NCBI GenBank assembly: GCA_903886485.1
Contig: CAISMH010000019.1
Span: 62,001-126,000, forward strand
Direction: 5' to 3'
Source: an uncultured Burkholderiales bacterium
GTDB lineage: Bacteria; Pseudomonadota; Gammaproteobacteria; Burkholderiales; Burkholderiaceae_C
Length of the DNA: 64,000 nucleotides
Shown: positions 1-64,000 of the stretch, one piece after another
Layout of the letters: every line of letters begins with the position of its first letter
Numbering within the stretch: the stretch's first letter is position 1
Notes under the pieces: generated by a model
Database searches by the model: none
What the model was told of the DNA's origin: nothing
The model's input: the letters and a program-made list of their open reading frames with translations, nothing else
Translations under genes and position numbers: made by a program

Positions 1-1073
1 TCAGCGACTTGGTCTTTCTTGAGGACTTCTTTGCCAGCGTTGTCGACGAGTGGGCCTTTCCAGATGGCGAAGCTGCCATCTTTCAAACCTTTTTTCACAT
101 CATCAATCTTGGCTTTGGTTTCCGCGGGTACGTCTTCGGCAATCGACACGAGATCAATGGCACCGTCTTTCACACCCGACCATGTATGCGCGCCGCCTGT
201 CCACTGACCGTCCAAGGCTGCACGGGTGGCGTTGATGTAGTAAGGCGTCCAGTTGATGACGGCAGAGGCCAAATGGGCTTTGGGGCCATAGGCGGTCATG
301 TCCGAGTCCCAGCCGAACGCGCGTTTGCCTTTGTCTTGGGCTGTCTTCAACACGGCTGGAGAGTCGGTGTTTTGGAACAAGATGTCTGCCCCGCCGTTGA
401 TGAGGGAGGTGGCCGCTTCGGTTTCTTTGGGTGGGTTGAACCACTCGTTGACCCACACCACTTTGGTCTTGACTTTGGGGTTGCTCGATTGCGCGCCCAA
501 GGTGAAGCTGTTGATGTTGCGGATGACTTCAGGAATTGGGATGGAAGCGACAACGCCCAAGGTGTTGCTCTTGGTCATCTTGCCCGCAATCACGCCCGCC
601 ATGTAAGCGCCTTCGTAGGTGCGGCTGTCGTAGGTGCGCATGTTGGGCGCTTGTTTGTAGCCGGTGGCGTGCTCGAACTTCACGTCTGGCGTGTCCGCAG
701 CCACTTTGAGCATGGGCTCCATGTAGCCAAACGTGGTGCCAAAAATCAGTTTGTTACCTTGTCCCACCATGTCGCGAATGACGCGCTCGGCATCGGCTGA
801 CTCGGGCACGTTTTCAACAAACGAGGTTTCAATCTTGTCGCCAAACTCGGCTTGCAAGGCTTTGCGCGCGTTGTCATGAGCAAAGGTCCAGCCACCATCT
901 CCCACGGGGCCAACATAGGCGAATGCAATTTTCAATGGTTCAGGCTTGGCCGCAGATGCCGGAACTTCTGCGGGTTTGGTTTCTTCTTTTTTGCCACAGC
1001 CAACCAAAACGGCAGCAGAGATTGCGGTGAAGGCTGCAGCTTGCAACCAGCGACGTTTCAACAAGTGAGTCAT
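1..1073 (-). CDS. BMP-family (PnrA-like) purine/nucleoside ABC transporter substrate-binding lipoprotein, 3' end outside window
   Basis: This gene encodes the extracytoplasmic binding lipoprotein of a BMP/PnrA-type ABC importer, a family known for nucleoside and purine uptake. The start is ATG at 1073; the frame is still open at base 1, so the last few residues lie outside the window. About 357 residues are visible, close to the normal family length. The N-terminus is basic (KRR) followed by a hydrophobic stretch ending in the lipobox LVGC, with Cys26 the lipidated residue. Family features include the opening segment KIAFAYVGPVGDGGWTFAHD and the glycine-rich GADILFQNTD segment. The two permease genes and the ATPase gene lie immediately upstream on the same strand. 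The context of 8-oxoguanine deaminase and urate catabolism suggests a purine substrate; this is an inference. Confidence 0.9.
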   Translation of the reverse strand, partial: MTHLLKRRWLQAAAFTAISAAVLVGCGKKEETKPAEVPASAAKPEPLKIAFAYVGPVGDGGWTFAHDNARKALQAEFGDKIETSFVENVPESADAERVIRDMVGQGNKLIFGTTFGYMEPMLKVAADTPDVKFEHATGYKQAPNMRTYDSRTYEGAYMAGVIAGKMTKSNTLGVVASIPIPEVIRNINSFTLGAQSSNPKVKTKVVWVNEWFNPPKETEAATSLINGGADILFQNTDSPAVLKTAQDKGKRAFGWDSDMTAYGPKAHLASAVINWTPYYINATRAALDGQWTGGAHTWSGVKDGAIDLVSIAEDVPAETKAKIDDVKKGLKDGSFAIWKGPLVDNAGKEVLKKDQVA

Positions 1074-1115
1074 TCCAAATCCTTCAAAGTGAAAACAAAA
1101 AAAGCGAACAAATTA

Positions 1116-2033
1116 TCAACCCGGAAAAAACTGTTTGCCCAACGAGGCTGGCATGTTCAGCCTCAACCAGCGAGGATTTTTAGACATCAGCGCCAGCACC
1201 ACGATGGTGGCAAGGTAAGGCAACATGCTCAAGAACTGGCTGGGGACATCGAGGCCCGTGGCCTGTAAATGGAACTGCAACATGGTCACCCCACCAAACA
1301 GATAAGCACCCAGCAAGACACGTGCTGGACGCCAAGTTGCGAAAGTGGTGAGTGCCAAAGCGATCCAGCCTTTGCCCGCAATCATCCCTTCCACCCACAG
1401 CGGCGTGTAGATGATAGAGATATACGCCCCCGCCAAACCACACAGCGCACCGCCAACGACGACGGCAGCCAAGCGAATGCGTCGCACGGGGTAGCCCAGC
1501 GCATGGGCAGATTCCGGCGACTCCCCCACCGCACGCAAGACCAGACCCGCACGGGTTCGGTACAAAAAGTAAATCAGCCCCAACGTCAACGCAATCGCGC
1601 CATACACCAAGGGGTGGTGTCTGAACAAGGCAGCGCCAAGCCAAGGCATGTCCGCCAAAAACGGCACCTGAAATTGCATGCGCTCCGGCAGTTTGGCTTG
1701 CACAAAGCTCACCCCCACAAACGCGGAGAAGCCCCCACCAAACAGACTGAGTGCCAAGCCCGTGGCGTACTGGTTGGTGTTCATCCAAATCACCAACACA
1801 CCAAAGAGCGCAGCCATCAGGGCGCCAGCGCCCATGCCCGCCAAAAACCCCAGCGTGTCACTGCCCGTGGTGGCCACGGTCGCAAAGCCTGCGATGGCAG
1901 CGCACAGCATCATGCCCTCGGCCCCTAAATTGACGATGCCCGCTTTTTCATTGATGAGCAGGCCCAGCGACGCCAATGCCAACACCGTCCCCGCGTTCAT
2001 GGTGGCGGCCCACAGCAGCGCATAAGACTCCAT
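1116..2033 (-). CDS. ABC transporter permease, purine/nucleoside (BMP) importer, subunit 2
   Basis: This is a 305-residue polytopic membrane protein of the BPD_transp_2 permease family that pairs with BMP-type binding proteins. Motifs include a leading hydrophobic segment, then LLINEKAGIVNLGAEGMML, the coupling signature typical of the shorter permease of these importers. I chose ATG 2033 (MESYALLW) over a start 15 codons upstream. It gives a TGATG overlap with the stop of the preceding permease gene, which is the usual translational coupling. It forms the transmembrane pathway with the 2033-3121 product. Strand, spacing and order (ATPase, permease, permease, binding protein) fit one operon. 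Confidence 0.92.
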   Translation of the reverse strand: MESYALLWAATMNAGTVLALASLGLLINEKAGIVNLGAEGMMLCAAIAGFATVATTGSDTLGFLAGMGAGALMAALFGVLVIWMNTNQYATGLALSLFGGGFSAFVGVSFVQAKLPERMQFQVPFLADMPWLGAALFRHHPLVYGAIALTLGLIYFLYRTRAGLVLRAVGESPESAHALGYPVRRIRLAAVVVGGALCGLAGAYISIIYTPLWVEGMIAGKGWIALALTTFATWRPARVLLGAYLFGGVTMLQFHLQATGLDVPSQFLSMLPYLATIVVLALMSKNPRWLRLNMPASLGKQFFPG

Positions 2034-3121
2034 CACAGTGCCTCCGAAGAGTTGGCCTGGATTGCGCGAGACACCCAACGCACACGGTATTGCATCAAGG
2101 TGTCACATGCCAACAGCGTGAACAACAACAGCCCTTGGAACACACCGGTGAGTGAACGTGGCAAGCCAAGGCGCGACTGCGCCAACTCACCGCCGATGTA
2201 AAACATGCTCATCAATATGGCTGACAACACCATGCCCATCGGATGCAAGCGCCCCACAAAAGCCACGATGATGGCCGCAAAGCCATAGCCCACCGGCACA
2301 AACGGCGTGAGCTGACGCAGCGGCCCAGCCACTTCGAGTGCGCCCGCCAAACCAGCCGCCGCCCCCGAGGTGAGCAAGGCCAACCACAAGGCCTTGCGCG
2401 ACGAGAAGCCTGCGTAACGCGCCGCATCAGGTGCCAAGCCCCCCACCTGCTGGGCAAATCCGGCATGGGTGCGAAACAAAAACACCCACAACGCGCCCAC
2501 GCCCGCGAGCGCGAGCAACACGCCCATATTCACGCGCGTGCCCGTGATGAGCTTAGGGATTTGCGTGATGGCATCAAAGGTTTTGGTTTGTGGAAAGTTG
2601 TAGCCCAATGGGTCTTTCCAAGGGCCGTAGACCAAAAAATTGAGTGCCATGATGGCCACATAGACCAGCATCAAACTGACCAAGATTTCACTCGCATGAA
2701 AACGGTCGCGCAAGAAAGCGGTGATGGCCGCCCACACCATGCCGCCCACAACACCCGCGAGCAAGATGAGCAACCAAAAGCCGCTGCCCGTGTTGGCATC
2801 GGCCATCAGCGCCACGCCCGAGGCAAACACCGCCCCCATGACAAACTGACCTTCCGCGCCGATGTTCCAGACGTTCGAGCGAAAGCACACGGCCAGCCCC
2901 AAGGCAATGAGCAACAGCGGCGTGGCCTTGACCATCAACTCAGACAAGGCGTACACGCTCTTGATGGGTTCCCAAAAGAACACCTGCAAACCACGCACCG
3001 GGTCTTTGCCCAGCGCCACAAAAAGAATCACCCCCAACATCACCGTGATGGCCAGCGCCAGCAAGGGCGAGGCATAACGCCACAGCGGCGAGGGCTGGGC
3101 ACGCGGCTCAAGACGCAGCAT
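2033..3121 (-). CDS. ABC transporter permease, purine/nucleoside (BMP) importer, subunit 1
   Basis: This is a 362-residue inner-membrane permease of the BPD_transp_2 family. It carries the conserved cytoplasmic-loop motif NVWNIGAEGQFVMGA, the counterpart of the NLGAEG motif in the partner permease, and roughly eight to ten hydrophobic segments. Its start at 3121 overlaps the end of the upstream ATPase gene by 14 bases, and its stop overlaps the start of the next permease by one base, so all three are translationally coupled. Substrate specificity cannot be read from the permease; the BMP-type binding protein points to nucleosides or purines. Confidence 0.92.
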   Translation of the reverse strand: MLRLEPRAQPSPLWRYASPLLALAITVMLGVILFVALGKDPVRGLQVFFWEPIKSVYALSELMVKATPLLLIALGLAVCFRSNVWNIGAEGQFVMGAVFASGVALMADANTGSGFWLLILLAGVVGGMVWAAITAFLRDRFHASEILVSLMLVYVAIMALNFLVYGPWKDPLGYNFPQTKTFDAITQIPKLITGTRVNMGVLLALAGVGALWVFLFRTHAGFAQQVGGLAPDAARYAGFSSRKALWLALLTSGAAAGLAGALEVAGPLRQLTPFVPVGYGFAAIIVAFVGRLHPMGMVLSAILMSMFYIGGELAQSRLGLPRSLTGVFQGLLLFTLLACDTLMQYRVRWVSRAIQANSSEAL

Positions 3122-4661
3122 GGGTCACCTCCTGCGTTGCAGCGGGCGCATCCCACAAGCCACTCATCCACGCCCCGATGCGCGACACATGGGCCTCTTC
3201 ACGGCTGAGCGCGGGCGACAAGCGCCCCTCGGCCATCACATGCAGGCGGTCTGACAGCGCGAGCAATTCGTCCAACTCCTCACTCACCACCAACACCGCA
3301 CAACCCGCGTCACGCAAGGCCAGCAGTGCCGCGCGTATTTGCGCGGCAGCCCCCACGTCCACGCCCCAAGTGGGTTGCGACACGATGAGCAGCTTGGGTG
3401 CGGCTTCGATCTCGCGGCCCACCAAAAACTTTTGCAAATTGCCGCCCGACAGTGAGCGCGCAGCCGCATCGGGCCCACCCGCTTTCACTTGGTACTTGGC
3501 AATGATGCGGGCCGCTTGAGCGTGCAGGGTTTTCAAATTGAGCCAGCCTAAAGCGCCCGCCATGCCGCTAGACGCCACCGCATCATGGCGGGTGAGCAAC
3601 AAGTTTTGCGCAAGACTGAGGCTGGGCACAGCGCCACGCCCTAGGCGTTCTTCAGGCACAAAATGCAGGCCCAGACTGCGGCGTTGGTCGGGGTTGAACT
3701 GCCCCACGGCTTGGCCGCTGAGCTCAATGCTGCTCGGGGCGGAACGCCTGTCTTCGCCCGACAAGGCAAACAACAGTTCGCGTTGGCCATTGCCCGACAC
3801 ACCCGCAATGCCCACCACCTCGCCCGCGCGCACTTGCAAGCTCACGCCACTCAAGTCCACGCCAAACGGGTCATCGGCTTTGAGCGTCAAGTCCTGCACG
3901 CGCAGCACCGCAACGCCTGGCTTGTGCTCGCGCACCTGCAACTCAGGCGGCAAGCTGCCAATCATGAGTTGACTCAAGGAAGCATTGGTTTCTTGGCGCG
4001 GGTCGCACACGCCCGTCACACGGCCCGCACGCATCACCGTGCAAGCAGTGCACAAGGCGCGAATTTCGTGCAACTTGTGGCTGATGTACACAATGCTGCG
4101 CCCTTCGCTCGCGAGTTGGCGCAACACCACAAAGAGTTTTTCCACCGCTTGCGGGGTGAGCACCGAGGTGGGCTCGTCCAAGATGAGGAGCTGTGGGTGG
4201 GTCAGCAAGGCGCGGATGATTTCCACGCGCTGCATCTCGCCCACGCCCAGCGTGTGCACGGGGCGCGCGGGGTCCATGTCGAGGCCGTATTGCGCGGCGG
4301 TGTCGGTGATGCGCTGCGTCACCTCCGTCAAACTGAGCGATTTGTCGAGGCCCAGCCACACGTTCTCGGCCACGCTCAGGGTGTCAAACAAGCTGAAGTG
4401 CTGAAACACCATGCTGATGCCCAGACGCCTGGCCTCTTGCGGGTTGCGAATGTTGACCACTTCGCCGTTGAAGCGCATCTCGCCCGCATCGGGCTTGACA
4501 GCGCCGTAGATGATTTTCATCAACGTGGATTTGCCCGCGCCGTTCTCGCCCAAGACGGCATGAATCTCGCCGGGCTGCACCGTCAGGCTCACGTCATCGT
4601 TGGCCACCACCGCAGGGTAGCGCTTGGTGATACGGGCTAATGACAGTCGGGGTTGGGTCAT
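3108..4661 (-). CDS. Two-domain ABC transporter ATPase, purine/nucleoside (BMP) importer
   Basis: This 517-residue protein has two fused ABC ATPase modules, as in RbsA/MglA-type importers, and powers the permease pair downstream. The first module has a canonical Walker A (GENGAGKST, residues 38-46) and a Walker B ending LLILDEPTS. The signature position reads LGVGEMQRVEI, which deviates from LSGGQ as is common in this subfamily. The second module has a degenerate Walker A (GVSGNGQREL) and an intact LSGGNLQKF signature. Such asymmetry is normal for the family and implies one catalytic site. It is the first gene of the importer operon; glycerate kinase lies 18 bases upstream on the same strand. 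Confidence 0.93.
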   Translation of the reverse strand: MTQPRLSLARITKRYPAVVANDDVSLTVQPGEIHAVLGENGAGKSTLMKIIYGAVKPDAGEMRFNGEVVNIRNPQEARRLGISMVFQHFSLFDTLSVAENVWLGLDKSLSLTEVTQRITDTAAQYGLDMDPARPVHTLGVGEMQRVEIIRALLTHPQLLILDEPTSVLTPQAVEKLFVVLRQLASEGRSIVYISHKLHEIRALCTACTVMRAGRVTGVCDPRQETNASLSQLMIGSLPPELQVREHKPGVAVLRVQDLTLKADDPFGVDLSGVSLQVRAGEVVGIAGVSGNGQRELLFALSGEDRRSAPSSIELSGQAVGQFNPDQRRSLGLHFVPEERLGRGAVPSLSLAQNLLLTRHDAVASSGMAGALGWLNLKTLHAQAARIIAKYQVKAGGPDAAARSLSGGNLQKFLVGREIEAAPKLLIVSQPTWGVDVGAAAQIRAALLALRDAGCAVLVVSEELDELLALSDRLHVMAEGRLSPALSREEAHVSRIGAWMSGLWDAPAATQEVTHAAS

Positions 4662-4679
4662 CGCAGAAGTAGGCGTTGA

Positions 4680-6008
4680 TCAAAGCACCAAGATGGCACG
4701 AAAGTCGTTCACATTGGTGTGGGTGGGGCCCGTCACCACCAAATCGCCCACAGCTTCAAAGAAGCCATAAGCGTCGTTGCGATCAAGACAGTCAGGGGCT
4801 TTGACACATGCCGCCTCGGCGCGGGCCAAGGTGTCGGGCGACACGCGTGCGCCCGCGTTGTCTTCGATGCCGTCAATGCCATCGGTGTCAGCAGCGATGG
4901 CCCACACCCCAGCTTGCGCTTGCAAGGCGACGGCGAGGCCTAAACAAAACTCGCCCGCCCGTCCGCCTCGGCCTTTGGGCGTGCCCGGCGCTTGTGGGCG
5001 AATCGTCACCGTGGTTTCGCCCCCACTCAAAATGACGCAAGGTTTTTGGAACGGGCCTTTGCCATGGGCCGCCGCACGCGCGAGCGCAGCGTGGACCTTG
5101 CCCACTTCGCGTGACTCGCCTTCGAGCTCGTCACTCAGCACATACGCGTTCAGGCCCGCAGCGCGGGCCAACTCGGCAGCGGCGTCGAGCGACTTTTGGG
5201 GTGTGGCTATCAAGTGCACGGGCTCCTTGGCCCACGCGGGGCTGGGCTTGGGGGTTTCGAGTGCGCCCGCCTTCAGCGCCGCTTCAACGGCAGCAGGCAC
5301 TGCGATTTTGTAGCGTTGCAGGATGGCCCATGCGTCGGCGCAGGTCGTCACGTCGGGCACGGTGGGGCCACTGGCGATGACCGAGGGGTCGTCGCCCGGC
5401 ACGTCACTGATGGTGAGTGTGACCACCTGCGCGGGCGCACACGCAGCAGCCAAACGACCGCCTTTGATGCGCGAGAGGTGCTTGCGCACACAATTCATCT
5501 CGCCAATGCCTGCGCCACTGTGGAGTAAGTCGCGGTTGATGCGCTGCTTGTCTTGCAAGGTCAGCCCCTCAGCGGGCAAGGTCAGCAAGGCAGAGCCGCC
5601 GCCTGAAATCAAACACAACACCAAGTCGTCAGCGGTCAACCCTTGGGTCAACGCCAAGATGCGCTCGGCAGCGGCTAGGCCCGCGGCATCGGGCACAGGA
5701 TGCGAAGCTTCGACCACCTCAATGCGCTCGGGCACACCCGCTGGGCGCGGCGGCGTGTGGTGATAACGCGTGACCACGAGACCCGACAAGGGTTTGTCGG
5801 CAGGCCACAAGGCCTCAACGGCTTGGGCCATCGCGCCACCCGCTTTGCCTGCGCCCAGCACCACGGTACGGCCTTTGGGCGGCGATGGCAAATAGGCGGC
5901 GGTGTTGTGCAGCGGCAAGGCGCGTTTGACGGCGGCTTGGTAGAGCTCGGCTAAAAACTCATGGGGATGGGTCGCGGGAGTTGGGAGGGGTGAGCTTGCT
6001 TCTTGCAT
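4680..6008 (-). CDS. Glycerate 2-kinase (MOFRL family)
   Basis: This 442-residue enzyme of the DUF4147/MOFRL family phosphorylates D-glycerate to 2-phosphoglycerate in the cytoplasm. Conserved elements include the N-terminal VVLGAGKAGGAMAQA glycine loop, LVLCLISGGGSALL, the KHLSRIKGGRLA segment, ISDVPGDDPSVIASGPT, and the C-terminal MOFRL region with GGRAGEFCLGLA and AADTDGIDG. I placed the start at ATG 6008 (MQEASS) because sequence further upstream is unlike the family and would run into the divergent deaminase promoter. Known role: glyoxylate from purine breakdown is routed via tartronate semialdehyde and glycerate to 2-phosphoglycerate, so placement beside purine genes makes sense. Gene symbols gckA or ttuD are used for relatives. 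Confidence 0.92.
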   Translation of the reverse strand: MQEASSPLPTPATHPHEFLAELYQAAVKRALPLHNTAAYLPSPPKGRTVVLGAGKAGGAMAQAVEALWPADKPLSGLVVTRYHHTPPRPAGVPERIEVVEASHPVPDAAGLAAAERILALTQGLTADDLVLCLISGGGSALLTLPAEGLTLQDKQRINRDLLHSGAGIGEMNCVRKHLSRIKGGRLAAACAPAQVVTLTISDVPGDDPSVIASGPTVPDVTTCADAWAILQRYKIAVPAAVEAALKAGALETPKPSPAWAKEPVHLIATPQKSLDAAAELARAAGLNAYVLSDELEGESREVGKVHAALARAAAHGKGPFQKPCVILSGGETTVTIRPQAPGTPKGRGGRAGEFCLGLAVALQAQAGVWAIAADTDGIDGIEDNAGARVSPDTLARAEAACVKAPDCLDRNDAYGFFEAVGDLVVTGPTHTNVNDFRAILVL

Positions 6009-6105
6009 TGCCAAATTGTGCCGTGCTCTGAGAGGCTTTGCCCCTGTGGAAACCACTTGGGCAGCGCAGCGAAAAATTGCAACGAGAGAGGTTAAAGTCC
6101 GCGCC

Positions 6106-7536
6106 ATGTCAAGCCTGCTCATCCACCGCGCCCGCTGCATCGCCACCCAAGATGATGCGAACACCGAACTCAAAGACGCCTCGCTGCTGCTGCGCGATGG
6201 CCGCATTGAACGCATCATCACCGCTGATGAAAACATCGATGAACTGTTGACCCAAGTGCATGAAGTGATTGACGCCCGCCGCCACGTGGTGGTGCCCGGC
6301 CTCATCAACACGCACCACCACATGGTGCAAAGCCTCACGCGCGCCGTACCGCAAGTGCAAAACGCAGAGCTGTTCAGTTGGCTCCAAGGGCTGTACCCGA
6401 TTTGGGCAGGCCTCACGCCCGAGATGGTGCGGGTGTCGAATCAAGTGGCGATGGCCGAGTTGCTGCTGAGTGGCTGCACCACCAGCAGCGACCACCTCTA
6501 CATCTACCCCAACGGCGTGCGACTGGACGACAGCATTGAAGCCGCGCACACCATGGGCATGCGCTTCACGGCCACACGCGGCAGCATGAGCGTGGGCGAA
6601 AGCCAAGGCGGCCTGCCACCCGACCGCGTGGTGGAAAAAGAAGCCTTCATTCTCAAAGAAACCCAGCGCCTGATTGAGACCTACCACGACGCCAGCTTTG
6701 GCGCGATGACGCACGTGGCTGTAGCCCCCTGTTCGCCCTTCAGCGTGAGCCAAGACCTGATGCGCGAAGCCGCCAAACTGGCCCGTGCGTTCGGCGTGCG
6801 TCTGCACACGCACTTGGCCGAAAACGACCACGACATTGCCTACACCCAAGAAAAGTTCAACTGCACCCCCGCGCAATACGCTGAAGACCTCGGTTGGGTG
6901 GGCGACGATGTGTGGCACGCCCACTGCGTGAAACTCGACGACGAAGGCACCTATTTGTTTGCCCGCACACGCACCGGCATTGCCCACTGCCCGTGCAGCA
7001 ACATGCGCTTGGCCAGCGGCATCCTGCCCCTGCGCAAAATGCTCGATGCCGGTGTGCCCATTGGTCTCGGGGTGGACGGCAGCGCCAGCAATGACGCCGC
7101 CCATTTGCTCAACGAAGCGCGTCAAGCCATGTTGTTGGCACGCGTGGGCCGCGCACTGGAAGCCCCACGGGTGCAAGAGGGACGCACCGTGTTTGGCTGT
7201 GACTTAGGACCCTCCGACATGACGCCGCGCGATGCCCTGCGCCTGGCCACACGCGGCGGCGCGCAAGTGCTGGGCCGTGCCCACGAGTTGGGGCAAATCA
7301 AAGCGGGGTATTGCGCCGACATTGCCATGTTCCGCACCGACACACTCAGCATGGCGGGCGGCGCCGTGCACGACCCCGTGGGTGCGCTGCTGCTGTGCGC
7401 CAGTGACAACGCCGACTACGTCGTGGTCAACGGGCGCGTGGTGGTGCGCCAAGGTGAGATTGCCACCGTGGACATGGGGCCCTTGATTGAGCGGCACAAC
7501 CAACTGGCAGTGCAGTTGGCGTTCGGGGCGAAGTAA
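6106..7536 (+). CDS. 8-oxoguanine deaminase (amidohydrolase superfamily)
   Basis: This 476-residue metal-dependent amidohydrolase belongs to the ATZ/TRZ clade. Its closest recognised activity is 8-oxoguanine deaminase, which yields urate. Metal and catalytic motifs are present: INTHHHM near residue 68, HTHLAEND, HAHCVKLDD and GVDGSASND, with the family's extra GCTTSSDHLY segment. ATG 6106 was chosen because it starts the conserved MSSLLIHRARCIAT N-terminus; an in-frame extension to 6016 has no family match. It is transcribed divergently from glycerate kinase. Feeding urate to the PuuD pathway encoded further on is the likely role. Related guanine or chlorohydrolase-type activities remain possible. 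Confidence 0.85.
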   Translation: MSSLLIHRARCIATQDDANTELKDASLLLRDGRIERIITADENIDELLTQVHEVIDARRHVVVPGLINTHHHMVQSLTRAVPQVQNAELFSWLQGLYPIWAGLTPEMVRVSNQVAMAELLLSGCTTSSDHLYIYPNGVRLDDSIEAAHTMGMRFTATRGSMSVGESQGGLPPDRVVEKEAFILKETQRLIETYHDASFGAMTHVAVAPCSPFSVSQDLMREAAKLARAFGVRLHTHLAENDHDIAYTQEKFNCTPAQYAEDLGWVGDDVWHAHCVKLDDEGTYLFARTRTGIAHCPCSNMRLASGILPLRKMLDAGVPIGLGVDGSASNDAAHLLNEARQAMLLARVGRALEAPRVQEGRTVFGCDLGPSDMTPRDALRLATRGGAQVLGRAHELGQIKAGYCADIAMFRTDTLSMAGGAVHDPVGALLLCASDNADYVVVNGRVVVRQGEIATVDMGPLIERHNQLAVQLAFGAK

Positions 7537-7542
7537 CCCCCA

Positions 7543-7860
7543 TCAGTGATAGTCATCTTCGCGTTGGTGTCGCACAGCGCCCACAATGATGCGTTGGTCA
7601 TTCACGATTTCAAAAAGTGCCACATAGCCTGTGTGGCCAAATCCAATGACCAGCTCACGTAAAAAAGGGGTGTCGCCTGCTTTACGACACGAAAACGGTG
7701 TCAGCGCCATGAGCTGTATGGCATCGTGAATGGCTTGGAGTGCTCGGGCGGGGATGTCTAAATCGCCGGTTTCACTGTCGAGTTCTCTTTGAAGCGAGAA
7801 CTCAAAAAGTCGTTCTAAATCAGCACTGGCAGCAGGGCTGAACTCGACTGAATAAGCCAT
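7543..7860 (-). CDS. ParE/RelE-family toxin
   Basis: This 105-residue protein resembles the ParE/RelE toxin superfamily: an N-terminal YSVEFSPAASADLERLFEF helix entry, a central TPFSCRKAG and RELVIGFGHTGYVALFEI strand region, and a C-terminal VGAVRHQREDDY ending typical of ParE. Family members inhibit gyrase or cleave mRNA; which applies here is unknown. Its start overlaps the stop of the upstream antitoxin gene by one base (TAATG), a tight toxin-antitoxin arrangement. It lies in a small accessory patch between the deaminase and the molybdate genes, and its 3' end converges on the deaminase gene with a 6-base gap. Confidence 0.85.
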   Translation of the reverse strand: MAYSVEFSPAASADLERLFEFSLQRELDSETGDLDIPARALQAIHDAIQLMALTPFSCRKAGDTPFLRELVIGFGHTGYVALFEIVNDQRIIVGAVRHQREDDYH

Positions 7861-8138
7861 TAAGCTTTTTTCGTCTTTGCACGTTTGGCGGCAACCAATT
7901 TGGCTTGCAAATTAGCAAGCACGACCTCGGCCGGTATGCCGCCCCCCTGGCGTTTAACTTCGTCAATCGCAGCCAGGCCACGTTGGACAAAGTCAGATTG
8001 GAATTGACGTTTAGACACGGTGTCGCGAATGGCGTTTTCAACAAACTCAGACAAGGTCTCACCGTGGGCCAAAACCTGCTCGACTTGTTGCCTAAAAGCA
8101 GGCTCAACGCGGATGGGTGGAATGGTGGATGTTTTCAT
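7860..8138 (-). CDS. Antitoxin partner of the ParE-like toxin (YlcI/YnfO-like, putative ribbon-helix-helix)
   Basis: This is a 92-residue protein whose N-terminus (STIPPIRVEPAFRQQVEQV) looks like a ribbon-helix-helix beta strand and first helix, followed by LSEFVENAIRDTV as second helix. The basic, Lys-rich C-terminal tail would bind the toxin. I chose ATG 8138 rather than the upstream TTG 8162 or ATG 8156 because a perfect inverted repeat (8148-8165) covers those positions and reads as an autoregulatory operator. The toxin gene follows with a one-base overlap. Identification rests on context and fold-like pattern, not on a strong family motif. Confidence 0.75.
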   Translation of the reverse strand: MKTSTIPPIRVEPAFRQQVEQVLAHGETLSEFVENAIRDTVSKRQFQSDFVQRGLAAIDEVKRQGGGIPAEVVLANLQAKLVAAKRAKTKKA

Positions 8139-8147
8139 GCGGCCAGT

Positions 8148-8165
8148 GTATTGCATCCGCAATAC
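8148..8165. promoter_or_regulatory. Palindromic operator upstream of the ParE-type toxin-antitoxin pair
   Basis: A perfect inverted repeat GTATTGC-ATCC-GCAATAC (7-bp arms, 4-bp spacer) sits 10-27 bases upstream of the antitoxin ATG at 8138. Ribbon-helix-helix antitoxins commonly repress their own operon by binding such sites, so this is a good candidate autoregulatory operator; the function is inferred. Confidence 0.6.
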
Positions 8166-8262
8166 AACATCAAGGCATGTGAAATTGACTGCAACCTACA
8201 AGTCAAAACAGTTCACACCGCCCGAGGCTGCTGCCACTGAGACGCACGCCTACACTGCACCC

Positions 8263-8616
8263 ATGATCCAAGGTCTTGTTCAACTCTTCATCTTCCAAGC
8301 CCTCGGCGAGCTGGTGTCTAAGTTCGCCCTGCCCTTCATCCCTGGCCCTGTGTTGGGCTTGGTGTTGTTGTTGGTGTTTCTCAGCGTGCGCGGCCATGTG
8401 CCTGCGTCGATTGATCTGGTCGGCAGCAGCGTTTTGCAGCACTTGGGTTTGTTGTTCATCCCCGCGTCGGTGGGCGTGGTGCTTTACTTGCCGCTGTTGC
8501 AAGCCAATGCGTGGGCCATCAGCGCCGCGCTGGTGGTGAGTGTGGTGGCCACGGTGGCGGTGACGGCGGGCTTGCTCAACGTGTTGTCGAAGAAAGAGCC
8601 GACACATGAGTCATGA
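8263..8616 (+). CDS. lrgA: CidA/LrgA family holin-like membrane protein
   Basis: This 117-residue protein has four predicted membrane segments and belongs to the CidA/LrgA family, which modulates murein hydrolase activity or carries small metabolites with LrgB. The family block PFIPGPVLGLVLLLVFL is present near residues 24-40, followed by LGLLFIPASVGVVLY. ATG 8263 begins a normal-length protein; the in-frame upstream extension is not family-like. It overlaps lrgB by 11 bases, so the pair is coupled. In several bacteria LrgAB is linked to pyruvate or glycolate-type export; the substrate here is unknown. Confidence 0.9.
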   Translation: MIQGLVQLFIFQALGELVSKFALPFIPGPVLGLVLLLVFLSVRGHVPASIDLVGSSVLQHLGLLFIPASVGVVLYLPLLQANAWAISAALVVSVVATVAVTAGLLNVLSKKEPTHES

Positions 8617-9346
8617 ATTTCAAAACCACCTGCCCCCCATCTCTGAGATTTGGGTCTACCTCTCGGGCAGCCCGCTGTTGGCCTTGGTGCCGACACTCAG
8701 CGCGTATTTGCTGGGCCTGACGTTGTATGAGCGCAGTCAACGCAACCCGCTGGCCAATCCAGTGTTGATTGCGGTGGTGGTGGTCACGTTGAGCATCAGC
8801 GCGCTAGACATGCCGTATGCCAAGTATTTCGAAGGCGCGCAGTTTGTGCACTTCTTGTTGGGCACAGCCACGGTGTCGCTGGCGATCCCCATCTACAAAG
8901 GGTTTGCATCGCTCAAAGGGCGCATGGGCGTGTTGCTGTTGTCGCTGGTGGCGGGAGGTGTGACGTCTGTGTTCACTGCCGTGGGTGTGGCGCGTTGGTT
9001 GGGTGTGGACCCTTCGCTGGTGCGCGGGCTGGTCGCCAAATCGGTCACCGCCCCCATTGCGATGGGCATTGCCGAGCGGGTGCAAGCCTCGCCCACCTTG
9101 ACTGCCATCTTTGCCGTCAGCACCGGCATCTTGGGTGCGGTGCTGGGCCGCTATGTGTTGGATGCTTTGCCCATCACCCCATGGTGGCAACGCGGCTTTG
9201 CCTTGGGTGTGGCCGCCCACGGCATAGGCACCTCACGCGCCTTCAGCGTGCACCCAGAAGCGGGCGCGTATGCCAGCCTCGGCATGGGGCTGCACGGCAT
9301 TGTGGGGGCAGTGGTGATACCGCAAGCGGTGGCTTGGTGGTTTTGA
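8606..9346 (+). CDS. lrgB: LrgB family membrane protein
   Basis: This is a 246-residue polytopic membrane protein of the LrgB/CidB/PlsgG family. Recognisable segments are PLLALVPTLSAYLLG at the N-terminus, FLLGTATVSLAIPIYK in the middle, LVAKSVTAPIAMGIAE, and the C-terminal AAHGIGTSRAF motif. Its start lies inside the end of lrgA, giving translational coupling. LrgA and LrgB are thought to act together at the inner membrane. The gene pair is flanked on each side by a toxin-antitoxin module, which is an uncommon setting. Confidence 0.92.
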   Translation: MSHEFQNHLPPISEIWVYLSGSPLLALVPTLSAYLLGLTLYERSQRNPLANPVLIAVVVVTLSISALDMPYAKYFEGAQFVHFLLGTATVSLAIPIYKGFASLKGRMGVLLLSLVAGGVTSVFTAVGVARWLGVDPSLVRGLVAKSVTAPIAMGIAERVQASPTLTAIFAVSTGILGAVLGRYVLDALPITPWWQRGFALGVAAHGIGTSRAFSVHPEAGAYASLGMGLHGIVGAVVIPQAVAWWF

Positions 9347-9349
9347 GGC

Positions 9350-9379
9350 TTGCCGCCAAACTCCACCTTTAGCTAAAAT
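9350..9379 (+). promoter_or_regulatory. Possible sigma70 promoter of the Phd-CcdB module
   Basis: TTGCCG (9350-9355) and TAAAAT (9374-9379) are separated by 18 bases, just upstream of the Shine-Dalgarno AGGAG (9391-9395) and the antitoxin ATG at 9402. The match is moderate and functional status is inferred. Confidence 0.35.
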
Positions 9380-9401
9380 GGCCAAGCAACAGGAGCACAC
9401 C

Positions 9402-9671
9402 ATGCAAATCACCGCCACCGAGGCCAAGAACCGTTTTGGCAGCATTTGCGCCATCGCCAAGCGCGAGCCGGTGTTTGTAGAAAAAGCAGGACAAATTGAT
9501 ACGGTCATCATGTCGGCTGACCAATACCGCGCCTTGCAAGCCAACCAAAACAACGCCAGCTTGGCCTCTCGCAAAAAGAAGTTTGAAGCCGAGTTTGGCC
9601 CGTGGATTGCCGCGCAAAACAAGTGGGTAGAAAAGCAAGGCGTCCCCGGCTCGGACCTGCGCCCTTGGTAA
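9402..9671 (+). CDS. Phd/YefM-family antitoxin
   Basis: This is an 89-residue antitoxin with the Phd/YefM N-terminal DNA-binding fold: MQITATEAKNRFGSI, then EPVFVEKAG and TVIMSADQYRAL, the standard pattern of this family. ATG 9402 was chosen because it has AGGAG at 9391-9395 and begins at the conserved residue; an in-frame start at 9378 would add nine residues. The C-terminal half (FEAEFGPWIAAQNKWVEKQG) should neutralise the toxin. The next gene is a CcdB-type toxin seven bases away, so this is a hybrid pair, since CcdB usually travels with CcdA. Confidence 0.88.
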   Translation: MQITATEAKNRFGSICAIAKREPVFVEKAGQIDTVIMSADQYRALQANQNNASLASRKKKFEAEFGPWIAAQNKWVEKQGVPGSDLRPW

Positions 9672-9677
9672 CCCGCC

Positions 9678-9992
9678 GTGGCTCAGTTTGACGTATTCGC
9701 CAACCCAAGCGAGAGCGCTGCACTTGGCATTCCCTATGTCGTGGTGGTGCAAAGTGATTTGCTCGATGCGTTGGCCACGCGCATGGTGATACCACTCGCC
9801 ACCCTGAAATTTGCAGGCAAGTCTCCCGACAAACTCTGCCCTCTCGTCATTGTGAACGGCCAGCGCCTTCGCGCTTTAGCCCACTACACAGCGCCTCTTC
9901 CCACTCGCAGCTTGCGTCAACACGTGGGCAATGTGGCAGCACATGCCAGCGAATTAGTTGCGGCGATGGATGTGGTGGTCTCTGGCGTTTAA
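9678..9992 (+). CDS. CcdB-family toxin
   Basis: This is a 104-residue CcdB-like protein: AQFDVFANPS at the N-terminus, PYVVVVQSDLLDALATRMVIPL, and the C-terminal helix AAHASELVAAMDVVVSGV. CcdB poisons DNA gyrase. The classical C-terminal W-G-I ending of F-plasmid CcdB is replaced by SGV, so gyrase poisoning should not be assumed. The start is GTG 9678, six bases after the antitoxin stop; no ATG gives a full-length product. It converges on modC, whose stop lies five bases beyond. Confidence 0.87.
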   Translation: MAQFDVFANPSESAALGIPYVVVVQSDLLDALATRMVIPLATLKFAGKSPDKLCPLVIVNGQRLRALAHYTAPLPTRSLRQHVGNVAAHASELVAAMDVVVSGV

Positions 9993-9996
9993 CGCC

Positions 9997-11085
9997 TCAC
10001 TTCACCAGCGCCACCGACTTCACCTGCGCCCACACCTGCATGCCCACATGCAAACTCAGCTCATGCACGCCACGCGCCGTGACACGCGCCAGCAGCACGG
10101 TGTCGCCGCAACGCAAACGCAGCAGAGTTTGTGAGGGGTGTGGCTCGGGTGTGATGGCATCCACCACGCAAGGCACGTGGTTTTGAATGCTGGTGTGTGT
10201 GGCGGCGGCCAAGGTTACGCTCACGTCGCGGGCCAGCACACGCAGGCGCACGGTTTGGCCCACATGCAATCCGCTGTCGCGCACCCACAGCTCGCCACCG
10301 GCAAAACCCACTTGGGCCAAGTGCCATTGGGTGTCGATGTTGAGCACGATGCCTGTGAGCAATGCACCCGCATCCTCGCCCAGCACCACGGGCAAGTTGG
10401 CTTGGGTCAGCACGTCGGCCACGGGGCCGTTGGCTTGCACGCGGCCTTGGTTCATCACCACCAAGGTGTCGGCCAAACGCGCCACTTCGTCCACCGCGTG
10501 GGTCACGTAGAGCATGGGAATGTTCAAGTCGTCGCGCAGTTTTTCTAGCCACGGCAGCACGTCTTGGCGGCGGGCATGGTCGAGTGCGGCCAAGGGCTCA
10601 TCCAGCAACAGCAAGCGCGGCTGCGTGACCAAGGCGCGGGCAATGGCCACGCGTTGGCGTTCGCCGCCCGACAACTCGTGGCTGCGGCGCTTGAGCAAGT
10701 GGCCGATGCCCAGCAGCTCAATGGTTTGCTGCGGCACGGCTTGGCTCATCGCATTGCGACTCTGCTTTTCAGCACGTTGGTGGCCATAGGCCAAGTTGCC
10801 CGCCACATCCAAGTGGTCAAACAACGAGGCTTCTTGAAACACATAGCCCACAGCGCGTTGGTGCGTGGGCAAGTTCACAGCTTGCGCGTCGTCTTGCCAC
10901 ACCTCGTGGCCGAGTTGCACCACGCCACGCGCCCAAGGCTCTAGCCCTGCAACGCAACGCAGCAAAGTGGTTTTGCCACAACCCGAAGGGCCGTAAATGA
11001 CGGTGATGCCGTGCGCGGGCAGCTGCACATCGACTGACAGGTCAAAGTTAGCACGCGCAATGTCTAGCTTGAGGTGGATGTTCAT
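9997..11085 (-). CDS. modC: Molybdate ABC transporter ATP-binding protein ModC
   Basis: This 362-residue ATPase drives molybdate import. The N-terminal ABC domain has Walker [14 protein letters not shown] near residues 34-46, a Q-loop in [13 protein letters not shown], signature [15 protein letters not shown] and Walker [13 protein letters not shown]. The C-terminal part (from about residue 240) matches the extra regulatory region with a MOP/TOBE fold that binds oxyanion. It overlaps modB by four bases (ATGA). Molybdate is needed for the molybdopterin centre of the xanthine dehydrogenase encoded at 18755-23434, which explains the location. Confidence 0.95.
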
Positions 11086-11774
11086 ACGCCCACCTTGTTG
11101 CGCTGAACAGCGCGACGGTTAGACCACGACAGGCCCAACAAGATCACAAAAGAGAACACCAGCATCACACCGGCCAAGCCATGTGCTTGTGAATACTGCA
11201 TGGCTTCCACATGGCCGTAAATTTGGGTGGACACCACGCGCGTTGTGTCGGGGATGTTGCCGCCAATCATCAGCACCACACCAAACTCGCCCACGGTGTG
11301 CGCAAAGCTCAACATCGCAGCCATCACAAAGCCGGGCTTGGCCAAAGGCAGGGCCACGGTGAAGAACGCATCCCACTTGCTGGCTCGCAAGGTGGCGGCC
11401 ACTTCCATGGGGCGCGGGCCCATGGCCTCAAATGCGTTGACCAGCGGCTGCACCGCAAACGGCAACGAATAAACCATGGAGCCCACGACCAAGCCCCAAA
11501 AGCTAAACGCCAAAGTGCCCCACCCTAGCCACTGCGTGAACTGCCCCATGGGGCCATTTGGCCCAAGCGCCACCAACACATAAAAGCCGAGCACCGTGGG
11601 CGGCAACACCAAAGGCAGCGCGACAAATGAGGCCACAGGCGCACGCCAAACCGAGTGCGTGTGCGCCAACCACCACGCCACTGGCGTGGCGAGCAACAGC
11701 AGCAGCACCGTGGTGACGCTGGCGAGTTGCAGCGTCAAGGCGATGGCTTGGAAGTCTTCGGCGCTCAAGTTCAT
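11082..11774 (-). CDS. modB: Molybdate ABC transporter permease ModB
   Basis: This is a 230-residue inner-membrane permease with about five or six membrane segments. It carries the EAA-loop motif of this family ([25 protein letters not shown]), which docks onto ModC, as well as the [16 protein letters not shown] and [18 protein letters not shown] segments diagnostic of ModB. It lies between modA (9-base gap) and modC (4-base overlap) in a modABC operon. Confidence 0.95.
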
Positions 11775-11783
11775 GGACTGACT

Positions 11784-12635
<852 letters not shown>

Positions 12636-13853
12636 TTATTGCAGCGCCGCGCCAGACTCGTACCAGCGTTTGATCAACGCGCGCTCATCTTCGGTGATGC
12701 CCGTGGCGTTGTTCATCGGCATTTGCTTGGTCACCACCGCTTGCTGGTAAATACCCAAGGCATGTTGCTTAACGCCTTCAGCGGAATCGAAGCGCACATT
12801 TTTCATTTGCACTTGTGCGCCGTGGCACTGGGCGCAGCGCTGGGCAAACACTTGGCTCACTTCGGCGTAGCTCACAGGCGCGGTGTTCGCCACCGCAGCA
12901 GAGGGCACAGCAGGTGCTGGACGCATCCACACAATCACAGCGAGCAAAATCACCACACCTGCAACAGCAAAAGGCAGTGGGTTCTTGGCACGGCCTAAGT
13001 GGTAGCCGTGGCGTTGCACGAAGAACTGGCGAATCAAAGCACCGGCCAACATCATCATCACGAGGATGACCCAGTTGTTTTCATAGGTGTACAAGAAGCT
13101 GTAGTGGTTGCTCAACATCGCAAAGATGACGGGCAAGGTGAAGTAGGTGTTGTGCACGCTGCGCTGCTTGCCGCGCTTGCCGTGGGTGGCTAGCTCTTTG
13201 GGGTCCATCGCCACGCCCGAGGTCATGGCGGCCACCACTTTGCGTTGGCCGGGGATGATCCAGAAGAACACGTTGGCGCTCATCGAGGTGGCGATCATCG
13301 CGCCCACCAGCAAAAACGCCGCACGGCCTGCAAACAATTGGCACGACAACCAAGCGGCAAAGCCCACCACCACGATCATGGTCAGCGCCACAATGCGCTC
13401 GCCGTTTTCGCGAAAGCCAAACACGCGACACACCGTGTCGTAAATCAACCAGAAGGCGACCAAGAAGCTCAGGGTAGCAGTGATCGCGGCAGCGGGTGAC
13501 CAGTCCATCAAGGACTTGTCAATCAAAAACGTACCCGCATTCCACAGATACAACACCGTGAACAGCCCAAAACCACTGAGCCAAGTGGAATAACTTTCCC
13601 AATAGAACCAGTGCAGTTTGGTGTGGATCTTCTTCGGCGCCACCATGTACTTTTGCGGGTTGTAGAAGCCACCACCATGCACCGCCCACATCGCACCATC
13701 CACACCTTTTTCGAGCAGATCGGGCGAGTTGGGTTTGATGAGGTTGTTGTCTAAGAAGACAAAGTAAAACGAGGAGCCAATCCACGCAATGGCGGTGATG
13801 ACGTGCACCCAACGCAAGAGCAAGTTGGCCCAGTCTAAGAAATAGGTGTCCAT
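12636..13853 (-). CDS. puuD: Urate oxidase/hydroxylase PuuD, membrane-bound with C-terminal cytochrome c domain
   Basis: This 405-residue inner-membrane enzyme oxidises urate to 5-hydroxyisourate and passes electrons to the respiratory chain. The N-terminal 300 residues are the DUF989-type membrane domain with about eight segments and conserved WIGSSFYFVFLDN, AMWAVHGGGFY and FTLPVIFAMLSNH motifs. The C-terminal periplasmic domain has a haem c site (Cys340, Cys343, His344 in RCAQCHG) and the MPMNN segment supplying the distal Met. It replaces a soluble cofactor-free uricase. A perfect 14-bp palindrome centred on GTATAC (13974-13987) lies 121 bases upstream, shared with other purine genes here. 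Confidence 0.95.
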   Translation of the reverse strand: MDTYFLDWANLLLRWVHVITAIAWIGSSFYFVFLDNNLIKPNSPDLLEKGVDGAMWAVHGGGFYNPQKYMVAPKKIHTKLHWFYWESYSTWLSGFGLFTVLYLWNAGTFLIDKSLMDWSPAAAITATLSFLVAFWLIYDTVCRVFGFRENGERIVALTMIVVVGFAAWLSCQLFAGRAAFLLVGAMIATSMSANVFFWIIPGQRKVVAAMTSGVAMDPKELATHGKRGKQRSVHNTYFTLPVIFAMLSNHYSFLYTYENNWVILVMMMLAGALIRQFFVQRHGYHLGRAKNPLPFAVAGVVILLAVIVWMRPAPAVPSAAVANTAPVSYAEVSQVFAQRCAQCHGAQVQMKNVRFDSAEGVKQHALGIYQQAVVTKQMPMNNATGITEDERALIKRWYESGAALQ

Positions 13854-13973
13854 GTCGAGACCTCAATCACAGATTCAATGTTTGCTGTTCACCACTGCGG
13901 GCGCTGTGAACAACACGAGGGTCGCGAACAAGGCCTCGACACGCAGGCCTGCTCCGCTGCGACAGGTGACACG

Positions 13974-13987
13974 AAGTGTATACACTT
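13974..13987. promoter_or_regulatory. GTATAC-centred purine-regulon operator upstream of puuD
   Basis: AAGTGTATACACTT is a perfect 14-bp palindrome 121-134 bases upstream of the puuD start. Four related sites occur upstream of other purine genes in the window (23513, 23927, 28867 and 31369 as GTATAC starts). The likely ligand is the GntR-type regulator at 23986-24654; this is inferred from shared position and sequence. Confidence 0.65.
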
Positions 13988-14025
13988 TTTGTCGCCGAAC
14001 AAAGCGGGCAAGTCTCGTGAAAACC

Positions 14026-15252
14026 CTAGCCGCGTGCAGCCTCCACCATGACATGGCCCAACATGTCCGCGGTGATGGCCGACAGCGTCCAGCCCAAGTG
14101 GCCGTGGCCCGTGTTGTAGAACACGTTGGCTGCTTTGCCTCGGCCTACGCGGGGCATCATGTTGGGCATCATGGGTCGCAGGCCTGCCCATGGCACAACA
14201 GAGCGGGTGTTGATGCGTGGGAAGCATTGCTCCACCCAAGCGACCAAAGGCCGGATGCGGTCCGCGCGAATATCGCGGTCCACACCGTTGAACTCCGCAG
14301 TGCCTGCCACGCGAAAACGCTGGAGGCCCAAACGGCTGGTGACCAACTTGGTTTCGTCGTCGAGCAAACTCACGCTAGGAGCGCCCATTTGGCTCTCTTC
14401 GTCGTTCAAGTTGACCGTGATGGAATAGCCTTTGACGGGGTAGATGTTCACGCGGTCTCCCAACTGTGCCGCCAAGTCGCGGCTGGCGACGCCCGCGCAG
14501 ACCACCACGCCATCGAAGGTATGCACATCAGGAGCGCCCTGCTCTTGCGCCACAGTGACCACGGCTTGCACGCCATTGCTTTGCAACGATTGGACGTCTT
14601 GACCGTACAAGGTGCGCACGCCCAAGCGAGCCGCAGCGGCGGCCAAGCCGTGGGTGAATTTGTGGATATCGCCCGTCGAGTCGCTCTCGGTGAAGTAGCC
14701 GCCGTAGTAGGTACCGGCCAAAGTGGGCTCAATGGCCTTCATCTCCGCAGGGGTCACGGCGCGGCGCGGCAAGCCGCCTTTGGCGAGCAATTCAGACACT
14801 CTGCCGGCGTGGTCAAACCCTTTTTTATCGCGGTAGATATGCAAGATGCCTTCTTTCTTCAGGTCGAAGTCAATGCCCTCTTCCTGCGCCCAGCCAAACA
14901 AATGCGCACGCGCGGCAACAGCCATGCGCGCTGTCTCCACGGTGTTGCGCTCGTAATGGGGCATGGCGGCAATGAACTCGGCAAACCAAGACAGTTTGTG
15001 CCAAGTCGGTGCGGGGTTGACCAACAGCGGTGCGTCGCTCTTGAGCATCCACTTCAAGCCTTTGAGGATGGTGGACCAATGCGTCCACACTTCGGCGTTG
15101 GAGGCCGAGAGTTGGCCTCCGTTGGCGTAGGAGGTTTCCATCGCGGCATAGCGATGACGCTCGAACAAGGTCACGGCAAAGCCGCGCTTGGCCAAGGCGT
15201 AGGCGGTGGTCACACCGGTGATGCCGCCACCAATGACTGCGATTGTTTTCAT
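14026..15252 (-). CDS. DadA-like FAD-dependent D-amino acid dehydrogenase / glycine-oxidising enzyme
   Basis: This 408-residue DAO-family flavoenzyme is closest in pattern to DadA. It opens with the dinucleotide-binding motif MKTIAVIGGGITGVTTAYAL and has the second FAD segment FERHRYAAMETSYANGGQLS, PVKGYSITVNL, and the C-terminal NTGHGHLGWTLSA motif. ATG 15252 begins exactly at the Rossmann fold, so a start 15 codons upstream was rejected. A tandem glycine riboswitch occupies its leader (15317-15517), so expression should rise with glycine. The enzyme may therefore oxidise glycine or D-amino acids and pass electrons to quinones; the substrate is inferred. Confidence 0.88.
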   Translation of the reverse strand: MKTIAVIGGGITGVTTAYALAKRGFAVTLFERHRYAAMETSYANGGQLSASNAEVWTHWSTILKGLKWMLKSDAPLLVNPAPTWHKLSWFAEFIAAMPHYERNTVETARMAVAARAHLFGWAQEEGIDFDLKKEGILHIYRDKKGFDHAGRVSELLAKGGLPRRAVTPAEMKAIEPTLAGTYYGGYFTESDSTGDIHKFTHGLAAAAARLGVRTLYGQDVQSLQSNGVQAVVTVAQEQGAPDVHTFDGVVVCAGVASRDLAAQLGDRVNIYPVKGYSITVNLNDEESQMGAPSVSLLDDETKLVTSRLGLQRFRVAGTAEFNGVDRDIRADRIRPLVAWVEQCFPRINTRSVVPWAGLRPMMPNMMPRVGRGKAANVFYNTGHGHLGWTLSAITADMLGHVMVEAARG

Positions 15253-15316
15253 GGGAAATGAGCTTTCAAAAACGTCGAAGGGTTGAACGCCAAGCACGCA
15301 AGTCGCATGCCTAGAG

Positions 15317-15517
15317 CGCCCCCTCTGTGTTTGGACCTGAGAGATTCACGGTGTTGCATGACGCCAACCGCTTGCTCCTTCGGTGCACTGACGGACGAAT
15401 ACGCCAGCAGCTCTTCAGAGATACATGCATGTGACCGGTCCCTTTGCCTGAGAGTTTCCGGGGCGGTTGCTCCTTCGGCGCTGCCCAGCACGCGTTGGCG
15501 TTGGCAGTCTCTCCCGA
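15317..15517 (-). ncRNA. Tandem glycine riboswitch
   Basis: On the minus strand two consecutive glycine aptamers are readable. The first begins GGGAGAG (from 15515), has the GCCGAAGGAGCAA internal block and closes with CTCTCAGGCAAAGGGACCG. The second begins CTCTGAAGAGCTG, has GCACCGAAGGAGCAAGCG and closes with CTCTCAGGTCCAAACACAGA. These are the conserved elements of the glycine (gcvT-type) RNA class, in the usual aptamer-linker-aptamer layout. The DadA-like gene starts 65 bases downstream. The class usually switches expression on with glycine; it most often controls gcvT or a transporter, so its position before a dadA-like gene is informative. Confidence 0.9.
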
Positions 15518-15556
15518 TCACACGTCGACACGAAGTCGATCGAATTTCAAATCATT

Positions 15557-16744
15557 CTAATGAGCGAAAAACTTCTGAACAAGCGACACCCAATAAGAGG
15601 CGCCTGTGGCGATGTTGTCGTCATTGAAGTCGTAGCCTGGGTTGTGCACCATGCACGCGCCCGCAGAGTTGCAGTCGCCCTTGTCATCGCCGTTACCAAT
15701 GAGCAAGTAGCTGCCGGGGATTTTTTCGAGCATGAAGGCAAAGTCTTCGCTGCCTGTCAGTGCTGGGCCGTGCAAGGTGACGCGCTCAGGCCCCACCAAA
15801 TCGAGCGCCACTTGGCGTGCAAAGTCGGTCTCCGCCACCGAGTTCACCAGCACGGAGTAACCGGGCCGCCAGTCGATCTCAGCCCGCACGCCAAAACTCT
15901 CGGCTTGCGCAGCCACCAAGGCCTTGATGCGTTGTTCCAACAAGCGCCGAACATCGGGGTCGAGCGAGCGCACACTGAGCTCCAAGGTGGCCAATGCTGG
16001 AATGACGTTGTTGGCTTGGCCCGCGTGTAAGGCACCCACGGTGACCACGGCGGTGTGCAGCGGATCGACGTTGCGCGAGACCACGGTTTGCAGCGCCATC
16101 ACGATGGAAGCCGCCGCCACCAACGGGTCCGCCGCGCGGTGCGGCATGGCGCCATGCCCGCCCGTGCCATGAATGCGCAGGGTGACGTAATCGCTGGAGG
16201 CCATGGCCGCGCCATCGCGAAACACGAAGTGCCCCACCGGCGTGCCCGGCATGTTGTGCATGGCAAAGACGGCGTCACACGGATGCTGGTCAAACAAGCC
16301 ATCGGCCATCATGCGCACTGCGCCACCACCGCCCTCTTCGGCGGGCTGAAAAATCAAATTCAAAGTGCCATCAAACGTCGGGTCTTGAGCGATTGCTTTT
16401 GCAGCAGCCAGCAGCATGGCCGTGTGACCATCGTGACCACAGGCGTGCATGAGGCCCGGCTTGACGCTGGACCATTCAAGGCCTGTGGCTTCTTGAATCG
16501 GCAGGGCATCCATGTCCGCGCGCAAGCCCAAGCTGCGTGCGCTGTTGCCCCGCTTCAAGCTGCCCACCACGCCAGTGCCGCCCAGACCACGATGCACCGC
16601 ATAGCCCCAGCTCTCTAATTTGGCAGCCACCAACTCAGAGGTGCGGTGCTCTTCAAACGCCAACTCGGGGTGGCGGTGAATGTCGCGTCGCAATTGGATG
16701 AACTCGCCCACGCGGTCGATGAGCGCATCACGCAAGTAGCTCAT
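15557..16744 (-). CDS. M20D-family amidohydrolase (hippurate hydrolase-like)
   Basis: This is a 395-residue cytoplasmic metalloenzyme of the M20D family, which removes N-acyl groups from amino acids (hippurate hydrolase, IAA-amino-acid hydrolase). Conserved features: RRDIHRHPELAFEEHRT, GLRADMDALPIQE, the metal-site cysteine motif HACGHDGHTAML, the catalytic EEGGGGAVRM and HNMPGTPVG, and the lid-domain GTGGHGAMPHRAADPL. ATG 16744 follows the upstream binding-protein stop by one base, supporting this start. It lies upstream of a glycine riboswitch and a DadA-like gene; if the substrate is hippurate, the product would be glycine. Exact substrate is inferred. Confidence 0.85.
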   Translation of the reverse strand: MSYLRDALIDRVGEFIQLRRDIHRHPELAFEEHRTSELVAAKLESWGYAVHRGLGGTGVVGSLKRGNSARSLGLRADMDALPIQEATGLEWSSVKPGLMHACGHDGHTAMLLAAAKAIAQDPTFDGTLNLIFQPAEEGGGGAVRMMADGLFDQHPCDAVFAMHNMPGTPVGHFVFRDGAAMASSDYVTLRIHGTGGHGAMPHRAADPLVAAASIVMALQTVVSRNVDPLHTAVVTVGALHAGQANNVIPALATLELSVRSLDPDVRRLLEQRIKALVAAQAESFGVRAEIDWRPGYSVLVNSVAETDFARQVALDLVGPERVTLHGPALTGSEDFAFMLEKIPGSYLLIGNGDDKGDCNSAGACMVHNPGYDFNDDNIATGASYWVSLVQKFFAH

Positions 16745-16745
16745 G

Positions 16746-17732
16746 TCACTGAGGCTGTAAGTTGATGGACTTGGCAATGGCGCGGAATTGCGCGGTGCCA
16801 TCCACATAGGCTTTGCCCACGGTTTGCAGCGACAAAGGTTTCGCCACCAGTTGACTGTTGGCTTCTAAGCCTGCACGCACCACAGGATCGGCCAACGCAT
16901 CGGTGATGGCTTTGTGGATGATTTGCACGGTGGCCTCGGGGGTGTCCTTCTTCACGAAGTAGCCGGTCCAAATGTTGAAGGTGAAGTTTTTCAGCGCCTT
17001 GCTTTCGCTGATGACAGGATAGTCTTTGACCGACTCCAAGCGCTCGCTGTTGAGCATGGCCAACACTTTGAGCTTGCCTTGTTTTTGCAACTCTTCATAC
17101 GACTTGCCAAAGGGTGCCAAGAAAATATCGACCTGCCCGCCCAACAAATCTTGGTTGGCGGGTGCGGCACCTTTGTAGGGCACATGCGTCATCTCGATGT
17201 TGGTCACTTTGGACAGGTGCTCCCCCAACAGGTGGTAGAAGGAACCCGGCCCCACGCTGGCATAGGTGATGGGGCGGCCTGCTTTCGCCTCTTTGCGGGC
17301 GTAGTCTAAAAACTCATCCACGTTGTTCACGGGCAAATCTTTGCGTGCCAAAAAACCGATTTGCGCGGTGGCAATCATCTGCACCAAACGGAAGTCTTCG
17401 CTCTTGAACTTGACAGCCGAGATCGCCAAAGGTGCCAAGATCAACTCGTTGGGTGAGCCCTGAAAAATGATCTGACCATCGGCGGGGGCATTGAGTGTTT
17501 TTTGCGCGGCAATCGAACCGCTCGCACCCCCGAGGTTTTCAATGATGACGGGTTGCCCAAAATTTTTCGACAAGGTGTTGTTGACTGTGCGGGCAATCAC
17601 ATCGGACAAACCACCGGCGGGATACGGCACCATCAAGGTGATCGCTTTGCTGGGATAGCTCTGCGCGCACACAGCGCCAACCAAGAACAAACCGCTCAAC
17701 AAAGCGGCCCAGCGGTTGAATGGATTTGACAT
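16746..17732 (-). CDS. Tripartite tricarboxylate transporter-family (Bug) substrate-binding protein
   Basis: This is a 328-residue periplasmic binding protein of the Bug/TctC family, abundant in Comamonadaceae. The N-terminal signal peptide (about residues 1-23, cleaved after AVCA) precedes the family opening YPSKAITLMVPYPAGGLSDV; other markers are PVIIENLGGASG and YASVGPGSFYHLLGEHLSK. ATG 17732 starts the signal peptide. It is coupled to the M20 amidohydrolase gene and divergent from a LysR-type regulator. No membrane components (TctA/TctB) are nearby, as is common for Bug proteins. An acylated amino acid or aromatic carboxylate is a possible ligand. Confidence 0.9.
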   Translation of the reverse strand: MSNPFNRWAALLSGLFLVGAVCAQSYPSKAITLMVPYPAGGLSDVIARTVNNTLSKNFGQPVIIENLGGASGSIAAQKTLNAPADGQIIFQGSPNELILAPLAISAVKFKSEDFRLVQMIATAQIGFLARKDLPVNNVDEFLDYARKEAKAGRPITYASVGPGSFYHLLGEHLSKVTNIEMTHVPYKGAAPANQDLLGGQVDIFLAPFGKSYEELQKQGKLKVLAMLNSERLESVKDYPVISESKALKNFTFNIWTGYFVKKDTPEATVQIIHKAITDALADPVVRAGLEANSQLVAKPLSLQTVGKAYVDGTAQFRAIAKSINLQPQ

Positions 17733-17792
17733 GTCTCGACTCCAAAGTGGTTGTTGTGGCTGCATCGTAAAAAGCTGTTTCTATAATGTCCA

Positions 17793-17829
17793 ATGCATTC
17801 TTATGCCAGTTTGCATGACTTTTATGCAT
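17793..17829. promoter_or_regulatory. Probable LysR binding region between the Bug-protein and LysR genes
   Basis: The 111-bp divergent intergenic region contains two interrupted palindromes built from GCAT/ATGC half-sites (17795-17806 and 17813-17827), with ATGCAT at both ends. LysR-type regulators usually bind such sites in the shared promoter with a divergently transcribed target. Assignment is inferred. Confidence 0.4.
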
Positions 17830-17843
17830 AGATTGGAACAGCC

Positions 17844-18725
17844 ATGACTTTGGTTCAACTCAGGCATTTGATCGAATTGGCCAGCCATGGCTCGTTCAGT
17901 CAATCGGCCAGCAAGCTGCATCTCACGCAACCTGCCTTGAGCCGCAGCATCAAGGCGCTGGAAGATGAGTTGGGCCAACCCCTGTTCGATCGCATTGGCC
18001 GCAAGAACGAACTCACCACCTTTGGCAGACACATCGTGCAACGCGCCCGCATCTTGGTGGATGAGGCCAACGAGTTGCGCCAAACCAGCCTGCATTTGCA
18101 AAAAGGAGAGATGGGGCAATTTCGTGTGGGCATGGGCTCTGGCCCCGGTGCGATGTTGATGACGCCCTTGCTCTTGCTGATGGCGACCGAGCATCCGCAG
18201 GCGCACATCGACATTTCGCGCAGCAGCACCACACTGCTGGTGCAAGCCCTGCGTGACCGAAAGCTGGACGCTCTGATCTTGGACATCCGTTCCCTCCAAC
18301 CCTCGGCGGACTTAAAGGTAGAGGCTTTGCAAGAAATGGCCGGCGCGTTCATGTGTCGGCCCGGTCATCCTTTGGCCAAAAAACGCAGCGTCCCCTTTGC
18401 CATGTTGCGCGATTACCCCTTGGCCTCCACACCCTTGAGCGATGAAGTCGCGCGCATTTTGATGGAGCGCTTTGGCCCTAGCGCCCATCCGGAGCAGCTG
18501 GTCAATTTGCGCTGTGAAGAAATCTCCAGCCTGCTGGATGTGGCCCGTACCAGTGATGCCGTGGTGCTCGCCATTCGTGCCTCGGCGCCTGACTTGGTGG
18601 AGCTGTCCGTCTCTCCTGCCTTGGATATCAAGGCGCGATTTGGTTTGGTGACGATTGCCTCGCGGACCGAGCCGCCACTGCTGGGCAAAGTGCGTGAATT
18701 GATGCAAGAAGTCATGCAGGACTGA
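17844..18725 (+). CDS. LysR-family transcriptional regulator
   Basis: This is a 293-residue LysR-type regulator with an N-terminal winged helix-turn-helix (MTLVQLRHLIELASHGSFSQ, then ASKLHLTQPALSRSIKALED) and a C-terminal effector-binding domain. It is transcribed divergently from the Bug/M20 operon with GCAT...ATGC repeats between them, so the most economical role is control of that operon by its substrate or a product. The effector is unknown. Confidence 0.93.
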   Translation: MTLVQLRHLIELASHGSFSQSASKLHLTQPALSRSIKALEDELGQPLFDRIGRKNELTTFGRHIVQRARILVDEANELRQTSLHLQKGEMGQFRVGMGSGPGAMLMTPLLLLMATEHPQAHIDISRSSTTLLVQALRDRKLDALILDIRSLQPSADLKVEALQEMAGAFMCRPGHPLAKKRSVPFAMLRDYPLASTPLSDEVARILMERFGPSAHPEQLVNLRCEEISSLLDVARTSDAVVLAIRASAPDLVELSVSPALDIKARFGLVTIASRTEPPLLGKVRELMQEVMQD

Positions 18726-18754
18726 GTCGCTCTTGCGGCCACACGGCCTTGCAC

Positions 18755-19576
18755 TCAAGCGCGCAGTTGCAACAGCTGGGCGGCCACGGACACCGCAATC
18801 ACTTCAGGCTCCTTGCCTGTGATGCCACCCACGCCAATCGGGCACGTGATGAAGGCCAACTCTTGGGCGGTGAAGCCCTTGGCTTCAAGGCGATGTTGAA
18901 ACGTGGCCCATTTGGTTTTGCTGCCAATCAGACCCACAAATTTCAAATCACCCTGCAGGCGCTGGCGTTTGAGGCAAGCAGCCACCACATCCAAGTCTTC
19001 AGCATGGCTGAAACTCATGATGAGCACAGATGCACCGCGGGGCAAATCAGCCACCGCTGCGTGCACAGGGTCCGAGTGCTCACACACCACATTGGGGGGC
19101 AGATGCGCAGGAAAAATTTCGTCGCGACTGTCGATCCACTGCACGTTGTAGGGCAAGGTACTCAACACGTTCACCAAAGCACGCCCCACATGGCCGCCAC
19201 CAAAGAGTGCGAGGGGCTGACCGCTGGCCAACAAGCGTTGTTTGAGCGCAGGGGCATCGGCCGCACGGATGCGTTCAAACTTCAGATGGACCACGCCGCC
19301 ACAACATTGGCCCAAGGCGGGGCCAAGGGCATAGCGGGTGGTGAGGGTGTGGTCTTCACCCACCAGCCAAGCACGCGCCTCTGCGATGGCCTGAAACTCC
19401 AAATGCCCACCACCAATGGTGTTGACCAGTGTTTGTGGAAACACGGCCATCCACGCCCCCACCTCGCGCGGGCCTGAGCCCTGCACGCTGTCGACCGACA
19501 CCAACACGCCATCGGCATGTTGGAGTTGGTTCAACAGTTCAGCGGTGTGACGGGGCACAAAGGCTTTGAGCGGCAA
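18755..19576 (-). CDS. xdhC: Xanthine dehydrogenase accessory protein XdhC
   Basis: This 273-residue protein binds and sulfurates molybdenum cofactor and inserts it into xanthine dehydrogenase. The N-terminal XdhC/CoxI domain reads VLVSVDSVQGSGPREVGAWM and GGGHLEFQAI; the C-terminal Rossmann-like domain has ALFGGGHVGRALVNVLS and FVGLIGSKTKWATF. It is the last gene of the xdhABC operon, 22 bases after xdhB. Its 3' end converges on the LysR gene. The catalytic assembly role is well established for the family. Confidence 0.94.
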   Translation of the reverse strand: MPLKAFVPRHTAELLNQLQHADGVLVSVDSVQGSGPREVGAWMAVFPQTLVNTIGGGHLEFQAIAEARAWLVGEDHTLTTRYALGPALGQCCGGVVHLKFERIRAADAPALKQRLLASGQPLALFGGGHVGRALVNVLSTLPYNVQWIDSRDEIFPAHLPPNVVCEHSDPVHAAVADLPRGASVLIMSFSHAEDLDVVAACLKRQRLQGDLKFVGLIGSKTKWATFQHRLEAKGFTAQELAFITCPIGVGGITGKEPEVIAVSVAAQLLQLRA

Positions 19577-19598
19577 GCGGGCTTTGAACAGCGCGCAA

Positions 19599-21962
19599 TC
19601 AAGCGACTGCCTTGGCCTTGACCGCTTCGCACGCCATCAAGATGCGCTCTGGCGTGGCCGGCGCGTCTAAGTGCACCACTGCCTTGTGATGGGCACTGGC
19701 CGCCACCGCGTCGCGCAAGGCGAAGAAGGCAGACAGGCCCAGCATCAACGGTGGCTCGCCCGTGGCCTTGCTGTTGAACGGCGTGGGCTTGTTGTTTTGG
19801 TTGTCAAACAAGGACACCTTGAAGTGCTCAGGGATGTCGCCCGCCACTGGGATTTTGTAGGTGCTGGGGCCGTGCGTGAGCAGCTTGCCTTGCTTGTCCC
19901 AAATGCACTCTTCCATGGTGAGCCAACCCATGCCTTGCACATAAGCGCCTTCGATTTGGCCCTTGTCGAGCGCAGGGTTGATGCTGCGGCCCACGTCGTG
20001 CACGATGTCCACGGCTTTGAGCCACCACTCGCCCGTGCGGGTGTCAATCTCCACCTCACTCACGGCGGCGCCGTAGCAGTAGTAATAGAAGGCACGGCCA
20101 TTCAAGGTGGCGAAGTCGTATTTGATTTCTGGCGTCATGTAGAAGCCGGTGACGCTCAAGCCCACGCGGTCGAGCCACGCTTGCTTGGTCACCTCAGCCC
20201 ACTTGACGGACTTGCCGCCGCCGTGCACTTCGTTGTTGGCAAACGTCACATCGCCTTCGGCGCAACCCAACATGCGGGCCGCCACGGGCTTCAAGCGTTC
20301 GCGCATTTGCATCGTCGCGTTCATGATGGCTGCACCGTTGATGTCGGCACCGCTCGATGCAGACGTGGCCGATGCGTTGGGCACTTTTTGCGAGTCGGTG
20401 GCGGTGATGCGCACGTGGTCCACGCTGATTCCCAAACCATCGGCGCACACCTGCGCCATCTTGGTGTTGAGGCCTTGGCCCATTTCGGTGCCGCCGTGGT
20501 TGCAACTGACCGAGCCGTCCATGTAGACCACCAACAGCGCGCCGCCTTGATTGAGGTGCGTGGCGGTGAAGCTGATGCCGAACTTCAAAGGCACCAGCGC
20601 GATGCCGCGCTTGCGAGTCTTGCTCTTGGCGTTGAAGGCTTGCACCGCTGCGCGGCGCTCGGCGTAGTTGGATTCGTGCTCGACCTGCGCAATCACCTTG
20701 TCACCCACCCAGTCTTCGATGAGCTGGTTGTATTGGGTCGTCATGGTGTCGGGCGTGCCGCTGATGGCGGGGTCTTGGTAGAGGTTGAGCTTGCGCACGT
20801 CCAAAGGGTCTTTGCCCAAAGTCATGGCGATCTCGTCCATCACTGTCTCGATACCAAACATGCCTTGTGGACCGCCGAAGCCGCGGAAGGCGGTGGCGCT
20901 TTGGGTGTTGGTTTTGCAGCGGTGACTCACCAGCTTCAAGGCGGGCAAGTGGTAGGTGTTGTCGATGTGCAAACAAGCGCGGTCGTTCACGGGGCCGGAG
21001 TAATCGGTGCTGTAACCGCAGCGTGACATGAGCGTGATGTCTGCGCCCAAGACGCGACCGTTGTCGTCAAAGCCCACTTCGTAGTCGATACGGAAGTCGT
21101 GACGCTTGCCCGTGATGGTCATGTCGTCGTCGCGGTTGACGCGCAGCTTGACGGGCTTTTGCAACTTGAACGCAGCCAAGGCAGCGCTTTGGCTGAAGAT
21201 GCTGGCGTTGCCCTCTTTGCCACCAAAGCCGCCACCCATGCGGCGGCAAATCACCTCCACGTCGTGGGTGTGCAGGTTCAGGGCATGCGCCGCTTCGCGC
21301 TGGTTGCCATCGGGGTGCTGGGTCGACACGTACAGCGTGAGCTGGCCGTCTTCCTTGGGCACCGCGTAGGTGATTTGGCCTTCCAGATAAAACTGCTCTT
21401 GCTGGCCAGTGCGCGTCGTGCCCTTGATCTTGTGCGGGGCGCTGGCAATGGCCGCAGCGGCGTCACCGCGCGTGATGCCCTTGGGCGGCATGATGAAACT
21501 GCTCGCTGCCATCGCCTCTTCCACCGTCAAGATGGGCTTGAGTTCTTTCACCAAGACCTTGGCTTTTTTGGCCGCTTCGCGGGCATAGAGCATGTCACGC
21601 GCCACCACCACGGCCACAGCTTGACCGACAAACTCAACCTTGCCCGCGGCGAGGAAGGGGTCGTCATGCACGATGGGCCCACAGTTGTTTTCGCCCGGAA
21701 TGTCTTTGGCGGTGTAGACCGCCACCACGCCGTGTTCGTTGAGGATGGCTGCGCGGTCAATGCCGTCGCCGATCAACTCACCATGCGCCACGGGCGACAA
21801 GATGAGTGCGGCATACAGAGTGCCTGCGTGCTCGGGGATGTCGTCGATGTAGGTGGCAGAACCCGTGACGTGCAGGTGTGCGGACTCGTGAACGATGTCG
21901 GTGCCCTGCTGAATGTTCGTCGCGGGCAAAAGATTTTTCAAATGGGTAGGAGCGTTCATCAC
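19599..21962 (-). CDS. xdhB: Xanthine dehydrogenase molybdopterin-binding (large) subunit
   Basis: This 787-residue catalytic subunit converts hypoxanthine and xanthine to urate. It has the N-terminal a/b hammerhead domain (ATYIDDIPEHAGTLYAALILS) and the molybdopterin domain with QEQFYLEGQ, RRMGGGFGGKEGN (pterin contact), FRGFGGPQGMF containing the substrate-orienting Arg, and a C-terminal ATGEPPLMLG segment with the catalytic Glu. Length matches bacterial XdhB. It overlaps xdhA by four bases and precedes xdhC. Molybdate import genes lie nearby in the same island. Confidence 0.95.
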   Translation of the reverse strand: MMNAPTHLKNLLPATNIQQGTDIVHESAHLHVTGSATYIDDIPEHAGTLYAALILSPVAHGELIGDGIDRAAILNEHGVVAVYTAKDIPGENNCGPIVHDDPFLAAGKVEFVGQAVAVVVARDMLYAREAAKKAKVLVKELKPILTVEEAMAASSFIMPPKGITRGDAAAAIASAPHKIKGTTRTGQQEQFYLEGQITYAVPKEDGQLTLYVSTQHPDGNQREAAHALNLHTHDVEVICRRMGGGFGGKEGNASIFSQSAALAAFKLQKPVKLRVNRDDDMTITGKRHDFRIDYEVGFDDNGRVLGADITLMSRCGYSTDYSGPVNDRACLHIDNTYHLPALKLVSHRCKTNTQSATAFRGFGGPQGMFGIETVMDEIAMTLGKDPLDVRKLNLYQDPAISGTPDTMTTQYNQLIEDWVGDKVIAQVEHESNYAERRAAVQAFNAKSKTRKRGIALVPLKFGISFTATHLNQGGALLVVYMDGSVSCNHGGTEMGQGLNTKMAQVCADGLGISVDHVRITATDSQKVPNASATSASSGADINGAAIMNATMQMRERLKPVAARMLGCAEGDVTFANNEVHGGGKSVKWAEVTKQAWLDRVGLSVTGFYMTPEIKYDFATLNGRAFYYYCYGAAVSEVEIDTRTGEWWLKAVDIVHDVGRSINPALDKGQIEGAYVQGMGWLTMEECIWDKQGKLLTHGPSTYKIPVAGDIPEHFKVSLFDNQNNKPTPFNSKATGEPPLMLGLSAFFALRDAVAASAHHKAVVHLDAPATPERILMACEAVKAKAVA

Positions 21963-23434
21963 ACCACCTCCGTGGTTGGTTCTTCAATGAATTCCAAAGC
22001 CAAGTTGCGCGCCACCAGCGCGCGATACGCCCATGTGGCACGCAAGCCGTCACGTGCGGTGAAGCTCGTGGCAATGGCAGCGTCTAAGTCGGCTGCTGTC
22101 ACGTCAGCGGGTGATTGGCCTTCGAGCACCGCTTCGAGTTTGGGCGCACGCGCGGGGAAGGGGCTCAGACCGTTGTAGGCCAGCTTCACGCCACGCAACT
22201 TGCCGTCCTTGAGCGTGTAGCTGATGGCGGCACAGGTGGCTGAAATGTCTTGCTCAAAACGCTTGCTCACCTTGTGGGCGCGGAACACTTGGCCCGCGAC
22301 AGGCTGGGGCAACTCCACCGCTTCGATGAACTCGCCCGCTTCGAGCACGCTTTTCTTCATGCCGGTGTAGAAATTTTCCAGCAAGACGTTGCGGGTCTTC
22401 TCGCCACGGCGCAGCACCAAGTTGGCACCAAGGGCCAGCAAGCAAGGCATGGAGTCGCCAATGGGCGAACCGTTGGCGATGTTGCCTGCCAAGGTGGCGG
22501 TGGAGCGGATGGGCGGCGAGCCAAAGCGGCGCAGCACTTCGGCGAAGTCGGGGTAGGCCTTGGCGATCAGCGACTCCACTTGCGTCAACGACACGGCAGC
22601 ACCAATGCGCCAAGCCTTGTCGGTTTCGGTCACTTGGCGCAGTTCTTTGACGTTGCCCAAATACATGATGTGGTCGGGACGCGCGAACTGTTTGTTCACC
22701 TGCAAACCAATTTCGGTGCTGCCTGCCAACAAAGTGGTGGTGGGGTGCTTGACCAGATAGTCAGACACCTCCGCCAAGGTGGCGGGTGACACAAATTCAT
22801 TGCCCTTCTTGGTGCGCACCACTGGCTGCACGATGATGTCGCCATCCAAACTCATGGTCGGTGTGCTGGCACGCTTGATTTCTTGGAGCAAGGGCAGATC
22901 TGCGCTGTCGTCCACCTTCAAAGCAGCCTTCTTCTCACATGCTTTGGCGGCCGCGTCGATGATGGGCGCATAGCCTGTGCAACGACACAAGTTGCCACTC
23001 AGGGCGTCGGTGATGTCTTGACGTACAGGCGAGGTGTTGGTTTGCACCAAGTTAACCAAACTCATCACGATGCCCGGCGTGCAGAAGCCGCACTGCGAGC
23101 CGTGGCACTTGACCATCTCGTCTTGCACAGGGTGCAGGGTGCCGTCGGCCTTTTTCAAGCTCTCCACGGTCTTGATCGATTTGCCATCGAGCGAAGGCAG
23201 CAACTGGATACACGCATTGGTGGCCACATAGTCCACGCCCGTGCCAGCGGCATTGAGTTCGCCCACCATCACCACACACGCGCCACAGTCGCCTTCGGCG
23301 CAGCCTTCTTTCGTGCCGGTGCGGTGGAGCTGCTCGCGCAGGTAATCAAGAACGGTGGTGGTGCGACGGGCACCTTGGGCTTCAACGATTTGGCCGTCGA
23401 GCACAAAGCGCACGGTGTTGGTGACTTGGGTCAT
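21959..23434 (-). CDS. xdhA: Xanthine dehydrogenase FeS/FAD (small) subunit
   Basis: This 491-residue electron-transfer subunit carries two [2Fe-2S] clusters and FAD. The plant-ferredoxin-type site is GCAEGDCGACVV near residues 38-50, the second cluster domain has CHGSQCGFCTPGIVMSL and GNLCRCTGYAPI, and the FAD domain includes LLAGSTEIGLQVNK and TLAGNIANGSPIGD. A GTATAC-centred site lies about 79 bases upstream (23513-23518), in the gap after uraH. It starts the xdhABC operon. Confidence 0.95.
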   Translation of the reverse strand: MTQVTNTVRFVLDGQIVEAQGARRTTTVLDYLREQLHRTGTKEGCAEGDCGACVVMVGELNAAGTGVDYVATNACIQLLPSLDGKSIKTVESLKKADGTLHPVQDEMVKCHGSQCGFCTPGIVMSLVNLVQTNTSPVRQDITDALSGNLCRCTGYAPIIDAAAKACEKKAALKVDDSADLPLLQEIKRASTPTMSLDGDIIVQPVVRTKKGNEFVSPATLAEVSDYLVKHPTTTLLAGSTEIGLQVNKQFARPDHIMYLGNVKELRQVTETDKAWRIGAAVSLTQVESLIAKAYPDFAEVLRRFGSPPIRSTATLAGNIANGSPIGDSMPCLLALGANLVLRRGEKTRNVLLENFYTGMKKSVLEAGEFIEAVELPQPVAGQVFRAHKVSKRFEQDISATCAAISYTLKDGKLRGVKLAYNGLSPFPARAPKLEAVLEGQSPADVTAADLDAAIATSFTARDGLRATWAYRALVARNLALEFIEEPTTEVV

Positions 23435-23508
23435 GGTGGGGTGTTGGAATCTGGGGTAAGACCCGAGATTTTAGTGACTTGCACCCCATTTCCACAGCGG
23501 GTATGCCG

Positions 23509-23522
23509 CTTGGTATACAAAA
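23509..23522. promoter_or_regulatory. GTATAC-centred operator upstream of xdhA
   Basis: The element is CTTGGTATACAAAA, with the invariant GTATAC core at 23513-23518. Its flanks are less symmetrical than those of the puuD and ABC-importer sites. It sits between the uraH stop and the xdhA start, where a promoter for xdhABC is expected. Binding by the GntR regulator is inferred. Confidence 0.45.
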
Positions 23523-23525
23523 AAA

Positions 23526-23879
23526 TCAAGACCCCCGATACGTGGAGTAACTCCAAGGACTTACCAAAAGCGGCACGTGGTAATGCTGATCGGTATGAGC
23601 CACGCCAAAGTCGAGGCTCACGTGGTCTAAAAAGTTGGGCTCTGGCAAGGCCACATGCTTGGACGCAAAGTAGCCCTTCACATCAAAAACCAGACGGTAG
23701 GTGCCCTTTTTCAAACTGTCGTTGTCGAAGAGCAAGCCATCGGGATTGCGACCATCGTGGTTCAGGATGAACGATTTGACCAAAGTGGCATGACCGTTGT
23801 CCGTGGTGAACAGCGACACCTTCATCCCGGCTGCGGGGCCGCCGTGCATGGTGTCTAAAACGTGTGTGCTCAATCCCAT
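23526..23879 (-). CDS. uraH: 5-hydroxyisourate hydrolase (transthyretin-like)
   Basis: This 117-residue enzyme hydrolyses 5-hydroxyisourate to OHCU. Hallmarks are the N-terminal LSTHVLDTMHGGPAAG with its active-site His, the HDGRNPDG segment with catalytic Arg, HYHVPLLVSPWSYSTY, and the C-terminal YRGS tetrapeptide that separates the hydrolase from transthyretins. No signal peptide is apparent, so it should be cytoplasmic. It is divergent from the GntR regulator and shares its promoter region with it. Confidence 0.96.
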   Translation of the reverse strand: MGLSTHVLDTMHGGPAAGMKVSLFTTDNGHATLVKSFILNHDGRNPDGLLFDNDSLKKGTYRLVFDVKGYFASKHVALPEPNFLDHVSLDFGVAHTDQHYHVPLLVSPWSYSTYRGS

Positions 23880-23922
23880 GAAGTGCTCCGAAAAGTAGTT
23901 GGCGACCGATTCGGTCTACCGA

Positions 23923-23937
23923 AAGTGTATACAGTTT
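23923..23937. promoter_or_regulatory. GTATAC-centred operator between uraH and the GntR regulator
   Basis: AAGTGTATACAGTTT (core 23927-23932) sits in the 106-bp divergent gap, 44 bases from the uraH start and about 50 bases from the regulator start. It could mediate autoregulation and control of uraH at once. The sequence is nearly identical to the puuD site; function is inferred. Confidence 0.65.
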
Positions 23938-23985
23938 TTAAATTTAGGTCTATCATCGGGCGCATCGCATCAGCCGGAGACCCCG

Positions 23986-24654
23986 ATGGACAGCTCAACC
24001 GCCACGCGCAGCATTGTGGATGCGCTCACCAAAGCCATTGTCGAGCACCGACTCCACCCCGGCACCAAATTGGCAGAGCAAAAGCTGGCTGACCACTTTG
24101 GCGTGTCGCGCACCCTCATTCGCCAAGCCTTGTTTCAATTGGTACAAAAACGCCTCATCCGCATGGAGCCCGCACGCGGCGCCTTTGTCGCCACCCCGTC
24201 GTCAGACGAAGCCCGCCAAGTGTTTGCTGTGCGTCGCATGATCGAGGTGGAGATGACGCGCAACTTTGTGCGCAGCGCCACCCCAGCACAAATCAAAGCC
24301 CTCAAAGACCACGTGACCGAGGAAAAAGCAGCGGTCACGCGGGGCGATGTGCCGGGCCGGACTGACTTGTTGGGCGACTTTCATGTGCGCATGGCAGAGC
24401 TGATGGGCAATGCTGTGTTGGCGCAAATTTTGAGTGAGTTGATTTCACGTTGCGCCCTCATCACCTTGATGTACCAAAGCGCCAATGCGGCTGAACACTC
24501 GGTTGAAGAGCATGCTGAAATTTTGAAAGCCATCAGCGCCAAAGACGAGAAGCTGGCCGTGCGTTTGATGGACGAACACCTGCGCCACGTGGAAGAAAAC
24601 CTCACCCTCGACCGCAAAGTGCCCAGCAACGACATCGCCATGGCATTGGCCTAA
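23986..24654 (+). CDS. GntR-family (FCD domain) regulator, probable purine-catabolism repressor
   Basis: This 222-residue GntR regulator has an N-terminal winged helix (LHPGTKLAEQKLADHFGVSR, then TLIRQALFQLVQKRLI) and a C-terminal all-helical FCD effector domain with metal-ligand-like His residues (DFHVRMAEL and EEHAEIL). ATG 23986 has GGAGA five bases upstream; an in-frame start at 23899 lies within the promoter and was rejected. It sits between uraH and the allantoinase gene. The GTATAC palindromes upstream of five purine-linked transcription units are plausible targets, with a pathway intermediate as effector. Confidence 0.88.
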   Translation: MDSSTATRSIVDALTKAIVEHRLHPGTKLAEQKLADHFGVSRTLIRQALFQLVQKRLIRMEPARGAFVATPSSDEARQVFAVRRMIEVEMTRNFVRSATPAQIKALKDHVTEEKAAVTRGDVPGRTDLLGDFHVRMAELMGNAVLAQILSELISRCALITLMYQSANAAEHSVEEHAEILKAISAKDEKLAVRLMDEHLRHVEENLTLDRKVPSNDIAMALA

Positions 24655-24683
24655 ATCCTCACGCGAACACTCGGAGACACGCC

Positions 24684-25664
24684 ATGTCCAACCCCAACGC
24701 CACCTACGACAGCACTGCCGCTTACCCCCGCGACTTGGTGGGCTATGGCCGCCAAGTGCCGCACGCGCAATGGCCGAACCAAGCCCGCATCGCGGTGCAG
24801 TTTGTGCTGAACTACGAAGAAGGCGGCGAGAACGCCACGCTGCACGGCGACGCTGGCAGCGAGATGTTTTTGAGCGAGATGTTCAACCCGCCCAGCTTTG
24901 CCGACCGCCACCTGAGCATGGAAGGCATTTACGAATACGGCTCGCGCGTGGGCGTCTGGCGCATCTTGCGCGAGTTTGAAAAACGCGGCCTCCCATTGAC
25001 AGTATTTGGCGTGAGCATGGCGCTGGAGCGCCACCCCGAACTCACCGCTGCGTTTGTGGAACTCGGCCACGAAATCGCATGCCACGGCTACCGCTGGATC
25101 AATTACCAAACCATCGACGAAGCCACCGAGCGCGCGCACATGCACAAAGGCATCGAGATCATCGAGCGCCTCACCCACACCACACATGGCCACAGCATTC
25201 ACGGCGCAGGCTGGTACACCGGTCGCGACAGCCCCAACACCCGCCGCTTGGTGGCCGACCACGGCGGCTTCACATACGACAGTGACTACTACGGCGAAGA
25301 CCTGCCGTTTTGGATGAAGGTCCAAAAAACCAATGGCGAGGTGGTGCCCCAACTCGTCGTGCCCTACACCCTCGACTGCAACGACATGCGCTTTGCCCTG
25401 CCCCAAGGTTTTAGCCAAGCGGACGACTTCTTTGTGTATTTGCGTGACAGCTTTGACGCTTTGTATGCCGAAGGCGACCCCCACGGAGACAACGCCCCCA
25501 AGATGATGAGCATCGGCATGCACTGCCGTTTGCTGGGCAAGCCGGGGCGCATCGTGGCGCTGCAAAAGTTCTTAGACCACATCGCCCAACACGACCACGT
25601 GTGGGTGGCCCGCCGCATCGACATTGCGCGCCACTGGCAACAAGTGCATCCCTACGCTGACTAA
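24684..25664 (+). CDS. puuE: Allantoinase PuuE (polysaccharide-deacetylase fold)
   Basis: This 326-residue enzyme hydrolyses allantoin to allantoate. It belongs to the NodB/polysaccharide-deacetylase superfamily and is unrelated to the amidohydrolase-type AllB. The characteristic PuuE opening YPRDLVGYGRQVPHAQWPNQ and the NodB motif GHEIACHGYRW are present, along with GAGWYTGRDSPNTRRL and SDYYGEDLPFW. A good ribosome-binding site (CGGAGAC) precedes ATG 24684. It is the second gene of a gntR-puuE-uraD/allC-M20 unit. Confidence 0.95.
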   Translation: MSNPNATYDSTAAYPRDLVGYGRQVPHAQWPNQARIAVQFVLNYEEGGENATLHGDAGSEMFLSEMFNPPSFADRHLSMEGIYEYGSRVGVWRILREFEKRGLPLTVFGVSMALERHPELTAAFVELGHEIACHGYRWINYQTIDEATERAHMHKGIEIIERLTHTTHGHSIHGAGWYTGRDSPNTRRLVADHGGFTYDSDYYGEDLPFWMKVQKTNGEVVPQLVVPYTLDCNDMRFALPQGFSQADDFFVYLRDSFDALYAEGDPHGDNAPKMMSIGMHCRLLGKPGRIVALQKFLDHIAQHDHVWVARRIDIARHWQQVHPYAD

Positions 25665-25672
25665 GGCCCACC

Positions 25673-27502
25673 ATGACCCAACACATCACGCTGAACCAAA
25701 TCAACACCCTGCCCCGCGCCGAAGCGGCAGCCCTGCTGACGGGCTTGTACGAGCACTCCGATTGGATTGCCGAACAAGCCTTAGCGTCTCGCCCTTTTGT
25801 CTCAGCAGCCGCACTCAAACATGCCATGGTGAAGGTGCTGGCAAAAGCAGGCCGTGAACCACAGCTGGCCTTGGTGCGTGCCCACCCCGAGTTGGCAGGC
25901 AAAGCGATGGTGAGCCAAAGCCTCACCGCCGAGTCCACGCATGAACAAACCCAAGCGGGCCTGACCCACTGCACGCCCGAAGAGTTGGCGCACCTCCAGC
26001 AACTCAACGCCCGCTACAACGCCAAGTTTGGCTTCCCCTTCATCTTGGCCGTGCGCGGCCCGCGTGGCGCTGGCCTCAGCAAACAGCACATCATTCAAAC
26101 CTTTGAGCGACGTCTGCACAACCATCCCGACTACGAATTGGCCGAGTGCGTGCGCAACATCCACCGCATCGTGGAGATTCGTTTGAACGACAAGCTGGGC
26201 TATCAACCCGAGTTGGGCCACGAGGTGTGGGACTGGCACGAGTGGCTGGCCCAGTTCAGTGATGCGGGGGTGGTCAACCCCAAAGCACCCCACGCAGCAC
26301 GTGAAGAACTCACCGTCACTTACCTGACCGACGCCCACCTGAAATGCGCCCACACGATCGAGCTGGGCATGAAAGCCTGTGGCTTTGACGAGGTGCGCAT
26401 CGACGCCGTGGGCAATGTGGTGGGCGTCTACAAAGCAGCAAGCCCACACGCCAAAACCCTGATGACCGGCTCGCACTACGACACCGTGCGCAACGGCGGC
26501 AAGTACGACGGCCGCTTGGGCATCTTCGTGCCCATGGCCTGCGTGCGCGAACTGGCCCGTGCGGGCCAACGCCTGCCCTTCAACCTCGAAGTGGTGGCTT
26601 TTGCCGAAGAAGAAGGCCAACGCTACAAAGCCACCTTCTTAGGCTCTGGCGCTTTGGTGGGCGACTTTAAACACGCGTGGCTGGACCAAAAGGATGCCGA
26701 TGGCATCACGATGCGCCAAGCCATGAAGCACGCGGGCTTGAACCTCGATGACATCCCCAAGCTCACCCGCAACGCGGCTGACTACTTGGGCTTTGTGGAA
26801 GTGCATATCGAGCAAGGCCCTGTGTTGAATGAGCTGGACATTCCGCTGGGCGTGGTCACCTCCATCAACGGCAGTGTGCGCTTGGTGGGCGAAGTGGTCG
26901 GCATGGCCAGCCACGCAGGCACTACACCCATGGACCGCCGCCGCGATGCCGCCACGGCGGTGGCCGAACTCGCCTTGTTTGTGGAAAAACGTGCAGCAGC
27001 ATTGAACGCTGTCTCTGCCGACACGGCGAAGTCGCCAACTTCAGCATGCGTCGGCACCGTGGGCATGTTGACCGTGCCCAATGGCTCCATCAACGTGGTG
27101 CCGGGCCGCTGCCAATTCAGCCTTGACCTGCGCGCCACCACCGACGCGCTGCGCGACCGCCTGATGCACGATGTGGTGGCTGAACTTCAAGCCATTTGCG
27201 AACGTCGCGGCTTGCACCACACCCTCGAAGAAACCATGCGGGCCAGCGCCGCACCGAGTGACGTCAAGCTGCAAGCCTTGTGGGAGCAAGCGGTGAAGTC
27301 CCTTGGCGTGCCTGTGTTTCACCTGCCCAGCGGCGCAGGCCATGACGCGATGAAGTTGCATGAGGTGATGCCACAAGCCATGTTGTTTGTGCGCGGTCAA
27401 AACGCGGGCATCAGCCACAACCCTCTGGAGTCCACCACGAGCGACGACATGCAACTGTGCATCGACGCCTTCATGCACTTGCTGCACAACTTGCACGCTT
27501 AA
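25673..27502 (+). CDS. Bifunctional OHCU decarboxylase-allantoate amidohydrolase fusion (UraD-AllC)
   Basis: This 609-residue protein fuses two urate-pathway enzymes. Residues about 1-170 are OHCU decarboxylase (UraD): LVRAHPELAGKA with the catalytic His, then SLTAESTHEQTQAGL and FGFPFILAVRG. Residues about 195-609 form an M20-type allantoate amidohydrolase/N-carbamoylase: TGSHYDTVRNGGKYDGRLG, FAEEEGQRYKATFLGS, HIEQGPVLNE, SHAGTTPMDRRRDA and the C-terminal SGAGHDAMKLHEVMP, which together supply the two-metal site. The reading frame is continuous between the domains. The two activities are not consecutive; allantoinase (the adjacent puuE) acts between them. Confidence 0.93.
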   Translation: MTQHITLNQINTLPRAEAAALLTGLYEHSDWIAEQALASRPFVSAAALKHAMVKVLAKAGREPQLALVRAHPELAGKAMVSQSLTAESTHEQTQAGLTHCTPEELAHLQQLNARYNAKFGFPFILAVRGPRGAGLSKQHIIQTFERRLHNHPDYELAECVRNIHRIVEIRLNDKLGYQPELGHEVWDWHEWLAQFSDAGVVNPKAPHAAREELTVTYLTDAHLKCAHTIELGMKACGFDEVRIDAVGNVVGVYKAASPHAKTLMTGSHYDTVRNGGKYDGRLGIFVPMACVRELARAGQRLPFNLEVVAFAEEEGQRYKATFLGSGALVGDFKHAWLDQKDADGITMRQAMKHAGLNLDDIPKLTRNAADYLGFVEVHIEQGPVLNELDIPLGVVTSINGSVRLVGEVVGMASHAGTTPMDRRRDAATAVAELALFVEKRAAALNAVSADTAKSPTSACVGTVGMLTVPNGSINVVPGRCQFSLDLRATTDALRDRLMHDVVAELQAICERRGLHHTLEETMRASAAPSDVKLQALWEQAVKSLGVPVFHLPSGAGHDAMKLHEVMPQAMLFVRGQNAGISHNPLESTTSDDMQLCIDAFMHLLHNLHA

Positions 27503-27524
27503 CAAAACCAAACTGAGACACACC

Positions 27525-28775
27525 ATGAGCCAAACCCAATACGCCCAACTCGACGCATGGATTGACGCGCACTTTGACGAGCAAGTGACGTTCTTGCAAG
27601 AACTCGTGCGCGTGCCCACCGACACGCCGCCCGGCAACAACGCCCCCCACGCCGAGCGCACCGCCGAGTTGCTGAACGCCTTTGGCTACGAGGCTGAAAA
27701 ACATGCCGTGCCGAGTGATGAAGTCAAAGCCTACGGCCTCGAGAGCATCACCAACCTCATCGTGCGCCGCAAGTTTGCCGACGGCGGCAAAACCATTGCC
27801 CTCAATGCCCACGGCGACGTGGTGCCCCCCGGAGACGGCTGGACACACAAGCCCTATGGCGGCGAAATTGACAACGGCGCCATGTATGGCCGCGCCACGG
27901 CGGTGAGCAAAAGCGACTTCTCCACCTTCACCTTTGCCACACGCGCACTCGAGTCATTGGGCTTGCCTTTGAAAGGCGGCGTCGAACTGCACTTCACCTA
28001 CGACGAAGAATTTGGCGGCGAAAAAGGCCCGGGCTGGTTGCTGTCACACGGCCTGACCAAACCCGACCTGATGATTGCCGCAGGCTTTAGCTACCAAGTC
28101 GTCACCGCGCACAACGGTTGCCTGCAAATGGAAGTCACCGTGCAGGGCGAAATGGCCCACGCGGCAATTCCCGACAGCGGCACCGATGCGCTGCAAGGCG
28201 CGGTCCACATCTTGAACGCGCTGCATGCGCTCAATGCCGGTTACTTGAACACCACCTCCAAGGTCGAAGGCATCACCCACCCCTACCTCAACGTGGGCCA
28301 AATCAGCGGAGGCACTAACACCAACGTGGTGCCGGGCAAGGTGGTGTTCAAACTCGACCGCCGCATGATTCCAGAAGAAAACCCTGTGGACGTGGAAGCC
28401 TCCATTCGCCAAACCATTGAAGACGCGGCTGCCTCGTTCAACCCACCCCGTGGTGGCAAGCAGCTCAAGGTAGACATCAAACGCATCTTGCTCGCCAAAT
28501 CCATGGTGCCGCTGGCGGGCAACCAGCCTTTGGTCGATGCCATTCAAAAACACGGTGGCGAATTGTTTGGCGAACCCATCCCCGCCGTGGGCACACCGCT
28601 CTACACCGACGTGCGCTTGTATGTGGAGCGCGGCATTCCCGGTGTGATTTATGGCGCAGGTCCACGCACCGTGTTGGAGTCACATGCCAAGCGAGCAGAT
28701 GAACGTTTGAATTTAGAAGACTTGCGTCGGGCCACCAAAGTCATTGCGCGAACCTTGGTGGATTTGCTGGCATAA
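27525..28775 (+). CDS. M20-family metallopeptidase/amidohydrolase of unknown substrate in the purine operon
   Basis: This is a 416-residue M20 enzyme of the ArgE/DapE-like branch. Metal-binding segments are LNAHGDVVPPGDGW, YDEEFGGEKGP and the lid-domain GEMAHAAIPDSGTDAL. ATG 27525 begins a normal M20 N-terminus 22 bases after the UraD-AllC stop; upstream in-frame sequence overlaps that gene. In this operon allantoate would give ureidoglycolate, and no ureidoglycolate lyase or urease is visible. This enzyme might act on ureidoglycolate or another N-carbamoyl/N-acyl product. That is a guess from context; a peptidase role is equally possible. Confidence 0.85.
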   Translation: MSQTQYAQLDAWIDAHFDEQVTFLQELVRVPTDTPPGNNAPHAERTAELLNAFGYEAEKHAVPSDEVKAYGLESITNLIVRRKFADGGKTIALNAHGDVVPPGDGWTHKPYGGEIDNGAMYGRATAVSKSDFSTFTFATRALESLGLPLKGGVELHFTYDEEFGGEKGPGWLLSHGLTKPDLMIAAGFSYQVVTAHNGCLQMEVTVQGEMAHAAIPDSGTDALQGAVHILNALHALNAGYLNTTSKVEGITHPYLNVGQISGGTNTNVVPGKVVFKLDRRMIPEENPVDVEASIRQTIEDAAASFNPPRGGKQLKVDIKRILLAKSMVPLAGNQPLVDAIQKHGGELFGEPIPAVGTPLYTDVRLYVERGIPGVIYGAGPRTVLESHAKRADERLNLEDLRRATKVIARTLVDLLA

Positions 28776-28864
28776 CTCAACCGCTGCGCCTGATGCGGGC
28801 CCAGACTCACTCCGAAGTATTTTTCAAAAATTAGGGTTTGCATGAGTCATCTTTGCATGCAGAG

Positions 28865-28874
28865 CTGTATACAG
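28865..28874. promoter_or_regulatory. GTATAC-centred operator upstream of the NCS2 permease
   Basis: CTGTATACAG is a perfect 10-bp palindrome (core 28867-28872) located 31-40 bases upstream of the permease ATG, a position suited to repression. The right flank TTTGC resembles the other purine sites. Confidence 0.6.
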
Positions 28875-28905
28875 TTTGCGACACAAAACCTTTCTAGGAG
28901 TTTTT

Positions 28906-30393
28906 ATGTCTGATGCGATTCACCCCGTCGACGAACGCTTGCCCACAGGCAAGCTGGCCGCTCTTGGCTTGCAACACGTGCTCGTCATGTACGCAGGCGC
29001 TGTGGCTGTGCCACTCATCGTTGGACGTGCCTTGAAGCTCAGTCCAGAGCAAGTGGCCATGTTGATCTCGGCTGATTTGTTTGTCTGCGGCTTGGTCACC
29101 CTCATTCAGTCTTGGGGCGCCACGCAGTGGTTCGGCATTCGCTTGCCCGTGATGATGGGCGTGACGTTTGCAGCCGTGGCACCGATGGTGGCCATGGCCG
29201 GTAGCAATCCGGGTGAAGCAGGGGCGCAGCTCATCTTTGGCGCCATCATCGGCGCGGGTGTGGTGTCGATGGCCATTGCGCCGTTGGTCAGCCGCATGTT
29301 GCGTTTCTTTCCGCCTGTGGTGACGGGCACCATCATTGCTGTGATTGGCATCAGCTTGATGCGCATTGGCATCAACTGGATTTTTGGCAACCCCTTTGGC
29401 CCCACAGCGCCGTCCATCGTCAACCCTGAGCATGCGAAGTGGTTGGCAGATGCAGCAGCAGCGGCCTCAGCCCCCGGCTCGACCTTGGCGGCAGTGCCCC
29501 AAGACTTGGCGTTGTTGGCCAAGATGCCCAACCCCAAATACGCAGACCTCACCGGTGTGGGCATTGCGGCCTTGGTGCTGGCCTCGATCTTGTTGATTTC
29601 AAAGTACGCCAAAGGCTTCATCGCCAATATCTCGGTGCTGTTGGGCATCGTCATTGGTGGCGTGGTGGCCTCGGCCATGGGCTTGATGAACTTTGACAAA
29701 GTGGGCAAAGCAGAGTGGTTCGGCGTCGTCATGCCGTTCCAATTTGGCATGCCTGTGTTTGACCCTGTGCTCATTCTCACCATGACTTTGGTGATGATCG
29801 TGGTGATGATTGAGTCCACCGGCATGTTCTTGGCCTTGGGCGAGATGACCGACCGCCATGTGGACCGCGCGGCACTCACCCGTGGTTTGCGCACCGATGG
29901 TTTGGGCACCTTGATTGGCGGCATTTTCAACACCTTCCCCTACACCAGCTTTTCGCAAAATGTGGGACTGGTGGCTGTCACCGGTGTGAAGAGCCGTTTT
30001 GTGTGTGTGGCCGGCGGCCTCATTCTCATCATCTTGGGCGTGATTCCCAAGATGGCGGCGTTGGTGGAGTCCTTGCCCACCGTGGTGCTGGGTGGCGCAG
30101 GTCTGGTGATGTTTGGCATGGTGGCCGCCACCGGCATTCGCATCTTGGGCAGTGTGGACTTCAAGAGCAATCGCTTTAACAGCTTGGTGGTGGCGATCTC
30201 GATTGGCATCGGCATGATTCCGCTGATCGCTCCGAACTTCAAACAATGGATGCCTCACAACTTGCACCCTCTGATTGAGTCGGGCATTTTGTTGGCCTCT
30301 GTCTCTGCGGTGTTGCTGAATCTGTTCTTCAACGGCGCATCAGAGGACGATTCAGCCGCTGTGGCTGCGGCACGTCAAGCCGATAGTCACTGA
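28906..30393 (+). CDS. NCS2-family purine (xanthine/uric acid) permease
   Basis: This 495-residue inner-membrane symporter belongs to the nucleobase:cation symporter-2 family. Family motifs include LQHVLVMYAGAVAVPLIVG near the N-terminus, PFFP-type segment RFFPPVVTGTII, FIESTGMF-like IESTGMFLALGEM, and the NCS2 signature SFSQNVGLVAVTGVKSR. About 12-14 membrane segments are expected. ATG 28906 has TAGGAG at 28895-28900. The island context and the GTATAC operator point to xanthine or urate rather than uracil. A strong terminator follows at 30415-30438. Confidence 0.93.
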   Translation: MSDAIHPVDERLPTGKLAALGLQHVLVMYAGAVAVPLIVGRALKLSPEQVAMLISADLFVCGLVTLIQSWGATQWFGIRLPVMMGVTFAAVAPMVAMAGSNPGEAGAQLIFGAIIGAGVVSMAIAPLVSRMLRFFPPVVTGTIIAVIGISLMRIGINWIFGNPFGPTAPSIVNPEHAKWLADAAAAASAPGSTLAAVPQDLALLAKMPNPKYADLTGVGIAALVLASILLISKYAKGFIANISVLLGIVIGGVVASAMGLMNFDKVGKAEWFGVVMPFQFGMPVFDPVLILTMTLVMIVVMIESTGMFLALGEMTDRHVDRAALTRGLRTDGLGTLIGGIFNTFPYTSFSQNVGLVAVTGVKSRFVCVAGGLILIILGVIPKMAALVESLPTVVLGGAGLVMFGMVAATGIRILGSVDFKSNRFNSLVVAISIGIGMIPLIAPNFKQWMPHNLHPLIESGILLASVSAVLLNLFFNGASEDDSAAVAAARQADSH

Positions 30394-30414
30394 AATCCAA
30401 GTGACACTTGACAC

Positions 30415-30438
30415 AGCCCGCTTCGGCGGGCTTTTTTT
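30415..30438 (+). terminator. Rho-independent terminator after the NCS2 permease gene
   Basis: A stem of AGCCCGC / GCGGGCT with a TTCG tetraloop is followed by a run of seven T residues. Confidence 0.93.
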
Positions 30439-30554
30439 CGTAAGCAGTAATACGAACAAAATTTCCGACAGCGCGCCGTTACACTTGTTGAGCAAAAAGC
30501 ATCCACTCTGTGGAGCGCACTACAACATTTACCATCATCTGGAGCAAACAAAAC

Positions 30555-31244
30555 ATGGAACTACTTCAAAGCACGGACTTCTGGCTAGGCTTGTTGCTAA
30601 TTATTTGGATCAACATCATTTTGTCGGGTGACAACGCCGTTGTGATCGCTTTAGCAGCGCGCAGCCTGCCTCCAGAGCAACAGAAGAAAGCCATTATTTT
30701 TGGCTCGGGCGCAGCCGTCGTGTTGCGAATTGGTTTGACGGTGGTCGCCGCCAAGCTCATGACGTTGGAATATCTGCAAATCATTGGCGGTTTGTTGTTG
30801 CTTTGGATTGGCGCTCAGCTGTTGGAAGCGGAAGAAGAAAGTGATGAAGAAGCCAGCGAACACAGCAACTTGTTCGCCGCGATTCGCACGATTTTGATTG
30901 CCGACTTGGTGATGAGTTTGGACAACGTGATTGCGGTCGCCGCCGCCGCCAAAGGCGACGAGGTGCTGCTCATCATTGGCTTGGCCATCAGCATCCCCTT
31001 GGTGATTTTTGGCAGCACCTTGATGATCAAACTCATGGAGCGCTTCCCCATCATCATCACCTTCGGTGCTTGCTTGATTGGGTGGGTCGGTGGCGGAACC
31101 ATCGCCAACGACATGGTGCTCAAAGCCTTTGGTGAAAACAATGCATGGTTCCACACGGCCTGCACAGTTGGCGGTGCTGTGATTGTGTTGGGCTGGGGCA
31201 AGCTCAAGTCTGCGCAACATCACAAAACGGCGGAGATCGAATAA
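30555..31244 (+). CDS. TerC-family integral membrane protein
   Basis: This is a 229-residue membrane protein of the TerC/Alx/YjbE family with about seven membrane segments. Conserved acidic membrane motifs are present: INIILSGDNAVVIALA and LIADLVMSLDNVIAVAAAA, where the Asp residues are thought to coordinate a metal, plus FGACLIGWVGGGTI. ATG 30555 opens the protein; an upstream in-frame start at 30510 is not family-like. Some TerC proteins export manganese or support metalation of secreted proteins. It is flanked by its own terminator and that of the upstream gene, so it is probably a single-gene unit. I saw no yybP-ykoY riboswitch in the 116-base leader. Confidence 0.9.
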   Translation: MELLQSTDFWLGLLLIIWINIILSGDNAVVIALAARSLPPEQQKKAIIFGSGAAVVLRIGLTVVAAKLMTLEYLQIIGGLLLLWIGAQLLEAEEESDEEASEHSNLFAAIRTILIADLVMSLDNVIAVAAAAKGDEVLLIIGLAISIPLVIFGSTLMIKLMERFPIIITFGACLIGWVGGGTIANDMVLKAFGENNAWFHTACTVGGAVIVLGWGKLKSAQHHKTAEIE

Positions 31245-31272
31245 GCCCTCGCGCTTGTTGGCTCTCCATCCC

Positions 31273-31298
31273 AAGCCAGCCTCAGTGCTGGCTTTTTT
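31273..31298 (+). terminator. Rho-independent terminator after the TerC-family gene
   Basis: Stem AGCCAGC / GCTGGCT with a six-base loop (CTCAGT) and a following T run. Confidence 0.92.
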
Positions 31299-31364
31299 CA
31301 TGCCCAAAAGAAATACCGCCTCACGCACCATGTGAGTGCCACTCACCACGCTGGTGCACTGTCA

Positions 31365-31378
31365 GTTTGTATACAAAC
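31365..31378. promoter_or_regulatory. GTATAC-centred operator upstream of the NitT/TauT-type ABC importer
   Basis: GTTTGTATACAAAC is a perfect 14-bp palindrome with the same core as the puuD and gntR sites. It lies 115 bases upstream of the binding-protein ATG at 31493, linking this importer to the putative purine regulon. Confidence 0.6.
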
Positions 31379-31492
31379 CAAACTCGCGCACAATTTATCC
31401 CAACAACCCTCTAAACAAGCCAACTGAACGGGCATCTTTATTGCAAGGTTGTGGGCATCCATTTTTATTTATTTCGTTTTTCAGAGGCATTC

Positions 31493-32527
31493 ATGATCAA
31501 ACGCAACTTCATCAAAACCACCTTGGGCTTAGCACTGGTTGCCAGTTTTGGAGGTTCTTACGCACAAACCACGCCCCTCAAGTTTCAACTCGATTGGCGT
31601 TTTGAAGGCCCTGCCGCGTTCTTCTTGGTCCCTGCTGCCAAAGGCTATTTCAAAGATGCCAAGCTCGATGTGACGGTGGACGCGGGCAACGGCTCTGGTG
31701 GTGCGGTCAACCGCGTGGCGTCTGGTGCTTACGACTTGGGTTTTGCTGATTTGGCCGCTTTGATGGAGTTCCACGCCAACAACCCCGATGCACCGAACAA
31801 GCCTGTGGCGGTGATGATGGTCTACAACAACACGCCTGCTTCGGTGATGGCGTTGAAGAAATCTGGCATCAAAACCCCTGCGGATTTGGCAGGCAAAAAA
31901 CTCGGCGCGCCTGTGTTTGACGCAGGTCGTCGCGCCTTCCCCATCTTTGCGAAAGCCAACAGCGTCTCTGCGGTGAACTGGGTCTCCATGGACCCGCCTT
32001 TGCGCGAAACCATGCTGGTGCGCGGTGATGTGGATGCCATCACTGGCTTCACGTTCACCTCCTTGCTCAACATTGAAGCGCGCGGCGTCAAAGCTGAAGA
32101 CGTGGTCGTCATGCAATACCCAGACTTCGGTGTGAAGCTGTATGGCAACGCCATCATCGCTTCGCCCAAGTTGATCAAAGAAAACCCAGCCGCGATCAAA
32201 GCCTTCCTGACGGCATTCGCCAAAGGAGCAAAAGACGTGATCGCTGACCCCGCCAAAGCCATCGAAACGGTCAAGGCACGTGACGGCATCATCAACACCG
32301 AACTCGAAACACGCCGCTTGAAGTTGGCCATCGACACAGTCATCAACAGCCCCGATGCACATGCAGAAGGATTTGGCCAAATCAAAGGCCCGCGCCTGTC
32401 TTTGATGGCATCACAAGTGTCTGACGCGTTCAACACCAAAACACGCGTGAAGGCAGAGGAAATTTGGAATGGTTCTTTCTTACCCACCGCCAAGGAACTT
32501 GACGTCTTGCCCAAAGGTAAAAAGTAA
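31493..32527 (+). CDS. NMT1/SsuA-like ABC transporter substrate-binding protein
   Basis: This is a 344-residue periplasmic binding protein of the NMT1/NitT-TauT class. Residues 1-25 form a Sec signal peptide ending SYAQ. The mature protein begins PLKFQLDWRFEGPAAFFLVP, followed by VTVDAGNGSGGAVNRVASGA and LAGKKLGAPVFDAGRR, as in pyrimidine/thiamine-precursor and aromatic-ring-binding relatives. The ATPase and permease genes follow directly. The upstream GTATAC palindrome suggests a purine-related ligand such as urate, allantoin or a hydroxylated purine; the ligand is not deducible from sequence alone. Confidence 0.9.
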   Translation: MIKRNFIKTTLGLALVASFGGSYAQTTPLKFQLDWRFEGPAAFFLVPAAKGYFKDAKLDVTVDAGNGSGGAVNRVASGAYDLGFADLAALMEFHANNPDAPNKPVAVMMVYNNTPASVMALKKSGIKTPADLAGKKLGAPVFDAGRRAFPIFAKANSVSAVNWVSMDPPLRETMLVRGDVDAITGFTFTSLLNIEARGVKAEDVVVMQYPDFGVKLYGNAIIASPKLIKENPAAIKAFLTAFAKGAKDVIADPAKAIETVKARDGIINTELETRRLKLAIDTVINSPDAHAEGFGQIKGPRLSLMASQVSDAFNTKTRVKAEEIWNGSFLPTAKELDVLPKGKK

Positions 32528-32541
32528 ACGAGCCTGCCTGA

Positions 32542-33366
32542 ATGACTGCTTCTCCTGAACACTTTGTCGACTTTCAAAACGTCTGGCTGGCCTACAACGA
32601 CGAGTTGTTGGCCCAAGACCACTTCGCAGTAGAAGACATCAACCTACAGGTCAAACAAGGTGAGTTCATCGCCATTGTGGGCCCCTCAGGTTGCGGTAAA
32701 TCCACCTTCATGAAGCTCACCACGGGTTTGAAAAAACCCAGCCGTGGTGAGATTTATGTGGATGGTCAGCCTGTCAACGGCCCGCTCAAGATCAGCGGCA
32801 TGGCGTTTCAATCGTCCTCGCTGCTGCCTTGGCGCACCACACTAGACAACGTGCTGCTGCCTTTGGAAATCGTGGAGCCTTACCGCGCCAACTTCAAAAC
32901 GAAAAAAGCGGAATACGAAGCGCGCGCGATCAAGTTGCTGCAAACCGTTGGCTTGGCTGGCTATGAGCGCAAGTTCCCGTGGGAGTTGTCGGGTGGCATG
33001 CAACAACGCGCCAGCATTTGCCGCGCCTTGATCCATGAGCCCAAGATGCTGTTGCTAGACGAGCCGTTCGGTGCGCTCGACGCCTTCACGCGCGAAGAGC
33101 TGTGGTGCACGCTGCGCGATTTGCATGCGGAGCAAAAGTTCAACGTGATCTTGGTTACACACGATTTGCGCGAGTCCGTGTTCTTAGCAGACACCGTGTA
33201 CGTGATGAGCAAGAGCCCGGGACGCTTTGTGGTCAAGCGTGACATCAACCTCCCCCGACCCCGCGACTTGGAAGTGACCTACACGCCCGAGTTCACCAAC
33301 ATCGTGCACGAGTTGCGCGGCCACATCGGCGCCATGCGTCAAGTTGGCACCCCCCTCGCGCAATAA
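32542..33366 (+). CDS. NitT/TauT-family ABC transporter ATP-binding protein
   Basis: This is a 274-residue ABC ATPase of the SsuB/TauB class. Walker A is GPSGCGKSTFMK near residues 49-60, the Q-loop is MAFQSSSLLPWRT, the signature is LSGGMQQRASICRAL, and Walker B is LLLLDEPFGALD. It sits between the binding-protein and permease genes with 14- and 4-base gaps, so the three form one importer. Confidence 0.94.
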   Translation: MTASPEHFVDFQNVWLAYNDELLAQDHFAVEDINLQVKQGEFIAIVGPSGCGKSTFMKLTTGLKKPSRGEIYVDGQPVNGPLKISGMAFQSSSLLPWRTTLDNVLLPLEIVEPYRANFKTKKAEYEARAIKLLQTVGLAGYERKFPWELSGGMQQRASICRALIHEPKMLLLDEPFGALDAFTREELWCTLRDLHAEQKFNVILVTHDLRESVFLADTVYVMSKSPGRFVVKRDINLPRPRDLEVTYTPEFTNIVHELRGHIGAMRQVGTPLAQ

Positions 33367-33370
33367 AACC

Positions 33371-34138
33371 ATGAATCAAAAACAACTCGAAACTTGGGCT
33401 CCTTGGGGCTTGCTGATTGCGACCTTGGTCATTTGGCAAGCGGCTTGCTCGCTCTTTCACGTGTCTGAATTTGTGTTCCCCTCGCCGCTGCGTATTTGGG
33501 AACAAATGGTGGAGTACCGCGATGTCATCGCAGGCCATGCTTGGCGTACCTTCTGGGTGACCATGGTGGGGTTTGGCATTGCCATCGTGGTGGGGGTTTT
33601 GTTGGGCTTTGTCATTGGCAGCTCACGCTTGGCTTATTCGGCTGTGTACCCACTCATGACCGGCTTCAACGCTTTGCCCAAGGCTGCGTTTGTGCCGATC
33701 TTGGTCGTTTGGTTTGGCATTGGCGTCGGCCCCGCCATTTTGACGGCCTTCCTCATCAGTTTCTTTCCAATCATGGTCAACATTGCCACGGGCTTGGCCA
33801 CCTTGGAGCCCGAACTCGAGGACGTGTTGCGCGTGTTGGGTGCCAAGCGTTGGGACGTGTTGGTCAAAGTCGGCCTGCCACGCTCCATGCCTTACTTTTA
33901 TGGCTCGCTCAAAGTGGCCATCACCTTGGCCTTTGTCGGCACCACCGTGTCCGAAATGACCGCGGCCAATGAAGGCATTGGCTACTTGCTGATCTCTGCG
34001 GGCTCGGCCATGCAAATGGGCTTGGCTTTTGCGGGCTTGGTGGTCGTGGGTGCCATGGCGATGATCATGTACGAGCTGTTCAGCTTGGTCGAAAAACACA
34101 CGACAGGTTGGGCGCACAGAGGCTCACAAAACCACTGA
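33371..34138 (+). CDS. NitT/TauT-family ABC transporter permease
   Basis: This is a 255-residue inner-membrane permease with about six membrane segments and the coupling EAA-type loop VLRVLGAKRWDVLVKVGLPRS. ATG 33371 was chosen four bases after the ATPase stop; the in-frame start at 33344 would overlap it by 23 bases. It completes the importer that begins at 31493. A strong terminator follows at 34155-34181. Confidence 0.93.
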   Translation: MNQKQLETWAPWGLLIATLVIWQAACSLFHVSEFVFPSPLRIWEQMVEYRDVIAGHAWRTFWVTMVGFGIAIVVGVLLGFVIGSSRLAYSAVYPLMTGFNALPKAAFVPILVVWFGIGVGPAILTAFLISFFPIMVNIATGLATLEPELEDVLRVLGAKRWDVLVKVGLPRSMPYFYGSLKVAITLAFVGTTVSEMTAANEGIGYLLISAGSAMQMGLAFAGLVVVGAMAMIMYELFSLVEKHTTGWAHRGSQNH

Positions 34139-34154
34139 GTTTTGGCAACTCCCA

Positions 34155-34181
34155 AAGCCGCTTTTTCAAGCGGCTTTTTTT
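34155..34181 (+). terminator. Rho-independent terminator after the NitT-type importer operon
   Basis: AAGCCGCTT and AAGCGGCTT form a perfect 9-bp stem with a TTTC loop, followed by a T run. It separates the purine island from the ion-channel block. Confidence 0.93.
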
Positions 34182-34229
34182 ATGCCTTTCATACTCAGAA
34201 GAAACACCAAGACCGTCGAATATCCGGCA

Positions 34230-34255
34230 CTAATTTGATAAATTCACCAAATTAG
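34230..34255. repeat. Inverted repeat in the promoter region of the first ion-channel operon
   Basis: CTAATTTG and CAAATTAG are perfect 8-bp arms separated by 10 bases. They overlap a plausible sigma70 promoter (TTGATA at 34235-34240, GAATAT at 34257-34262), about 90 bases before the first gene. A regulator binding site is possible; no regulator gene is adjacent. Confidence 0.45.
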
Positions 34256-34342
34256 CGAATATCATCGAAATCACTTTCGACCGACACTTCACTTCACTTG
34301 GCTTGATTTGTCGGATTTACCTTCTTTATTGGCGATTCCCCC

Positions 34343-34918
34343 ATGGCATCTTCCACAGATCACACGTCTGAGAGTCAACAACTCGGCCCCAACACAGCTG
34401 ACAAATTCTTTCTGGTTTTTTTAGCCGTCATCACTGTTGCAGTGACGTGGCTAGGCGTCATCAATTACAAAGAAGCGCTCAAAACTGAAACCGCTAAAAG
34501 CAATGGCGAGGCCTGGGTGGCATGGCTGATAGAAACTGGCACGACCCGCTTCGAACCCAACACAGCGCATCCTGCTTGCAAAGGTGGCGTCAAACCGCCC
34601 GCCGATGCCAAAGCGGGTGCTCCCGGCACTTGGGGCGCGTGTTTGGCGCACATCTTGGAGACCACTGAGCTGAAAGATCAAATCAACACGTTCTTCAATG
34701 TTGCACCTCATTTTGTTGCGGCCTGTGTGCCCTCGGACCGCACCCTCATGGGCGCGATCTTGCTGGAAGACTTGATGCCCACACCCCCTGGTTCGGCCAC
34801 GCCCTATGTGACGACGCAGCTGATCGAGGCTGATCCCATTGATTACAAAATGCAACTGCGTTTGTCCGTTTGCGACAAGGGTGGCTACGCCATCAAAGTT
34901 GCTGAATTCGAATTCTGA
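34343..34918 (+). CDS. Hypothetical single-pass membrane protein heading the ion-channel cluster
   Basis: This is a 191-residue protein I do not recognise. A single membrane segment spans about residues 21-41 (DKFFLVFLAVITVAVTWLGV), leaving a short cytoplasmic N-terminus and a roughly 150-residue C-terminal, probably periplasmic, domain. That domain has four cysteines (in HPACKGG, WGACLAH, VAACVPS and LSVCDKG) that could pair as disulfides. The channel gene follows after eight bases, so the two are almost certainly co-transcribed. An accessory or sensor subunit of the channel is a reasonable guess, no more. Confidence 0.75.
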   Translation: MASSTDHTSESQQLGPNTADKFFLVFLAVITVAVTWLGVINYKEALKTETAKSNGEAWVAWLIETGTTRFEPNTAHPACKGGVKPPADAKAGAPGTWGACLAHILETTELKDQINTFFNVAPHFVAACVPSDRTLMGAILLEDLMPTPPGSATPYVTTQLIEADPIDYKMQLRLSVCDKGGYAIKVAEFEF

Positions 34919-34926
34919 GGTCTGAC

Positions 34927-36564
34927 ATGGAAAACAAACACGATAAATTTCTGAAAGACCTCAACGTCCAAGCCATCCTTGGACACGACGAAGAGGCCAA
35001 CATCGATCGCCATTTGCCCATGCGCAAATGGCTTTACGCTTGGCTGTTGGACCCGAACATTCACGGGAATTTCCAAAAAGAATTGGACAAGTGGATCAGC
35101 TATCTGATCATTGGTAACTTGTTCAGCTTGATGTTTGAGCACGTCCCAGCGGTGTACGAACCTTACCGCGCATGGTTTGAGTTGTTTGACATCTTCTCTG
35201 TTGTCGTGTTCACCGTTGAATACGCCATGCGGTTTTACCTTGCACCTGAGGACGAAGAGTTCAAACACCGCAAGCACGCCCGCTGGAGCTTTATTTCTAG
35301 CCCGTTCGCCATCATCGACTTCTTGGCTGTGGCCCCCTTCTACTTGAAGGCGTTCATTCCTATTGACTTGCGCGTGTTGCGATTCCTGCGACTGTTGCGA
35401 ATCTTGAAGTTGTTCCGCGTCTTGATCCCTGCCATGGCTGAGTTCAAAGAACTCAACAAAAACCGCACCTTCCGCCAAAAAGTTCACGCTCTGGTCTACC
35501 CCAGCAGTTACGGCGGCACCATGCAAAACATCTTCGAGGTGTTCATTGCCGTGTGGGTGTTGTTGTCCGTGATGGCTGTGATTTTGGAGTCCGTCAAAAG
35601 CATTCACTACGTGTTGCATTTGCAATTTGTCATCTTGGATGCCGTGGCGGTGGCCATCTTCACGGTGGAGTACTGCATGCGCATCTACTCATGCGTGGAA
35701 GAGCCGGGCTACAAAGGCGCACTGCTGGGCCGATTCAAGCAAGCCAAGTCACCCTCGACCTTCATCGACTTCTTGGCGGTGCTGCCCTTCTTCTTGGAAG
35801 TTTTCTTGCATCACCTGATGGACTTGCGGTTCTTGCGGGTGTTTCGTCTGGCGCGATTGCTCAAACTCACTCGCGGCAGCGATGCCACTGCCGTGTTGGT
35901 CAAGGTGGTGGTTCGCGAGTGGCCCGTCATGGGCGCGGCAACTTTCATCATGATGCTGCTGTTGGTGTTGACCGCCAGTCTGGGTTACTTGTTTGAATAC
36001 GACGCACAGCCCGAAAAATTTGAAAACATCCCCACTGCTATCTACTGGGCAGTCATCACCTTGGCTTCTGTGGGTTATGGCGATATCTCGCCCGTCACCC
36101 CCATGGGCCGCGCCATGACGAGTGTGCTGGCGCTGTTAGGCATTGGTATCTTCGCCATCCCTGCGGCGTTGTTGGCCTCGGCCTTCAGTGACGAATTGGT
36201 GAAAGAGCGTGACCAATTGAAGGCCAACTTGTTCGCCATCCTCAAAGACGGCCACATCAGCGATGAAGAGGCCGTGGTGATTCGTGCAGAAGCCAAACGC
36301 TTGCATTTGACTACCGCAGAAGTCAATGCATTGATTGAGGTGGTGATCAAAGAGCACGAGCTGGAAGAGCGCAACCCATTGCCCATCCACAAAATTGCTG
36401 AGAACCCAGCCTTGGCCGTTGAACACTACAAAGTCTTGTTGGGCCAGATTCGTCAACTCGGCGTGCAAACAGACGAGGCCAAGTTTGAGGCAGCAGCACA
36501 AGAAAGTGCAAGATTGTCATCAAACGAACTTGCTTTGTGGCACAAAATTCAAGGCAAGGCTTAA
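34927..36564 (+). CDS. Voltage-gated K+ channel-like protein with two tandem voltage-sensor domains and one pore
   Basis: This 545-residue protein has an S1-S4, S1-S4, S5-P-S6 layout (predicted 10 membrane segments). Voltage sensor 1 has S2 FTVEYAMRF, S3 AIIDFLAVAP and S4 charges R149, R152, R155, R158, K161, R164. Voltage sensor 2 has FTVEYCMRIY, TFIDFLAVLP and R301, R304, R307, R310, K313, R316. Both keep the acidic S2/S3 residues. The pore filter is canonical for K+ (SVGYGD, residues 381-386), followed by S6 with ALLGIGIFAIPAALLASAF. The cytoplasmic tail contains a DGHISDEE motif (from D441) and a helical remainder. Standard Kv channels have one sensor per subunit, so a tetramer here would have eight. 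A close relative is encoded at 41576-43189. Confidence 0.88.
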   Translation: MENKHDKFLKDLNVQAILGHDEEANIDRHLPMRKWLYAWLLDPNIHGNFQKELDKWISYLIIGNLFSLMFEHVPAVYEPYRAWFELFDIFSVVVFTVEYAMRFYLAPEDEEFKHRKHARWSFISSPFAIIDFLAVAPFYLKAFIPIDLRVLRFLRLLRILKLFRVLIPAMAEFKELNKNRTFRQKVHALVYPSSYGGTMQNIFEVFIAVWVLLSVMAVILESVKSIHYVLHLQFVILDAVAVAIFTVEYCMRIYSCVEEPGYKGALLGRFKQAKSPSTFIDFLAVLPFFLEVFLHHLMDLRFLRVFRLARLLKLTRGSDATAVLVKVVVREWPVMGAATFIMMLLLVLTASLGYLFEYDAQPEKFENIPTAIYWAVITLASVGYGDISPVTPMGRAMTSVLALLGIGIFAIPAALLASAFSDELVKERDQLKANLFAILKDGHISDEEAVVIRAEAKRLHLTTAEVNALIEVVIKEHELEERNPLPIHKIAENPALAVEHYKVLLGQIRQLGVQTDEAKFEAAAQESARLSSNELALWHKIQGKA

Positions 36565-36573
36565 GCCCTTGCC

Positions 36574-36600
36574 AAGCGGCCACTGCTGATGTGGCCGCTT
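36574..36600 (+). terminator. Strong hairpin between channel genes, possible attenuating terminator
   Basis: AAGCGGCCAC and GTGGCCGCTT form a perfect 10-bp stem with a 7-base loop directly after the first tandem-sensor channel gene. The following bases are TGTTGTG, not a pure T tract, so termination may be partial or the hairpin may protect the upstream mRNA end. Confidence 0.55.
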
Positions 36601-36645
36601 TGTTGTGTCGCCATTTGATTCATTTAATTTCGTTAGACCTTCGCC

Positions 36646-37557
36646 ATGACAACAGGTATCAAGCACACCTTGATGGAGATATTGGACGGCTCGCCCAAAC
36701 ACACGGCGAGTCGATACATTGAGTGGCTCATCACCCTCGTCGTACTCGTCAATTGTTCGGCCGTGATTCTTGATTCGGTTCCAGAAATTCATGCCGAATT
36801 CAAAGAGTTCTTCCACGAGTTGGAGTTTTGGAGTGTGATGTTTTTCACAGTGGAATACATCGCACGTGTGTGGTCCCTAGGTGCCAAGTACGACCGTGAC
36901 AATGGTGGGTCTTGGAAAGGTCGCTTTCAATACATGTTCAGCCCATTTGGTTTGGTGGACTTCTTTGCCACCATGCCGCATTACATGCACATGTTCTTTC
37001 CGGCGCTCGACTTGCGCATCTTGCGTGTGTTGCGTTTGCTGCGAATTTTGAAACTCTCCAAGTACAACACCGCATTGCAAGACTTGTTTCATGCGGTGTA
37101 CTCCGAACGTCAAGCCTTTGGCTCTGCAGTGTTCTTGCTGACCATCGCCACCATCGTGTCGGCCTCCTTGATGCACTTCGCTGAGGGTCATTTCCAGCCC
37201 GAATTCTTTGGCACGATTCCACATTCGATCTACTGGGCCATCGTCACCATCACCTCGGGTTACGGCAACGTCGAGCCCATGACCAAATCAGGCGAAGCGA
37301 TTGCATTGATCACGGGCTTTTTGGGCGTGTGTATGGCCGCGATCATGACCGGTATCGTGGCTTCTGCTTTTTCAAACCAAGTCGCACGCAAGAAAGCGGC
37401 GTTTGAAGCGCAGCTGCGTGAAGTGTTCTCAGACGGCAATATGTCGCAAGAAGAGCAAGAAACCCTCAAGCGCTTGCAAGCCCATTACCGCTTGTCGGAT
37501 GAACAAGTCGAAGCCATGATGCTCCGCGCCAAAAACAAATCGTCAGCCTATGAATGA
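36646..37557 (+). CDS. Voltage-gated ion channel-like protein with SGYGN filter
   Basis: This is a 303-residue six-TM channel subunit. S2 reads FTVEYIARVW, S3 GLVDFFATMP, and S4 carries R124, R127, R130, R133, K136 and K139 at every third position. The pore sequence is TITSGYGNVEP (T203-S-G-Y-G-N208): Ser replaces the usual Val/Ile, and Asn-Val-Glu-Pro follows instead of Asp. The C-terminal tail (about residues 261-297) has a DGNMSQEE helix-pair motif shared with three other channels here. It overlaps the next channel gene by eight bases, suggesting a heteromeric partnership. K+ selectivity is not assured with this filter. Confidence 0.85.
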   Translation: MTTGIKHTLMEILDGSPKHTASRYIEWLITLVVLVNCSAVILDSVPEIHAEFKEFFHELEFWSVMFFTVEYIARVWSLGAKYDRDNGGSWKGRFQYMFSPFGLVDFFATMPHYMHMFFPALDLRILRVLRLLRILKLSKYNTALQDLFHAVYSERQAFGSAVFLLTIATIVSASLMHFAEGHFQPEFFGTIPHSIYWAIVTITSGYGNVEPMTKSGEAIALITGFLGVCMAAIMTGIVASAFSNQVARKKAAFEAQLREVFSDGNMSQEEQETLKRLQAHYRLSDEQVEAMMLRAKNKSSAYE

Positions 37558-38521
37558 GCGCACCATGACCTCAGCAGCTCCCATCCCCAGCTCAACATTT
37601 CAGCGCTTCAAGCGCCGCACCTTCGAAATCATGGAAGGCGAAGTGCCTGACAAATACAGTCACTTTGTTGAGATCTTCATTGCAGTCCTCGTGGTTGCCA
37701 ACGTGATTGGCATCATCTTGGAGTCTGTGCCTGAAATCCACGAAGCATTCATGTTCGAATTTCACGCATTTGACGTGTTCAGCGTGGCCGTTTTCTCCAT
37801 TGAGTTTGTCATGCGTGTTTGGTCGTATAGCGAAAAATACATCCACAGCGGTGGCACGCCCTGGGATGGCCGCAAAGAATATGTGTTCAGCTTCTACGGC
37901 ATCATCGACTTTGTGAGCACCGTCCCCTTCTATTTGCAACTGATCTTTCCAGGCGCAGACTTGCGCGTGCTGCGCATGTTCCGTTTGATGCGGATTTTCA
38001 AACTCTCACGCTACAACAGCGCGTTTGAAGACATGGTGGCTGCCGTGAAAGCCGAAAAAGACTCCTTTTCATCGGCCGTGTTCTTGCTTTTCATCAGTTG
38101 CTTGTTGTTCTCTTCGCTGATCTACATCATCGAAGGTCATGAGCAACCGGAAGTGTTCCCCTCTATCCCAGCTGCCATGCACTGGTTTGTCATCACCATC
38201 GTGTCCGGTTGGGGCAACGTAGAGCCCGTGACGTTCTTGGGCTCGTTGCTGGTCATCCTCACTCAAATTCTCTCCATCGCCTTGGCTGCTATCTTGACCG
38301 GTGTGGTCGCCACCGCCTACACCGCACAAGTCGAACGTCGACAGGCCTTGTATGAAATGGAAGTTCGATCCGCACTGGCCGATGGCATCGTCACCGATGA
38401 AGAACAAGCCAAACTTAAAATCTTGCAGGCCAAACTGGGCATGTCTGACGAACAAGTAGATGCCATCAAACACCAGATGGAAGAAGAAAAACACATCTCG
38501 GCGGCCAACAAGCAAGCTTAA
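37550..38521 (+). CDS. Voltage-gated ion channel-like protein with SGWGN filter
   Basis: This is a 323-residue six-TM channel subunit related to the preceding gene. S2 reads FSIEFVMRVW, S3 GIIDFVSTVP, and S4 carries R139, R142, R145, R148, K151, R154. The filter is VSGWGNVEP (V218-S-G-W-G-N223): Trp replaces the Tyr of GYG, a rare change, again with Ser before and Asn-Val-Glu-Pro after. The tail has DGIVTDEE (from D278). ATG 37550 overlaps the upstream gene; ATG 37565 is an equally possible start and would shorten the protein by five residues. Probably co-assembles with the SGYGN subunit; selectivity unknown. Confidence 0.83.
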   Translation: MNERTMTSAAPIPSSTFQRFKRRTFEIMEGEVPDKYSHFVEIFIAVLVVANVIGIILESVPEIHEAFMFEFHAFDVFSVAVFSIEFVMRVWSYSEKYIHSGGTPWDGRKEYVFSFYGIIDFVSTVPFYLQLIFPGADLRVLRMFRLMRIFKLSRYNSAFEDMVAAVKAEKDSFSSAVFLLFISCLLFSSLIYIIEGHEQPEVFPSIPAAMHWFVITIVSGWGNVEPVTFLGSLLVILTQILSIALAAILTGVVATAYTAQVERRQALYEMEVRSALADGIVTDEEQAKLKILQAKLGMSDEQVDAIKHQMEEEKHISAANKQA

Positions 38522-38540
38522 ATTTCAATAGAAAGCAAAT

Positions 38541-38765
38541 ATGGATAACGGCGCCTACGGAAAATACAGACAAGAAAATCCCGACGTTTACACGCCGCTT
38601 TCTACTTACGACTACCTCGACCAATTTGTGCACCAATTGACCTTGACGGAGTTGGTGGTGTGCGTGGTAGCGGCTATCTTGGCCGTCTTTGCGCTTTACA
38701 AACTCTTTGTCAAACGCAAAAACAAAAACACCAACGATCAAGACAAATCAAAGGAAAACTCATGA
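38541..38765 (+). CDS. Small single-TM protein in the ion-channel operon
   Basis: This is a 74-residue protein of no recognised family. Tyr-rich N-terminal 30 residues precede one membrane segment (about 37-57, ELVVCVVAAILAVFALYKLF) and a short Lys/Asn-rich cytoplasmic tail. Its stop overlaps the start of the next gene (ATGA), so it is translated and coupled. It could be a small auxiliary subunit of a neighbouring channel, in the manner of single-TM beta subunits; this is speculation. Confidence 0.7.
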   Translation: MDNGAYGKYRQENPDVYTPLSTYDYLDQFVHQLTLTELVVCVVAAILAVFALYKLFVKRKNKNTNDQDKSKENS

Positions 38766-39334
38766 GTGAAGCCCCAGAAACTGAATTGCCACACCACAGC
38801 AACGATCCCTTTCGCACACGTTGTGCCATGCTCGTGTCCACTTTGGCCATGTGCTTGGCGATCGCCAGCTTGGGCGGAAACAATGCCTCAAAAGAAAGCA
38901 TGAGCAACAACATCTTGGCTGCGAATGCCTATTCGTTCTACCAAGCTAAAAACATTCGCCAGACCGACTACAAAATTGCGGCTGACGAACTTCGCGTGCA
39001 ACTGGCGAACGACAAGCTATCACCCGCCGCAAAAGCCTTGGCTGAAAAAAAATTAGAGGGCTATGAAAAGAACATCGCACGTTACGAATCAGAACCTGAA
39101 ACAGGCGATGGCAAAAAAGAGCTGATGGAGAAAGCCAAAGAGCACGAGCACGAACGTGACACCGCCTTGCGTCAAGATCCTTGGTTTGACTATGCCGAAG
39201 CACTGTTGCAAATCGCCATTGTTTTGACTTCAGTGGCTATTTTGACCAGCGCGCAAGTGTTGTTTTGGATACCTTGCTGTTTAGGCATCTTGGGTATTCT
39301 TTCAACCATCAACGGATTTTTTCTGTTCATCTAA
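38762..39334 (+). CDS. DUF4337-family membrane protein
   Basis: This is a 190-residue protein with the layout of DUF4337: a membrane segment near residues 20-36, a charged, helical soluble middle (about 50-130) rich in Lys and Glu, and two C-terminal membrane segments (about 140-190). The motif ANAYSFYQAKNIRQTDYKIA is typical of the family. ATG 38762 overlaps the upstream stop. Function is unknown in the family. Position at the end of a channel operon suggests a membrane-associated accessory role. A bidirectional terminator follows. Confidence 0.8.
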   Translation: MSEAPETELPHHSNDPFRTRCAMLVSTLAMCLAIASLGGNNASKESMSNNILAANAYSFYQAKNIRQTDYKIAADELRVQLANDKLSPAAKALAEKKLEGYEKNIARYESEPETGDGKKELMEKAKEHEHERDTALRQDPWFDYAEALLQIAIVLTSVAILTSAQVLFWIPCCLGILGILSTINGFFLFI

Positions 39335-39350
39335 ACCATCTGACGTTCAA

Positions 39351-39382
39351 AAAAAAGGCCGCTCCAAGAGCGGCCTTTTTTT
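39351..39382. terminator. Bidirectional terminator between the first channel operon and the convergent K+ channel gene
   Basis: AAAGGCCGCTC and GAGCGGCCTTT pair perfectly around a CAA loop, with an A run before and a T run after, so it can terminate both converging units. Confidence 0.92.
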
Positions 39383-39396
39383 GTTGTACAACGAAT

Positions 39397-40428
39397 TTAG
39401 ATATTTTTTGTACGGCTCTTGATCTCGTCTTCAGACATCAGTTCAAGTTCGTAAGCACGACGCTCAGAAATCCATTGACGGCTGACCAACAGTCGCAAAA
39501 TAGTCTCACGCGTCGCTGGGGCTGTGTTGTCCTCTGTGAGTTGTTCGCCGAACAACAACACCATGATCGTTTTGCCAACGATGTTCAACAAAATACCAAA
39601 CAGTACCAAGCCCATCAACATGGTGACAGCTGCAATGACACGCCCACCAAAAGTAATTGGGAACATGTCTCCATAGCCTGTTGTCGTCAGCGTCACCATG
39701 CACCACCACATGGTGGCGGGGATAGAAGTGAAGAAACGTTTGTCCTCTGGGATGGGGTTGCCGCTGATGGGATCCACCGGTATGAATTTGGCGGCCTCTG
39801 GGGGCGCATCAGCAGGCAGAGGTGTTGCTTTGATTTGAGCATCCAACTTGGCTTGACCCAAGGTGATCGCTTCAGCAGAGTACAAATCACCTTCCACGTA
39901 ATACATCAACGTGCTGGAGATCATCACCACGGAAAACAACGCAATGAAGTAGATCTTGAGGTTGGTCAAGATAGGGTTGGAGTTTTCAATTTTGTTCTCT
40001 AATTGCTGAAGTGCAATGCGCGCCATTTTCAAAACTCGCAGCACCCGCACCACGCGCAAGACACGGAAGACCTTGGTACCTTGCAAAGCCGTCAAATTCA
40101 TGATCGTCAAGTAAGTTGGCATGATCGAGATGAGATCCACCAAACCCCAGAAACTGAAAAAGTACTTCATGCGATCTTTGGCAAAGTACAAGTTACCCAG
40201 GTAATCAAGCGTAAAAAATAAAACAGCTGCGTACTCGACGTAGTCAAACAATTTCGCGTTGACAGTGGCATAAGGTTCCACTGTCTCACCCGCCAATGAC
40301 AAGCATGAAATCAAAATCCAGAAATTGATCATGGCGACCCAACGCGTGAATGCACGACTGTTTGGGTCGGTGAAGACACGCTGGATCAAGCTGTCTGAGT
40401 TTTCTTGGAAACGCACATTTGTATTCAT
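39397..40428 (-). CDS. Voltage-gated K+ channel (Kv-like) with canonical TTTGYGD filter
   Basis: This is a 343-residue six-TM potassium channel. S2 has FFTLDYLGNLYF, S3 LVDLISIMP, and S4 carries K119, R122, R125, R128, R131, K134, R137. The filter is TTTGYGD (T248-D254). Between S5 and the pore helix lies an unusually long extracellular loop of about 60 residues (roughly 175-235, Pro/Ala-rich), much longer than a normal turret. The cytoplasmic tail lacks the DG-x-I-x-x-E-E motif of the other channels. It is transcribed toward the first channel operon and divergently from the sodium channel. Likely a voltage-gated K+ conductance. Confidence 0.9.
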   Translation of the reverse strand: MNTNVRFQENSDSLIQRVFTDPNSRAFTRWVAMINFWILISCLSLAGETVEPYATVNAKLFDYVEYAAVLFFTLDYLGNLYFAKDRMKYFFSFWGLVDLISIMPTYLTIMNLTALQGTKVFRVLRVVRVLRVLKMARIALQQLENKIENSNPILTNLKIYFIALFSVVMISSTLMYYVEGDLYSAEAITLGQAKLDAQIKATPLPADAPPEAAKFIPVDPISGNPIPEDKRFFTSIPATMWWCMVTLTTTGYGDMFPITFGGRVIAAVTMLMGLVLFGILLNIVGKTIMVLLFGEQLTEDNTAPATRETILRLLVSRQWISERRAYELELMSEDEIKSRTKNI

Positions 40429-40763
40429 ATGTGTATCTTTTCTTAGTTAAACCAAAACGAAAAATTTGGACATCGCAGATTCTAAGAATCACCAGCCATC
40501 GCTCGGCACCTCGATTGCGACGTCAATTAACAAATTAGAATTTATTTAAAAACTCGAAGAATGAAATATGACAGCAAGACTCTTGTTTATTAATCTAAAA
40601 CAATTCATTTTTATAGAAAAATAATTCAAAAAGAAATGAAAAAAATGCAGGCGTCATTCGCGTCATCAAGGTCACATAAGGGCACAAACTGATCGTGCAA
40701 AGTACGCCTTAAGGTAGAGTGAGGGGTTATAAAAAATCTAACCCTCTGACTTCTAATTTAGCA
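40429..40763. other. AT-rich divergent intergenic region between K+ and Na+ channel genes
   Basis: This 335-bp gap has no credible gene. It is clearly AT-rich (for example 40530-40640). It contains a direct repeat GCGTCAT (40651-40657 and 40660-40666) followed by AAGGTCA, a possible regulator site, and near its right end a hairpin (40721-40746, GAGGGGTTA with TAACCCTC, one bulged G) in the leader of the sodium-channel gene. Promoters for both divergent genes must lie here; I could not assign them with confidence. Confidence 0.6.
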
Positions 40764-41579
40764 ATGCAAAGCAACACCGAAACCGTGACATGGCGTGACC
40801 AAATCGAGCGATTCATCACACACCACGTCGTTCAACACTTTCTTGTTCTCCTCATCGTTGTCAACGCCGCTATCTTGGGCATTGAAACCAACCACAGCAT
40901 CATGGAATCGTGGGGTCATGAACTCTTTTTGCTGGACCACGCCATCTTGGGCATCTTCATCGCTGAAATCGTGCTGCTCATCGCTGCACGCGGCTTCTCG
41001 TTTTTCAAAGATGCTTGGTGCGTCTTTGACTTCATCGTGGTTGGAATTGCGCTGGTCCCAGCCTCTGGCTCTTTGTCTGTGCTGCGTGCGTTGCGCGTGT
41101 TGCGGGTACTGCGCCTGATCAACAAAGTTGAGAGCATGCGCAAAGTCGTCGGCGGCTTACTCAGCTCATTGCCAGGTCTGGGTTCAGTGTTTGGTCTGAT
41201 CATGATCATCTTCTACGTGGCCTCAGTCATTGCGACCAACATCTTTCACAAGGACTTTCCCGATTGGTTTGGTGATTTGGGCATGAGTGCCTTCACACTG
41301 TTCCAAGTGATGACGCTGGAGAGTTGGTCAGACGGTATTGCACGCCCCATCATGGAAGTGTTTCCCTATGCGTGGATCTTCTTCATTTTGTTCATCTTGA
41401 TCGCCACCTTCATCATCTTCAACTTGTTCATCGCGGTGATCGTGGATTCCATCACGGCAGACAAAGAAAAAGATCATCGTGACCATCATCATCAATTGAG
41501 CATGCAAGACGAACTTCAAGAAATTCGCCAAGAACTAGCCTCATTGCGCCAATTACTGATAGACAAACAAAGCAGATGA
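40764..41579 (+). CDS. Bacterial voltage-gated sodium channel (BacNav/NaChBac family)
   Basis: This is a 271-residue homotetrameric sodium channel subunit. It matches the NavAb/NaChBac pattern throughout: FFKDAWCVFDFIVVGIALVP for S2-S3, S4 with R108, R111, R114, R117 (VLRALRVLRVLRLI), the pore FQVMTLESWSDG (filter T184-L-E-S-W-S-D190), then MEVFPYAWIFFILFILIATF and S6 ending NLFIAVIVDSI. The C-terminal 35 residues form a predicted coiled coil after a His-rich neck (DHRDHHHQ). ATG 40764 fits the short N-terminus of the family; a GTG at 40719 would add 15 atypical residues across the leader hairpin. Its stop overlaps the next channel's start (ATGA). Confidence 0.96.
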   Translation: MQSNTETVTWRDQIERFITHHVVQHFLVLLIVVNAAILGIETNHSIMESWGHELFLLDHAILGIFIAEIVLLIAARGFSFFKDAWCVFDFIVVGIALVPASGSLSVLRALRVLRVLRLINKVESMRKVVGGLLSSLPGLGSVFGLIMIIFYVASVIATNIFHKDFPDWFGDLGMSAFTLFQVMTLESWSDGIARPIMEVFPYAWIFFILFILIATFIIFNLFIAVIVDSITADKEKDHRDHHHQLSMQDELQEIRQELASLRQLLIDKQSR

Positions 41580-43189
41580 CCACGCATCACGCTCATTCAC
41601 ATCCCTCTGCGCTGAGCATTTTTTACAAGTGGGTCTTTGACCCCGAACATAAAAACGGCTTTTACGAAGTGGTGGAGCGCAGCATTGCGTTCTTGATCGT
41701 TGCCAGTGTTCTGGCGGTGTTGATTGAAAACACGCCCGAAATCTACAACACACACACCGCATGGTTTCATTGGTTTGATGTCGTCACGGTCGGCATCTTC
41801 ACCGCCGAATACGTGATGCGGGTGGCGACCGCGCACTTGAACCCAGAGTTTGCAAGCCAGCGCTTTCCTCGCCTGCGCTACGCCTTGAGCTTTTATGCCT
41901 TGATCGACTTGGTCGCCATAGCCCCGTTTTACTTTGCGCGTTTTGTAGATGTCGATGTAGAAATGTTGCGCGTCTTACGGGTACTGCGATTGGCGCGAAT
42001 GTTCAAGCTTTCGCGTCAACTCATCCCAGCTTGGCACGAGTTTCAAATGCTCAACGAAGGCCGCAGTTTGCGTGCCAAAGTGTTCGCCATGCTCGAGCCC
42101 ACCGGACACTCTGGCCGCTTGCACAGCTACATCGATAACTTCGTGGTGTTTTGGATTGCCTTGTCCATCACCTGCGTGGTGTTTGAAACTGTGGCCTCGG
42201 TGCGCAGCTTGTTTGCCGTGGAGTTTGAGGTCATCGATGTGATGGCCTTCACGATCTTCACCATCGAATACATCGCACGCGTCTACACCGCCCCCGAAAA
42301 TCCAAAATTCAAACACTTACGCATGCCGCACTGGGCACATGTGCGGACTGGTCAAGCCATCATCGACTTGCTGGCGATTCTGCCGTTCATCCTGGAGAGC
42401 TTGTTCAGCCAGCATGTGGATTTGCGCTTCTTGCGCGTTTTCCGACTCATGCGGATGCTCAAGCTCACGCGCTACACATCAGCCATGGAGACGCTGTTCA
42501 AAGTAGTCATGCGCGAATGGCAAGTGATCTTCGCTTCGGTCTTTGTGATGATGTTGCTTGTCATTCTGACGGCCAGCTTGGGCTATTTGTTTGAACATGA
42601 TGCACAGCCTGATAAGTTTGAAAATATTCCACAGTCCATCTACTGGGCTGTGATCACGCTCGCGTCCGTTGGCTATGGCGATATCTCGCCCATCACACCG
42701 CTGGGTCGTGCGCTCACCGTGGTCTTGGCCTTGGTCGGCATTGGCATCTTCGCCATTCCTGCTGGTTTGCTGGCCTCTGCATTTACAGATCAATTACGCA
42801 TTGACCGCGAGGCCTTCAAACAACGTTTGATGCATGCTTTTGAAGATGGCATGCTCGACAACTCAGAGCGCGAGTTGATCGTGGCCGAAGCGGAGCGGTT
42901 GCATTTGTCGCATGACGAAGTCAAACGCTTGACGGACGAAGCACGCAGCGAGTTTGCAGACAAAGAAGCCGCCAACCACACCCAAGCCAACGGCTTGGTG
43001 CTGGATGCCAAAGCTCACCCTGCGTTGGCTGCTGCGCAGTTCAAATTGCTGATCGCACAACTGAGCCTGATCGCTCAAGCCACTGGCGAAGTCGCCTTGC
43101 GCAAAGGCCTCGAGGAAAACAAAACCGATGTGCAAACCGAGCTGGATGTGCTGGCCTTGATCGTCAAGCCCAAAAGCGAAGGCGCATGA
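41576..43189 (+). CDS. Second tandem-voltage-sensor K+ channel-like protein, coupled to the sodium channel gene
   Basis: This 537-residue protein has the same S1-S4, S1-S4, S5-P-S6 plan as 34927-36564. Sensor 1: S2 FTAEYVMRV, S3 ALIDLVAIAP, S4 R132, R135, R138, R141, K144, R147. Sensor 2: FTIEYIARVY, AIIDLLAILP, S4 R284, R287, R290, R293, K296, R299. The filter is SVGYGDISP (S364-P372) with S6 GIGIFAIPAGLLASAF. The tail has DGMLDNSE (D424) and about 110 further, mostly helical residues. The start overlaps the sodium channel stop by four bases, so Na+ and K+ channels are made from one message. A 7-bp hairpin (43206-43223) follows the gene. Confidence 0.88.
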   Translation: MTTHHAHSHPSALSIFYKWVFDPEHKNGFYEVVERSIAFLIVASVLAVLIENTPEIYNTHTAWFHWFDVVTVGIFTAEYVMRVATAHLNPEFASQRFPRLRYALSFYALIDLVAIAPFYFARFVDVDVEMLRVLRVLRLARMFKLSRQLIPAWHEFQMLNEGRSLRAKVFAMLEPTGHSGRLHSYIDNFVVFWIALSITCVVFETVASVRSLFAVEFEVIDVMAFTIFTIEYIARVYTAPENPKFKHLRMPHWAHVRTGQAIIDLLAILPFILESLFSQHVDLRFLRVFRLMRMLKLTRYTSAMETLFKVVMREWQVIFASVFVMMLLVILTASLGYLFEHDAQPDKFENIPQSIYWAVITLASVGYGDISPITPLGRALTVVLALVGIGIFAIPAGLLASAFTDQLRIDREAFKQRLMHAFEDGMLDNSERELIVAEAERLHLSHDEVKRLTDEARSEFADKEAANHTQANGLVLDAKAHPALAAAQFKLLIAQLSLIAQATGEVALRKGLEENKTDVQTELDVLALIVKPKSEGA

Positions 43190-43205
43190 CACGGATGGTT
43201 TTGTA

Positions 43206-43223
43206 AGTCGGCGACAGCCGACT
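43206..43223 (+). terminator. Hairpin after the second tandem-sensor channel gene
   Basis: AGTCGGC and GCCGACT pair around a GACA loop, without a T tract. It may be a weak terminator or an mRNA 3'-end structure. Confidence 0.4.
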
Positions 43224-43249
43224 CACGCATTTGCGTTTAAGGTATGGGC

Positions 43250-43864
43250 ATGACGCATTTTTACGAACCTCGCCTTGGCCACGGCCTGCCCCATGACCCG
43301 TTCAACGCCATCGTTGGCCCTCGCCCAATTGGGTGGGTGTCCACACGCAGCAACAGCGGCGCACTGAACCTCGCCCCTTACAGCTTTTTCACGGCTTTCA
43401 ACTATGTGCCGCCGATCGTTGGTTTCTCCAGCACAGGCCCCAAAGACTCGCTGCGTAACGTGCAAGAGAACGGCATGTTTGTCTGGAACCTTGTCACGCG
43501 TCCCTTGGCCGAAGCCATGAACCAAACCTGCGCCCCCGTCGGCCCCGAAGTCAACGAGTTCGAGTTGGCAGGTTTGGCCACGGCCCCCTCACGCGTGGTC
43601 GATGTACCGCGCGTGGCCGATAGCCCTGTGTCATTTGAATGCCGCAGCACGCAAATCATTCAGCTCGAAGGCCTCGACCAACAAAAAGTGCCCACATGGT
43701 TGGTGTTAGGCGAAGTGGTGGGCGTTCACATTGCCGACCATTTGTTGAGGGATGGCATTTACGACACGGCCAGCGCTGGGCATATTTTGCGTGGCGGTGG
43801 CCCTGCAGATTACTTCACCATTGGGCCAGAACAGTTGTTTCAGATGTGGCGACCCAAGGCCTGA
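43250..43864 (+). CDS. Flavin reductase-like (FMN-binding split-barrel) protein
   Basis: This is a 204-residue protein of the flavin-reductase-like domain family. The opening segment PFNAIVGPRPIGWVSTRS, then LAPYSFFTAFNYVPPIVGFS and DSLRNVQENGMFVWNLVTRP, is the FMN-binding pattern of the DIM6/NTAB-type branch. ATG 43250 was preferred because AAGG lies seven bases upstream; ATG 43244 would place that site too close. It is probably cytoplasmic. Function beyond flavin binding is not evident. It has no obvious functional link to the preceding ion channels. Confidence 0.88.
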   Translation: MTHFYEPRLGHGLPHDPFNAIVGPRPIGWVSTRSNSGALNLAPYSFFTAFNYVPPIVGFSSTGPKDSLRNVQENGMFVWNLVTRPLAEAMNQTCAPVGPEVNEFELAGLATAPSRVVDVPRVADSPVSFECRSTQIIQLEGLDQQKVPTWLVLGEVVGVHIADHLLRDGIYDTASAGHILRGGGPADYFTIGPEQLFQMWRPKA

Positions 43865-43887
43865 ATGTACAGGGGGGGTAGCACACC

Positions 43888-44397
43888 TCAGGAAATCAAG
43901 TCTGCGCCTTTGAGGTAATCCATCTTGCCCACATCGACACCGTTGTGGCGCAAGATGGCATAGGCCGTGACTGTGTGGAAATACAAGTTAGGCAGCATCC
44001 ACTGGTACAAAAAGTCGTGCCCCTTCAACTTCAACACACGCTCGGGGCCTGCTGGAAACGACACCACTTTGTCTTCTGTACCAGCCAAGCTCTCGGCCGT
44101 CACAGTGCGTAAGTAGTCGATTGTTTTGGCAATGCGCGCTTGCAGTTCTTCAAACGTGGATTCGGTGTCTGCAAACTTCGGCGCTTCAGTGCCGCTCAAA
44201 CGTGCGAAGCCCAGCTTGCCCACATCACAGGCAATTTGCACTTGCTTCTTCAGAGGAAACATATCGGGGGCTAAGCGCGCACTGGTCAGCACCAGTGGGT
44301 CAATCTTGCGGGCTTGGGCCGAGGCCGCGCCTTTTTCAAGAATGCCACTCAAAGCATTGAGGGTACGAATGAAGTCTGGAATCGATTGAGCAATCAT
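43888..44397 (-). CDS. DUF1993-family protein
   Basis: This is a 169-residue soluble helical protein of the DUF1993 family, which is related in fold to DinB-like four-helix bundles. The pattern SIPDFIRTLNALSGILEKG, SARLAPDMFPLKKQVQIACD and LPNLYFHTVTAYAILRHNGV matches the family, including a His suited to metal binding. ATG 44397 was chosen; a longer in-frame start runs into the neighbouring terminator. The biochemical role is unknown. It converges on the flavin-reductase-like gene. Confidence 0.87.
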   Translation of the reverse strand: MIAQSIPDFIRTLNALSGILEKGAASAQARKIDPLVLTSARLAPDMFPLKKQVQIACDVGKLGFARLSGTEAPKFADTESTFEELQARIAKTIDYLRTVTAESLAGTEDKVVSFPAGPERVLKLKGHDFLYQWMLPNLYFHTVTAYAILRHNGVDVGKMDYLKGADLIS

Positions 44398-44452
44398 GGT
44401 GTTGAAAAATGTGAAGAGATGAAGCTGCGAATTAAACACCAAGATCACCTCC

Positions 44453-44487
44453 AAAAAAAAACCGCAGTCTAAAAACTGCGGTTTTTT
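44453..44487 (-). terminator. Rho-independent terminator after the lactate permease gene
   Basis: ACCGCAGT and ACTGCGGT form an 8-bp stem (extended by A/T pairs) with T runs on either side. It lies just beyond the lldP stop on the minus strand. Confidence 0.9.
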
Positions 44488-44527
44488 GTGGCACGGCTGA
44501 GGCCACCGCCCCAGCGTCTGCCGGTAC

Positions 44528-46189
44528 TTAACCCACCACCATCAAGTGGAATGGCCACACATACGCTTGCAGCGTCACGTACAAGCCCACCAAGCAAGCC
44601 AGTGCAATTGAATGGAAGAACACATAGCGCAGGATGTCGCCTTCGTGGTTGAACCAACGTGTGGCGGTGGAGGCCACCACGATGGATTGCGCATCAATCA
44701 TCTTGCCCATCACACCGCCTGAGCTGTTGGCAGCCCCCATCAAGTTGGCGCTCAAGCCCAGTTGCTCGGCCGCTACTTTTTGCATGCCACCAAACAACAC
44801 GTTCGACGCGGTGTCAGAGCCCGTCATCGCGACGCCAATCCAGCCCATCAAGGTACCGAAGAACGGATAGAACACACCGGTGTTAGCAAACGCCAAACCG
44901 AGTGTGGTGTCCGTGCCAGAGAAACGTGTCAACGTACCCAAGCCCAGCATCAAGACAATGGTCAACAACGAATAGCGCACCAACCAAAAGGTACGCACAT
45001 ACGAGCGAACGATTTCTGTGGGCTTGTACTTCATCACCAAGGCACCGACGATGGCCGACACAAAAATGCCCGTGCCTGTGGCAGACAACAAGCCCAGTGT
45101 GTAGACCGCGCCCTCTTTGGTGGGGTTCGCAACCACGGGTGGCATCTTCTCGACCAGATTGTGCAAACCTTCGATGGGGAAAGCAGGCGCCCAGATGCTG
45201 TTGAAGTAGGCTTTCACCGGTGGCAAGCCCCAGATGAACACGAACACAGACAAGATCACCCAAGGCGTCCAAGCACGCACCAACTCTGCACGTGAATGCT
45301 GCACCACAACCGCCGCGGGTTTGGCTTCACCACCATCGGTTTCATGGCCTTTGAGTGAAGGCGATGTCCAAATGGTTTTGGGCTGCCAGACGCGCAAGAA
45401 AATAATCAGTGAAGTCATCGACACGATGGCTGCAATGATGTCCACCAGCTCTGGGCCAATGAAGTTAGACACCAAGTACTGAGGAATGGCAAACGACAAG
45501 CCCGTGACCAAAATCGCTGGCCAAATTTCCATCATGGCTTTGCGACCTGCAAACGCCCAGATCAACCAAAACGGCACGAGCAATGAGAAGAAAGGCAACT
45601 GACGGCCAATCATCGCGGTGACTTGCATCAAGTCGTAGCCGTGCACTTTGGCCAGCGTGATGACCGGTGTGCCCAAAGCACCAAATGCGACAGGCGCGGT
45701 GTTGGCAATCAAACTCAGGCCAGAAGCCGCCAAGGGCGAAAAGCCCAAGCCGATCAAGATACCTGCGGTCACAGCCACAGGGGTGCCGAAACCTGCAGCG
45801 CCTTCGAAGAAGGCGCCAAAACAAAACGCGATCAACAACAATTGCAAGCGGCGGTCATCGGTGATGCCAGACAAAGAGTCTTGCAACACTTTGAAGCTGC
45901 CGTTTTGCTCGGCCATTTGTTGCAAGAAGATGATGTTGAGCACGATCCAGCCGATCGGCAACAAGCCCGTCAAGCCACCGTACATCGCCGCCTTACCCGC
46001 CATCTCGGCAGGCATGCCATACGCCAAGATCGCGACCACCAAAGCGGCCACCAAACCCAAACCTGCGGCAATGTGCGCTTTGATGTGCATGAAGCCCAAC
46101 GCCACCAACATCACCACCACGGGAATCGCGGCCAACAAGGTGGACACCACCATGTTGCCGAACGGGTCATAGACCTGTTGCCAAACCAT
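44528..46189 (-). CDS. lldP: L-lactate permease
   Basis: This is a 553-residue inner-membrane lactate/glycolate:proton symporter of the LctP family with about 12-14 membrane segments. Characteristic segments are QVYDPFGNMVVSTLLAAIPV at the N-terminus, GAFFEGAAGFGTPVAVTAGI, ANTAPVAFGALGTPV, and TGSDTASNVLFGGMQKVAAE. ATG 46189 has a strong AAGGAG upstream; 17 extra in-frame codons upstream cross the operator and were rejected. No lactate dehydrogenase gene is adjacent. A GntR-type regulator is divergent. Confidence 0.95.
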   Translation of the reverse strand: MVWQQVYDPFGNMVVSTLLAAIPVVVMLVALGFMHIKAHIAAGLGLVAALVVAILAYGMPAEMAGKAAMYGGLTGLLPIGWIVLNIIFLQQMAEQNGSFKVLQDSLSGITDDRRLQLLLIAFCFGAFFEGAAGFGTPVAVTAGILIGLGFSPLAASGLSLIANTAPVAFGALGTPVITLAKVHGYDLMQVTAMIGRQLPFFSLLVPFWLIWAFAGRKAMMEIWPAILVTGLSFAIPQYLVSNFIGPELVDIIAAIVSMTSLIIFLRVWQPKTIWTSPSLKGHETDGGEAKPAAVVVQHSRAELVRAWTPWVILSVFVFIWGLPPVKAYFNSIWAPAFPIEGLHNLVEKMPPVVANPTKEGAVYTLGLLSATGTGIFVSAIVGALVMKYKPTEIVRSYVRTFWLVRYSLLTIVLMLGLGTLTRFSGTDTTLGLAFANTGVFYPFFGTLMGWIGVAMTGSDTASNVLFGGMQKVAAEQLGLSANLMGAANSSGGVMGKMIDAQSIVVASTATRWFNHEGDILRYVFFHSIALACLVGLYVTLQAYVWPFHLMVVG

Positions 46190-46220
46190 ACACTTCTCCT
46201 TGAAACATTCAATCAAAAAT

Positions 46221-46231
46221 TGGTCATACCA
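46221..46231. promoter_or_regulatory. GntR (LldR/PdhR-type) operator upstream of lldP
   Basis: TGGTCATACCA is a perfect TGGT-N3-ACCA palindrome, flanked as TTGGTCATACCACTT. It is the known recognition pattern of the FadR/PdhR/LldR regulators and lies 32 bases upstream of the lldP start. Confidence 0.8.
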
Positions 46232-46332
46232 CTTAACCATAGTGTAAGAAACTCTGCCCCCTGACCCATGTAGGTGATTACCCTGTCAGAGGGCTAATGC
46301 GAGGCAATGTTCCCAGAATTCAGCCAATAATT

Positions 46333-46343
46333 TGGTCTTACCA
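46333..46343. promoter_or_regulatory. Second GntR (LldR-type) operator, at the regulator's own promoter
   Basis: TGGTCTTACCA, flanked as TTTGGTCTTACCACTT, matches the site near lldP and lies 13 bases before the regulator ATG (46356). Two sites about 112 bases apart could allow looping or independent repression of both genes. Confidence 0.8.
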
Positions 46344-46355
46344 CTTTGCACGCCT

Positions 46356-47114
46356 ATGGTCCGCACCTCATCCCCTGTTGTTCGTTTGGCCGATACCGTT
46401 GTCACGGAAATTGAGAATCAAATTCTCGATGGGGCACTGCGCCCGGGGGATCGCATCCCGTCCGAGCGCCAGCTTGCACAAGACTTTGGCGTGTCGCGAC
46501 CTTCGATTCGTGAGGCGATTCAAAAGTTAGTGGCCAAAGGTCTGCTCGTCACCCGCCATGGCGGTGGCACCACCGTGACGGACAAACTGGATGCCCCGTT
46601 TGTGGACCCGTGGCAAGACATGGTCAAAGACCATCCGATGCTGCACCGCGATATCTTGGAGGTTCGTGAAATGCTGGAAGGCCAAGCCGCTGAGCTGGCC
46701 GCACAACGGGCCACCGATGTCGACCTGGCACGTCTCGACCAAGCGTTTGAGGTCTTGGACCAAGCCTACGCCAGCAAAGACCTGGAAGCATCGATCACTG
46801 CCGATGTGGCCTTTCATCAAGCCGTGGCCGAGGCCTCACACAACGTATTCATTGGTCACCTCACGGCCAGTTTGATGCGCGTCATCCATGAGCATGTGCA
46901 CAACAACCTCAAGCACTCACACACGCGGCCTACACAGTGGGAACATCTGCGCAGCCAGCATCGTGCCATTTGGAAAGCCATCAAAGCCAATCAGCCGAAC
47001 AAAGCAGGTGCTGCGGCCAAAGAGCACAGCATCTATATCCGTGAGAGCATTGAAAACAACGCGCTGGATGCGCACCGACGCGTCAGTGCACTCAGGCGTG
47101 CAGGAACCCACTAA
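46356..47114 (+). CDS. lldR: GntR/FadR-family regulator of lactate utilisation (LldR-like)
   Basis: This is a 252-residue GntR regulator. The winged helix reads ILDGALRPGDRIPSERQLAQ, then DFGVSRPSIREAIQKLVAKG. The FCD effector domain has conserved metal-ligand residues in DVAFHQAVAEASHN and SQHRAIWKAI. ATG 46356 starts just after the second TGGT-N3-ACCA operator. Divergence from lldP plus both operators supports lactate-responsive control. A glycolate regulator (GlcC-like) would be the main alternative. Confidence 0.88.
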   Translation: MVRTSSPVVRLADTVVTEIENQILDGALRPGDRIPSERQLAQDFGVSRPSIREAIQKLVAKGLLVTRHGGGTTVTDKLDAPFVDPWQDMVKDHPMLHRDILEVREMLEGQAAELAAQRATDVDLARLDQAFEVLDQAYASKDLEASITADVAFHQAVAEASHNVFIGHLTASLMRVIHEHVHNNLKHSHTRPTQWEHLRSQHRAIWKAIKANQPNKAGAAAKEHSIYIRESIENNALDAHRRVSALRRAGTH

Positions 47115-47129
47115 GGCACAGCAGGTGGC

Positions 47130-47951
47130 TCAAAAACCGAAGTTTTTTAGAGGAGCGTCCCACATCATGGCGCGGCGCTCAGAAGCACTGAATGCCGTTT
47201 CATAAATTTTGAGCATCGGCCCGTAATCCAAGCGCTCAGGTGCTTTGAGGTAAGGCCAGTCGGAGGCCCACACACAATGGGACACACCGAAGTCGCGTAC
47301 CAAAGCATCCATGAAGATGCGTGTATCACTGAAGGGATAGCCCACCTGCGAGAACTTGGCAAACCCAGAGAGCTTGACGACCGCACGTCCCTCGCGTCCC
47401 AGCGCTAGCAACGCTTGAAACCCAGGTTGCGATAAACCAGCGTTTAAATTTGGACGACCGCAGTGATCGATCATGACTTTCACATCCACACGCGCGAGCA
47501 TGGGTAAAAAATCCAACAGCAAATCGTTCTCAACTTGAAACTGCGCCCACATGTCGAGTTGCTGGAGTCGGCGCAACAAGGGTTCGATGTTGGAATAAAA
47601 ATCAAAGCCCATCAAAGATGGATTGAAGGCCACACCGATCACACCTTGAGATTTGAATGCGGACAAGGCGTCCAAGCTGCAATCGTTGGGCACGACGGCA
47701 ATGCCTTTGAACACACCCGGCGCAGCAGCGATGGCCTCCAACAAACAACGGTTGTCGGTGCCATAGCCCGAGTTGGGCCCCACCAGCAGCGCGTGCTTGA
47801 CCGCATAACAAGCCATGACCTCTTGGAAGTATTTGGCACTGCCCATCTCTTGCCCTGCCGGACGGTAAGACACCTGCGCACCATAAGGGAAGCGACTGGG
47901 CTCCAACACATGGCAATGTGAATCAATCTTGGGCTCTGTGAAGAAATGCAT
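47130..47951 (-). CDS. Amidohydrolase-2 family (TIM-barrel) metal-dependent hydrolase
   Basis: This is a 273-residue hydrolase of the amidohydrolase-2/PDC-lactonase group. The metal motif DSHCHV (His12, His14) is at the N-terminus, followed by MIDHCGRPN, VVKLSGF and the terminal CVWASDWPYLK motif with the catalytic Asp. It lies three bases after the AroE-like gene and belongs to a minus-strand set with an ABC binding protein and an aromatic-type dioxygenase. A lactone or ring-fission product is a plausible substrate; the exact reaction is not inferable. Confidence 0.85.
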   Translation of the reverse strand: MHFFTEPKIDSHCHVLEPSRFPYGAQVSYRPAGQEMGSAKYFQEVMACYAVKHALLVGPNSGYGTDNRCLLEAIAAAPGVFKGIAVVPNDCSLDALSAFKSQGVIGVAFNPSLMGFDFYSNIEPLLRRLQQLDMWAQFQVENDLLLDFLPMLARVDVKVMIDHCGRPNLNAGLSQPGFQALLALGREGRAVVKLSGFAKFSQVGYPFSDTRIFMDALVRDFGVSHCVWASDWPYLKAPERLDYGPMLKIYETAFSASERRAMMWDAPLKNFGF

Positions 47952-47954
47952 AGG

Positions 47955-48797
47955 TCAGAAGGTGGCAAGAATGGCTTGACGCAACTCTTCGGTGATTTCT
48001 GGCTTCACCCCAAACCATGCCTCAAATGCAGGAATGGCTTGGTTCAGCAACATGCCCAGCCCGTTCACCGTCAAGTGGCCACGCTCACGCGCGGCTGCCA
48101 ACAACGGTGTTTCGAGTGGGATGTAAATCAATTCAGACACCATGGCGGTTTTGGGCAAGGCCTCCAAACTGATCTCTAGCGGCGGTTGGCCATACATGCC
48201 TTGGTTGGTGGTGTTGACCAACATGGCGGCCCCTTCCAAGGCGGCGTGGCGCTCTTGCCAGTCGTAGGTCTTGACGATGCGAGGGTCCACCGCCGCCAAC
48301 TCATCGGCCTTGGCTCGGGTGCGGTTGATCAAGCGAATTTCTTTTGCCCCTTCATCCAGCAAGCTGATGACCACCGCGCGCGCAGCGCCACCTGCGCCGA
48401 TGACGGTGATCGGACCGTCATCCGCGCGCCATGTGGGCTTGGCATCTTTCAAGCTTTGAATGTAGCCAAACCCATCGTTGTTGAAGCCATGAAGACTGCC
48501 ATCTGGCTGCACCACGATGCAGTTGATCGCGCCAATGCGTTGGGCCATGGGACTCAATTGGTCCATCAGCTTCATCGCCATCAGCTTGTGTGGCTGCGTG
48601 ATGTTGCAACCTGCAAGCCCCAGCGCAGACAGACCTCGGATAGCTGCCTCGACGTTTTCGATCTGCACGGGGAAGTGCCCGTAGGCACCTTTCAAGTTGT
48701 ACTTTTTAATCCAGTAGTTGTGCAGGATGGGCGAGCGTGACTGAAACACGGGCATCCCCATGACACCGGCCAACTTGAACTGATTGCTATCTGACAT
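47955..48797 (-). CDS. Shikimate dehydrogenase family protein (AroE/quinate dehydrogenase-like)
   Basis: This is a 280-residue NAD(P)-dependent dehydrogenase. The substrate-binding SRSPILHNYW, the NITQPHK motif with catalytic Lys71, GFNNDG with Asp108, and the Rossmann loop IGAGGAARAVV are all present. The downstream hydrolase and upstream LivK-type binding protein suggest a catabolic rather than a biosynthetic role, for example in quinate or shikimate use. A housekeeping aroE usually sits elsewhere, but I cannot exclude that this is the only copy. Confidence 0.88.
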   Translation of the reverse strand: MSDSNQFKLAGVMGMPVFQSRSPILHNYWIKKYNLKGAYGHFPVQIENVEAAIRGLSALGLAGCNITQPHKLMAMKLMDQLSPMAQRIGAINCIVVQPDGSLHGFNNDGFGYIQSLKDAKPTWRADDGPITVIGAGGAARAVVISLLDEGAKEIRLINRTRAKADELAAVDPRIVKTYDWQERHAALEGAAMLVNTTNQGMYGQPPLEISLEALPKTAMVSELIYIPLETPLLAAARERGHLTVNGLGMLLNQAIPAFEAWFGVKPEITEELRQAILATF

Positions 48798-48811
48798 GCT
48801 TCAAACCTTGC

Positions 48812-49948
48812 TTATTTTTTATTGACGGGTGGCAAGATTTCACTCACCACTTGCTTGCCGTTCACAACTTTGGTCAAGTAACTTTCACGGTCCAAGTCAC
48901 CGTTTTCGTCGTAAGAAATATCCAACAACAAACCGGGGTATGTTTTGGCAGAGAGGCTGATGTTTTTCATCGCGGCCGCAAATGCTTTGGAGTCAAACTT
49001 GCCCAACTTCTCGGTCACCGCCTTCACGGTGTACATGCCGATGTAGCCCTTCAAACCGTTGTGGTCGGAGCGTGAGTTGTATTCCTTCTGGAATGCGGCA
49101 TCAAACTTCTTCACACCGGCTTGTGGCGCATCGGCGGTCAAGCCCACGTGTGCGATTGCGCCGTTCGCGGCATCGCCCGCTAACTCAATCACTTTTTGGC
49201 TGGTCAGCACTGTCTCGCCAATCACGGGCTTTTTGTAGCCTTGCTTCTTCAGCTCGCGCAACAAACGTGCGGACTCTTCTTCGTTGGTATAGGCAAACAA
49301 GGCATCTGCATTCGATTGCTTGGCTTTCACCACCACGCTGCTGAAGTCCACTTGGCCGGGCTCAGACGAAATATCAGCGCCCACTTTGATGCCACGTGCT
49401 TCCAAGGCCTTGATGATCAGATCGCGACCGCCTTTGCCAAAGTCGTTGTTCACATACACCACGTCAACGGTCTTGGCCTTGACTTTGTCTTTGATGTAGT
49501 TGGCAATCTTGGGCATCGCCGTGGACTGTGTGAACGAGGTACGGAAAACGTAGGGGTTACCTTGCTGCGTGATCGCAGCGGCCTCACCGCCCGTGAAATT
49601 TGGAATCTCAGCGCGCTTGGTAGAGGCCATGCTCACCATGATGGAGCCAGAGAACACAGGGCCCATGACGACATAAGCGCCCTCGTCCACGGCCTTGTCG
49701 GTCAGACCCTTGGCAACGCCGGGGTTCGATTGCGTGTCGTACGACACGTAGTCCACCTTCTTGCCCAAGATGCCGCCCGCCGCATTGATCTCTTTGACGG
49801 CCAGCTTGATGCCGTTGTCAAAGTTCGTACCCGAGGTCGTCCCCGTTCCCGTCAGCTCCACCAAGCCAACAATCTTGACGCTTTGTGCGCTCGCCAGAGA
49901 GGCCACACCAATCACAGACGACAGCACCAGTGTTTTGAACAATTTCAT
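48812..49948 (-). CDS. Branched-chain amino acid-type (LivK-like) ABC transporter substrate-binding protein
   Basis: This is a 378-residue periplasmic binding protein of the Leu/Ile/Val family. Residues 1-21 are a Sec signal peptide (ending ASAQ). The mature protein starts VKIVGLVELTGTGTTSGTNF, with INAAGGILGKKVDYVSYDTQ and VDVVYVNNDFGKGGRDLI as family markers. A good ribosome-binding site (TAGGAGA) precedes ATG 49948. Permease and ATPase genes are not nearby. Many paralogues in Comamonadaceae bind aromatic acids, which fits the AroE-like and hydrolase neighbours. Confidence 0.9.
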   Translation of the reverse strand: MKLFKTLVLSSVIGVASLASAQSVKIVGLVELTGTGTTSGTNFDNGIKLAVKEINAAGGILGKKVDYVSYDTQSNPGVAKGLTDKAVDEGAYVVMGPVFSGSIMVSMASTKRAEIPNFTGGEAAAITQQGNPYVFRTSFTQSTAMPKIANYIKDKVKAKTVDVVYVNNDFGKGGRDLIIKALEARGIKVGADISSEPGQVDFSSVVVKAKQSNADALFAYTNEEESARLLRELKKQGYKKPVIGETVLTSQKVIELAGDAANGAIAHVGLTADAPQAGVKKFDAAFQKEYNSRSDHNGLKGYIGMYTVKAVTEKLGKFDSKAFAAAMKNISLSAKTYPGLLLDISYDENGDLDRESYLTKVVNGKQVVSEILPPVNKK

Positions 49949-50106
49949 CTTTGTCTCCTACTTTGAAAATAAAAACTTCTTTGAATTTCGTTTTTCACTT
50001 GCATGCGGATTTTTCAAGCCACGAAATGAACCCGCATTCTGCACCTGAAAACCAGCCCCCCCTGCTGGGGATGCCAAGACGTGACCCAAAGGGTAAACCC
50101 TTGCGC

Positions 50107-50901
50107 TCAATCAAATACCCAAGCCCCCAAATGGGTCGGGCCCACTCGGCCGGACCACATCCTTCTGCCTGGTGAATCACTGCCCGCGCCACTGGCCACC
50201 ATCAGAGGAATCATATGCTCTTCGCGGGGATGGGACGCCGCACCGCCAGGCGCTGTGTGCCAGTGCATCAAACGCTCGGTGCGTTGTGCTTGGTCGCCTG
50301 CAAGTGCCTCATCGAGCCAAGCATGAAACTGCTCGGAGGCAGGCCCACCTTGGGCGAAGTTGCGCAAGTTGTGAAAGCTCATGCCACTGCCCACCACCAA
50401 CACACCTTCCTCGCGCAAGCGGCTCAAGGCCTGTCCCAGCTTGCAATGCAACGCAGGGTCCAAACTCGGATGAATCGACATGGCCACCACAGGAATGTTC
50501 GCCTCAGGAAACATCACCTTCAACGGGATGAACACACCGTGGTCCCAGCCATAGTCGTCATCCACGCGCACCGGATAACCCGCTTCTTGCAGCAAGGCTG
50601 CGGCCCGTGCAGCCAGCGCGGGCTGGCCGGGTGCGGGGTACTGAATCTCATAAGTCTCGGGCGGAAACCCGCTGTAGTCGTAAATCAACGCAGGCTTGGC
50701 GCCACCTGTGAAGCTGGGGATGTGCGTCTCCCAGTGCGCCGTCACCATCAAAATTGCCTGAGGCGTGGTGGGCAAGGTGCCCGATACGCTGCGTAAAAAG
50801 TTTTCTGTGTCTTGGTACAAGCGCTTGCGCTCGCCCGTCATAAAAAATGAGGGCCCACCCCCATGCGGCAGGTACATTGCAGGCATTCGCGTTAGGCGCA
50901 T
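50107..50901 (-). CDS. DODA/LigB-type extradiol ring-cleavage dioxygenase family protein
   Basis: This is a 264-residue class III extradiol dioxygenase of the 4,5-DOPA dioxygenase type (YgiD-like). Likely metal ligands and active-site residues are in YLPHGGGPSFF, TAHWETHIP, YGWDHGVFIPLK and GSGMSFHN. ATG 50901 was chosen over the adjoining GTG 50904. The gene is divergent from a Bug-type binding protein with only a 40-base gap. Ring cleavage of a catecholic substrate is the family role; the substrate here is unknown. Confidence 0.88.
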   Translation of the reverse strand: MRLTRMPAMYLPHGGGPSFFMTGERKRLYQDTENFLRSVSGTLPTTPQAILMVTAHWETHIPSFTGGAKPALIYDYSGFPPETYEIQYPAPGQPALAARAAALLQEAGYPVRVDDDYGWDHGVFIPLKVMFPEANIPVVAMSIHPSLDPALHCKLGQALSRLREEGVLVVGSGMSFHNLRNFAQGGPASEQFHAWLDEALAGDQAQRTERLMHWHTAPGGAASHPREEHMIPLMVASGAGSDSPGRRMWSGRVGPTHLGAWVFD

Positions 50902-50941
50902 CACACGTCTTTCATTGCTATCGGTATCAGAGGGCCTTATT

Positions 50942-51937
50942 TTGACTCAGCACTTATTCAATCGCCGCCAACTCCTAGCCAACACGACGGCAACAGCGCT
51001 GGCTTGGTCGCCTCTGCTGTCGCACGCAGAGGCCGCGTGGCCCAGCAAACCCTTGCGCTTGGTGGTGCCCTTTGCACCGGGCGGCAGCTCTGAAATTGTG
51101 GCGCGTGCGCTGGCAGGTGAACTGGGCAAGACGATCGGTCAAAGCGTGTTTGTGGACAACAAACCCGGCGGCGCGGGCAACATCGCCATGCAAGAAGTCG
51201 CCAACGCCACCGATGACCACACCCTCATCTTGGGCCACATCGGCACCTTGGCCGTCAACCCCTACATCTTTGCCAAGCTGCCCTACGACGTGAACAAAGA
51301 CTTCACACCCATCACCCTCATCTCCAAAGTGCCCAGTCTGTATGTCGTCCACCCCGACTTGCCGGTGAAGAACCTCAAAGAATTTGTGGCCTACGCCAAG
51401 GCGCATCCGGGCCAACTCAACTACGGCTCTGCAGGCAACGGCAGCGCTGGGCACTTGGCGTTTGAATACTTGAAGATGGCATGCGACATCTTCGTGTTGC
51501 ATGTGCCGTATCGCGGCACAGGTCCGATGCTGACCGACCTGATGGCTGGCCGCTTGCAAGCCGCCGCCGTGGGCGCACCCGCGTTGCTGCAATTCATCAA
51601 AGCGGGCAAATTGCGCTGCATTGCCACAGGCAGCAGCACACGCCTGCCCCTACTGCCCGAGGTGCCCACCGTGGCCGAGCAGGGCTACAAAGGCTTTGAG
51701 ATGACCCAGTGGTACGGTCTGTTAGCCCCTAGCAAACTGCCCAAAGCCGACCTCGACAAACTGGAGAAAGAAGCGGTCGCTGCGGCACGCAGCAAAACCG
51801 TTCATGAAAAATTGGCCCAAGACACCGCACTCGCCATCGGCAACACACGGGCTGAGTTTGAGGCGTTCATCAAACTCGAACAAGCGCGCTGGAAGCCCGT
51901 GATCGCAAGGGCCCAAGTCAAACCCGAGGGTGTTTAG
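50942..51937 (+). CDS. Bug-family (TTT) periplasmic substrate-binding protein
   Basis: This is a 331-residue binding protein with the Bug opening WPSKPLRLVVPFAPGGSSEIV and KPGGAGNIAMQEVANA, YGSAGNGSAGHLAFEYLK. No ATG gives an intact N-terminus; TTG 50942 has GAGGG at 50930-50934 with seven-base spacing and produces a signal peptide with twin arginines (FNRRQLLANTT), so export may use the Tat route. It is divergent from the extradiol dioxygenase. The ligand is unknown; an aromatic carboxylate is possible from context. Confidence 0.86.
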   Translation: MTQHLFNRRQLLANTTATALAWSPLLSHAEAAWPSKPLRLVVPFAPGGSSEIVARALAGELGKTIGQSVFVDNKPGGAGNIAMQEVANATDDHTLILGHIGTLAVNPYIFAKLPYDVNKDFTPITLISKVPSLYVVHPDLPVKNLKEFVAYAKAHPGQLNYGSAGNGSAGHLAFEYLKMACDIFVLHVPYRGTGPMLTDLMAGRLQAAAVGAPALLQFIKAGKLRCIATGSSTRLPLLPEVPTVAEQGYKGFEMTQWYGLLAPSKLPKADLDKLEKEAVAAARSKTVHEKLAQDTALAIGNTRAEFEAFIKLEQARWKPVIARAQVKPEGV

Positions 51938-52026
51938 GCCTGACGCGGGGGCGGACGCACTCAACGCATCCAGTATGCTTGTTGGCCCCTGTTTGTTTAG
52001 CCCCAAGTCCAGCCCTCGCCTCACCC

Positions 52027-55000
52027 ATGTCTAGCCCCCACACCACCGGTTTTATGGTGCTTCATAGCAACCAGCTCGAAGGCCTGCGTGAGTTGGCGGT
52101 GCAGTTCATTCGCCAGCACCCGCTGCCCGTGCTCGCGCCTGAGGTGCTGCTGGTGCAAAGCAACGGCATGAAGCATTGGTTGGAATTGGCCTTGGCCAAT
52201 GACCTTGGCATTTGCGCCGCCACGCAAGTGGAACTGCCATCCACCAAGCTGTGGCAAATCTACCGAGCGGTGTTGGGGCCTGACAGCGTGCCCGCACACA
52301 TGCCACTGGACAAGTCACCTTTGGTGTGGCGCATCATGCGTCGCCTGCCCGACTTGCTCAAACAACCCAACTTCGCACCACTCAACAACTATTTGGGTCA
52401 AGCACAAGGCGAAGCTTCCCCCATGAACCGCCGCGCCTACCAGCTGGCGGCACAACTGGCCGACGTACTCGATGGCTACCAAAATTACCGCGCCGATTGG
52501 TTAGAAGACTGGGCCCAGACCCGTGACCAACTTCGAACCCCCACGGGCAGCGCCACCCCACTCCCCCCCGCGCAAAGCTGGCAGCCCGCCTTGTGGCGCG
52601 ATTTGCTCGAGGACTTAGCAGAAGACGCCGACGTACAAAACGCGCTGGGGCACAGCTTTAGCTCACGTGCCAAAGTGCACGAAGCGTTCATTGCCCAGAT
52701 GGCCGCCTTGCCACAAGGCCAACGCCCAGCCGGTGTACCGCATCGCCTCATGGTGTTTGGCGTGACCTCGCTGCCCATGCAAACCGTGCAAGCACTGGCC
52801 GCTTTGGGCCGCGTGTGCCAAGTGCTCATGCTGGTGCAAAACCCGTGTCAGCATTACTGGGGCCATGTGGTGGAGAGCCGCGTGCCACTGGCGAAGCTCG
52901 GCAAGCAACGCCAAGCGCACAAAGCGGGCTTGCCCATCCCGCACCACGATGGCTCGCTCAGTGAAGCCGAGCAATACACGCTGCACACCGACACCCACCC
53001 GCTGCTGGCCGCATGGGGCAAACATGGACGCGACTATTTGCACTTGCTCGATAACTTTGACGATGTCGACCACTACAAAGGCCTATTCAACCGCGTCGAT
53101 GTGTTTGTAGACCCTGCAGACACCGCCGCAGATGAGGGCCGCGAGCCCACGATGTTGGAGCGCTTGCAGTCGTCTTTGCTCAACCTAGAGCCACTGCCAC
53201 ACACACCTGTGCCAGTGCCCGCCCATGACACCAGCATCCAATTTGTGCAAACCCACGCCGCCCAGCGCGAAGTCGAGGTGCTGCACGACCGCTTGCTGGC
53301 ATGGCTGGATGCCGACCCGACCTTGCACCCTGCCGACATCATGGTGATGGTGCCCGACATGGCCAACTTTGCACCGCACATCCATGCTGTGTTTGGCCGC
53401 TTCACCAGCCACGACCCGCGTCACCTGCCCTACACCGTGGCCGACACCACGCCGCGCACAGAGCCACTGGTGCAAGCCCTCGACACCTTGCTGCAGTTGC
53501 CGCAACTGCGCATCACACGCGTGGAGTGGCAAAGCTTGTTTGAAGTGGCCGCTGTGCGTCAACGCTTCAACCTTGAAGAACACGACGTGGCCCAACTCGA
53601 CACGTGGTTGGCCGATGCGGGTGTGCGTTGGGGCTTGGACGCGCCACACCGCCAGCCTTGGGGCATTGCAGCCGACATGCCAGACGCCCATCAAAACAGC
53701 TGGCTATTTGGTTTGGAGCGTTTGTTGCTGGGTTATGCCACGGGCGCAACCGACGAACTCGCCACACCTTGGGCCGACACCCTGCCACAAGCCGGCATAG
53801 GCGGCCTCGATGCACACATGGCTGATGGCCTGCTGCAATGGCTGCGACACACACAAATGGCCTTGCTGAAGCTGCGCCAAGACCACACGCCCACCGAATG
53901 GGTGGCAGTGTTGCAGCAGTTGGTGGCCTTGTTCTTCCAACCCAGCGACGACGCCGACGAACGTCTGATCGAGCGCGTGATGGCCCCACTCGAAAGCTGG
54001 CTGGCCGAATGCCAACTGGCACGCTTCGATGCGCCGCTGCCTTTGGTGGTGGTGCGCGAACACTGGATGGCCCAACTGCAACAGCCCGCCATGCAGCGCC
54101 GCTTCTTTGGTGGTGGCGTGCAGTTTGCAACGCTCATGCCCATGCGCTCGATTCCCTTTCGATGCGTGTGTTTGCTCGGCATGAACGATGGCGACTACCC
54201 GCGCAGCCAAACCCCACGTGACTTTGACTTGATGAGCGACGCTGCCCACGCAGGTGCCACGTCATCCCACTGGCGTGCCGGTGACCGCTCACGCCGCGAA
54301 GATGACCGCTATTTGTTTCTAGAAGCCTTGTTGTCGGCACGTGACAAGCTCTACATCAGCTGGCAGGGTCGCCGCACCACAGACCATGAAGTCAAGCCCC
54401 CCTCGGTGCTGGTCGCGCAACTCATGGACTACCTCAACACGGCATGGACGCAAAGCCCTGCTGGGGAACACAACAAGCCTGCCTGCGAAGCACTGCTTCA
54501 GCCCTTGCAAGCGTTCTCGCACAAGTACTTCACAGCAGGCTCTGCGTTTGAAACCTACGCGCACGATTGGCAGCGGGCGTTGACACGTGCGGCCACGTCA
54601 CAGACCTCGAAAGCCATGCACGCACAGACCCCTGCGCCAGTCGAACTGACACTGCAAGATCTGCAACGCTTGCTCAGGCAACCCGTGGAGGTTTTTTTAC
54701 GCGACCGCTTGCGCTTGCGCCTAGACCTTCCCGTAGAGGCTGCCGAGGAGGACGAACCTTTTTCCTTGAGTGGTCTGGAGAAATACAAACTCACACAAAC
54801 CATTGCCCGTGCGGACGATGCCGCCTATGCCTTGGCCCAACTGCGCTTGAGCGGTCAACTCGCCTTGGCTGGCTTTGGCGAGTCACAACAACACATGCTG
54901 TTGCGCGACCGTCAACATTTGCGTGATCAGCTCGATCTGTTGTTACCCCAATGGCCACATGCGCTGGGGGTGCAAGCGGCCCGCTGGCAGCTGGGGCCTG

Positions 55001-55584
55001 TCCAGTTGAGTGCTGAATGGGCCGATGGCGAAACGCTGTGGCACACCGATCGCGATGCGCGCACATGGCTGCAAGTGGCCCTGCGTCCGAGCGCGGTGAC
55101 GGAAGGCAAAAAAGAAAATCAGCAGCCTCGGCTAGACACACTCAGCCACCTGTGGCTTCAGCACTTGGCTGCCTGCGCCAGCGGTACGCCCACCACCAGC
55201 GTGCAAATCGGGTTCGATGCAGCGGTCGAGCTCAAGCCCATCGAGGTCACGCAAGCCAAAGCCCATCTGCAAGACCTGTGTCACGCCTATTTAGAAGCCT
55301 GGGCTCAGCCCCTCCCGATTGCCGCCAAAACCGCCTGCGCCTACGTCATGGGCGTCTATGCCGACAACAAAGACCCCATCGGTCAAGCACAAGCCACCTT
55401 TGAAGGTGGGCACAACAAGCACGGGGAGTACAAAGACGCGCCTGCGCTGCATCGCGTCTTCCAAGGTTTTCAAGACATCTCAGCCAGCCTCGACCTTTGG
55501 GGCATGCGCTTGTATGCGCCCATTTACACAGCCGCCAAAGTCATACATCTGAGTGCCGCGCCTGAGCCAAAGGCCGACGCATGA
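52027..55584 (+). CDS. recC: Exodeoxyribonuclease V subunit gamma (RecC)
   Basis: This 1185-residue RecC subunit scans for Chi and splits the DNA strands within RecBCD. It begins MVLHSNQLEGLRELAVQFIR in the usual inactive-helicase fold and has MVMVPDMANFAPHIHAVFGR, LLGMNDGDYPRS and DDRYLFLEALLSARDKLYIS, all typical of RecC. ATG 52027 was preferred to a start 16 codons upstream. It overlaps recB by four bases (ATGA). Length agrees with the family. Confidence 0.94.
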   Translation: MSSPHTTGFMVLHSNQLEGLRELAVQFIRQHPLPVLAPEVLLVQSNGMKHWLELALANDLGICAATQVELPSTKLWQIYRAVLGPDSVPAHMPLDKSPLVWRIMRRLPDLLKQPNFAPLNNYLGQAQGEASPMNRRAYQLAAQLADVLDGYQNYRADWLEDWAQTRDQLRTPTGSATPLPPAQSWQPALWRDLLEDLAEDADVQNALGHSFSSRAKVHEAFIAQMAALPQGQRPAGVPHRLMVFGVTSLPMQTVQALAALGRVCQVLMLVQNPCQHYWGHVVESRVPLAKLGKQRQAHKAGLPIPHHDGSLSEAEQYTLHTDTHPLLAAWGKHGRDYLHLLDNFDDVDHYKGLFNRVDVFVDPADTAADEGREPTMLERLQSSLLNLEPLPHTPVPVPAHDTSIQFVQTHAAQREVEVLHDRLLAWLDADPTLHPADIMVMVPDMANFAPHIHAVFGRFTSHDPRHLPYTVADTTPRTEPLVQALDTLLQLPQLRITRVEWQSLFEVAAVRQRFNLEEHDVAQLDTWLADAGVRWGLDAPHRQPWGIAADMPDAHQNSWLFGLERLLLGYATGATDELATPWADTLPQAGIGGLDAHMADGLLQWLRHTQMALLKLRQDHTPTEWVAVLQQLVALFFQPSDDADERLIERVMAPLESWLAECQLARFDAPLPLVVVREHWMAQLQQPAMQRRFFGGGVQFATLMPMRSIPFRCVCLLGMNDGDYPRSQTPRDFDLMSDAAHAGATSSHWRAGDRSRREDDRYLFLEALLSARDKLYISWQGRRTTDHEVKPPSVLVAQLMDYLNTAWTQSPAGEHNKPACEALLQPLQAFSHKYFTAGSAFETYAHDWQRALTRAATSQTSKAMHAQTPAPVELTLQDLQRLLRQPVEVFLRDRLRLRLDLPVEAAEEDEPFSLSGLEKYKLTQTIARADDAAYALAQLRLSGQLALAGFGESQQHMLLRDRQHLRDQLDLLLPQWPHALGVQAARWQLGPVQLSAEWADGETLWHTDRDARTWLQVALRPSAVTEGKKENQQPRLDTLSHLWLQHLAACASGTPTTSVQIGFDAAVELKPIEVTQAKAHLQDLCHAYLEAWAQPLPIAAKTACAYVMGVYADNKDPIGQAQATFEGGHNKHGEYKDAPALHRVFQGFQDISASLDLWGMRLYAPIYTAAKVIHLSAAPEPKADA

Positions 55585-58500
55585 AGGCCCTCAACCCACT
55601 CACGCTCCCGCTGCATGGCCGTCAAGTCATTGAAGCCAGCGCAGGCACCGGTAAAACATGGACGCTGGCCGCGCTCTACCTTCGCTTGGTGCTCGGTCAC
55701 CAACGGGTCGAGGCGTTGCTACCGCCGCAAATTTTGGTGATGACCTTCACCGACGCAGCCACCGCCGAACTGCGCGAGCGCATTCGTGCGCGTCTGAGCC
55801 AAGCCGCCACTTTCTTTGATCTGAGCGCCCAAGGTCGTGCGCTGCCTCCCAACTTGCATGTGGACGAATTTCTGGTGGCACTGCGTGACAGCTTTGACAT
55901 CGCCTTGTGGCCGCGCTGCGCCTTGCAACTCAACTGCGCGGCTGAGTGGATGGACGATGCCGCCATCTACACCATCCACGCTTGGTCGCGCCGCATGCTC
56001 ACCCAGCACGCACTCGAGAGCCACAACCTGTTTGAACAAACACGTCTGGAAAATGCCGACGAGCTCAAACTCACGCTGGTACAAGACTATTGGCGCGCAT
56101 GGTTTTACCCACTGCCAGTCGCGACCCTGCAGCACATCGCGCCGCTGATCGGACAGGATCCCACGCAACTGTTAAAAACCTTGCGCGAGATGTGGCGAGA
56201 GCAAGAACGCAAACCACGCCATGTGACGCCCCCTGACCTCACGCCCACACAAGCCATCGCCGCACACATGGCGTGGCAGGCCACAGTGGAAGCCAGCGCC
56301 CAAGCTGCCCGTGACGCTTGGAGCGACTCCGTGTTGCAGGCCCTGCAAGACGCCAGCGCGCAGAAAAAATTCAAAGGCGTGCGCGCTGACTATTTCGCCA
56401 ACTGGCTCCAAGTGCTGCATGCTTGGGCCACGCGAAATGAGGCCGCAGACCCCAAAGTGCTTGAGCGCTTCACGACCCAAGCGCTCAAAGACAAGGGCTG
56501 GGCCGAGGCCGAAGGCTTTGCATTTTTCGCCGCCGTGGCTGAACACATCCACACACGGGCAGCCGAGCCCAGCACCACCCAACGCATCGCGCTGCACGCC
56601 GCACACGCCGTGGGCGAAGCCTACAAAGCCGCCAAAGCGCAACGCGCTGCGTTTGATTTTTCGGACCTGTTGCAAAATCTGCATCACGCCGTCATGGCCG
56701 ACGATGGCCGACTCGCCCACGCCATTCACCAGCAATACCCCGTCGCTTTAGTGGACGAGTTTCAAGACACCGACCCTTGGCAGTACGGCACGCTTGACCG
56801 CATCTATGCCCCACACGCCTGCACCGATGCCAACGCGTGGGTGATGATTGGTGACCCCAAACAAGCCATCTACAGTTTCCGTGGCGCGGACTTGGGGACT
56901 TACCTTCAAGCGCGCAAAGACGCGCAAGCGCAAGCCCATGACCACAACGCGCTGCACACGCTCACGGGCAACCATCGCTCCAGCGCCGGCTTGGTTGATG
57001 CGCTCAACCATGTGTTCATGCAGACCCCGCAGCCCTTTGCATCGGCCCAAGGCGAGATTGAATTTGTCAAAGTTTCGGCCAAAGGCAAAGAACCCCCGCT
57101 CATCGTGAACGGCACAGAACGCCCACCTTTCACCGTGTGGCACATGCAACCCGAAGGCGATGCTGAGGTGGTGAGCAGCGCGCGCTACTTGCATCACACC
57201 GCAGAAGTATTTGCCGACCAAATGGCCGACTTGCTCAACACAGCAGTCGCCAACCCCAGCGAGATGGCCGTCTTGGTGCGCAGCCAAAAACAAGCTGACG
57301 CGATGCGCCAGGCACTGCATGCGCGGCGCATCGCCAGTGTGTATTTGTCGGACCACACCAGCGTCTACCAATCCACCGAAGCCACCGACCTTTGGCGCAT
57401 GCTGCGTGCCGTGGCCTCGCCCCGTCAAACCCATGCGGTCCGTGCCGCAGTGGGCAGTCGCTTGTGGGCATTGGACTTGCACGAATTGTTGGCCCTCACA
57501 CAAAACGAAGCACAGTGGGAGCTGCTGCTTGAACAATTCCATCAGTGGCATGTGCTGTGGCAACAACACGGCGTGCTGCCCATGCTGCACCAGTGGCTGC
57601 ACAGCCAACACGTCGCGCAGCGCCTGCTGGCGCAAACCGACGGTGAGCGGCGTTTGAGCAACCTGCTGCACTTGGGCGAACTGCTGCAACACGCCGAACA
57701 AAGTCTGCAAGGTGAACACGCCCTGGTGCGTTACCTCGGTGAACAAATCCAAAGCGATCACCACGACAGCGACGCACAACAAGCGCGCCTAGAAACTGAT
57801 GCGTTGTGCGTCAAAGTCATCACCTATCACAAGAGCAAAGGCTTGCAATACCCGCTGGTGTTCATCCCATTTGCAGGCGCTTTCGCGGTGGAGAAAAAAG
57901 CCAAAGCCAACTTCGCACAAGTCGACGAGGCGGACGACAGCGACGCAGAAGCCACCTCGGTCGAAGAAGACATGCGCTTGCTCTACGTGGCCCTCACGCG
58001 TGCGCAGCGTGGCGTGTGGTTGGGGGTGGCTGAAACCAGACTTGATTTGAGTGGCAGCGCAGAAAAGAACACGCTCAAACGCAGCGCCTTGTCGCTGTTG
58101 CTCGCACGCCAAACACGTGGCGATTTGGTCCCCCAGTTGCACCGTTTGTGGGGAACCTGCGAGCACATCCACATCGCCCCCTTGCCTGAGCTGCAAGCCA
58201 CGGTGTATCAAGCGGCAACGTCACCCAGCGCCACACAAGACGCCCGCACACCCCAACGCGCTCACCACAGCGCATGGTGGACAGCCAGCTTCAGCGCGAT
58301 CACGCGCGGGCTGGTCTCCGAATCCAAACGCGACGAAGCTGTGGCGGATGCGATGACGGATGCCATGACCGACGTAAATGCCAGCGTTGCAAGCACCCAC
58401 GTCCTACCAACAACTGAGCCTGAGAGCCTCAGCGCGTGGCAAACCTTCCCTGCGGGCGCACGCTACGGCACGCTGCTGCACGACCTGCTCGAATGGTTGG

Positions 58501-59177
58501 CGCAAAACGGTTGGCCCGTGGCCCACGCGCGGGCTCCGGCATGGGCGCTGCAAGCATGGCAAACCTTGTTGGCACGCAAAACCAGCTGGCTGCAACTCGA
58601 CGAAGCACAACGCGCACAACTCACACCGTGGCTGCAAGCTGTGTTGCAAACGCCCCTGCCCTTGGATGCACTGGATGCACCCGCGTTGGTGTTGCGCGAA
58701 ATCCGCGACGATGCCCTGTGGCCCGAGATGGAGTTCAACCTGCAAGTGCATCACCTGAGCGCGGCGACACTGGACCAACACATCCGCGCCCATGTGTTCC
58801 AAGGCACGCCTCGCCCTGCGCTGCAAGCGCGGGTGATGCAAGGCATGCTGACCGGCTCATTAGACTTGGTGTTGCAACACGATGGCCGCTATTGGGTGGT
58901 GGACTACAAGTCCAACAAATTGCCCAGCTACGACGCCGCCACCTTGCAAGACGCCGTGCTCCACAAACGCTATGACGTGCAATACGTGCTCTACACCTTG
59001 GCTTTGCACCGTCTCCTCCAAGTGCGCTTGCCCAATTACAACTACGCCCAACACATGGGCGGCGCGGTGTATCTGTTTTTGCGCGGCATCCACCAAGAAG
59101 GCGCGGGTGTGCATGCGCACAGACCGCCGCAGGCATTGATTGAAACCTTGGATGCGTTGCTGTCGACAAAGACCTGA
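55581..59177 (+). CDS. recB: Exodeoxyribonuclease V subunit beta (RecB)
   Basis: This is the 1198-residue helicase-nuclease. The Walker A motif ASAGTGKTWTLA covers residues 19-30, the Walker B/II motif is LVDEFQDTDPWQ, and helicase motif YHKSKGLQYPLVF and ALTRAQRGVWLG are present. The C-terminal nuclease motif is intact: Asp1095 (GSLDLVL) and Asp1108-Tyr-Lys1110 (VVDYKSNK), with the same 13- and 2-residue spacing as in E. coli RecB. It follows recC with a 4-base overlap; recD is separated by two small genes. Confidence 0.95.
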   Translation: MKALNPLTLPLHGRQVIEASAGTGKTWTLAALYLRLVLGHQRVEALLPPQILVMTFTDAATAELRERIRARLSQAATFFDLSAQGRALPPNLHVDEFLVALRDSFDIALWPRCALQLNCAAEWMDDAAIYTIHAWSRRMLTQHALESHNLFEQTRLENADELKLTLVQDYWRAWFYPLPVATLQHIAPLIGQDPTQLLKTLREMWREQERKPRHVTPPDLTPTQAIAAHMAWQATVEASAQAARDAWSDSVLQALQDASAQKKFKGVRADYFANWLQVLHAWATRNEAADPKVLERFTTQALKDKGWAEAEGFAFFAAVAEHIHTRAAEPSTTQRIALHAAHAVGEAYKAAKAQRAAFDFSDLLQNLHHAVMADDGRLAHAIHQQYPVALVDEFQDTDPWQYGTLDRIYAPHACTDANAWVMIGDPKQAIYSFRGADLGTYLQARKDAQAQAHDHNALHTLTGNHRSSAGLVDALNHVFMQTPQPFASAQGEIEFVKVSAKGKEPPLIVNGTERPPFTVWHMQPEGDAEVVSSARYLHHTAEVFADQMADLLNTAVANPSEMAVLVRSQKQADAMRQALHARRIASVYLSDHTSVYQSTEATDLWRMLRAVASPRQTHAVRAAVGSRLWALDLHELLALTQNEAQWELLLEQFHQWHVLWQQHGVLPMLHQWLHSQHVAQRLLAQTDGERRLSNLLHLGELLQHAEQSLQGEHALVRYLGEQIQSDHHDSDAQQARLETDALCVKVITYHKSKGLQYPLVFIPFAGAFAVEKKAKANFAQVDEADDSDAEATSVEEDMRLLYVALTRAQRGVWLGVAETRLDLSGSAEKNTLKRSALSLLLARQTRGDLVPQLHRLWGTCEHIHIAPLPELQATVYQAATSPSATQDARTPQRAHHSAWWTASFSAITRGLVSESKRDEAVADAMTDAMTDVNASVASTHVLPTTEPESLSAWQTFPAGARYGTLLHDLLEWLAQNGWPVAHARAPAWALQAWQTLLARKTSWLQLDEAQRAQLTPWLQAVLQTPLPLDALDAPALVLREIRDDALWPEMEFNLQVHHLSAATLDQHIRAHVFQGTPRPALQARVMQGMLTGSLDLVLQHDGRYWVVDYKSNKLPSYDAATLQDAVLHKRYDVQYVLYTLALHRLLQVRLPNYNYAQHMGGAVYLFLRGIHQEGAGVHAHRPPQALIETLDALLSTKT

Positions 59178-59260
59178 TGCCAAGCCCGCGCGTGTCATTC
59201 ATCGAGGGCTCACTGCCCTACGCTGGCCTGATCGAACCAATGCCCACCTAAAATCAACGC

Positions 59261-59593
59261 ATGCGAACCTTCTGTTTCCTCTTGTGCATCAGCTTGTTCA
59301 GCAGCATGTTTCATGCGGCTGCGATGCCTATCGAGCGTGGGCCTACATCTACCGTCGACACTGTGGTTGTGCATGAAGGGCACGCTTGCGAGGACGCCTC
59401 GGCTCCCGCATCCACCGAGGCCTGCAAGCTCACGGGCCATTTGTGTTGCGTTGGTTTGCTGTCCGCCATCCCCCATGAAGTTGGTTCAGACCTGAACGTT
59501 GCACAAGACCTGAACCCGTTCTTTCGCACACTGGTGTTGCAAGACCTACCCAACCCGCAATTCAAGCCTCCCAAAGTCTTTTCTCTGAGCTGA
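59261..59593 (+). CDS. Small secreted Cys-containing hypothetical protein between recB and recD
   Basis: This is a 110-residue protein with a probable signal peptide (about residues 1-21, ending FHAAAM). The mature part has four cysteines (Cys43, Cys55, Cys62, Cys63) and scattered His residues (VHEGHAC and LTGHLCC), suggesting disulfides or metal binding. I recognise no family. It is followed 52 bases later by a four-TM membrane protein ending in Met and His, and the two may act together on a metal such as copper; that is an inference. Confidence 0.6.
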   Translation: MRTFCFLLCISLFSSMFHAAAMPIERGPTSTVDTVVVHEGHACEDASAPASTEACKLTGHLCCVGLLSAIPHEVGSDLNVAQDLNPFFRTLVLQDLPNPQFKPPKVFSLS

Positions 59594-59645
59594 CAAAACG
59601 CATCGTCCCTCTCTGGGCTTTTGATTTTTTTGATTGGAGAACTTT

Positions 59646-60155
59646 ATGAACATGACGCATTACATGGCGTTACTCGCGGCGAACCAACCGTGGAACCTGT
59701 TGACTTTTATGGCCATCCCCGTGATCTTGGCCGAGACGCTGGCCATCACTGAGCTTTACCTTCTGTTCACGCATAAGGCCACAGGCTGGGTCCACCAACT
59801 CAACCGCGTGGCGGGTATCACGGTGGGTCTGTACTTTGTCGGCGTCATTGCCTACTTGATGACCACGGCCGTCGTGCCGATCACACGGGCAGGCGAGTGG
59901 CGCACCGCCATCGATGTGATCGCGGTCGGCTGCTACTTGATCAGCGGTCTGCCCTTGATCTTCATCGCCCTGCAAGAACTAGGCTTCGTCAATGGCCGTG
60001 CGAGTGCCACCGAGCAACGCAAAGCACACGCCATCTGCGTGGCGCTGTTTTTGGTGTTTGGTCACATCGCCATGATCGCGGGCATGCTGGATCCCTCACT
60101 GTTGGGCTATGGTGTGGATGCCACCCCTGAAATGCCCATGATGCACAACCACTGA
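59646..60155 (+). CDS. Four-TM membrane protein with Met/His-rich C-terminus
   Basis: This is a 169-residue inner-membrane protein with four predicted segments (about residues 16-42, 55-80, 92-115 and 132-152). The short C-terminal tail PEMPMMHNH is rich in Met and His. ATG 59646 has GGAGA five bases upstream; the in-frame TTG at 59634 has none. The family is uncharacterised (it resembles small 'permease-like' hypothetical proteins). Met/His clusters can bind copper or silver, but this remains a guess. A hairpin follows at 60174-60200, before recD. Confidence 0.7.
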   Translation: MNMTHYMALLAANQPWNLLTFMAIPVILAETLAITELYLLFTHKATGWVHQLNRVAGITVGLYFVGVIAYLMTTAVVPITRAGEWRTAIDVIAVGCYLISGLPLIFIALQELGFVNGRASATEQRKAHAICVALFLVFGHIAMIAGMLDPSLLGYGVDATPEMPMMHNH

Positions 60156-60173
60156 AAGGGATAGATCGCCACG

Positions 60174-60200
60174 AAGAAGCCCACACGCTGTGGGTTTCTT
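60174..60200 (+). terminator. Hairpin before recD
   Basis: AAGAAGCCCACA and TGTGGGTTTCTT pair with one G-T wobble around a CGC loop; the sequence then reads CACTAG without a T run. It may reduce read-through from the small-gene pair into recD, whose start is 21 bases later. Confidence 0.5.
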
Positions 60201-60220
60201 CACTAGCTTCAACGCATCAC

Positions 60221-62068
60221 ATGCCCACCTCACACGCACTGTCGCCCTTGCTGAATTCGTCATGGGCTTTCCCAGCACCGCTGACAGGTTTAGACACCTC
60301 CTTGGCCAATCTCTTGCAAAGCAAGCAAGCCAGTGATGACCCTCGCCATCTGTGGCTGGCCGCCCTGACCAGTCACCAATGGGGACGCGGCCATGCGTGC
60401 TTGGACCTCACCACCTTGCACACCCAAGCGGGTGCCTTGCTCGGCTGGAGCGACGAACAAACTGCCAGCCTGCCGGCCGGGCTGATCGACGCAGCAGCCA
60501 CCCTCCCTTGGATACAGGGCCCAACCAGCCCCTTGGTCCTGCACCACGACGCACACGGCGCGCAACTTTATTTGCGCCGTGCTTGGACCGCCGAGCAACA
60601 GATTCGCCAACACATCACACAACGCTTGGCTCTGCCTTGTGATGTGCCCGCTGATTTGCAACAACGCTTGGACGACTTGTTTCCCAAGCGCGCCGACACC
60701 CCACCATTGGCGCCCGATATGCAGCGCTTGGCCTGTGAGGTGGCGGCACACCACCGCATCACGCTCATCACAGGCGGGCCTGGAACAGGGAAAACCACCA
60801 CCGTGGTCAAACTGCTGGCCTTGCTGGTGGGCACTGCGGCCCATGACTTGCGAATTCACTTGGCCGCGCCCACAGGCAAAGCGGCGGCACGTTTGACCGA
60901 GTCCATCAGCCAAGCGCTGACCCGCATGCCGGTCGATGTGCAAACGCGCATCCCCACCCAAGCGCAAACCTTGCACCGACTGCTGCAAACCAACCGCCGT
61001 GACACACAGCTGCATGCACTCGCCACCGATGTGGTGGTGGTCGACGAAGCCTCCATGGTGGACCTCGAAATGATGGCCCGCCTGCTGCAAGCCGTGCCCA
61101 CCTCGGCGCGCTTGATTTTGCTCGGTGACAAAGACCAGCTCGCGTCGGTGGAGGCTGGTGCCGTGATGGCGCAGCTGTGCACCGGGGCCTTGCTGAAAAA
61201 CCAAACTGTCACCCTGACACACAGCCACCGCTTTGATGCCAAGAGCGGCATCGGTCAATGGGCTCGCGCGGTCAACGCCGAGGTGGCCGACAACACCGCC
61301 GCCCTCAAAGCCTTGTGGAAAAACGCCCCCGACTGGCTCGCCAGCTTGCCCGTGCAAGCTCGCATCGATGCAGACGACACCGAACCCGATGTGACACGTC
61401 TGCAGTTGGGCAACGCCAGCGACCCGCAGCTGGGCGCGGGTTTGCGCCACGGATGGCGCGAGTGGTTGACGCGACTCGGCCCACACCGTCCCAGCGCCAC
61501 AGGGCAAGCCGTCCCGTGTACCGATGACCAAGCCTTGGCCTTGCTGCAAGCCTTCACATCCTTTTGTGTCTTGTGCGCCGTCCGCGAAGGCCCGCTGGGG
61601 GTGACGCAACTCAACACACACGTGGAGCAAGCCTTGGGCTTGGGTCAAAGCACGTGGTATGTGGGCCGGCCAGTGATGGTGACGCGCAACGACTACGCCT
61701 TGGACCTGATGAATGGCGACATCGGCTTGTGCCTGCCCAGCCCCGATGGTGTGCTGCGCGTGGCTTTTCCCGCCACAGAGGCCAAGCCAAACGGGGGGGG
61801 CGTGCGCTGGGTCATGCCATCGCGCTTGGACAGCGTAGACACGGTGTTTGCCATGACGGTGCACAAATCACAGGGCTCTGAATTTGCACATGTGTTGTTG
61901 GTGCTGCCCGCACAAGAGTCCCCGGTGCTCACCCGTGAGTTGGTCTACACCGGCCTCACCCGTGCGCGCCAGCGCCTGACCTTGTGGGTGCCGCAATTGG
62001 GTGTGTTGTGGAACGCCTGCGCACGTCGGGTGTTGCGCAGTGGGGGCATCGCGGAAGTACGTCAATAG
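60221..62068 (+). CDS. recD: Exodeoxyribonuclease V subunit alpha (RecD)
   Basis: This is a 615-residue 5'-3' helicase of RecBCD. The Walker A GGPGTGKTT spans residues 185-193 with Lys191, the Walker B region is VVVVDEASMVDLEMM, and the SF1B motifs RLILLGDKDQLASVEAG and MTVHKSQGSEFAHVLLVLP plus VYTGLTRARQRL are intact. The N-terminal 160 residues form the RecB-docking domain. It is not contiguous with recCB, being about 1 kb from recB. Length and motifs agree with RecD rather than RecD2. Confidence 0.94.
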   Translation: MPTSHALSPLLNSSWAFPAPLTGLDTSLANLLQSKQASDDPRHLWLAALTSHQWGRGHACLDLTTLHTQAGALLGWSDEQTASLPAGLIDAAATLPWIQGPTSPLVLHHDAHGAQLYLRRAWTAEQQIRQHITQRLALPCDVPADLQQRLDDLFPKRADTPPLAPDMQRLACEVAAHHRITLITGGPGTGKTTTVVKLLALLVGTAAHDLRIHLAAPTGKAAARLTESISQALTRMPVDVQTRIPTQAQTLHRLLQTNRRDTQLHALATDVVVVDEASMVDLEMMARLLQAVPTSARLILLGDKDQLASVEAGAVMAQLCTGALLKNQTVTLTHSHRFDAKSGIGQWARAVNAEVADNTAALKALWKNAPDWLASLPVQARIDADDTEPDVTRLQLGNASDPQLGAGLRHGWREWLTRLGPHRPSATGQAVPCTDDQALALLQAFTSFCVLCAVREGPLGVTQLNTHVEQALGLGQSTWYVGRPVMVTRNDYALDLMNGDIGLCLPSPDGVLRVAFPATEAKPNGGGVRWVMPSRLDSVDTVFAMTVHKSQGSEFAHVLLVLPAQESPVLTRELVYTGLTRARQRLTLWVPQLGVLWNACARRVLRSGGIAEVRQ

Positions 62069-62115
62069 TTCACCACTTTTCTGAGAAAACAAGTGTTGAC
62101 AATAGAGAGATGCTT

Positions 62116-63660
62116 ATGAATCCCTACCTCGCCCAACTTCAACAGTTGGCTGTGCCACTGGCCATCGCGGCCATGATTTTCATCTTCTCGCTCTTGAGCT
62201 TTGGCGTGTGGGCTTCGCGCATTCGACGCGTGCGTGCCGAAGTGGTGGCGCTGGATGCGCGCCTCGGTGCTAGCCAAAGCAGCAGCCGCGAAGCGCTGGC
62301 CTTGGCCGAGAGCAAAACCAGCGACCACGAGCTGAAGTTTTTGCTGCGCGAGACAGAAGCAGGTTTGATTGATCTGCCCACCCACCACGGCATGAGCGCA
62401 GGCCCACGCAGCAGCTACAGCTTTCGCAGCCATGCCGACACATGGACGGTGCGCAGCGTGCTTGGGGGCCGCATGAATTTGGCCTTGTTTGAGACCATGC
62501 CCAATTTGTTGATTGGCTTTGGCTTGATGTGTACCTTCATCTTCTTGGCCGTGGCTTTGCAGCAAGCGGGCTTGGCGCTCAATGCCTTGGATGTGTCGGC
62601 ACGCCAACAAGACCAAGCCTTGCAATCCCTCATTGCGACGGCGGGTGGCAAGTTCATCACCTCCATCGCAGGTTTGCTGTGCTCGCTGGTGTGGAACTGG
62701 CGTGCCAAAGTGGCGCTGGAAAATTTGCAAATGAGCATTGACACCTTGTGCCACACCCTGCGCGCACAAGTGCCAGACAACGCGGCAGAAGCCAGCGTGC
62801 GCATGCAACTGGCTTTGTTCCAAGACATCTTGGACGAGAACCGTTCACAAGTGAGCGAATTGCGCCGCTTTGAGGGCGACTTTGCCAATGCCATTGGTGA
62901 CGCCCTGTCGCGCCACATGCAACCCGCGTTTGACAAGATCGGCACCTTAGCCGACACCATTCAGGCATCGAGCCAAAGCTTTGGCAGCGCGGGCAGCCAA
63001 GCGGCGGGCGAACTCAGCAAGGCGGGTGCCGCCATGACGCAGGGCATTGAAAACGGCCTCGCTTCGTTCAACGATGCGGTGAACACCTTGGCGCAAACCA
63101 TCCAAACCACACGCGCCACCGTGACCGACCTCGACGCCGCCCTCGGCCGCGCCGCCACCGCCGGCAACCAAGGCACACAGCAGATGGAAACCTTGCTTCA
63201 GAGCTTTGGCCAAACCATTGCCAGTGTGCAAGGCGCCATGACGGGCTTGCAAAGCACGGTCCAAAAGATTGACCAAGTCGCGGACAAATTCAAAGACAGC
63301 GCCAGCTCGATTGAAAGCTCGGTCAACCTGCAACGCGCAGCGGCCAGTGATTTCAAAGAAGCCTTGGTGCCCATGAACCAAGCCCTCGGCCAAACCGTGG
63401 ACACGCTCAAAACCAGCGCCGTGTCCGCCGAAGAAGCACTGGGCCATGTGCGCACGCATTTGCAAGATGCGCAAAAAGCACTCACGGGCACGGTCGACGC
63501 CCTGACCCAAGGCGTCTCGGGTTACAGCACACAAATTGCCGACTTGCACACCAAGATGGACCAACACTTGGCCAGCGCTGTCAACCAACTCAGCGGCAGC
63601 ATCACCAACCTCGAAGAAGTGTTGGACGAGTTCATCGACGCTTTGCCACCCAAGGCATAA
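62116..63660 (+). CDS. zorA: MotA/TolQ/ExbB-like protein, probable ZorA of a Zorya anti-phage system
   Basis: This 514-residue protein has MotA/ExbB-like membrane segments (about residues 12-33, 128-152 and 178-196) followed by a roughly 300-residue, Ala/Gln/Thr-rich helical tail suggesting a long coiled coil. The segment RMNLALFETMPNLLIGFGLM and the ATAGGKFITSIAGLL segment are typical proton-channel stator pieces. Such a tail is characteristic of ZorA and absent from flagellar MotA. ATG 62116 is preferred because GAGAG lies six bases upstream; ATG 62110 is possible. The next gene has a MotB-like anchor. Zorya assignment is inferred from the pair; zorC/D/E would lie beyond the window. Confidence 0.75.
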   Translation: MNPYLAQLQQLAVPLAIAAMIFIFSLLSFGVWASRIRRVRAEVVALDARLGASQSSSREALALAESKTSDHELKFLLRETEAGLIDLPTHHGMSAGPRSSYSFRSHADTWTVRSVLGGRMNLALFETMPNLLIGFGLMCTFIFLAVALQQAGLALNALDVSARQQDQALQSLIATAGGKFITSIAGLLCSLVWNWRAKVALENLQMSIDTLCHTLRAQVPDNAAEASVRMQLALFQDILDENRSQVSELRRFEGDFANAIGDALSRHMQPAFDKIGTLADTIQASSQSFGSAGSQAAGELSKAGAAMTQGIENGLASFNDAVNTLAQTIQTTRATVTDLDAALGRAATAGNQGTQQMETLLQSFGQTIASVQGAMTGLQSTVQKIDQVADKFKDSASSIESSVNLQRAAASDFKEALVPMNQALGQTVDTLKTSAVSAEEALGHVRTHLQDAQKALTGTVDALTQGVSGYSTQIADLHTKMDQHLASAVNQLSGSITNLEEVLDEFIDALPPKA

Positions 63661-63678
63661 GACCAGCTCGCCTCAACC

Positions 63679-64000
63679 ATGTTCATCAAAACACGCCGCC
63701 ACACCACGGCCACCCACGAGCAGGTCGAAGAGTCGGGTTACATGGCTTCGGCCAGTGACCTGATGATTGGCCTGCTGTTCATCTTCATCGTGATGGTGAT
63801 GGTGCTGCTCTCACGCAAGCCCGAGCCGCCGCCCAAACCCCCGGCTGACCCACTCGCCACCGTGGTCCACACCATTGGCACCAAGCTGCAAAACGCGGGG
63901 GTGCCTGTGACCATCAACCAAGTGTCGGGCGTCATCAGCTTGCCCGCCGACACCTTGTTTGCACGGGGCAGCGCCGAGTTAGAAGGCTTGGGCGTGCGCA
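63679..64000 (+). CDS. zorB: MotB-like/OmpA-type protein, probable ZorB, truncated by the window edge
   Basis: Only the first 107 residues are visible. A single membrane segment (about 28-45, LMIGLLFIFIVMVMVLLS) follows an Asp at residue 27 (SASDLM), in the place of the proton-accepting Asp of MotB/ZorB. After a Pro-rich linker (KPEPPPKPPADP), the chain enters an OmpA-like start (LPADTLFARGSAEL), the peptidoglycan-binding domain. The gene begins 18 bases after zorA. Together they would form the membrane proton-driven motor of Zorya. Confidence 0.75.
   Translation, partial: MFIKTRRHTTATHEQVEESGYMASASDLMIGLLFIFIVMVMVLLSRKPEPPPKPPADPLATVVHTIGTKLQNAGVPVTINQVSGVISLPADTLFARGSAELEGLGVR

Follow-up and report, generated by a model that had tools for sequence, protein, structure and literature searches.

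An earlier note on this DNA reported six relatives of voltage-gated ion channels within 9 kb and read them as a dedicated electrical-signalling or ion-homeostasis cassette, which raises the question of which of these genes belong together and what they might do. The window, as the whole stretch of DNA analysed is called here, is 64,000 nucleotides long. Positions 34343 to 43189 carry nine protein genes, named A to I, and six of them (B, C, D, G, H and I) encode relatives of voltage-gated channels. Their Ion_trans scores of 84 to 159 bits, against a Pfam cut-off of 25, confirmed the six channel genes, and the filter letters given earlier were found again: SVGYGD in B and I, SGYGN in C, SGWGN in D, TTTGYGD in G and TLESWSD in H. 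Three small proteins (A, E and F) were likewise present as open frames.

The channel genes of the window

The first four genes lie on the forward strand. A (34343..34918) encodes a protein of 191 aa with one N-terminal membrane helix, at about residues 22-40, followed by a domain that carries four invariant cysteines; it had no Pfam or NCBIfam match. Eight nucleotides downstream, B (34927..36564) encodes a tandem-voltage-sensor K+-type channel of 545 aa, S1-S4 followed by S1-S6, with the filter ASVGYGD and a score of 158.7 bits. C (36646..37557) encodes a six-helix channel of 303 aa with the filter TITSGYGN (Ion_trans, 98.6 bits), and D (37550..38521), which overlaps C by 8 nt, encodes its sister of 323 aa with the filter TIVSGWGN (84.3 bits).

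Starting 19 nt after D, E (38541..38765, forward strand) encodes a one-helix protein of 74 aa with a single hydrophobic segment, for which nothing above the curated cut-off was found in Pfam or NCBIfam. It overlaps by 4 nt with F (38762..39334, forward strand), a DUF4337 membrane protein of 190 aa with two hydrophobic segments (PF14235, 158.3 bits, 2.4e-46). G (39397..40428) is on the reverse strand and encodes a channel of 343 aa with the filter TTTGYGD and a long insert before the pore helix (Ion_trans, 98.0 bits). H (40764..41579, forward strand) encodes a single-domain sodium-channel homologue of 271 aa (Ion_trans, 148.4 bits), its start being chosen by eye as the ATG at 40764 and not the upstream GTG at 40719. 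With a single six-helix domain and the filter TLESWSD, H matches the bacterial Nav channels (NaChBac, NsvBa) by family and by filter, TLESWxxG being given as the conserved Nav filter in PMC4225499; its best matches among PDB chains carry the name 'Ion transport protein' (5hvx and others, E 2.9e-72). H overlaps by 4 nt with I (41576..43189, forward strand), which encodes a second tandem-sensor K+-type channel of 537 aa, with two Ion_trans stretches (148.5 bits), the filter ASVGYGD and 43% identity to B.

A search of the whole genome (2.49 Mb in 21 contigs, completeness 100) gave eight Ion_trans stretches, all inside 34343-43189, and these represent six genes, B and I each contributing two sensor domains. 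The clustering of channels is far beyond chance: every Ion_trans gene detected in 2.49 Mb lies in one 9-kb stretch. Within the genus all 61 genomes searched had such stretches, from 1 to 16 per genome, and the genus set is rich in channels of this kind; outside the genus, 40 genomes of the order had 0-3 each, with any at all in 22. Judged by the named relatives of the locus, the host is of the freshwater Limnohabitans group. Among the named loci the nearest, with up to 95% identity in C, come from freshwater MAGs assigned to Comamonadaceae or Burkholderiales; the closest named isolates are Limnohabitans sp. Jir61 (92%) and Limnohabitans sp. JirII-31 (87%).

The low GC content on which the earlier note had remarked is real (0.502 in the block versus 0.585 in the remainder of the window), but the separate history read from it was unsupported, since the A-D block also lies below its flanks in GC in 45 of the 48 relatives' loci measured. 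At third codon positions seven block genes (GC3 0.55-0.70) were only somewhat under four flanking genes (0.68-0.73). Recent import of the genes was rejected because the same ABC-transporter and/or flavin-reductase genes flank the block in many relatives, which share the lower GC.

The A-B and C-D pairs

Genes A to I were mapped in 40 loci and in 80 named loci. The complete A-I layout was present in only 5 of the 80 named loci (L075, L077, L078, L081 and L082), and six channels as one fixed cassette were rejected on that ground, whereas A-B-C-D were contiguous in 56 of the 80, some loci being cut by contig ends. Conserved clustering, the test that the earlier note had set for itself, was thus found for a smaller unit than six channels, and what stood of the dedicated cassette were the conserved pairs A-B and C-D. 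E was found in near relatives only, 18-26 nt after D in all 11 named loci measured that have both, and G follows F at the same place in 6 of the 80 named loci. Going by this distribution, genes E to I are additions to the core in near relatives.

Of the 84 genus genomes compared, 70 had both A and B, one had A alone and one B alone; 54 had both C and D, and 48 had all four genes. The C and D rows of this count are matches above the listing cut, fragments included, the B rows include a second group at 52-55% identity, and many of the genomes are incomplete MAGs. C alone was seen in G007 and D alone in G045 and G123, where the matches were partial or started at a contig end. In the named-locus set, rows were counted as C at 60% identity or more, which excluded two rows of lower identity whose filters read TTVGFGD. 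This genome set and the named-locus set overlap, some contigs being in both. B was directly before C in all 49 genus genomes having both, D directly after C for 53 of 56 C matches, and 68 of the 75 A matches stood immediately before B. The gap between A and B was 8 nt in 53 of 62 loci, and the median distance from C to D was -4 nt over 71 loci, with C and D up to 7.5 kb apart in some Oxalobacteraceae loci.

These pairings, their order and their short distances persist across 40-95% identity, and C-D is kept as a pair in other families too. Both observations argue against a block in which channel genes, each useful by itself, accumulated by chance at an integration hot spot and share no role. 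That reading would suit the variation of E-I among relatives and the further channel genes found elsewhere in several genomes, but we regard it as very improbable.

Each pair also occurs without the other. C-D was found without A-B in G052 and G043, neither of which had an A or B match anywhere in the genome at the cut-offs used, and in loci of G416 and G358 (family f18), where C and D alone were matched at E<=1e-40. A-B was found without C-D in G019, G027 and G038, and also in family f32 (G426 and G452, single-contig genomes). The four genes therefore constitute two modules. In animals KvS subunits join Kv2, and by analogy C and D might be silent or modulatory subunits that join B, with A as an auxiliary protein. 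The position of C-D directly behind A-B across most of the genus, the invariable adjacency of B and C, and the combination in C and D of altered filters with conserved sensor charges would all be expected of such subunits, but the genomes and loci in which C-D is seen without A-B, and those such as G452 and G426 with A-B and no C-D, make this reading unlikely. Since C-D occurs without A-B it can do without B, which favours a pore made of C and D over helpers of B.

B itself has the properties of a voltage-gated K+ channel, namely an Ion_trans match, S4 charges and a full-length GYGD-type filter. ASVGYGDISP was present in all 34 B rows, and the S4 charges of both sensors were invariant in 32 rows, five in the first (R149, R152, R155, R158 and K161) and six in the second (R301, R304, R307, R310, K313 and R316). 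The extra N-terminal Ion_trans stretch of B and I covers profile positions 7-111 and 4-112, respectively, which correspond to S1-S4. With B as query against 321 genomes of the class and 388 of the phylum, the matches listed, apart from genes of the window itself and one from G426 (f32, same order), began at position 156 or later and covered the six-helix part only. The B matches included three long open frames, and in these, judged by eye over the first 400 residues, no second sensor was seen in front. A structural model of B (mean pLDDT 74.8, pTM 0.59) had its helices in the expected order, with filter residues 383-385 below 50.

A had 951 homologues at E<=1e-3, and none of the best 120 of them contained a Pfam domain. 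Its cysteines 79, 100, 128 and 177 are invariant. In an AlphaFold2 model (pLDDT 87.4) a long N-terminal helix (18-68) is joined to a strand-containing domain, and the model had no clear match in the PDB. The cysteines suggest that this domain is outside the cytoplasm, and A would be an orphan partner of B.

The selectivity filter of C and D

Few short sequences in biology are as strongly conserved as the filter of K+ channels. B, G and I are like Kv channels in having a charged S4 and a full-length GYGD filter, B and I differing in the extra S1-S4 domain in front. C and D share with Kv channels the Ion_trans family match and the S4 charges, and residues R124, R127, R130, R133, K136, E70 and D105 of the sensor were invariant over 25 C and D rows. 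They depart from Kv channels in the filter. The T-x-T-T-V-G-Y-G-D of Kv-type channels is replaced by T-I-T-S-G-Y-G-N in C and by T-I-V-S-G-W-G-N in D; the alignments place one gap, and comparison of C with Kv1.3 likewise gave a one-residue gap at the filter. The segment from the pore helix to the filter glycines was one residue short in 80/80 C and 71/71 D sequences, 78 of the former being short by motif and two with SGSGN filters (L145 and L147) being read individually, and none of these sequences has the full-length T-x-G-Y-G-D of voltage-gated K+ channels. The glycines are followed directly by Asn in 79/80 C and 70/71 D, and by Asp in none. In the best 120 of 4493 database homologues (7999 candidates scored) the shortening was also present, while all 43 related channels outside the clade whose loci were read (17 + 26), drawn from 399 sampled genomes of the order and 398 of the phylum, were of full length.

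In a phylogenetic tree C and D formed sister clades (SH-aLRT 97 and 100) on a joint branch with support of 99, adjoined, with support of 82, by L154, a channel with a full-length TTVGYGD filter. The shortening needs one change on this tree, placed before the split of C and D. As the first tree gave a warning of long branches, the analysis was repeated without nine such rows and without the filter columns; a single change still sufficed, and the support for the joint branch was 92. Median dN/dS was 0.053 for C and 0.072 for D (11 sequences each), which indicates that both are under purifying selection. With their charges and countercharges kept and dN/dS this low, C and D are not decaying genes.

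The exact place of the missing residue is not fixed by the alignments, and the TSGYG of C still fits TxGYG, so that C could retain a four-site filter behind a pore helix that stops one residue sooner. The filter argument is stronger for D than for C, because D has V/I at the position of that Thr. C and D might then each be ordinary homotetrameric K+ channels with a pore helix one residue shorter, in which TSGYG and VSGWG are still K+-selective. This is rather unlikely. It agrees with the literal TxGYG match in C, with Gly-aromatic-Gly in 78/80 C and 71/71 D, and with a remaining pore that is Kv-like, but it has to accommodate a shortening that is clade-specific among the channels read and without exception within the clade, an Asn after the glycines that would be odd for a neutral trimming of the helix, a D filter without Thr, and the further drift of two C filters to SGSGN. 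NaK, a channel without a voltage sensor, offers a partial parallel: its filter (TVGDGN) resembles those of C and D in departing from the K+ filter and in the Asn after the last Gly, but it is of K+-channel length, whereas C and D keep Gly-aromatic-Gly and lose a residue. From the bacterial Nav channels C and D differ in being K+-channel relatives by sequence.

Our preferred reading, to which we give a probability of about 0.45, is that the core of the locus consists of A-B plus C-D, and that C and D are predicted to co-assemble into a voltage-gated cation channel in which K+ selectivity has likely been lost or weakened. Co-occurrence and gene overlap point to such co-assembly, short of proving it.

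Possible function and related systems

Where C and D lie outside the A-B-C-D layout, their neighbours bear on what such a channel might do. In several lineages C is preceded there by a double-DUF1538 protein, two PII-type genes and a gene for a 242-aa protein. This run, or the part of it that lies on the contig, was found in G052 (L048), G043 (L051), L142, L145, L147, L148, L179 and L180, and also, cut by contig ends, in L093, L140 and L143; the contigs of L048 and L051 appear a second time as L088 and L139. In L142, L143 and L148, D lies beyond the genes of the run, with a divergent B (44%) on the other strand in between. A CLC gene follows D in L048, L051, L093 and L179, and NhaD and CPA1-type genes lie near C-D in several of these loci. 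The double-DUF1538 protein is UmpA/UmpB-like, scoring under the curated UmpA and UmpB cut-offs; PMC5484666 describes UmpAB, of the DUF1538 family, as a Na+(Li+,K+)/H+ antiporter. DUF1538 was present in 4 of the 84 genus genomes, all of which have C-D, and on the same contig in three. A search of the window's own genome gave no match to PF07556 (DUF1538), and 14 control genomes likewise gave none.

The antiporter link thus comes from lineages other than that of the window, and the antiporter part of the mechanism is indirect because PF07556 was not found in the window's genome. Of the two roles proposed in the earlier note, ion homeostasis is favoured over electrical signalling because in those other lineages antiporter and CLC genes lie near C and D.

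From the pairings, the S4 charges, the common shortening, its single placement on the tree and the purifying selection, all of which are read from the sequences, we infer the following steps. The genes would be co-transcribed, and C and D, to judge by their linkage and co-occurrence, would form one heteromeric pore. The loss of a residue together with the change from Asp to Asn after the glycines would remove or distort an ion site, as the NaK filter, which has two sites and is described as non-selective in PMC9822992, suggests by analogy. Opening of C-D would let cations back in and so supply cation/proton antiporters, much as the Nav channel of alkaliphilic Bacillus supplies Na+ to antiporters according to PMC4225499. 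B, modulated by A, would take K+ out again and reset the potential. In the window's strain H may add a further route of Na+ entry and I a second K+ route. C-D would in this way serve ion and pH homeostasis. A fuller version, which is possible and which we put forward more tentatively than the preferred reading, is that C-D is an obligate heteromer with a three-site filter on a K+-channel scaffold, and that together with A-B it would be a depolarising and repolarising unit through which freshwater bacterioplankton couple membrane voltage to the ion and pH homeostasis driven by antiporters.

In animals, the KvS silent subunits and CatSper-type heteromers bring together paralogous pore subunits and small accessory proteins of the membrane. 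The likeness lies in the paralogous pore genes and small membrane proteins, here known from the genes alone. What appears to be new in the superfamily, on the sequences compared, is the clade-wide shortening of the filter in a conserved pair and the tandem-sensor channel with an orphan partner. In a literature search on ion, potassium or sodium channels of Limnohabitans, which covered titles and the beginnings of abstracts and lay mostly outside subscription journals, none was on these genes, and a second search of the same scope, on extra or tandem voltage sensors, heteromeric prokaryotic channels and Nav gene clusters, found no such system.

The effect of filter length on selectivity is put to a natural experiment here, in which a whole clade has kept the loss of one residue while its sensor charges stay intact and purifying selection acts on it. 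If C and D must combine, bacteria would offer a heteromeric voltage-gated channel whose simplicity lends itself to dissection. B and I pose a separate question, that of the role of a second voltage sensor before a complete channel. The loci include those of the named Limnohabitans isolates Jir61 and JirII-31, which makes knock-out and recording conceivable.

Variants and carriers of the channel genes

The sister channel genes C and D were found in MAGs titled Oxalobacteraceae (L142-L147), and also in L148, a MAG titled Burkholderiales, and L150, titled uncultured bacterium. A further-drifted C filter, TITSGSGN, is encoded in L145 (5628-6515) and L147 (2721-3608), and the contig start of L146 holds a second, partial C. 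Relatives with two or three sodium-channel homologues inside 20 kb include L068, L069 and L070, whose homologues match H, the sodium-channel homologue of the window, at 56-59%; filter variants among 17 H-type genes include MTGDGWSD and MTLEGWSE. In L187 (G017:C20:48692-50775), a TAG stop codon interrupts the homologue of the tandem-voltage-sensor channel B internally, so that this copy appears to be broken, and the one-helix protein A upstream of it is shorter.

A voltage-sensor-like protein

Flanked by CLC and NhaD genes, L048 (10098-11219) encodes a 373-aa protein, one half of which is voltage-sensor-like, matching Ion_trans positions 6-144, followed by a further stretch without a Pfam match. 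L051 also has such a 373-aa protein gene; L088 and L139 are the same contigs as L048 and L051.

The gene run upstream of C

Upstream of C, a gene encoding two DUF1538 domains forms a conserved run with two PII-type genes and a gene for a 242-aa protein with no Pfam match (L048, 3496-6828; L142, 6530-9880; L179, 3620-6988). A PII-PII-242-aa-C-D-CLC run resembling those in freshwater MAGs is present in L093 (CAMDKR010000149.1), whose record title, Bordetella parapertussis MAG, is probably a misassignment. The DUF1538/PII/242-aa run is possibly a cation antiporter system under PII control.
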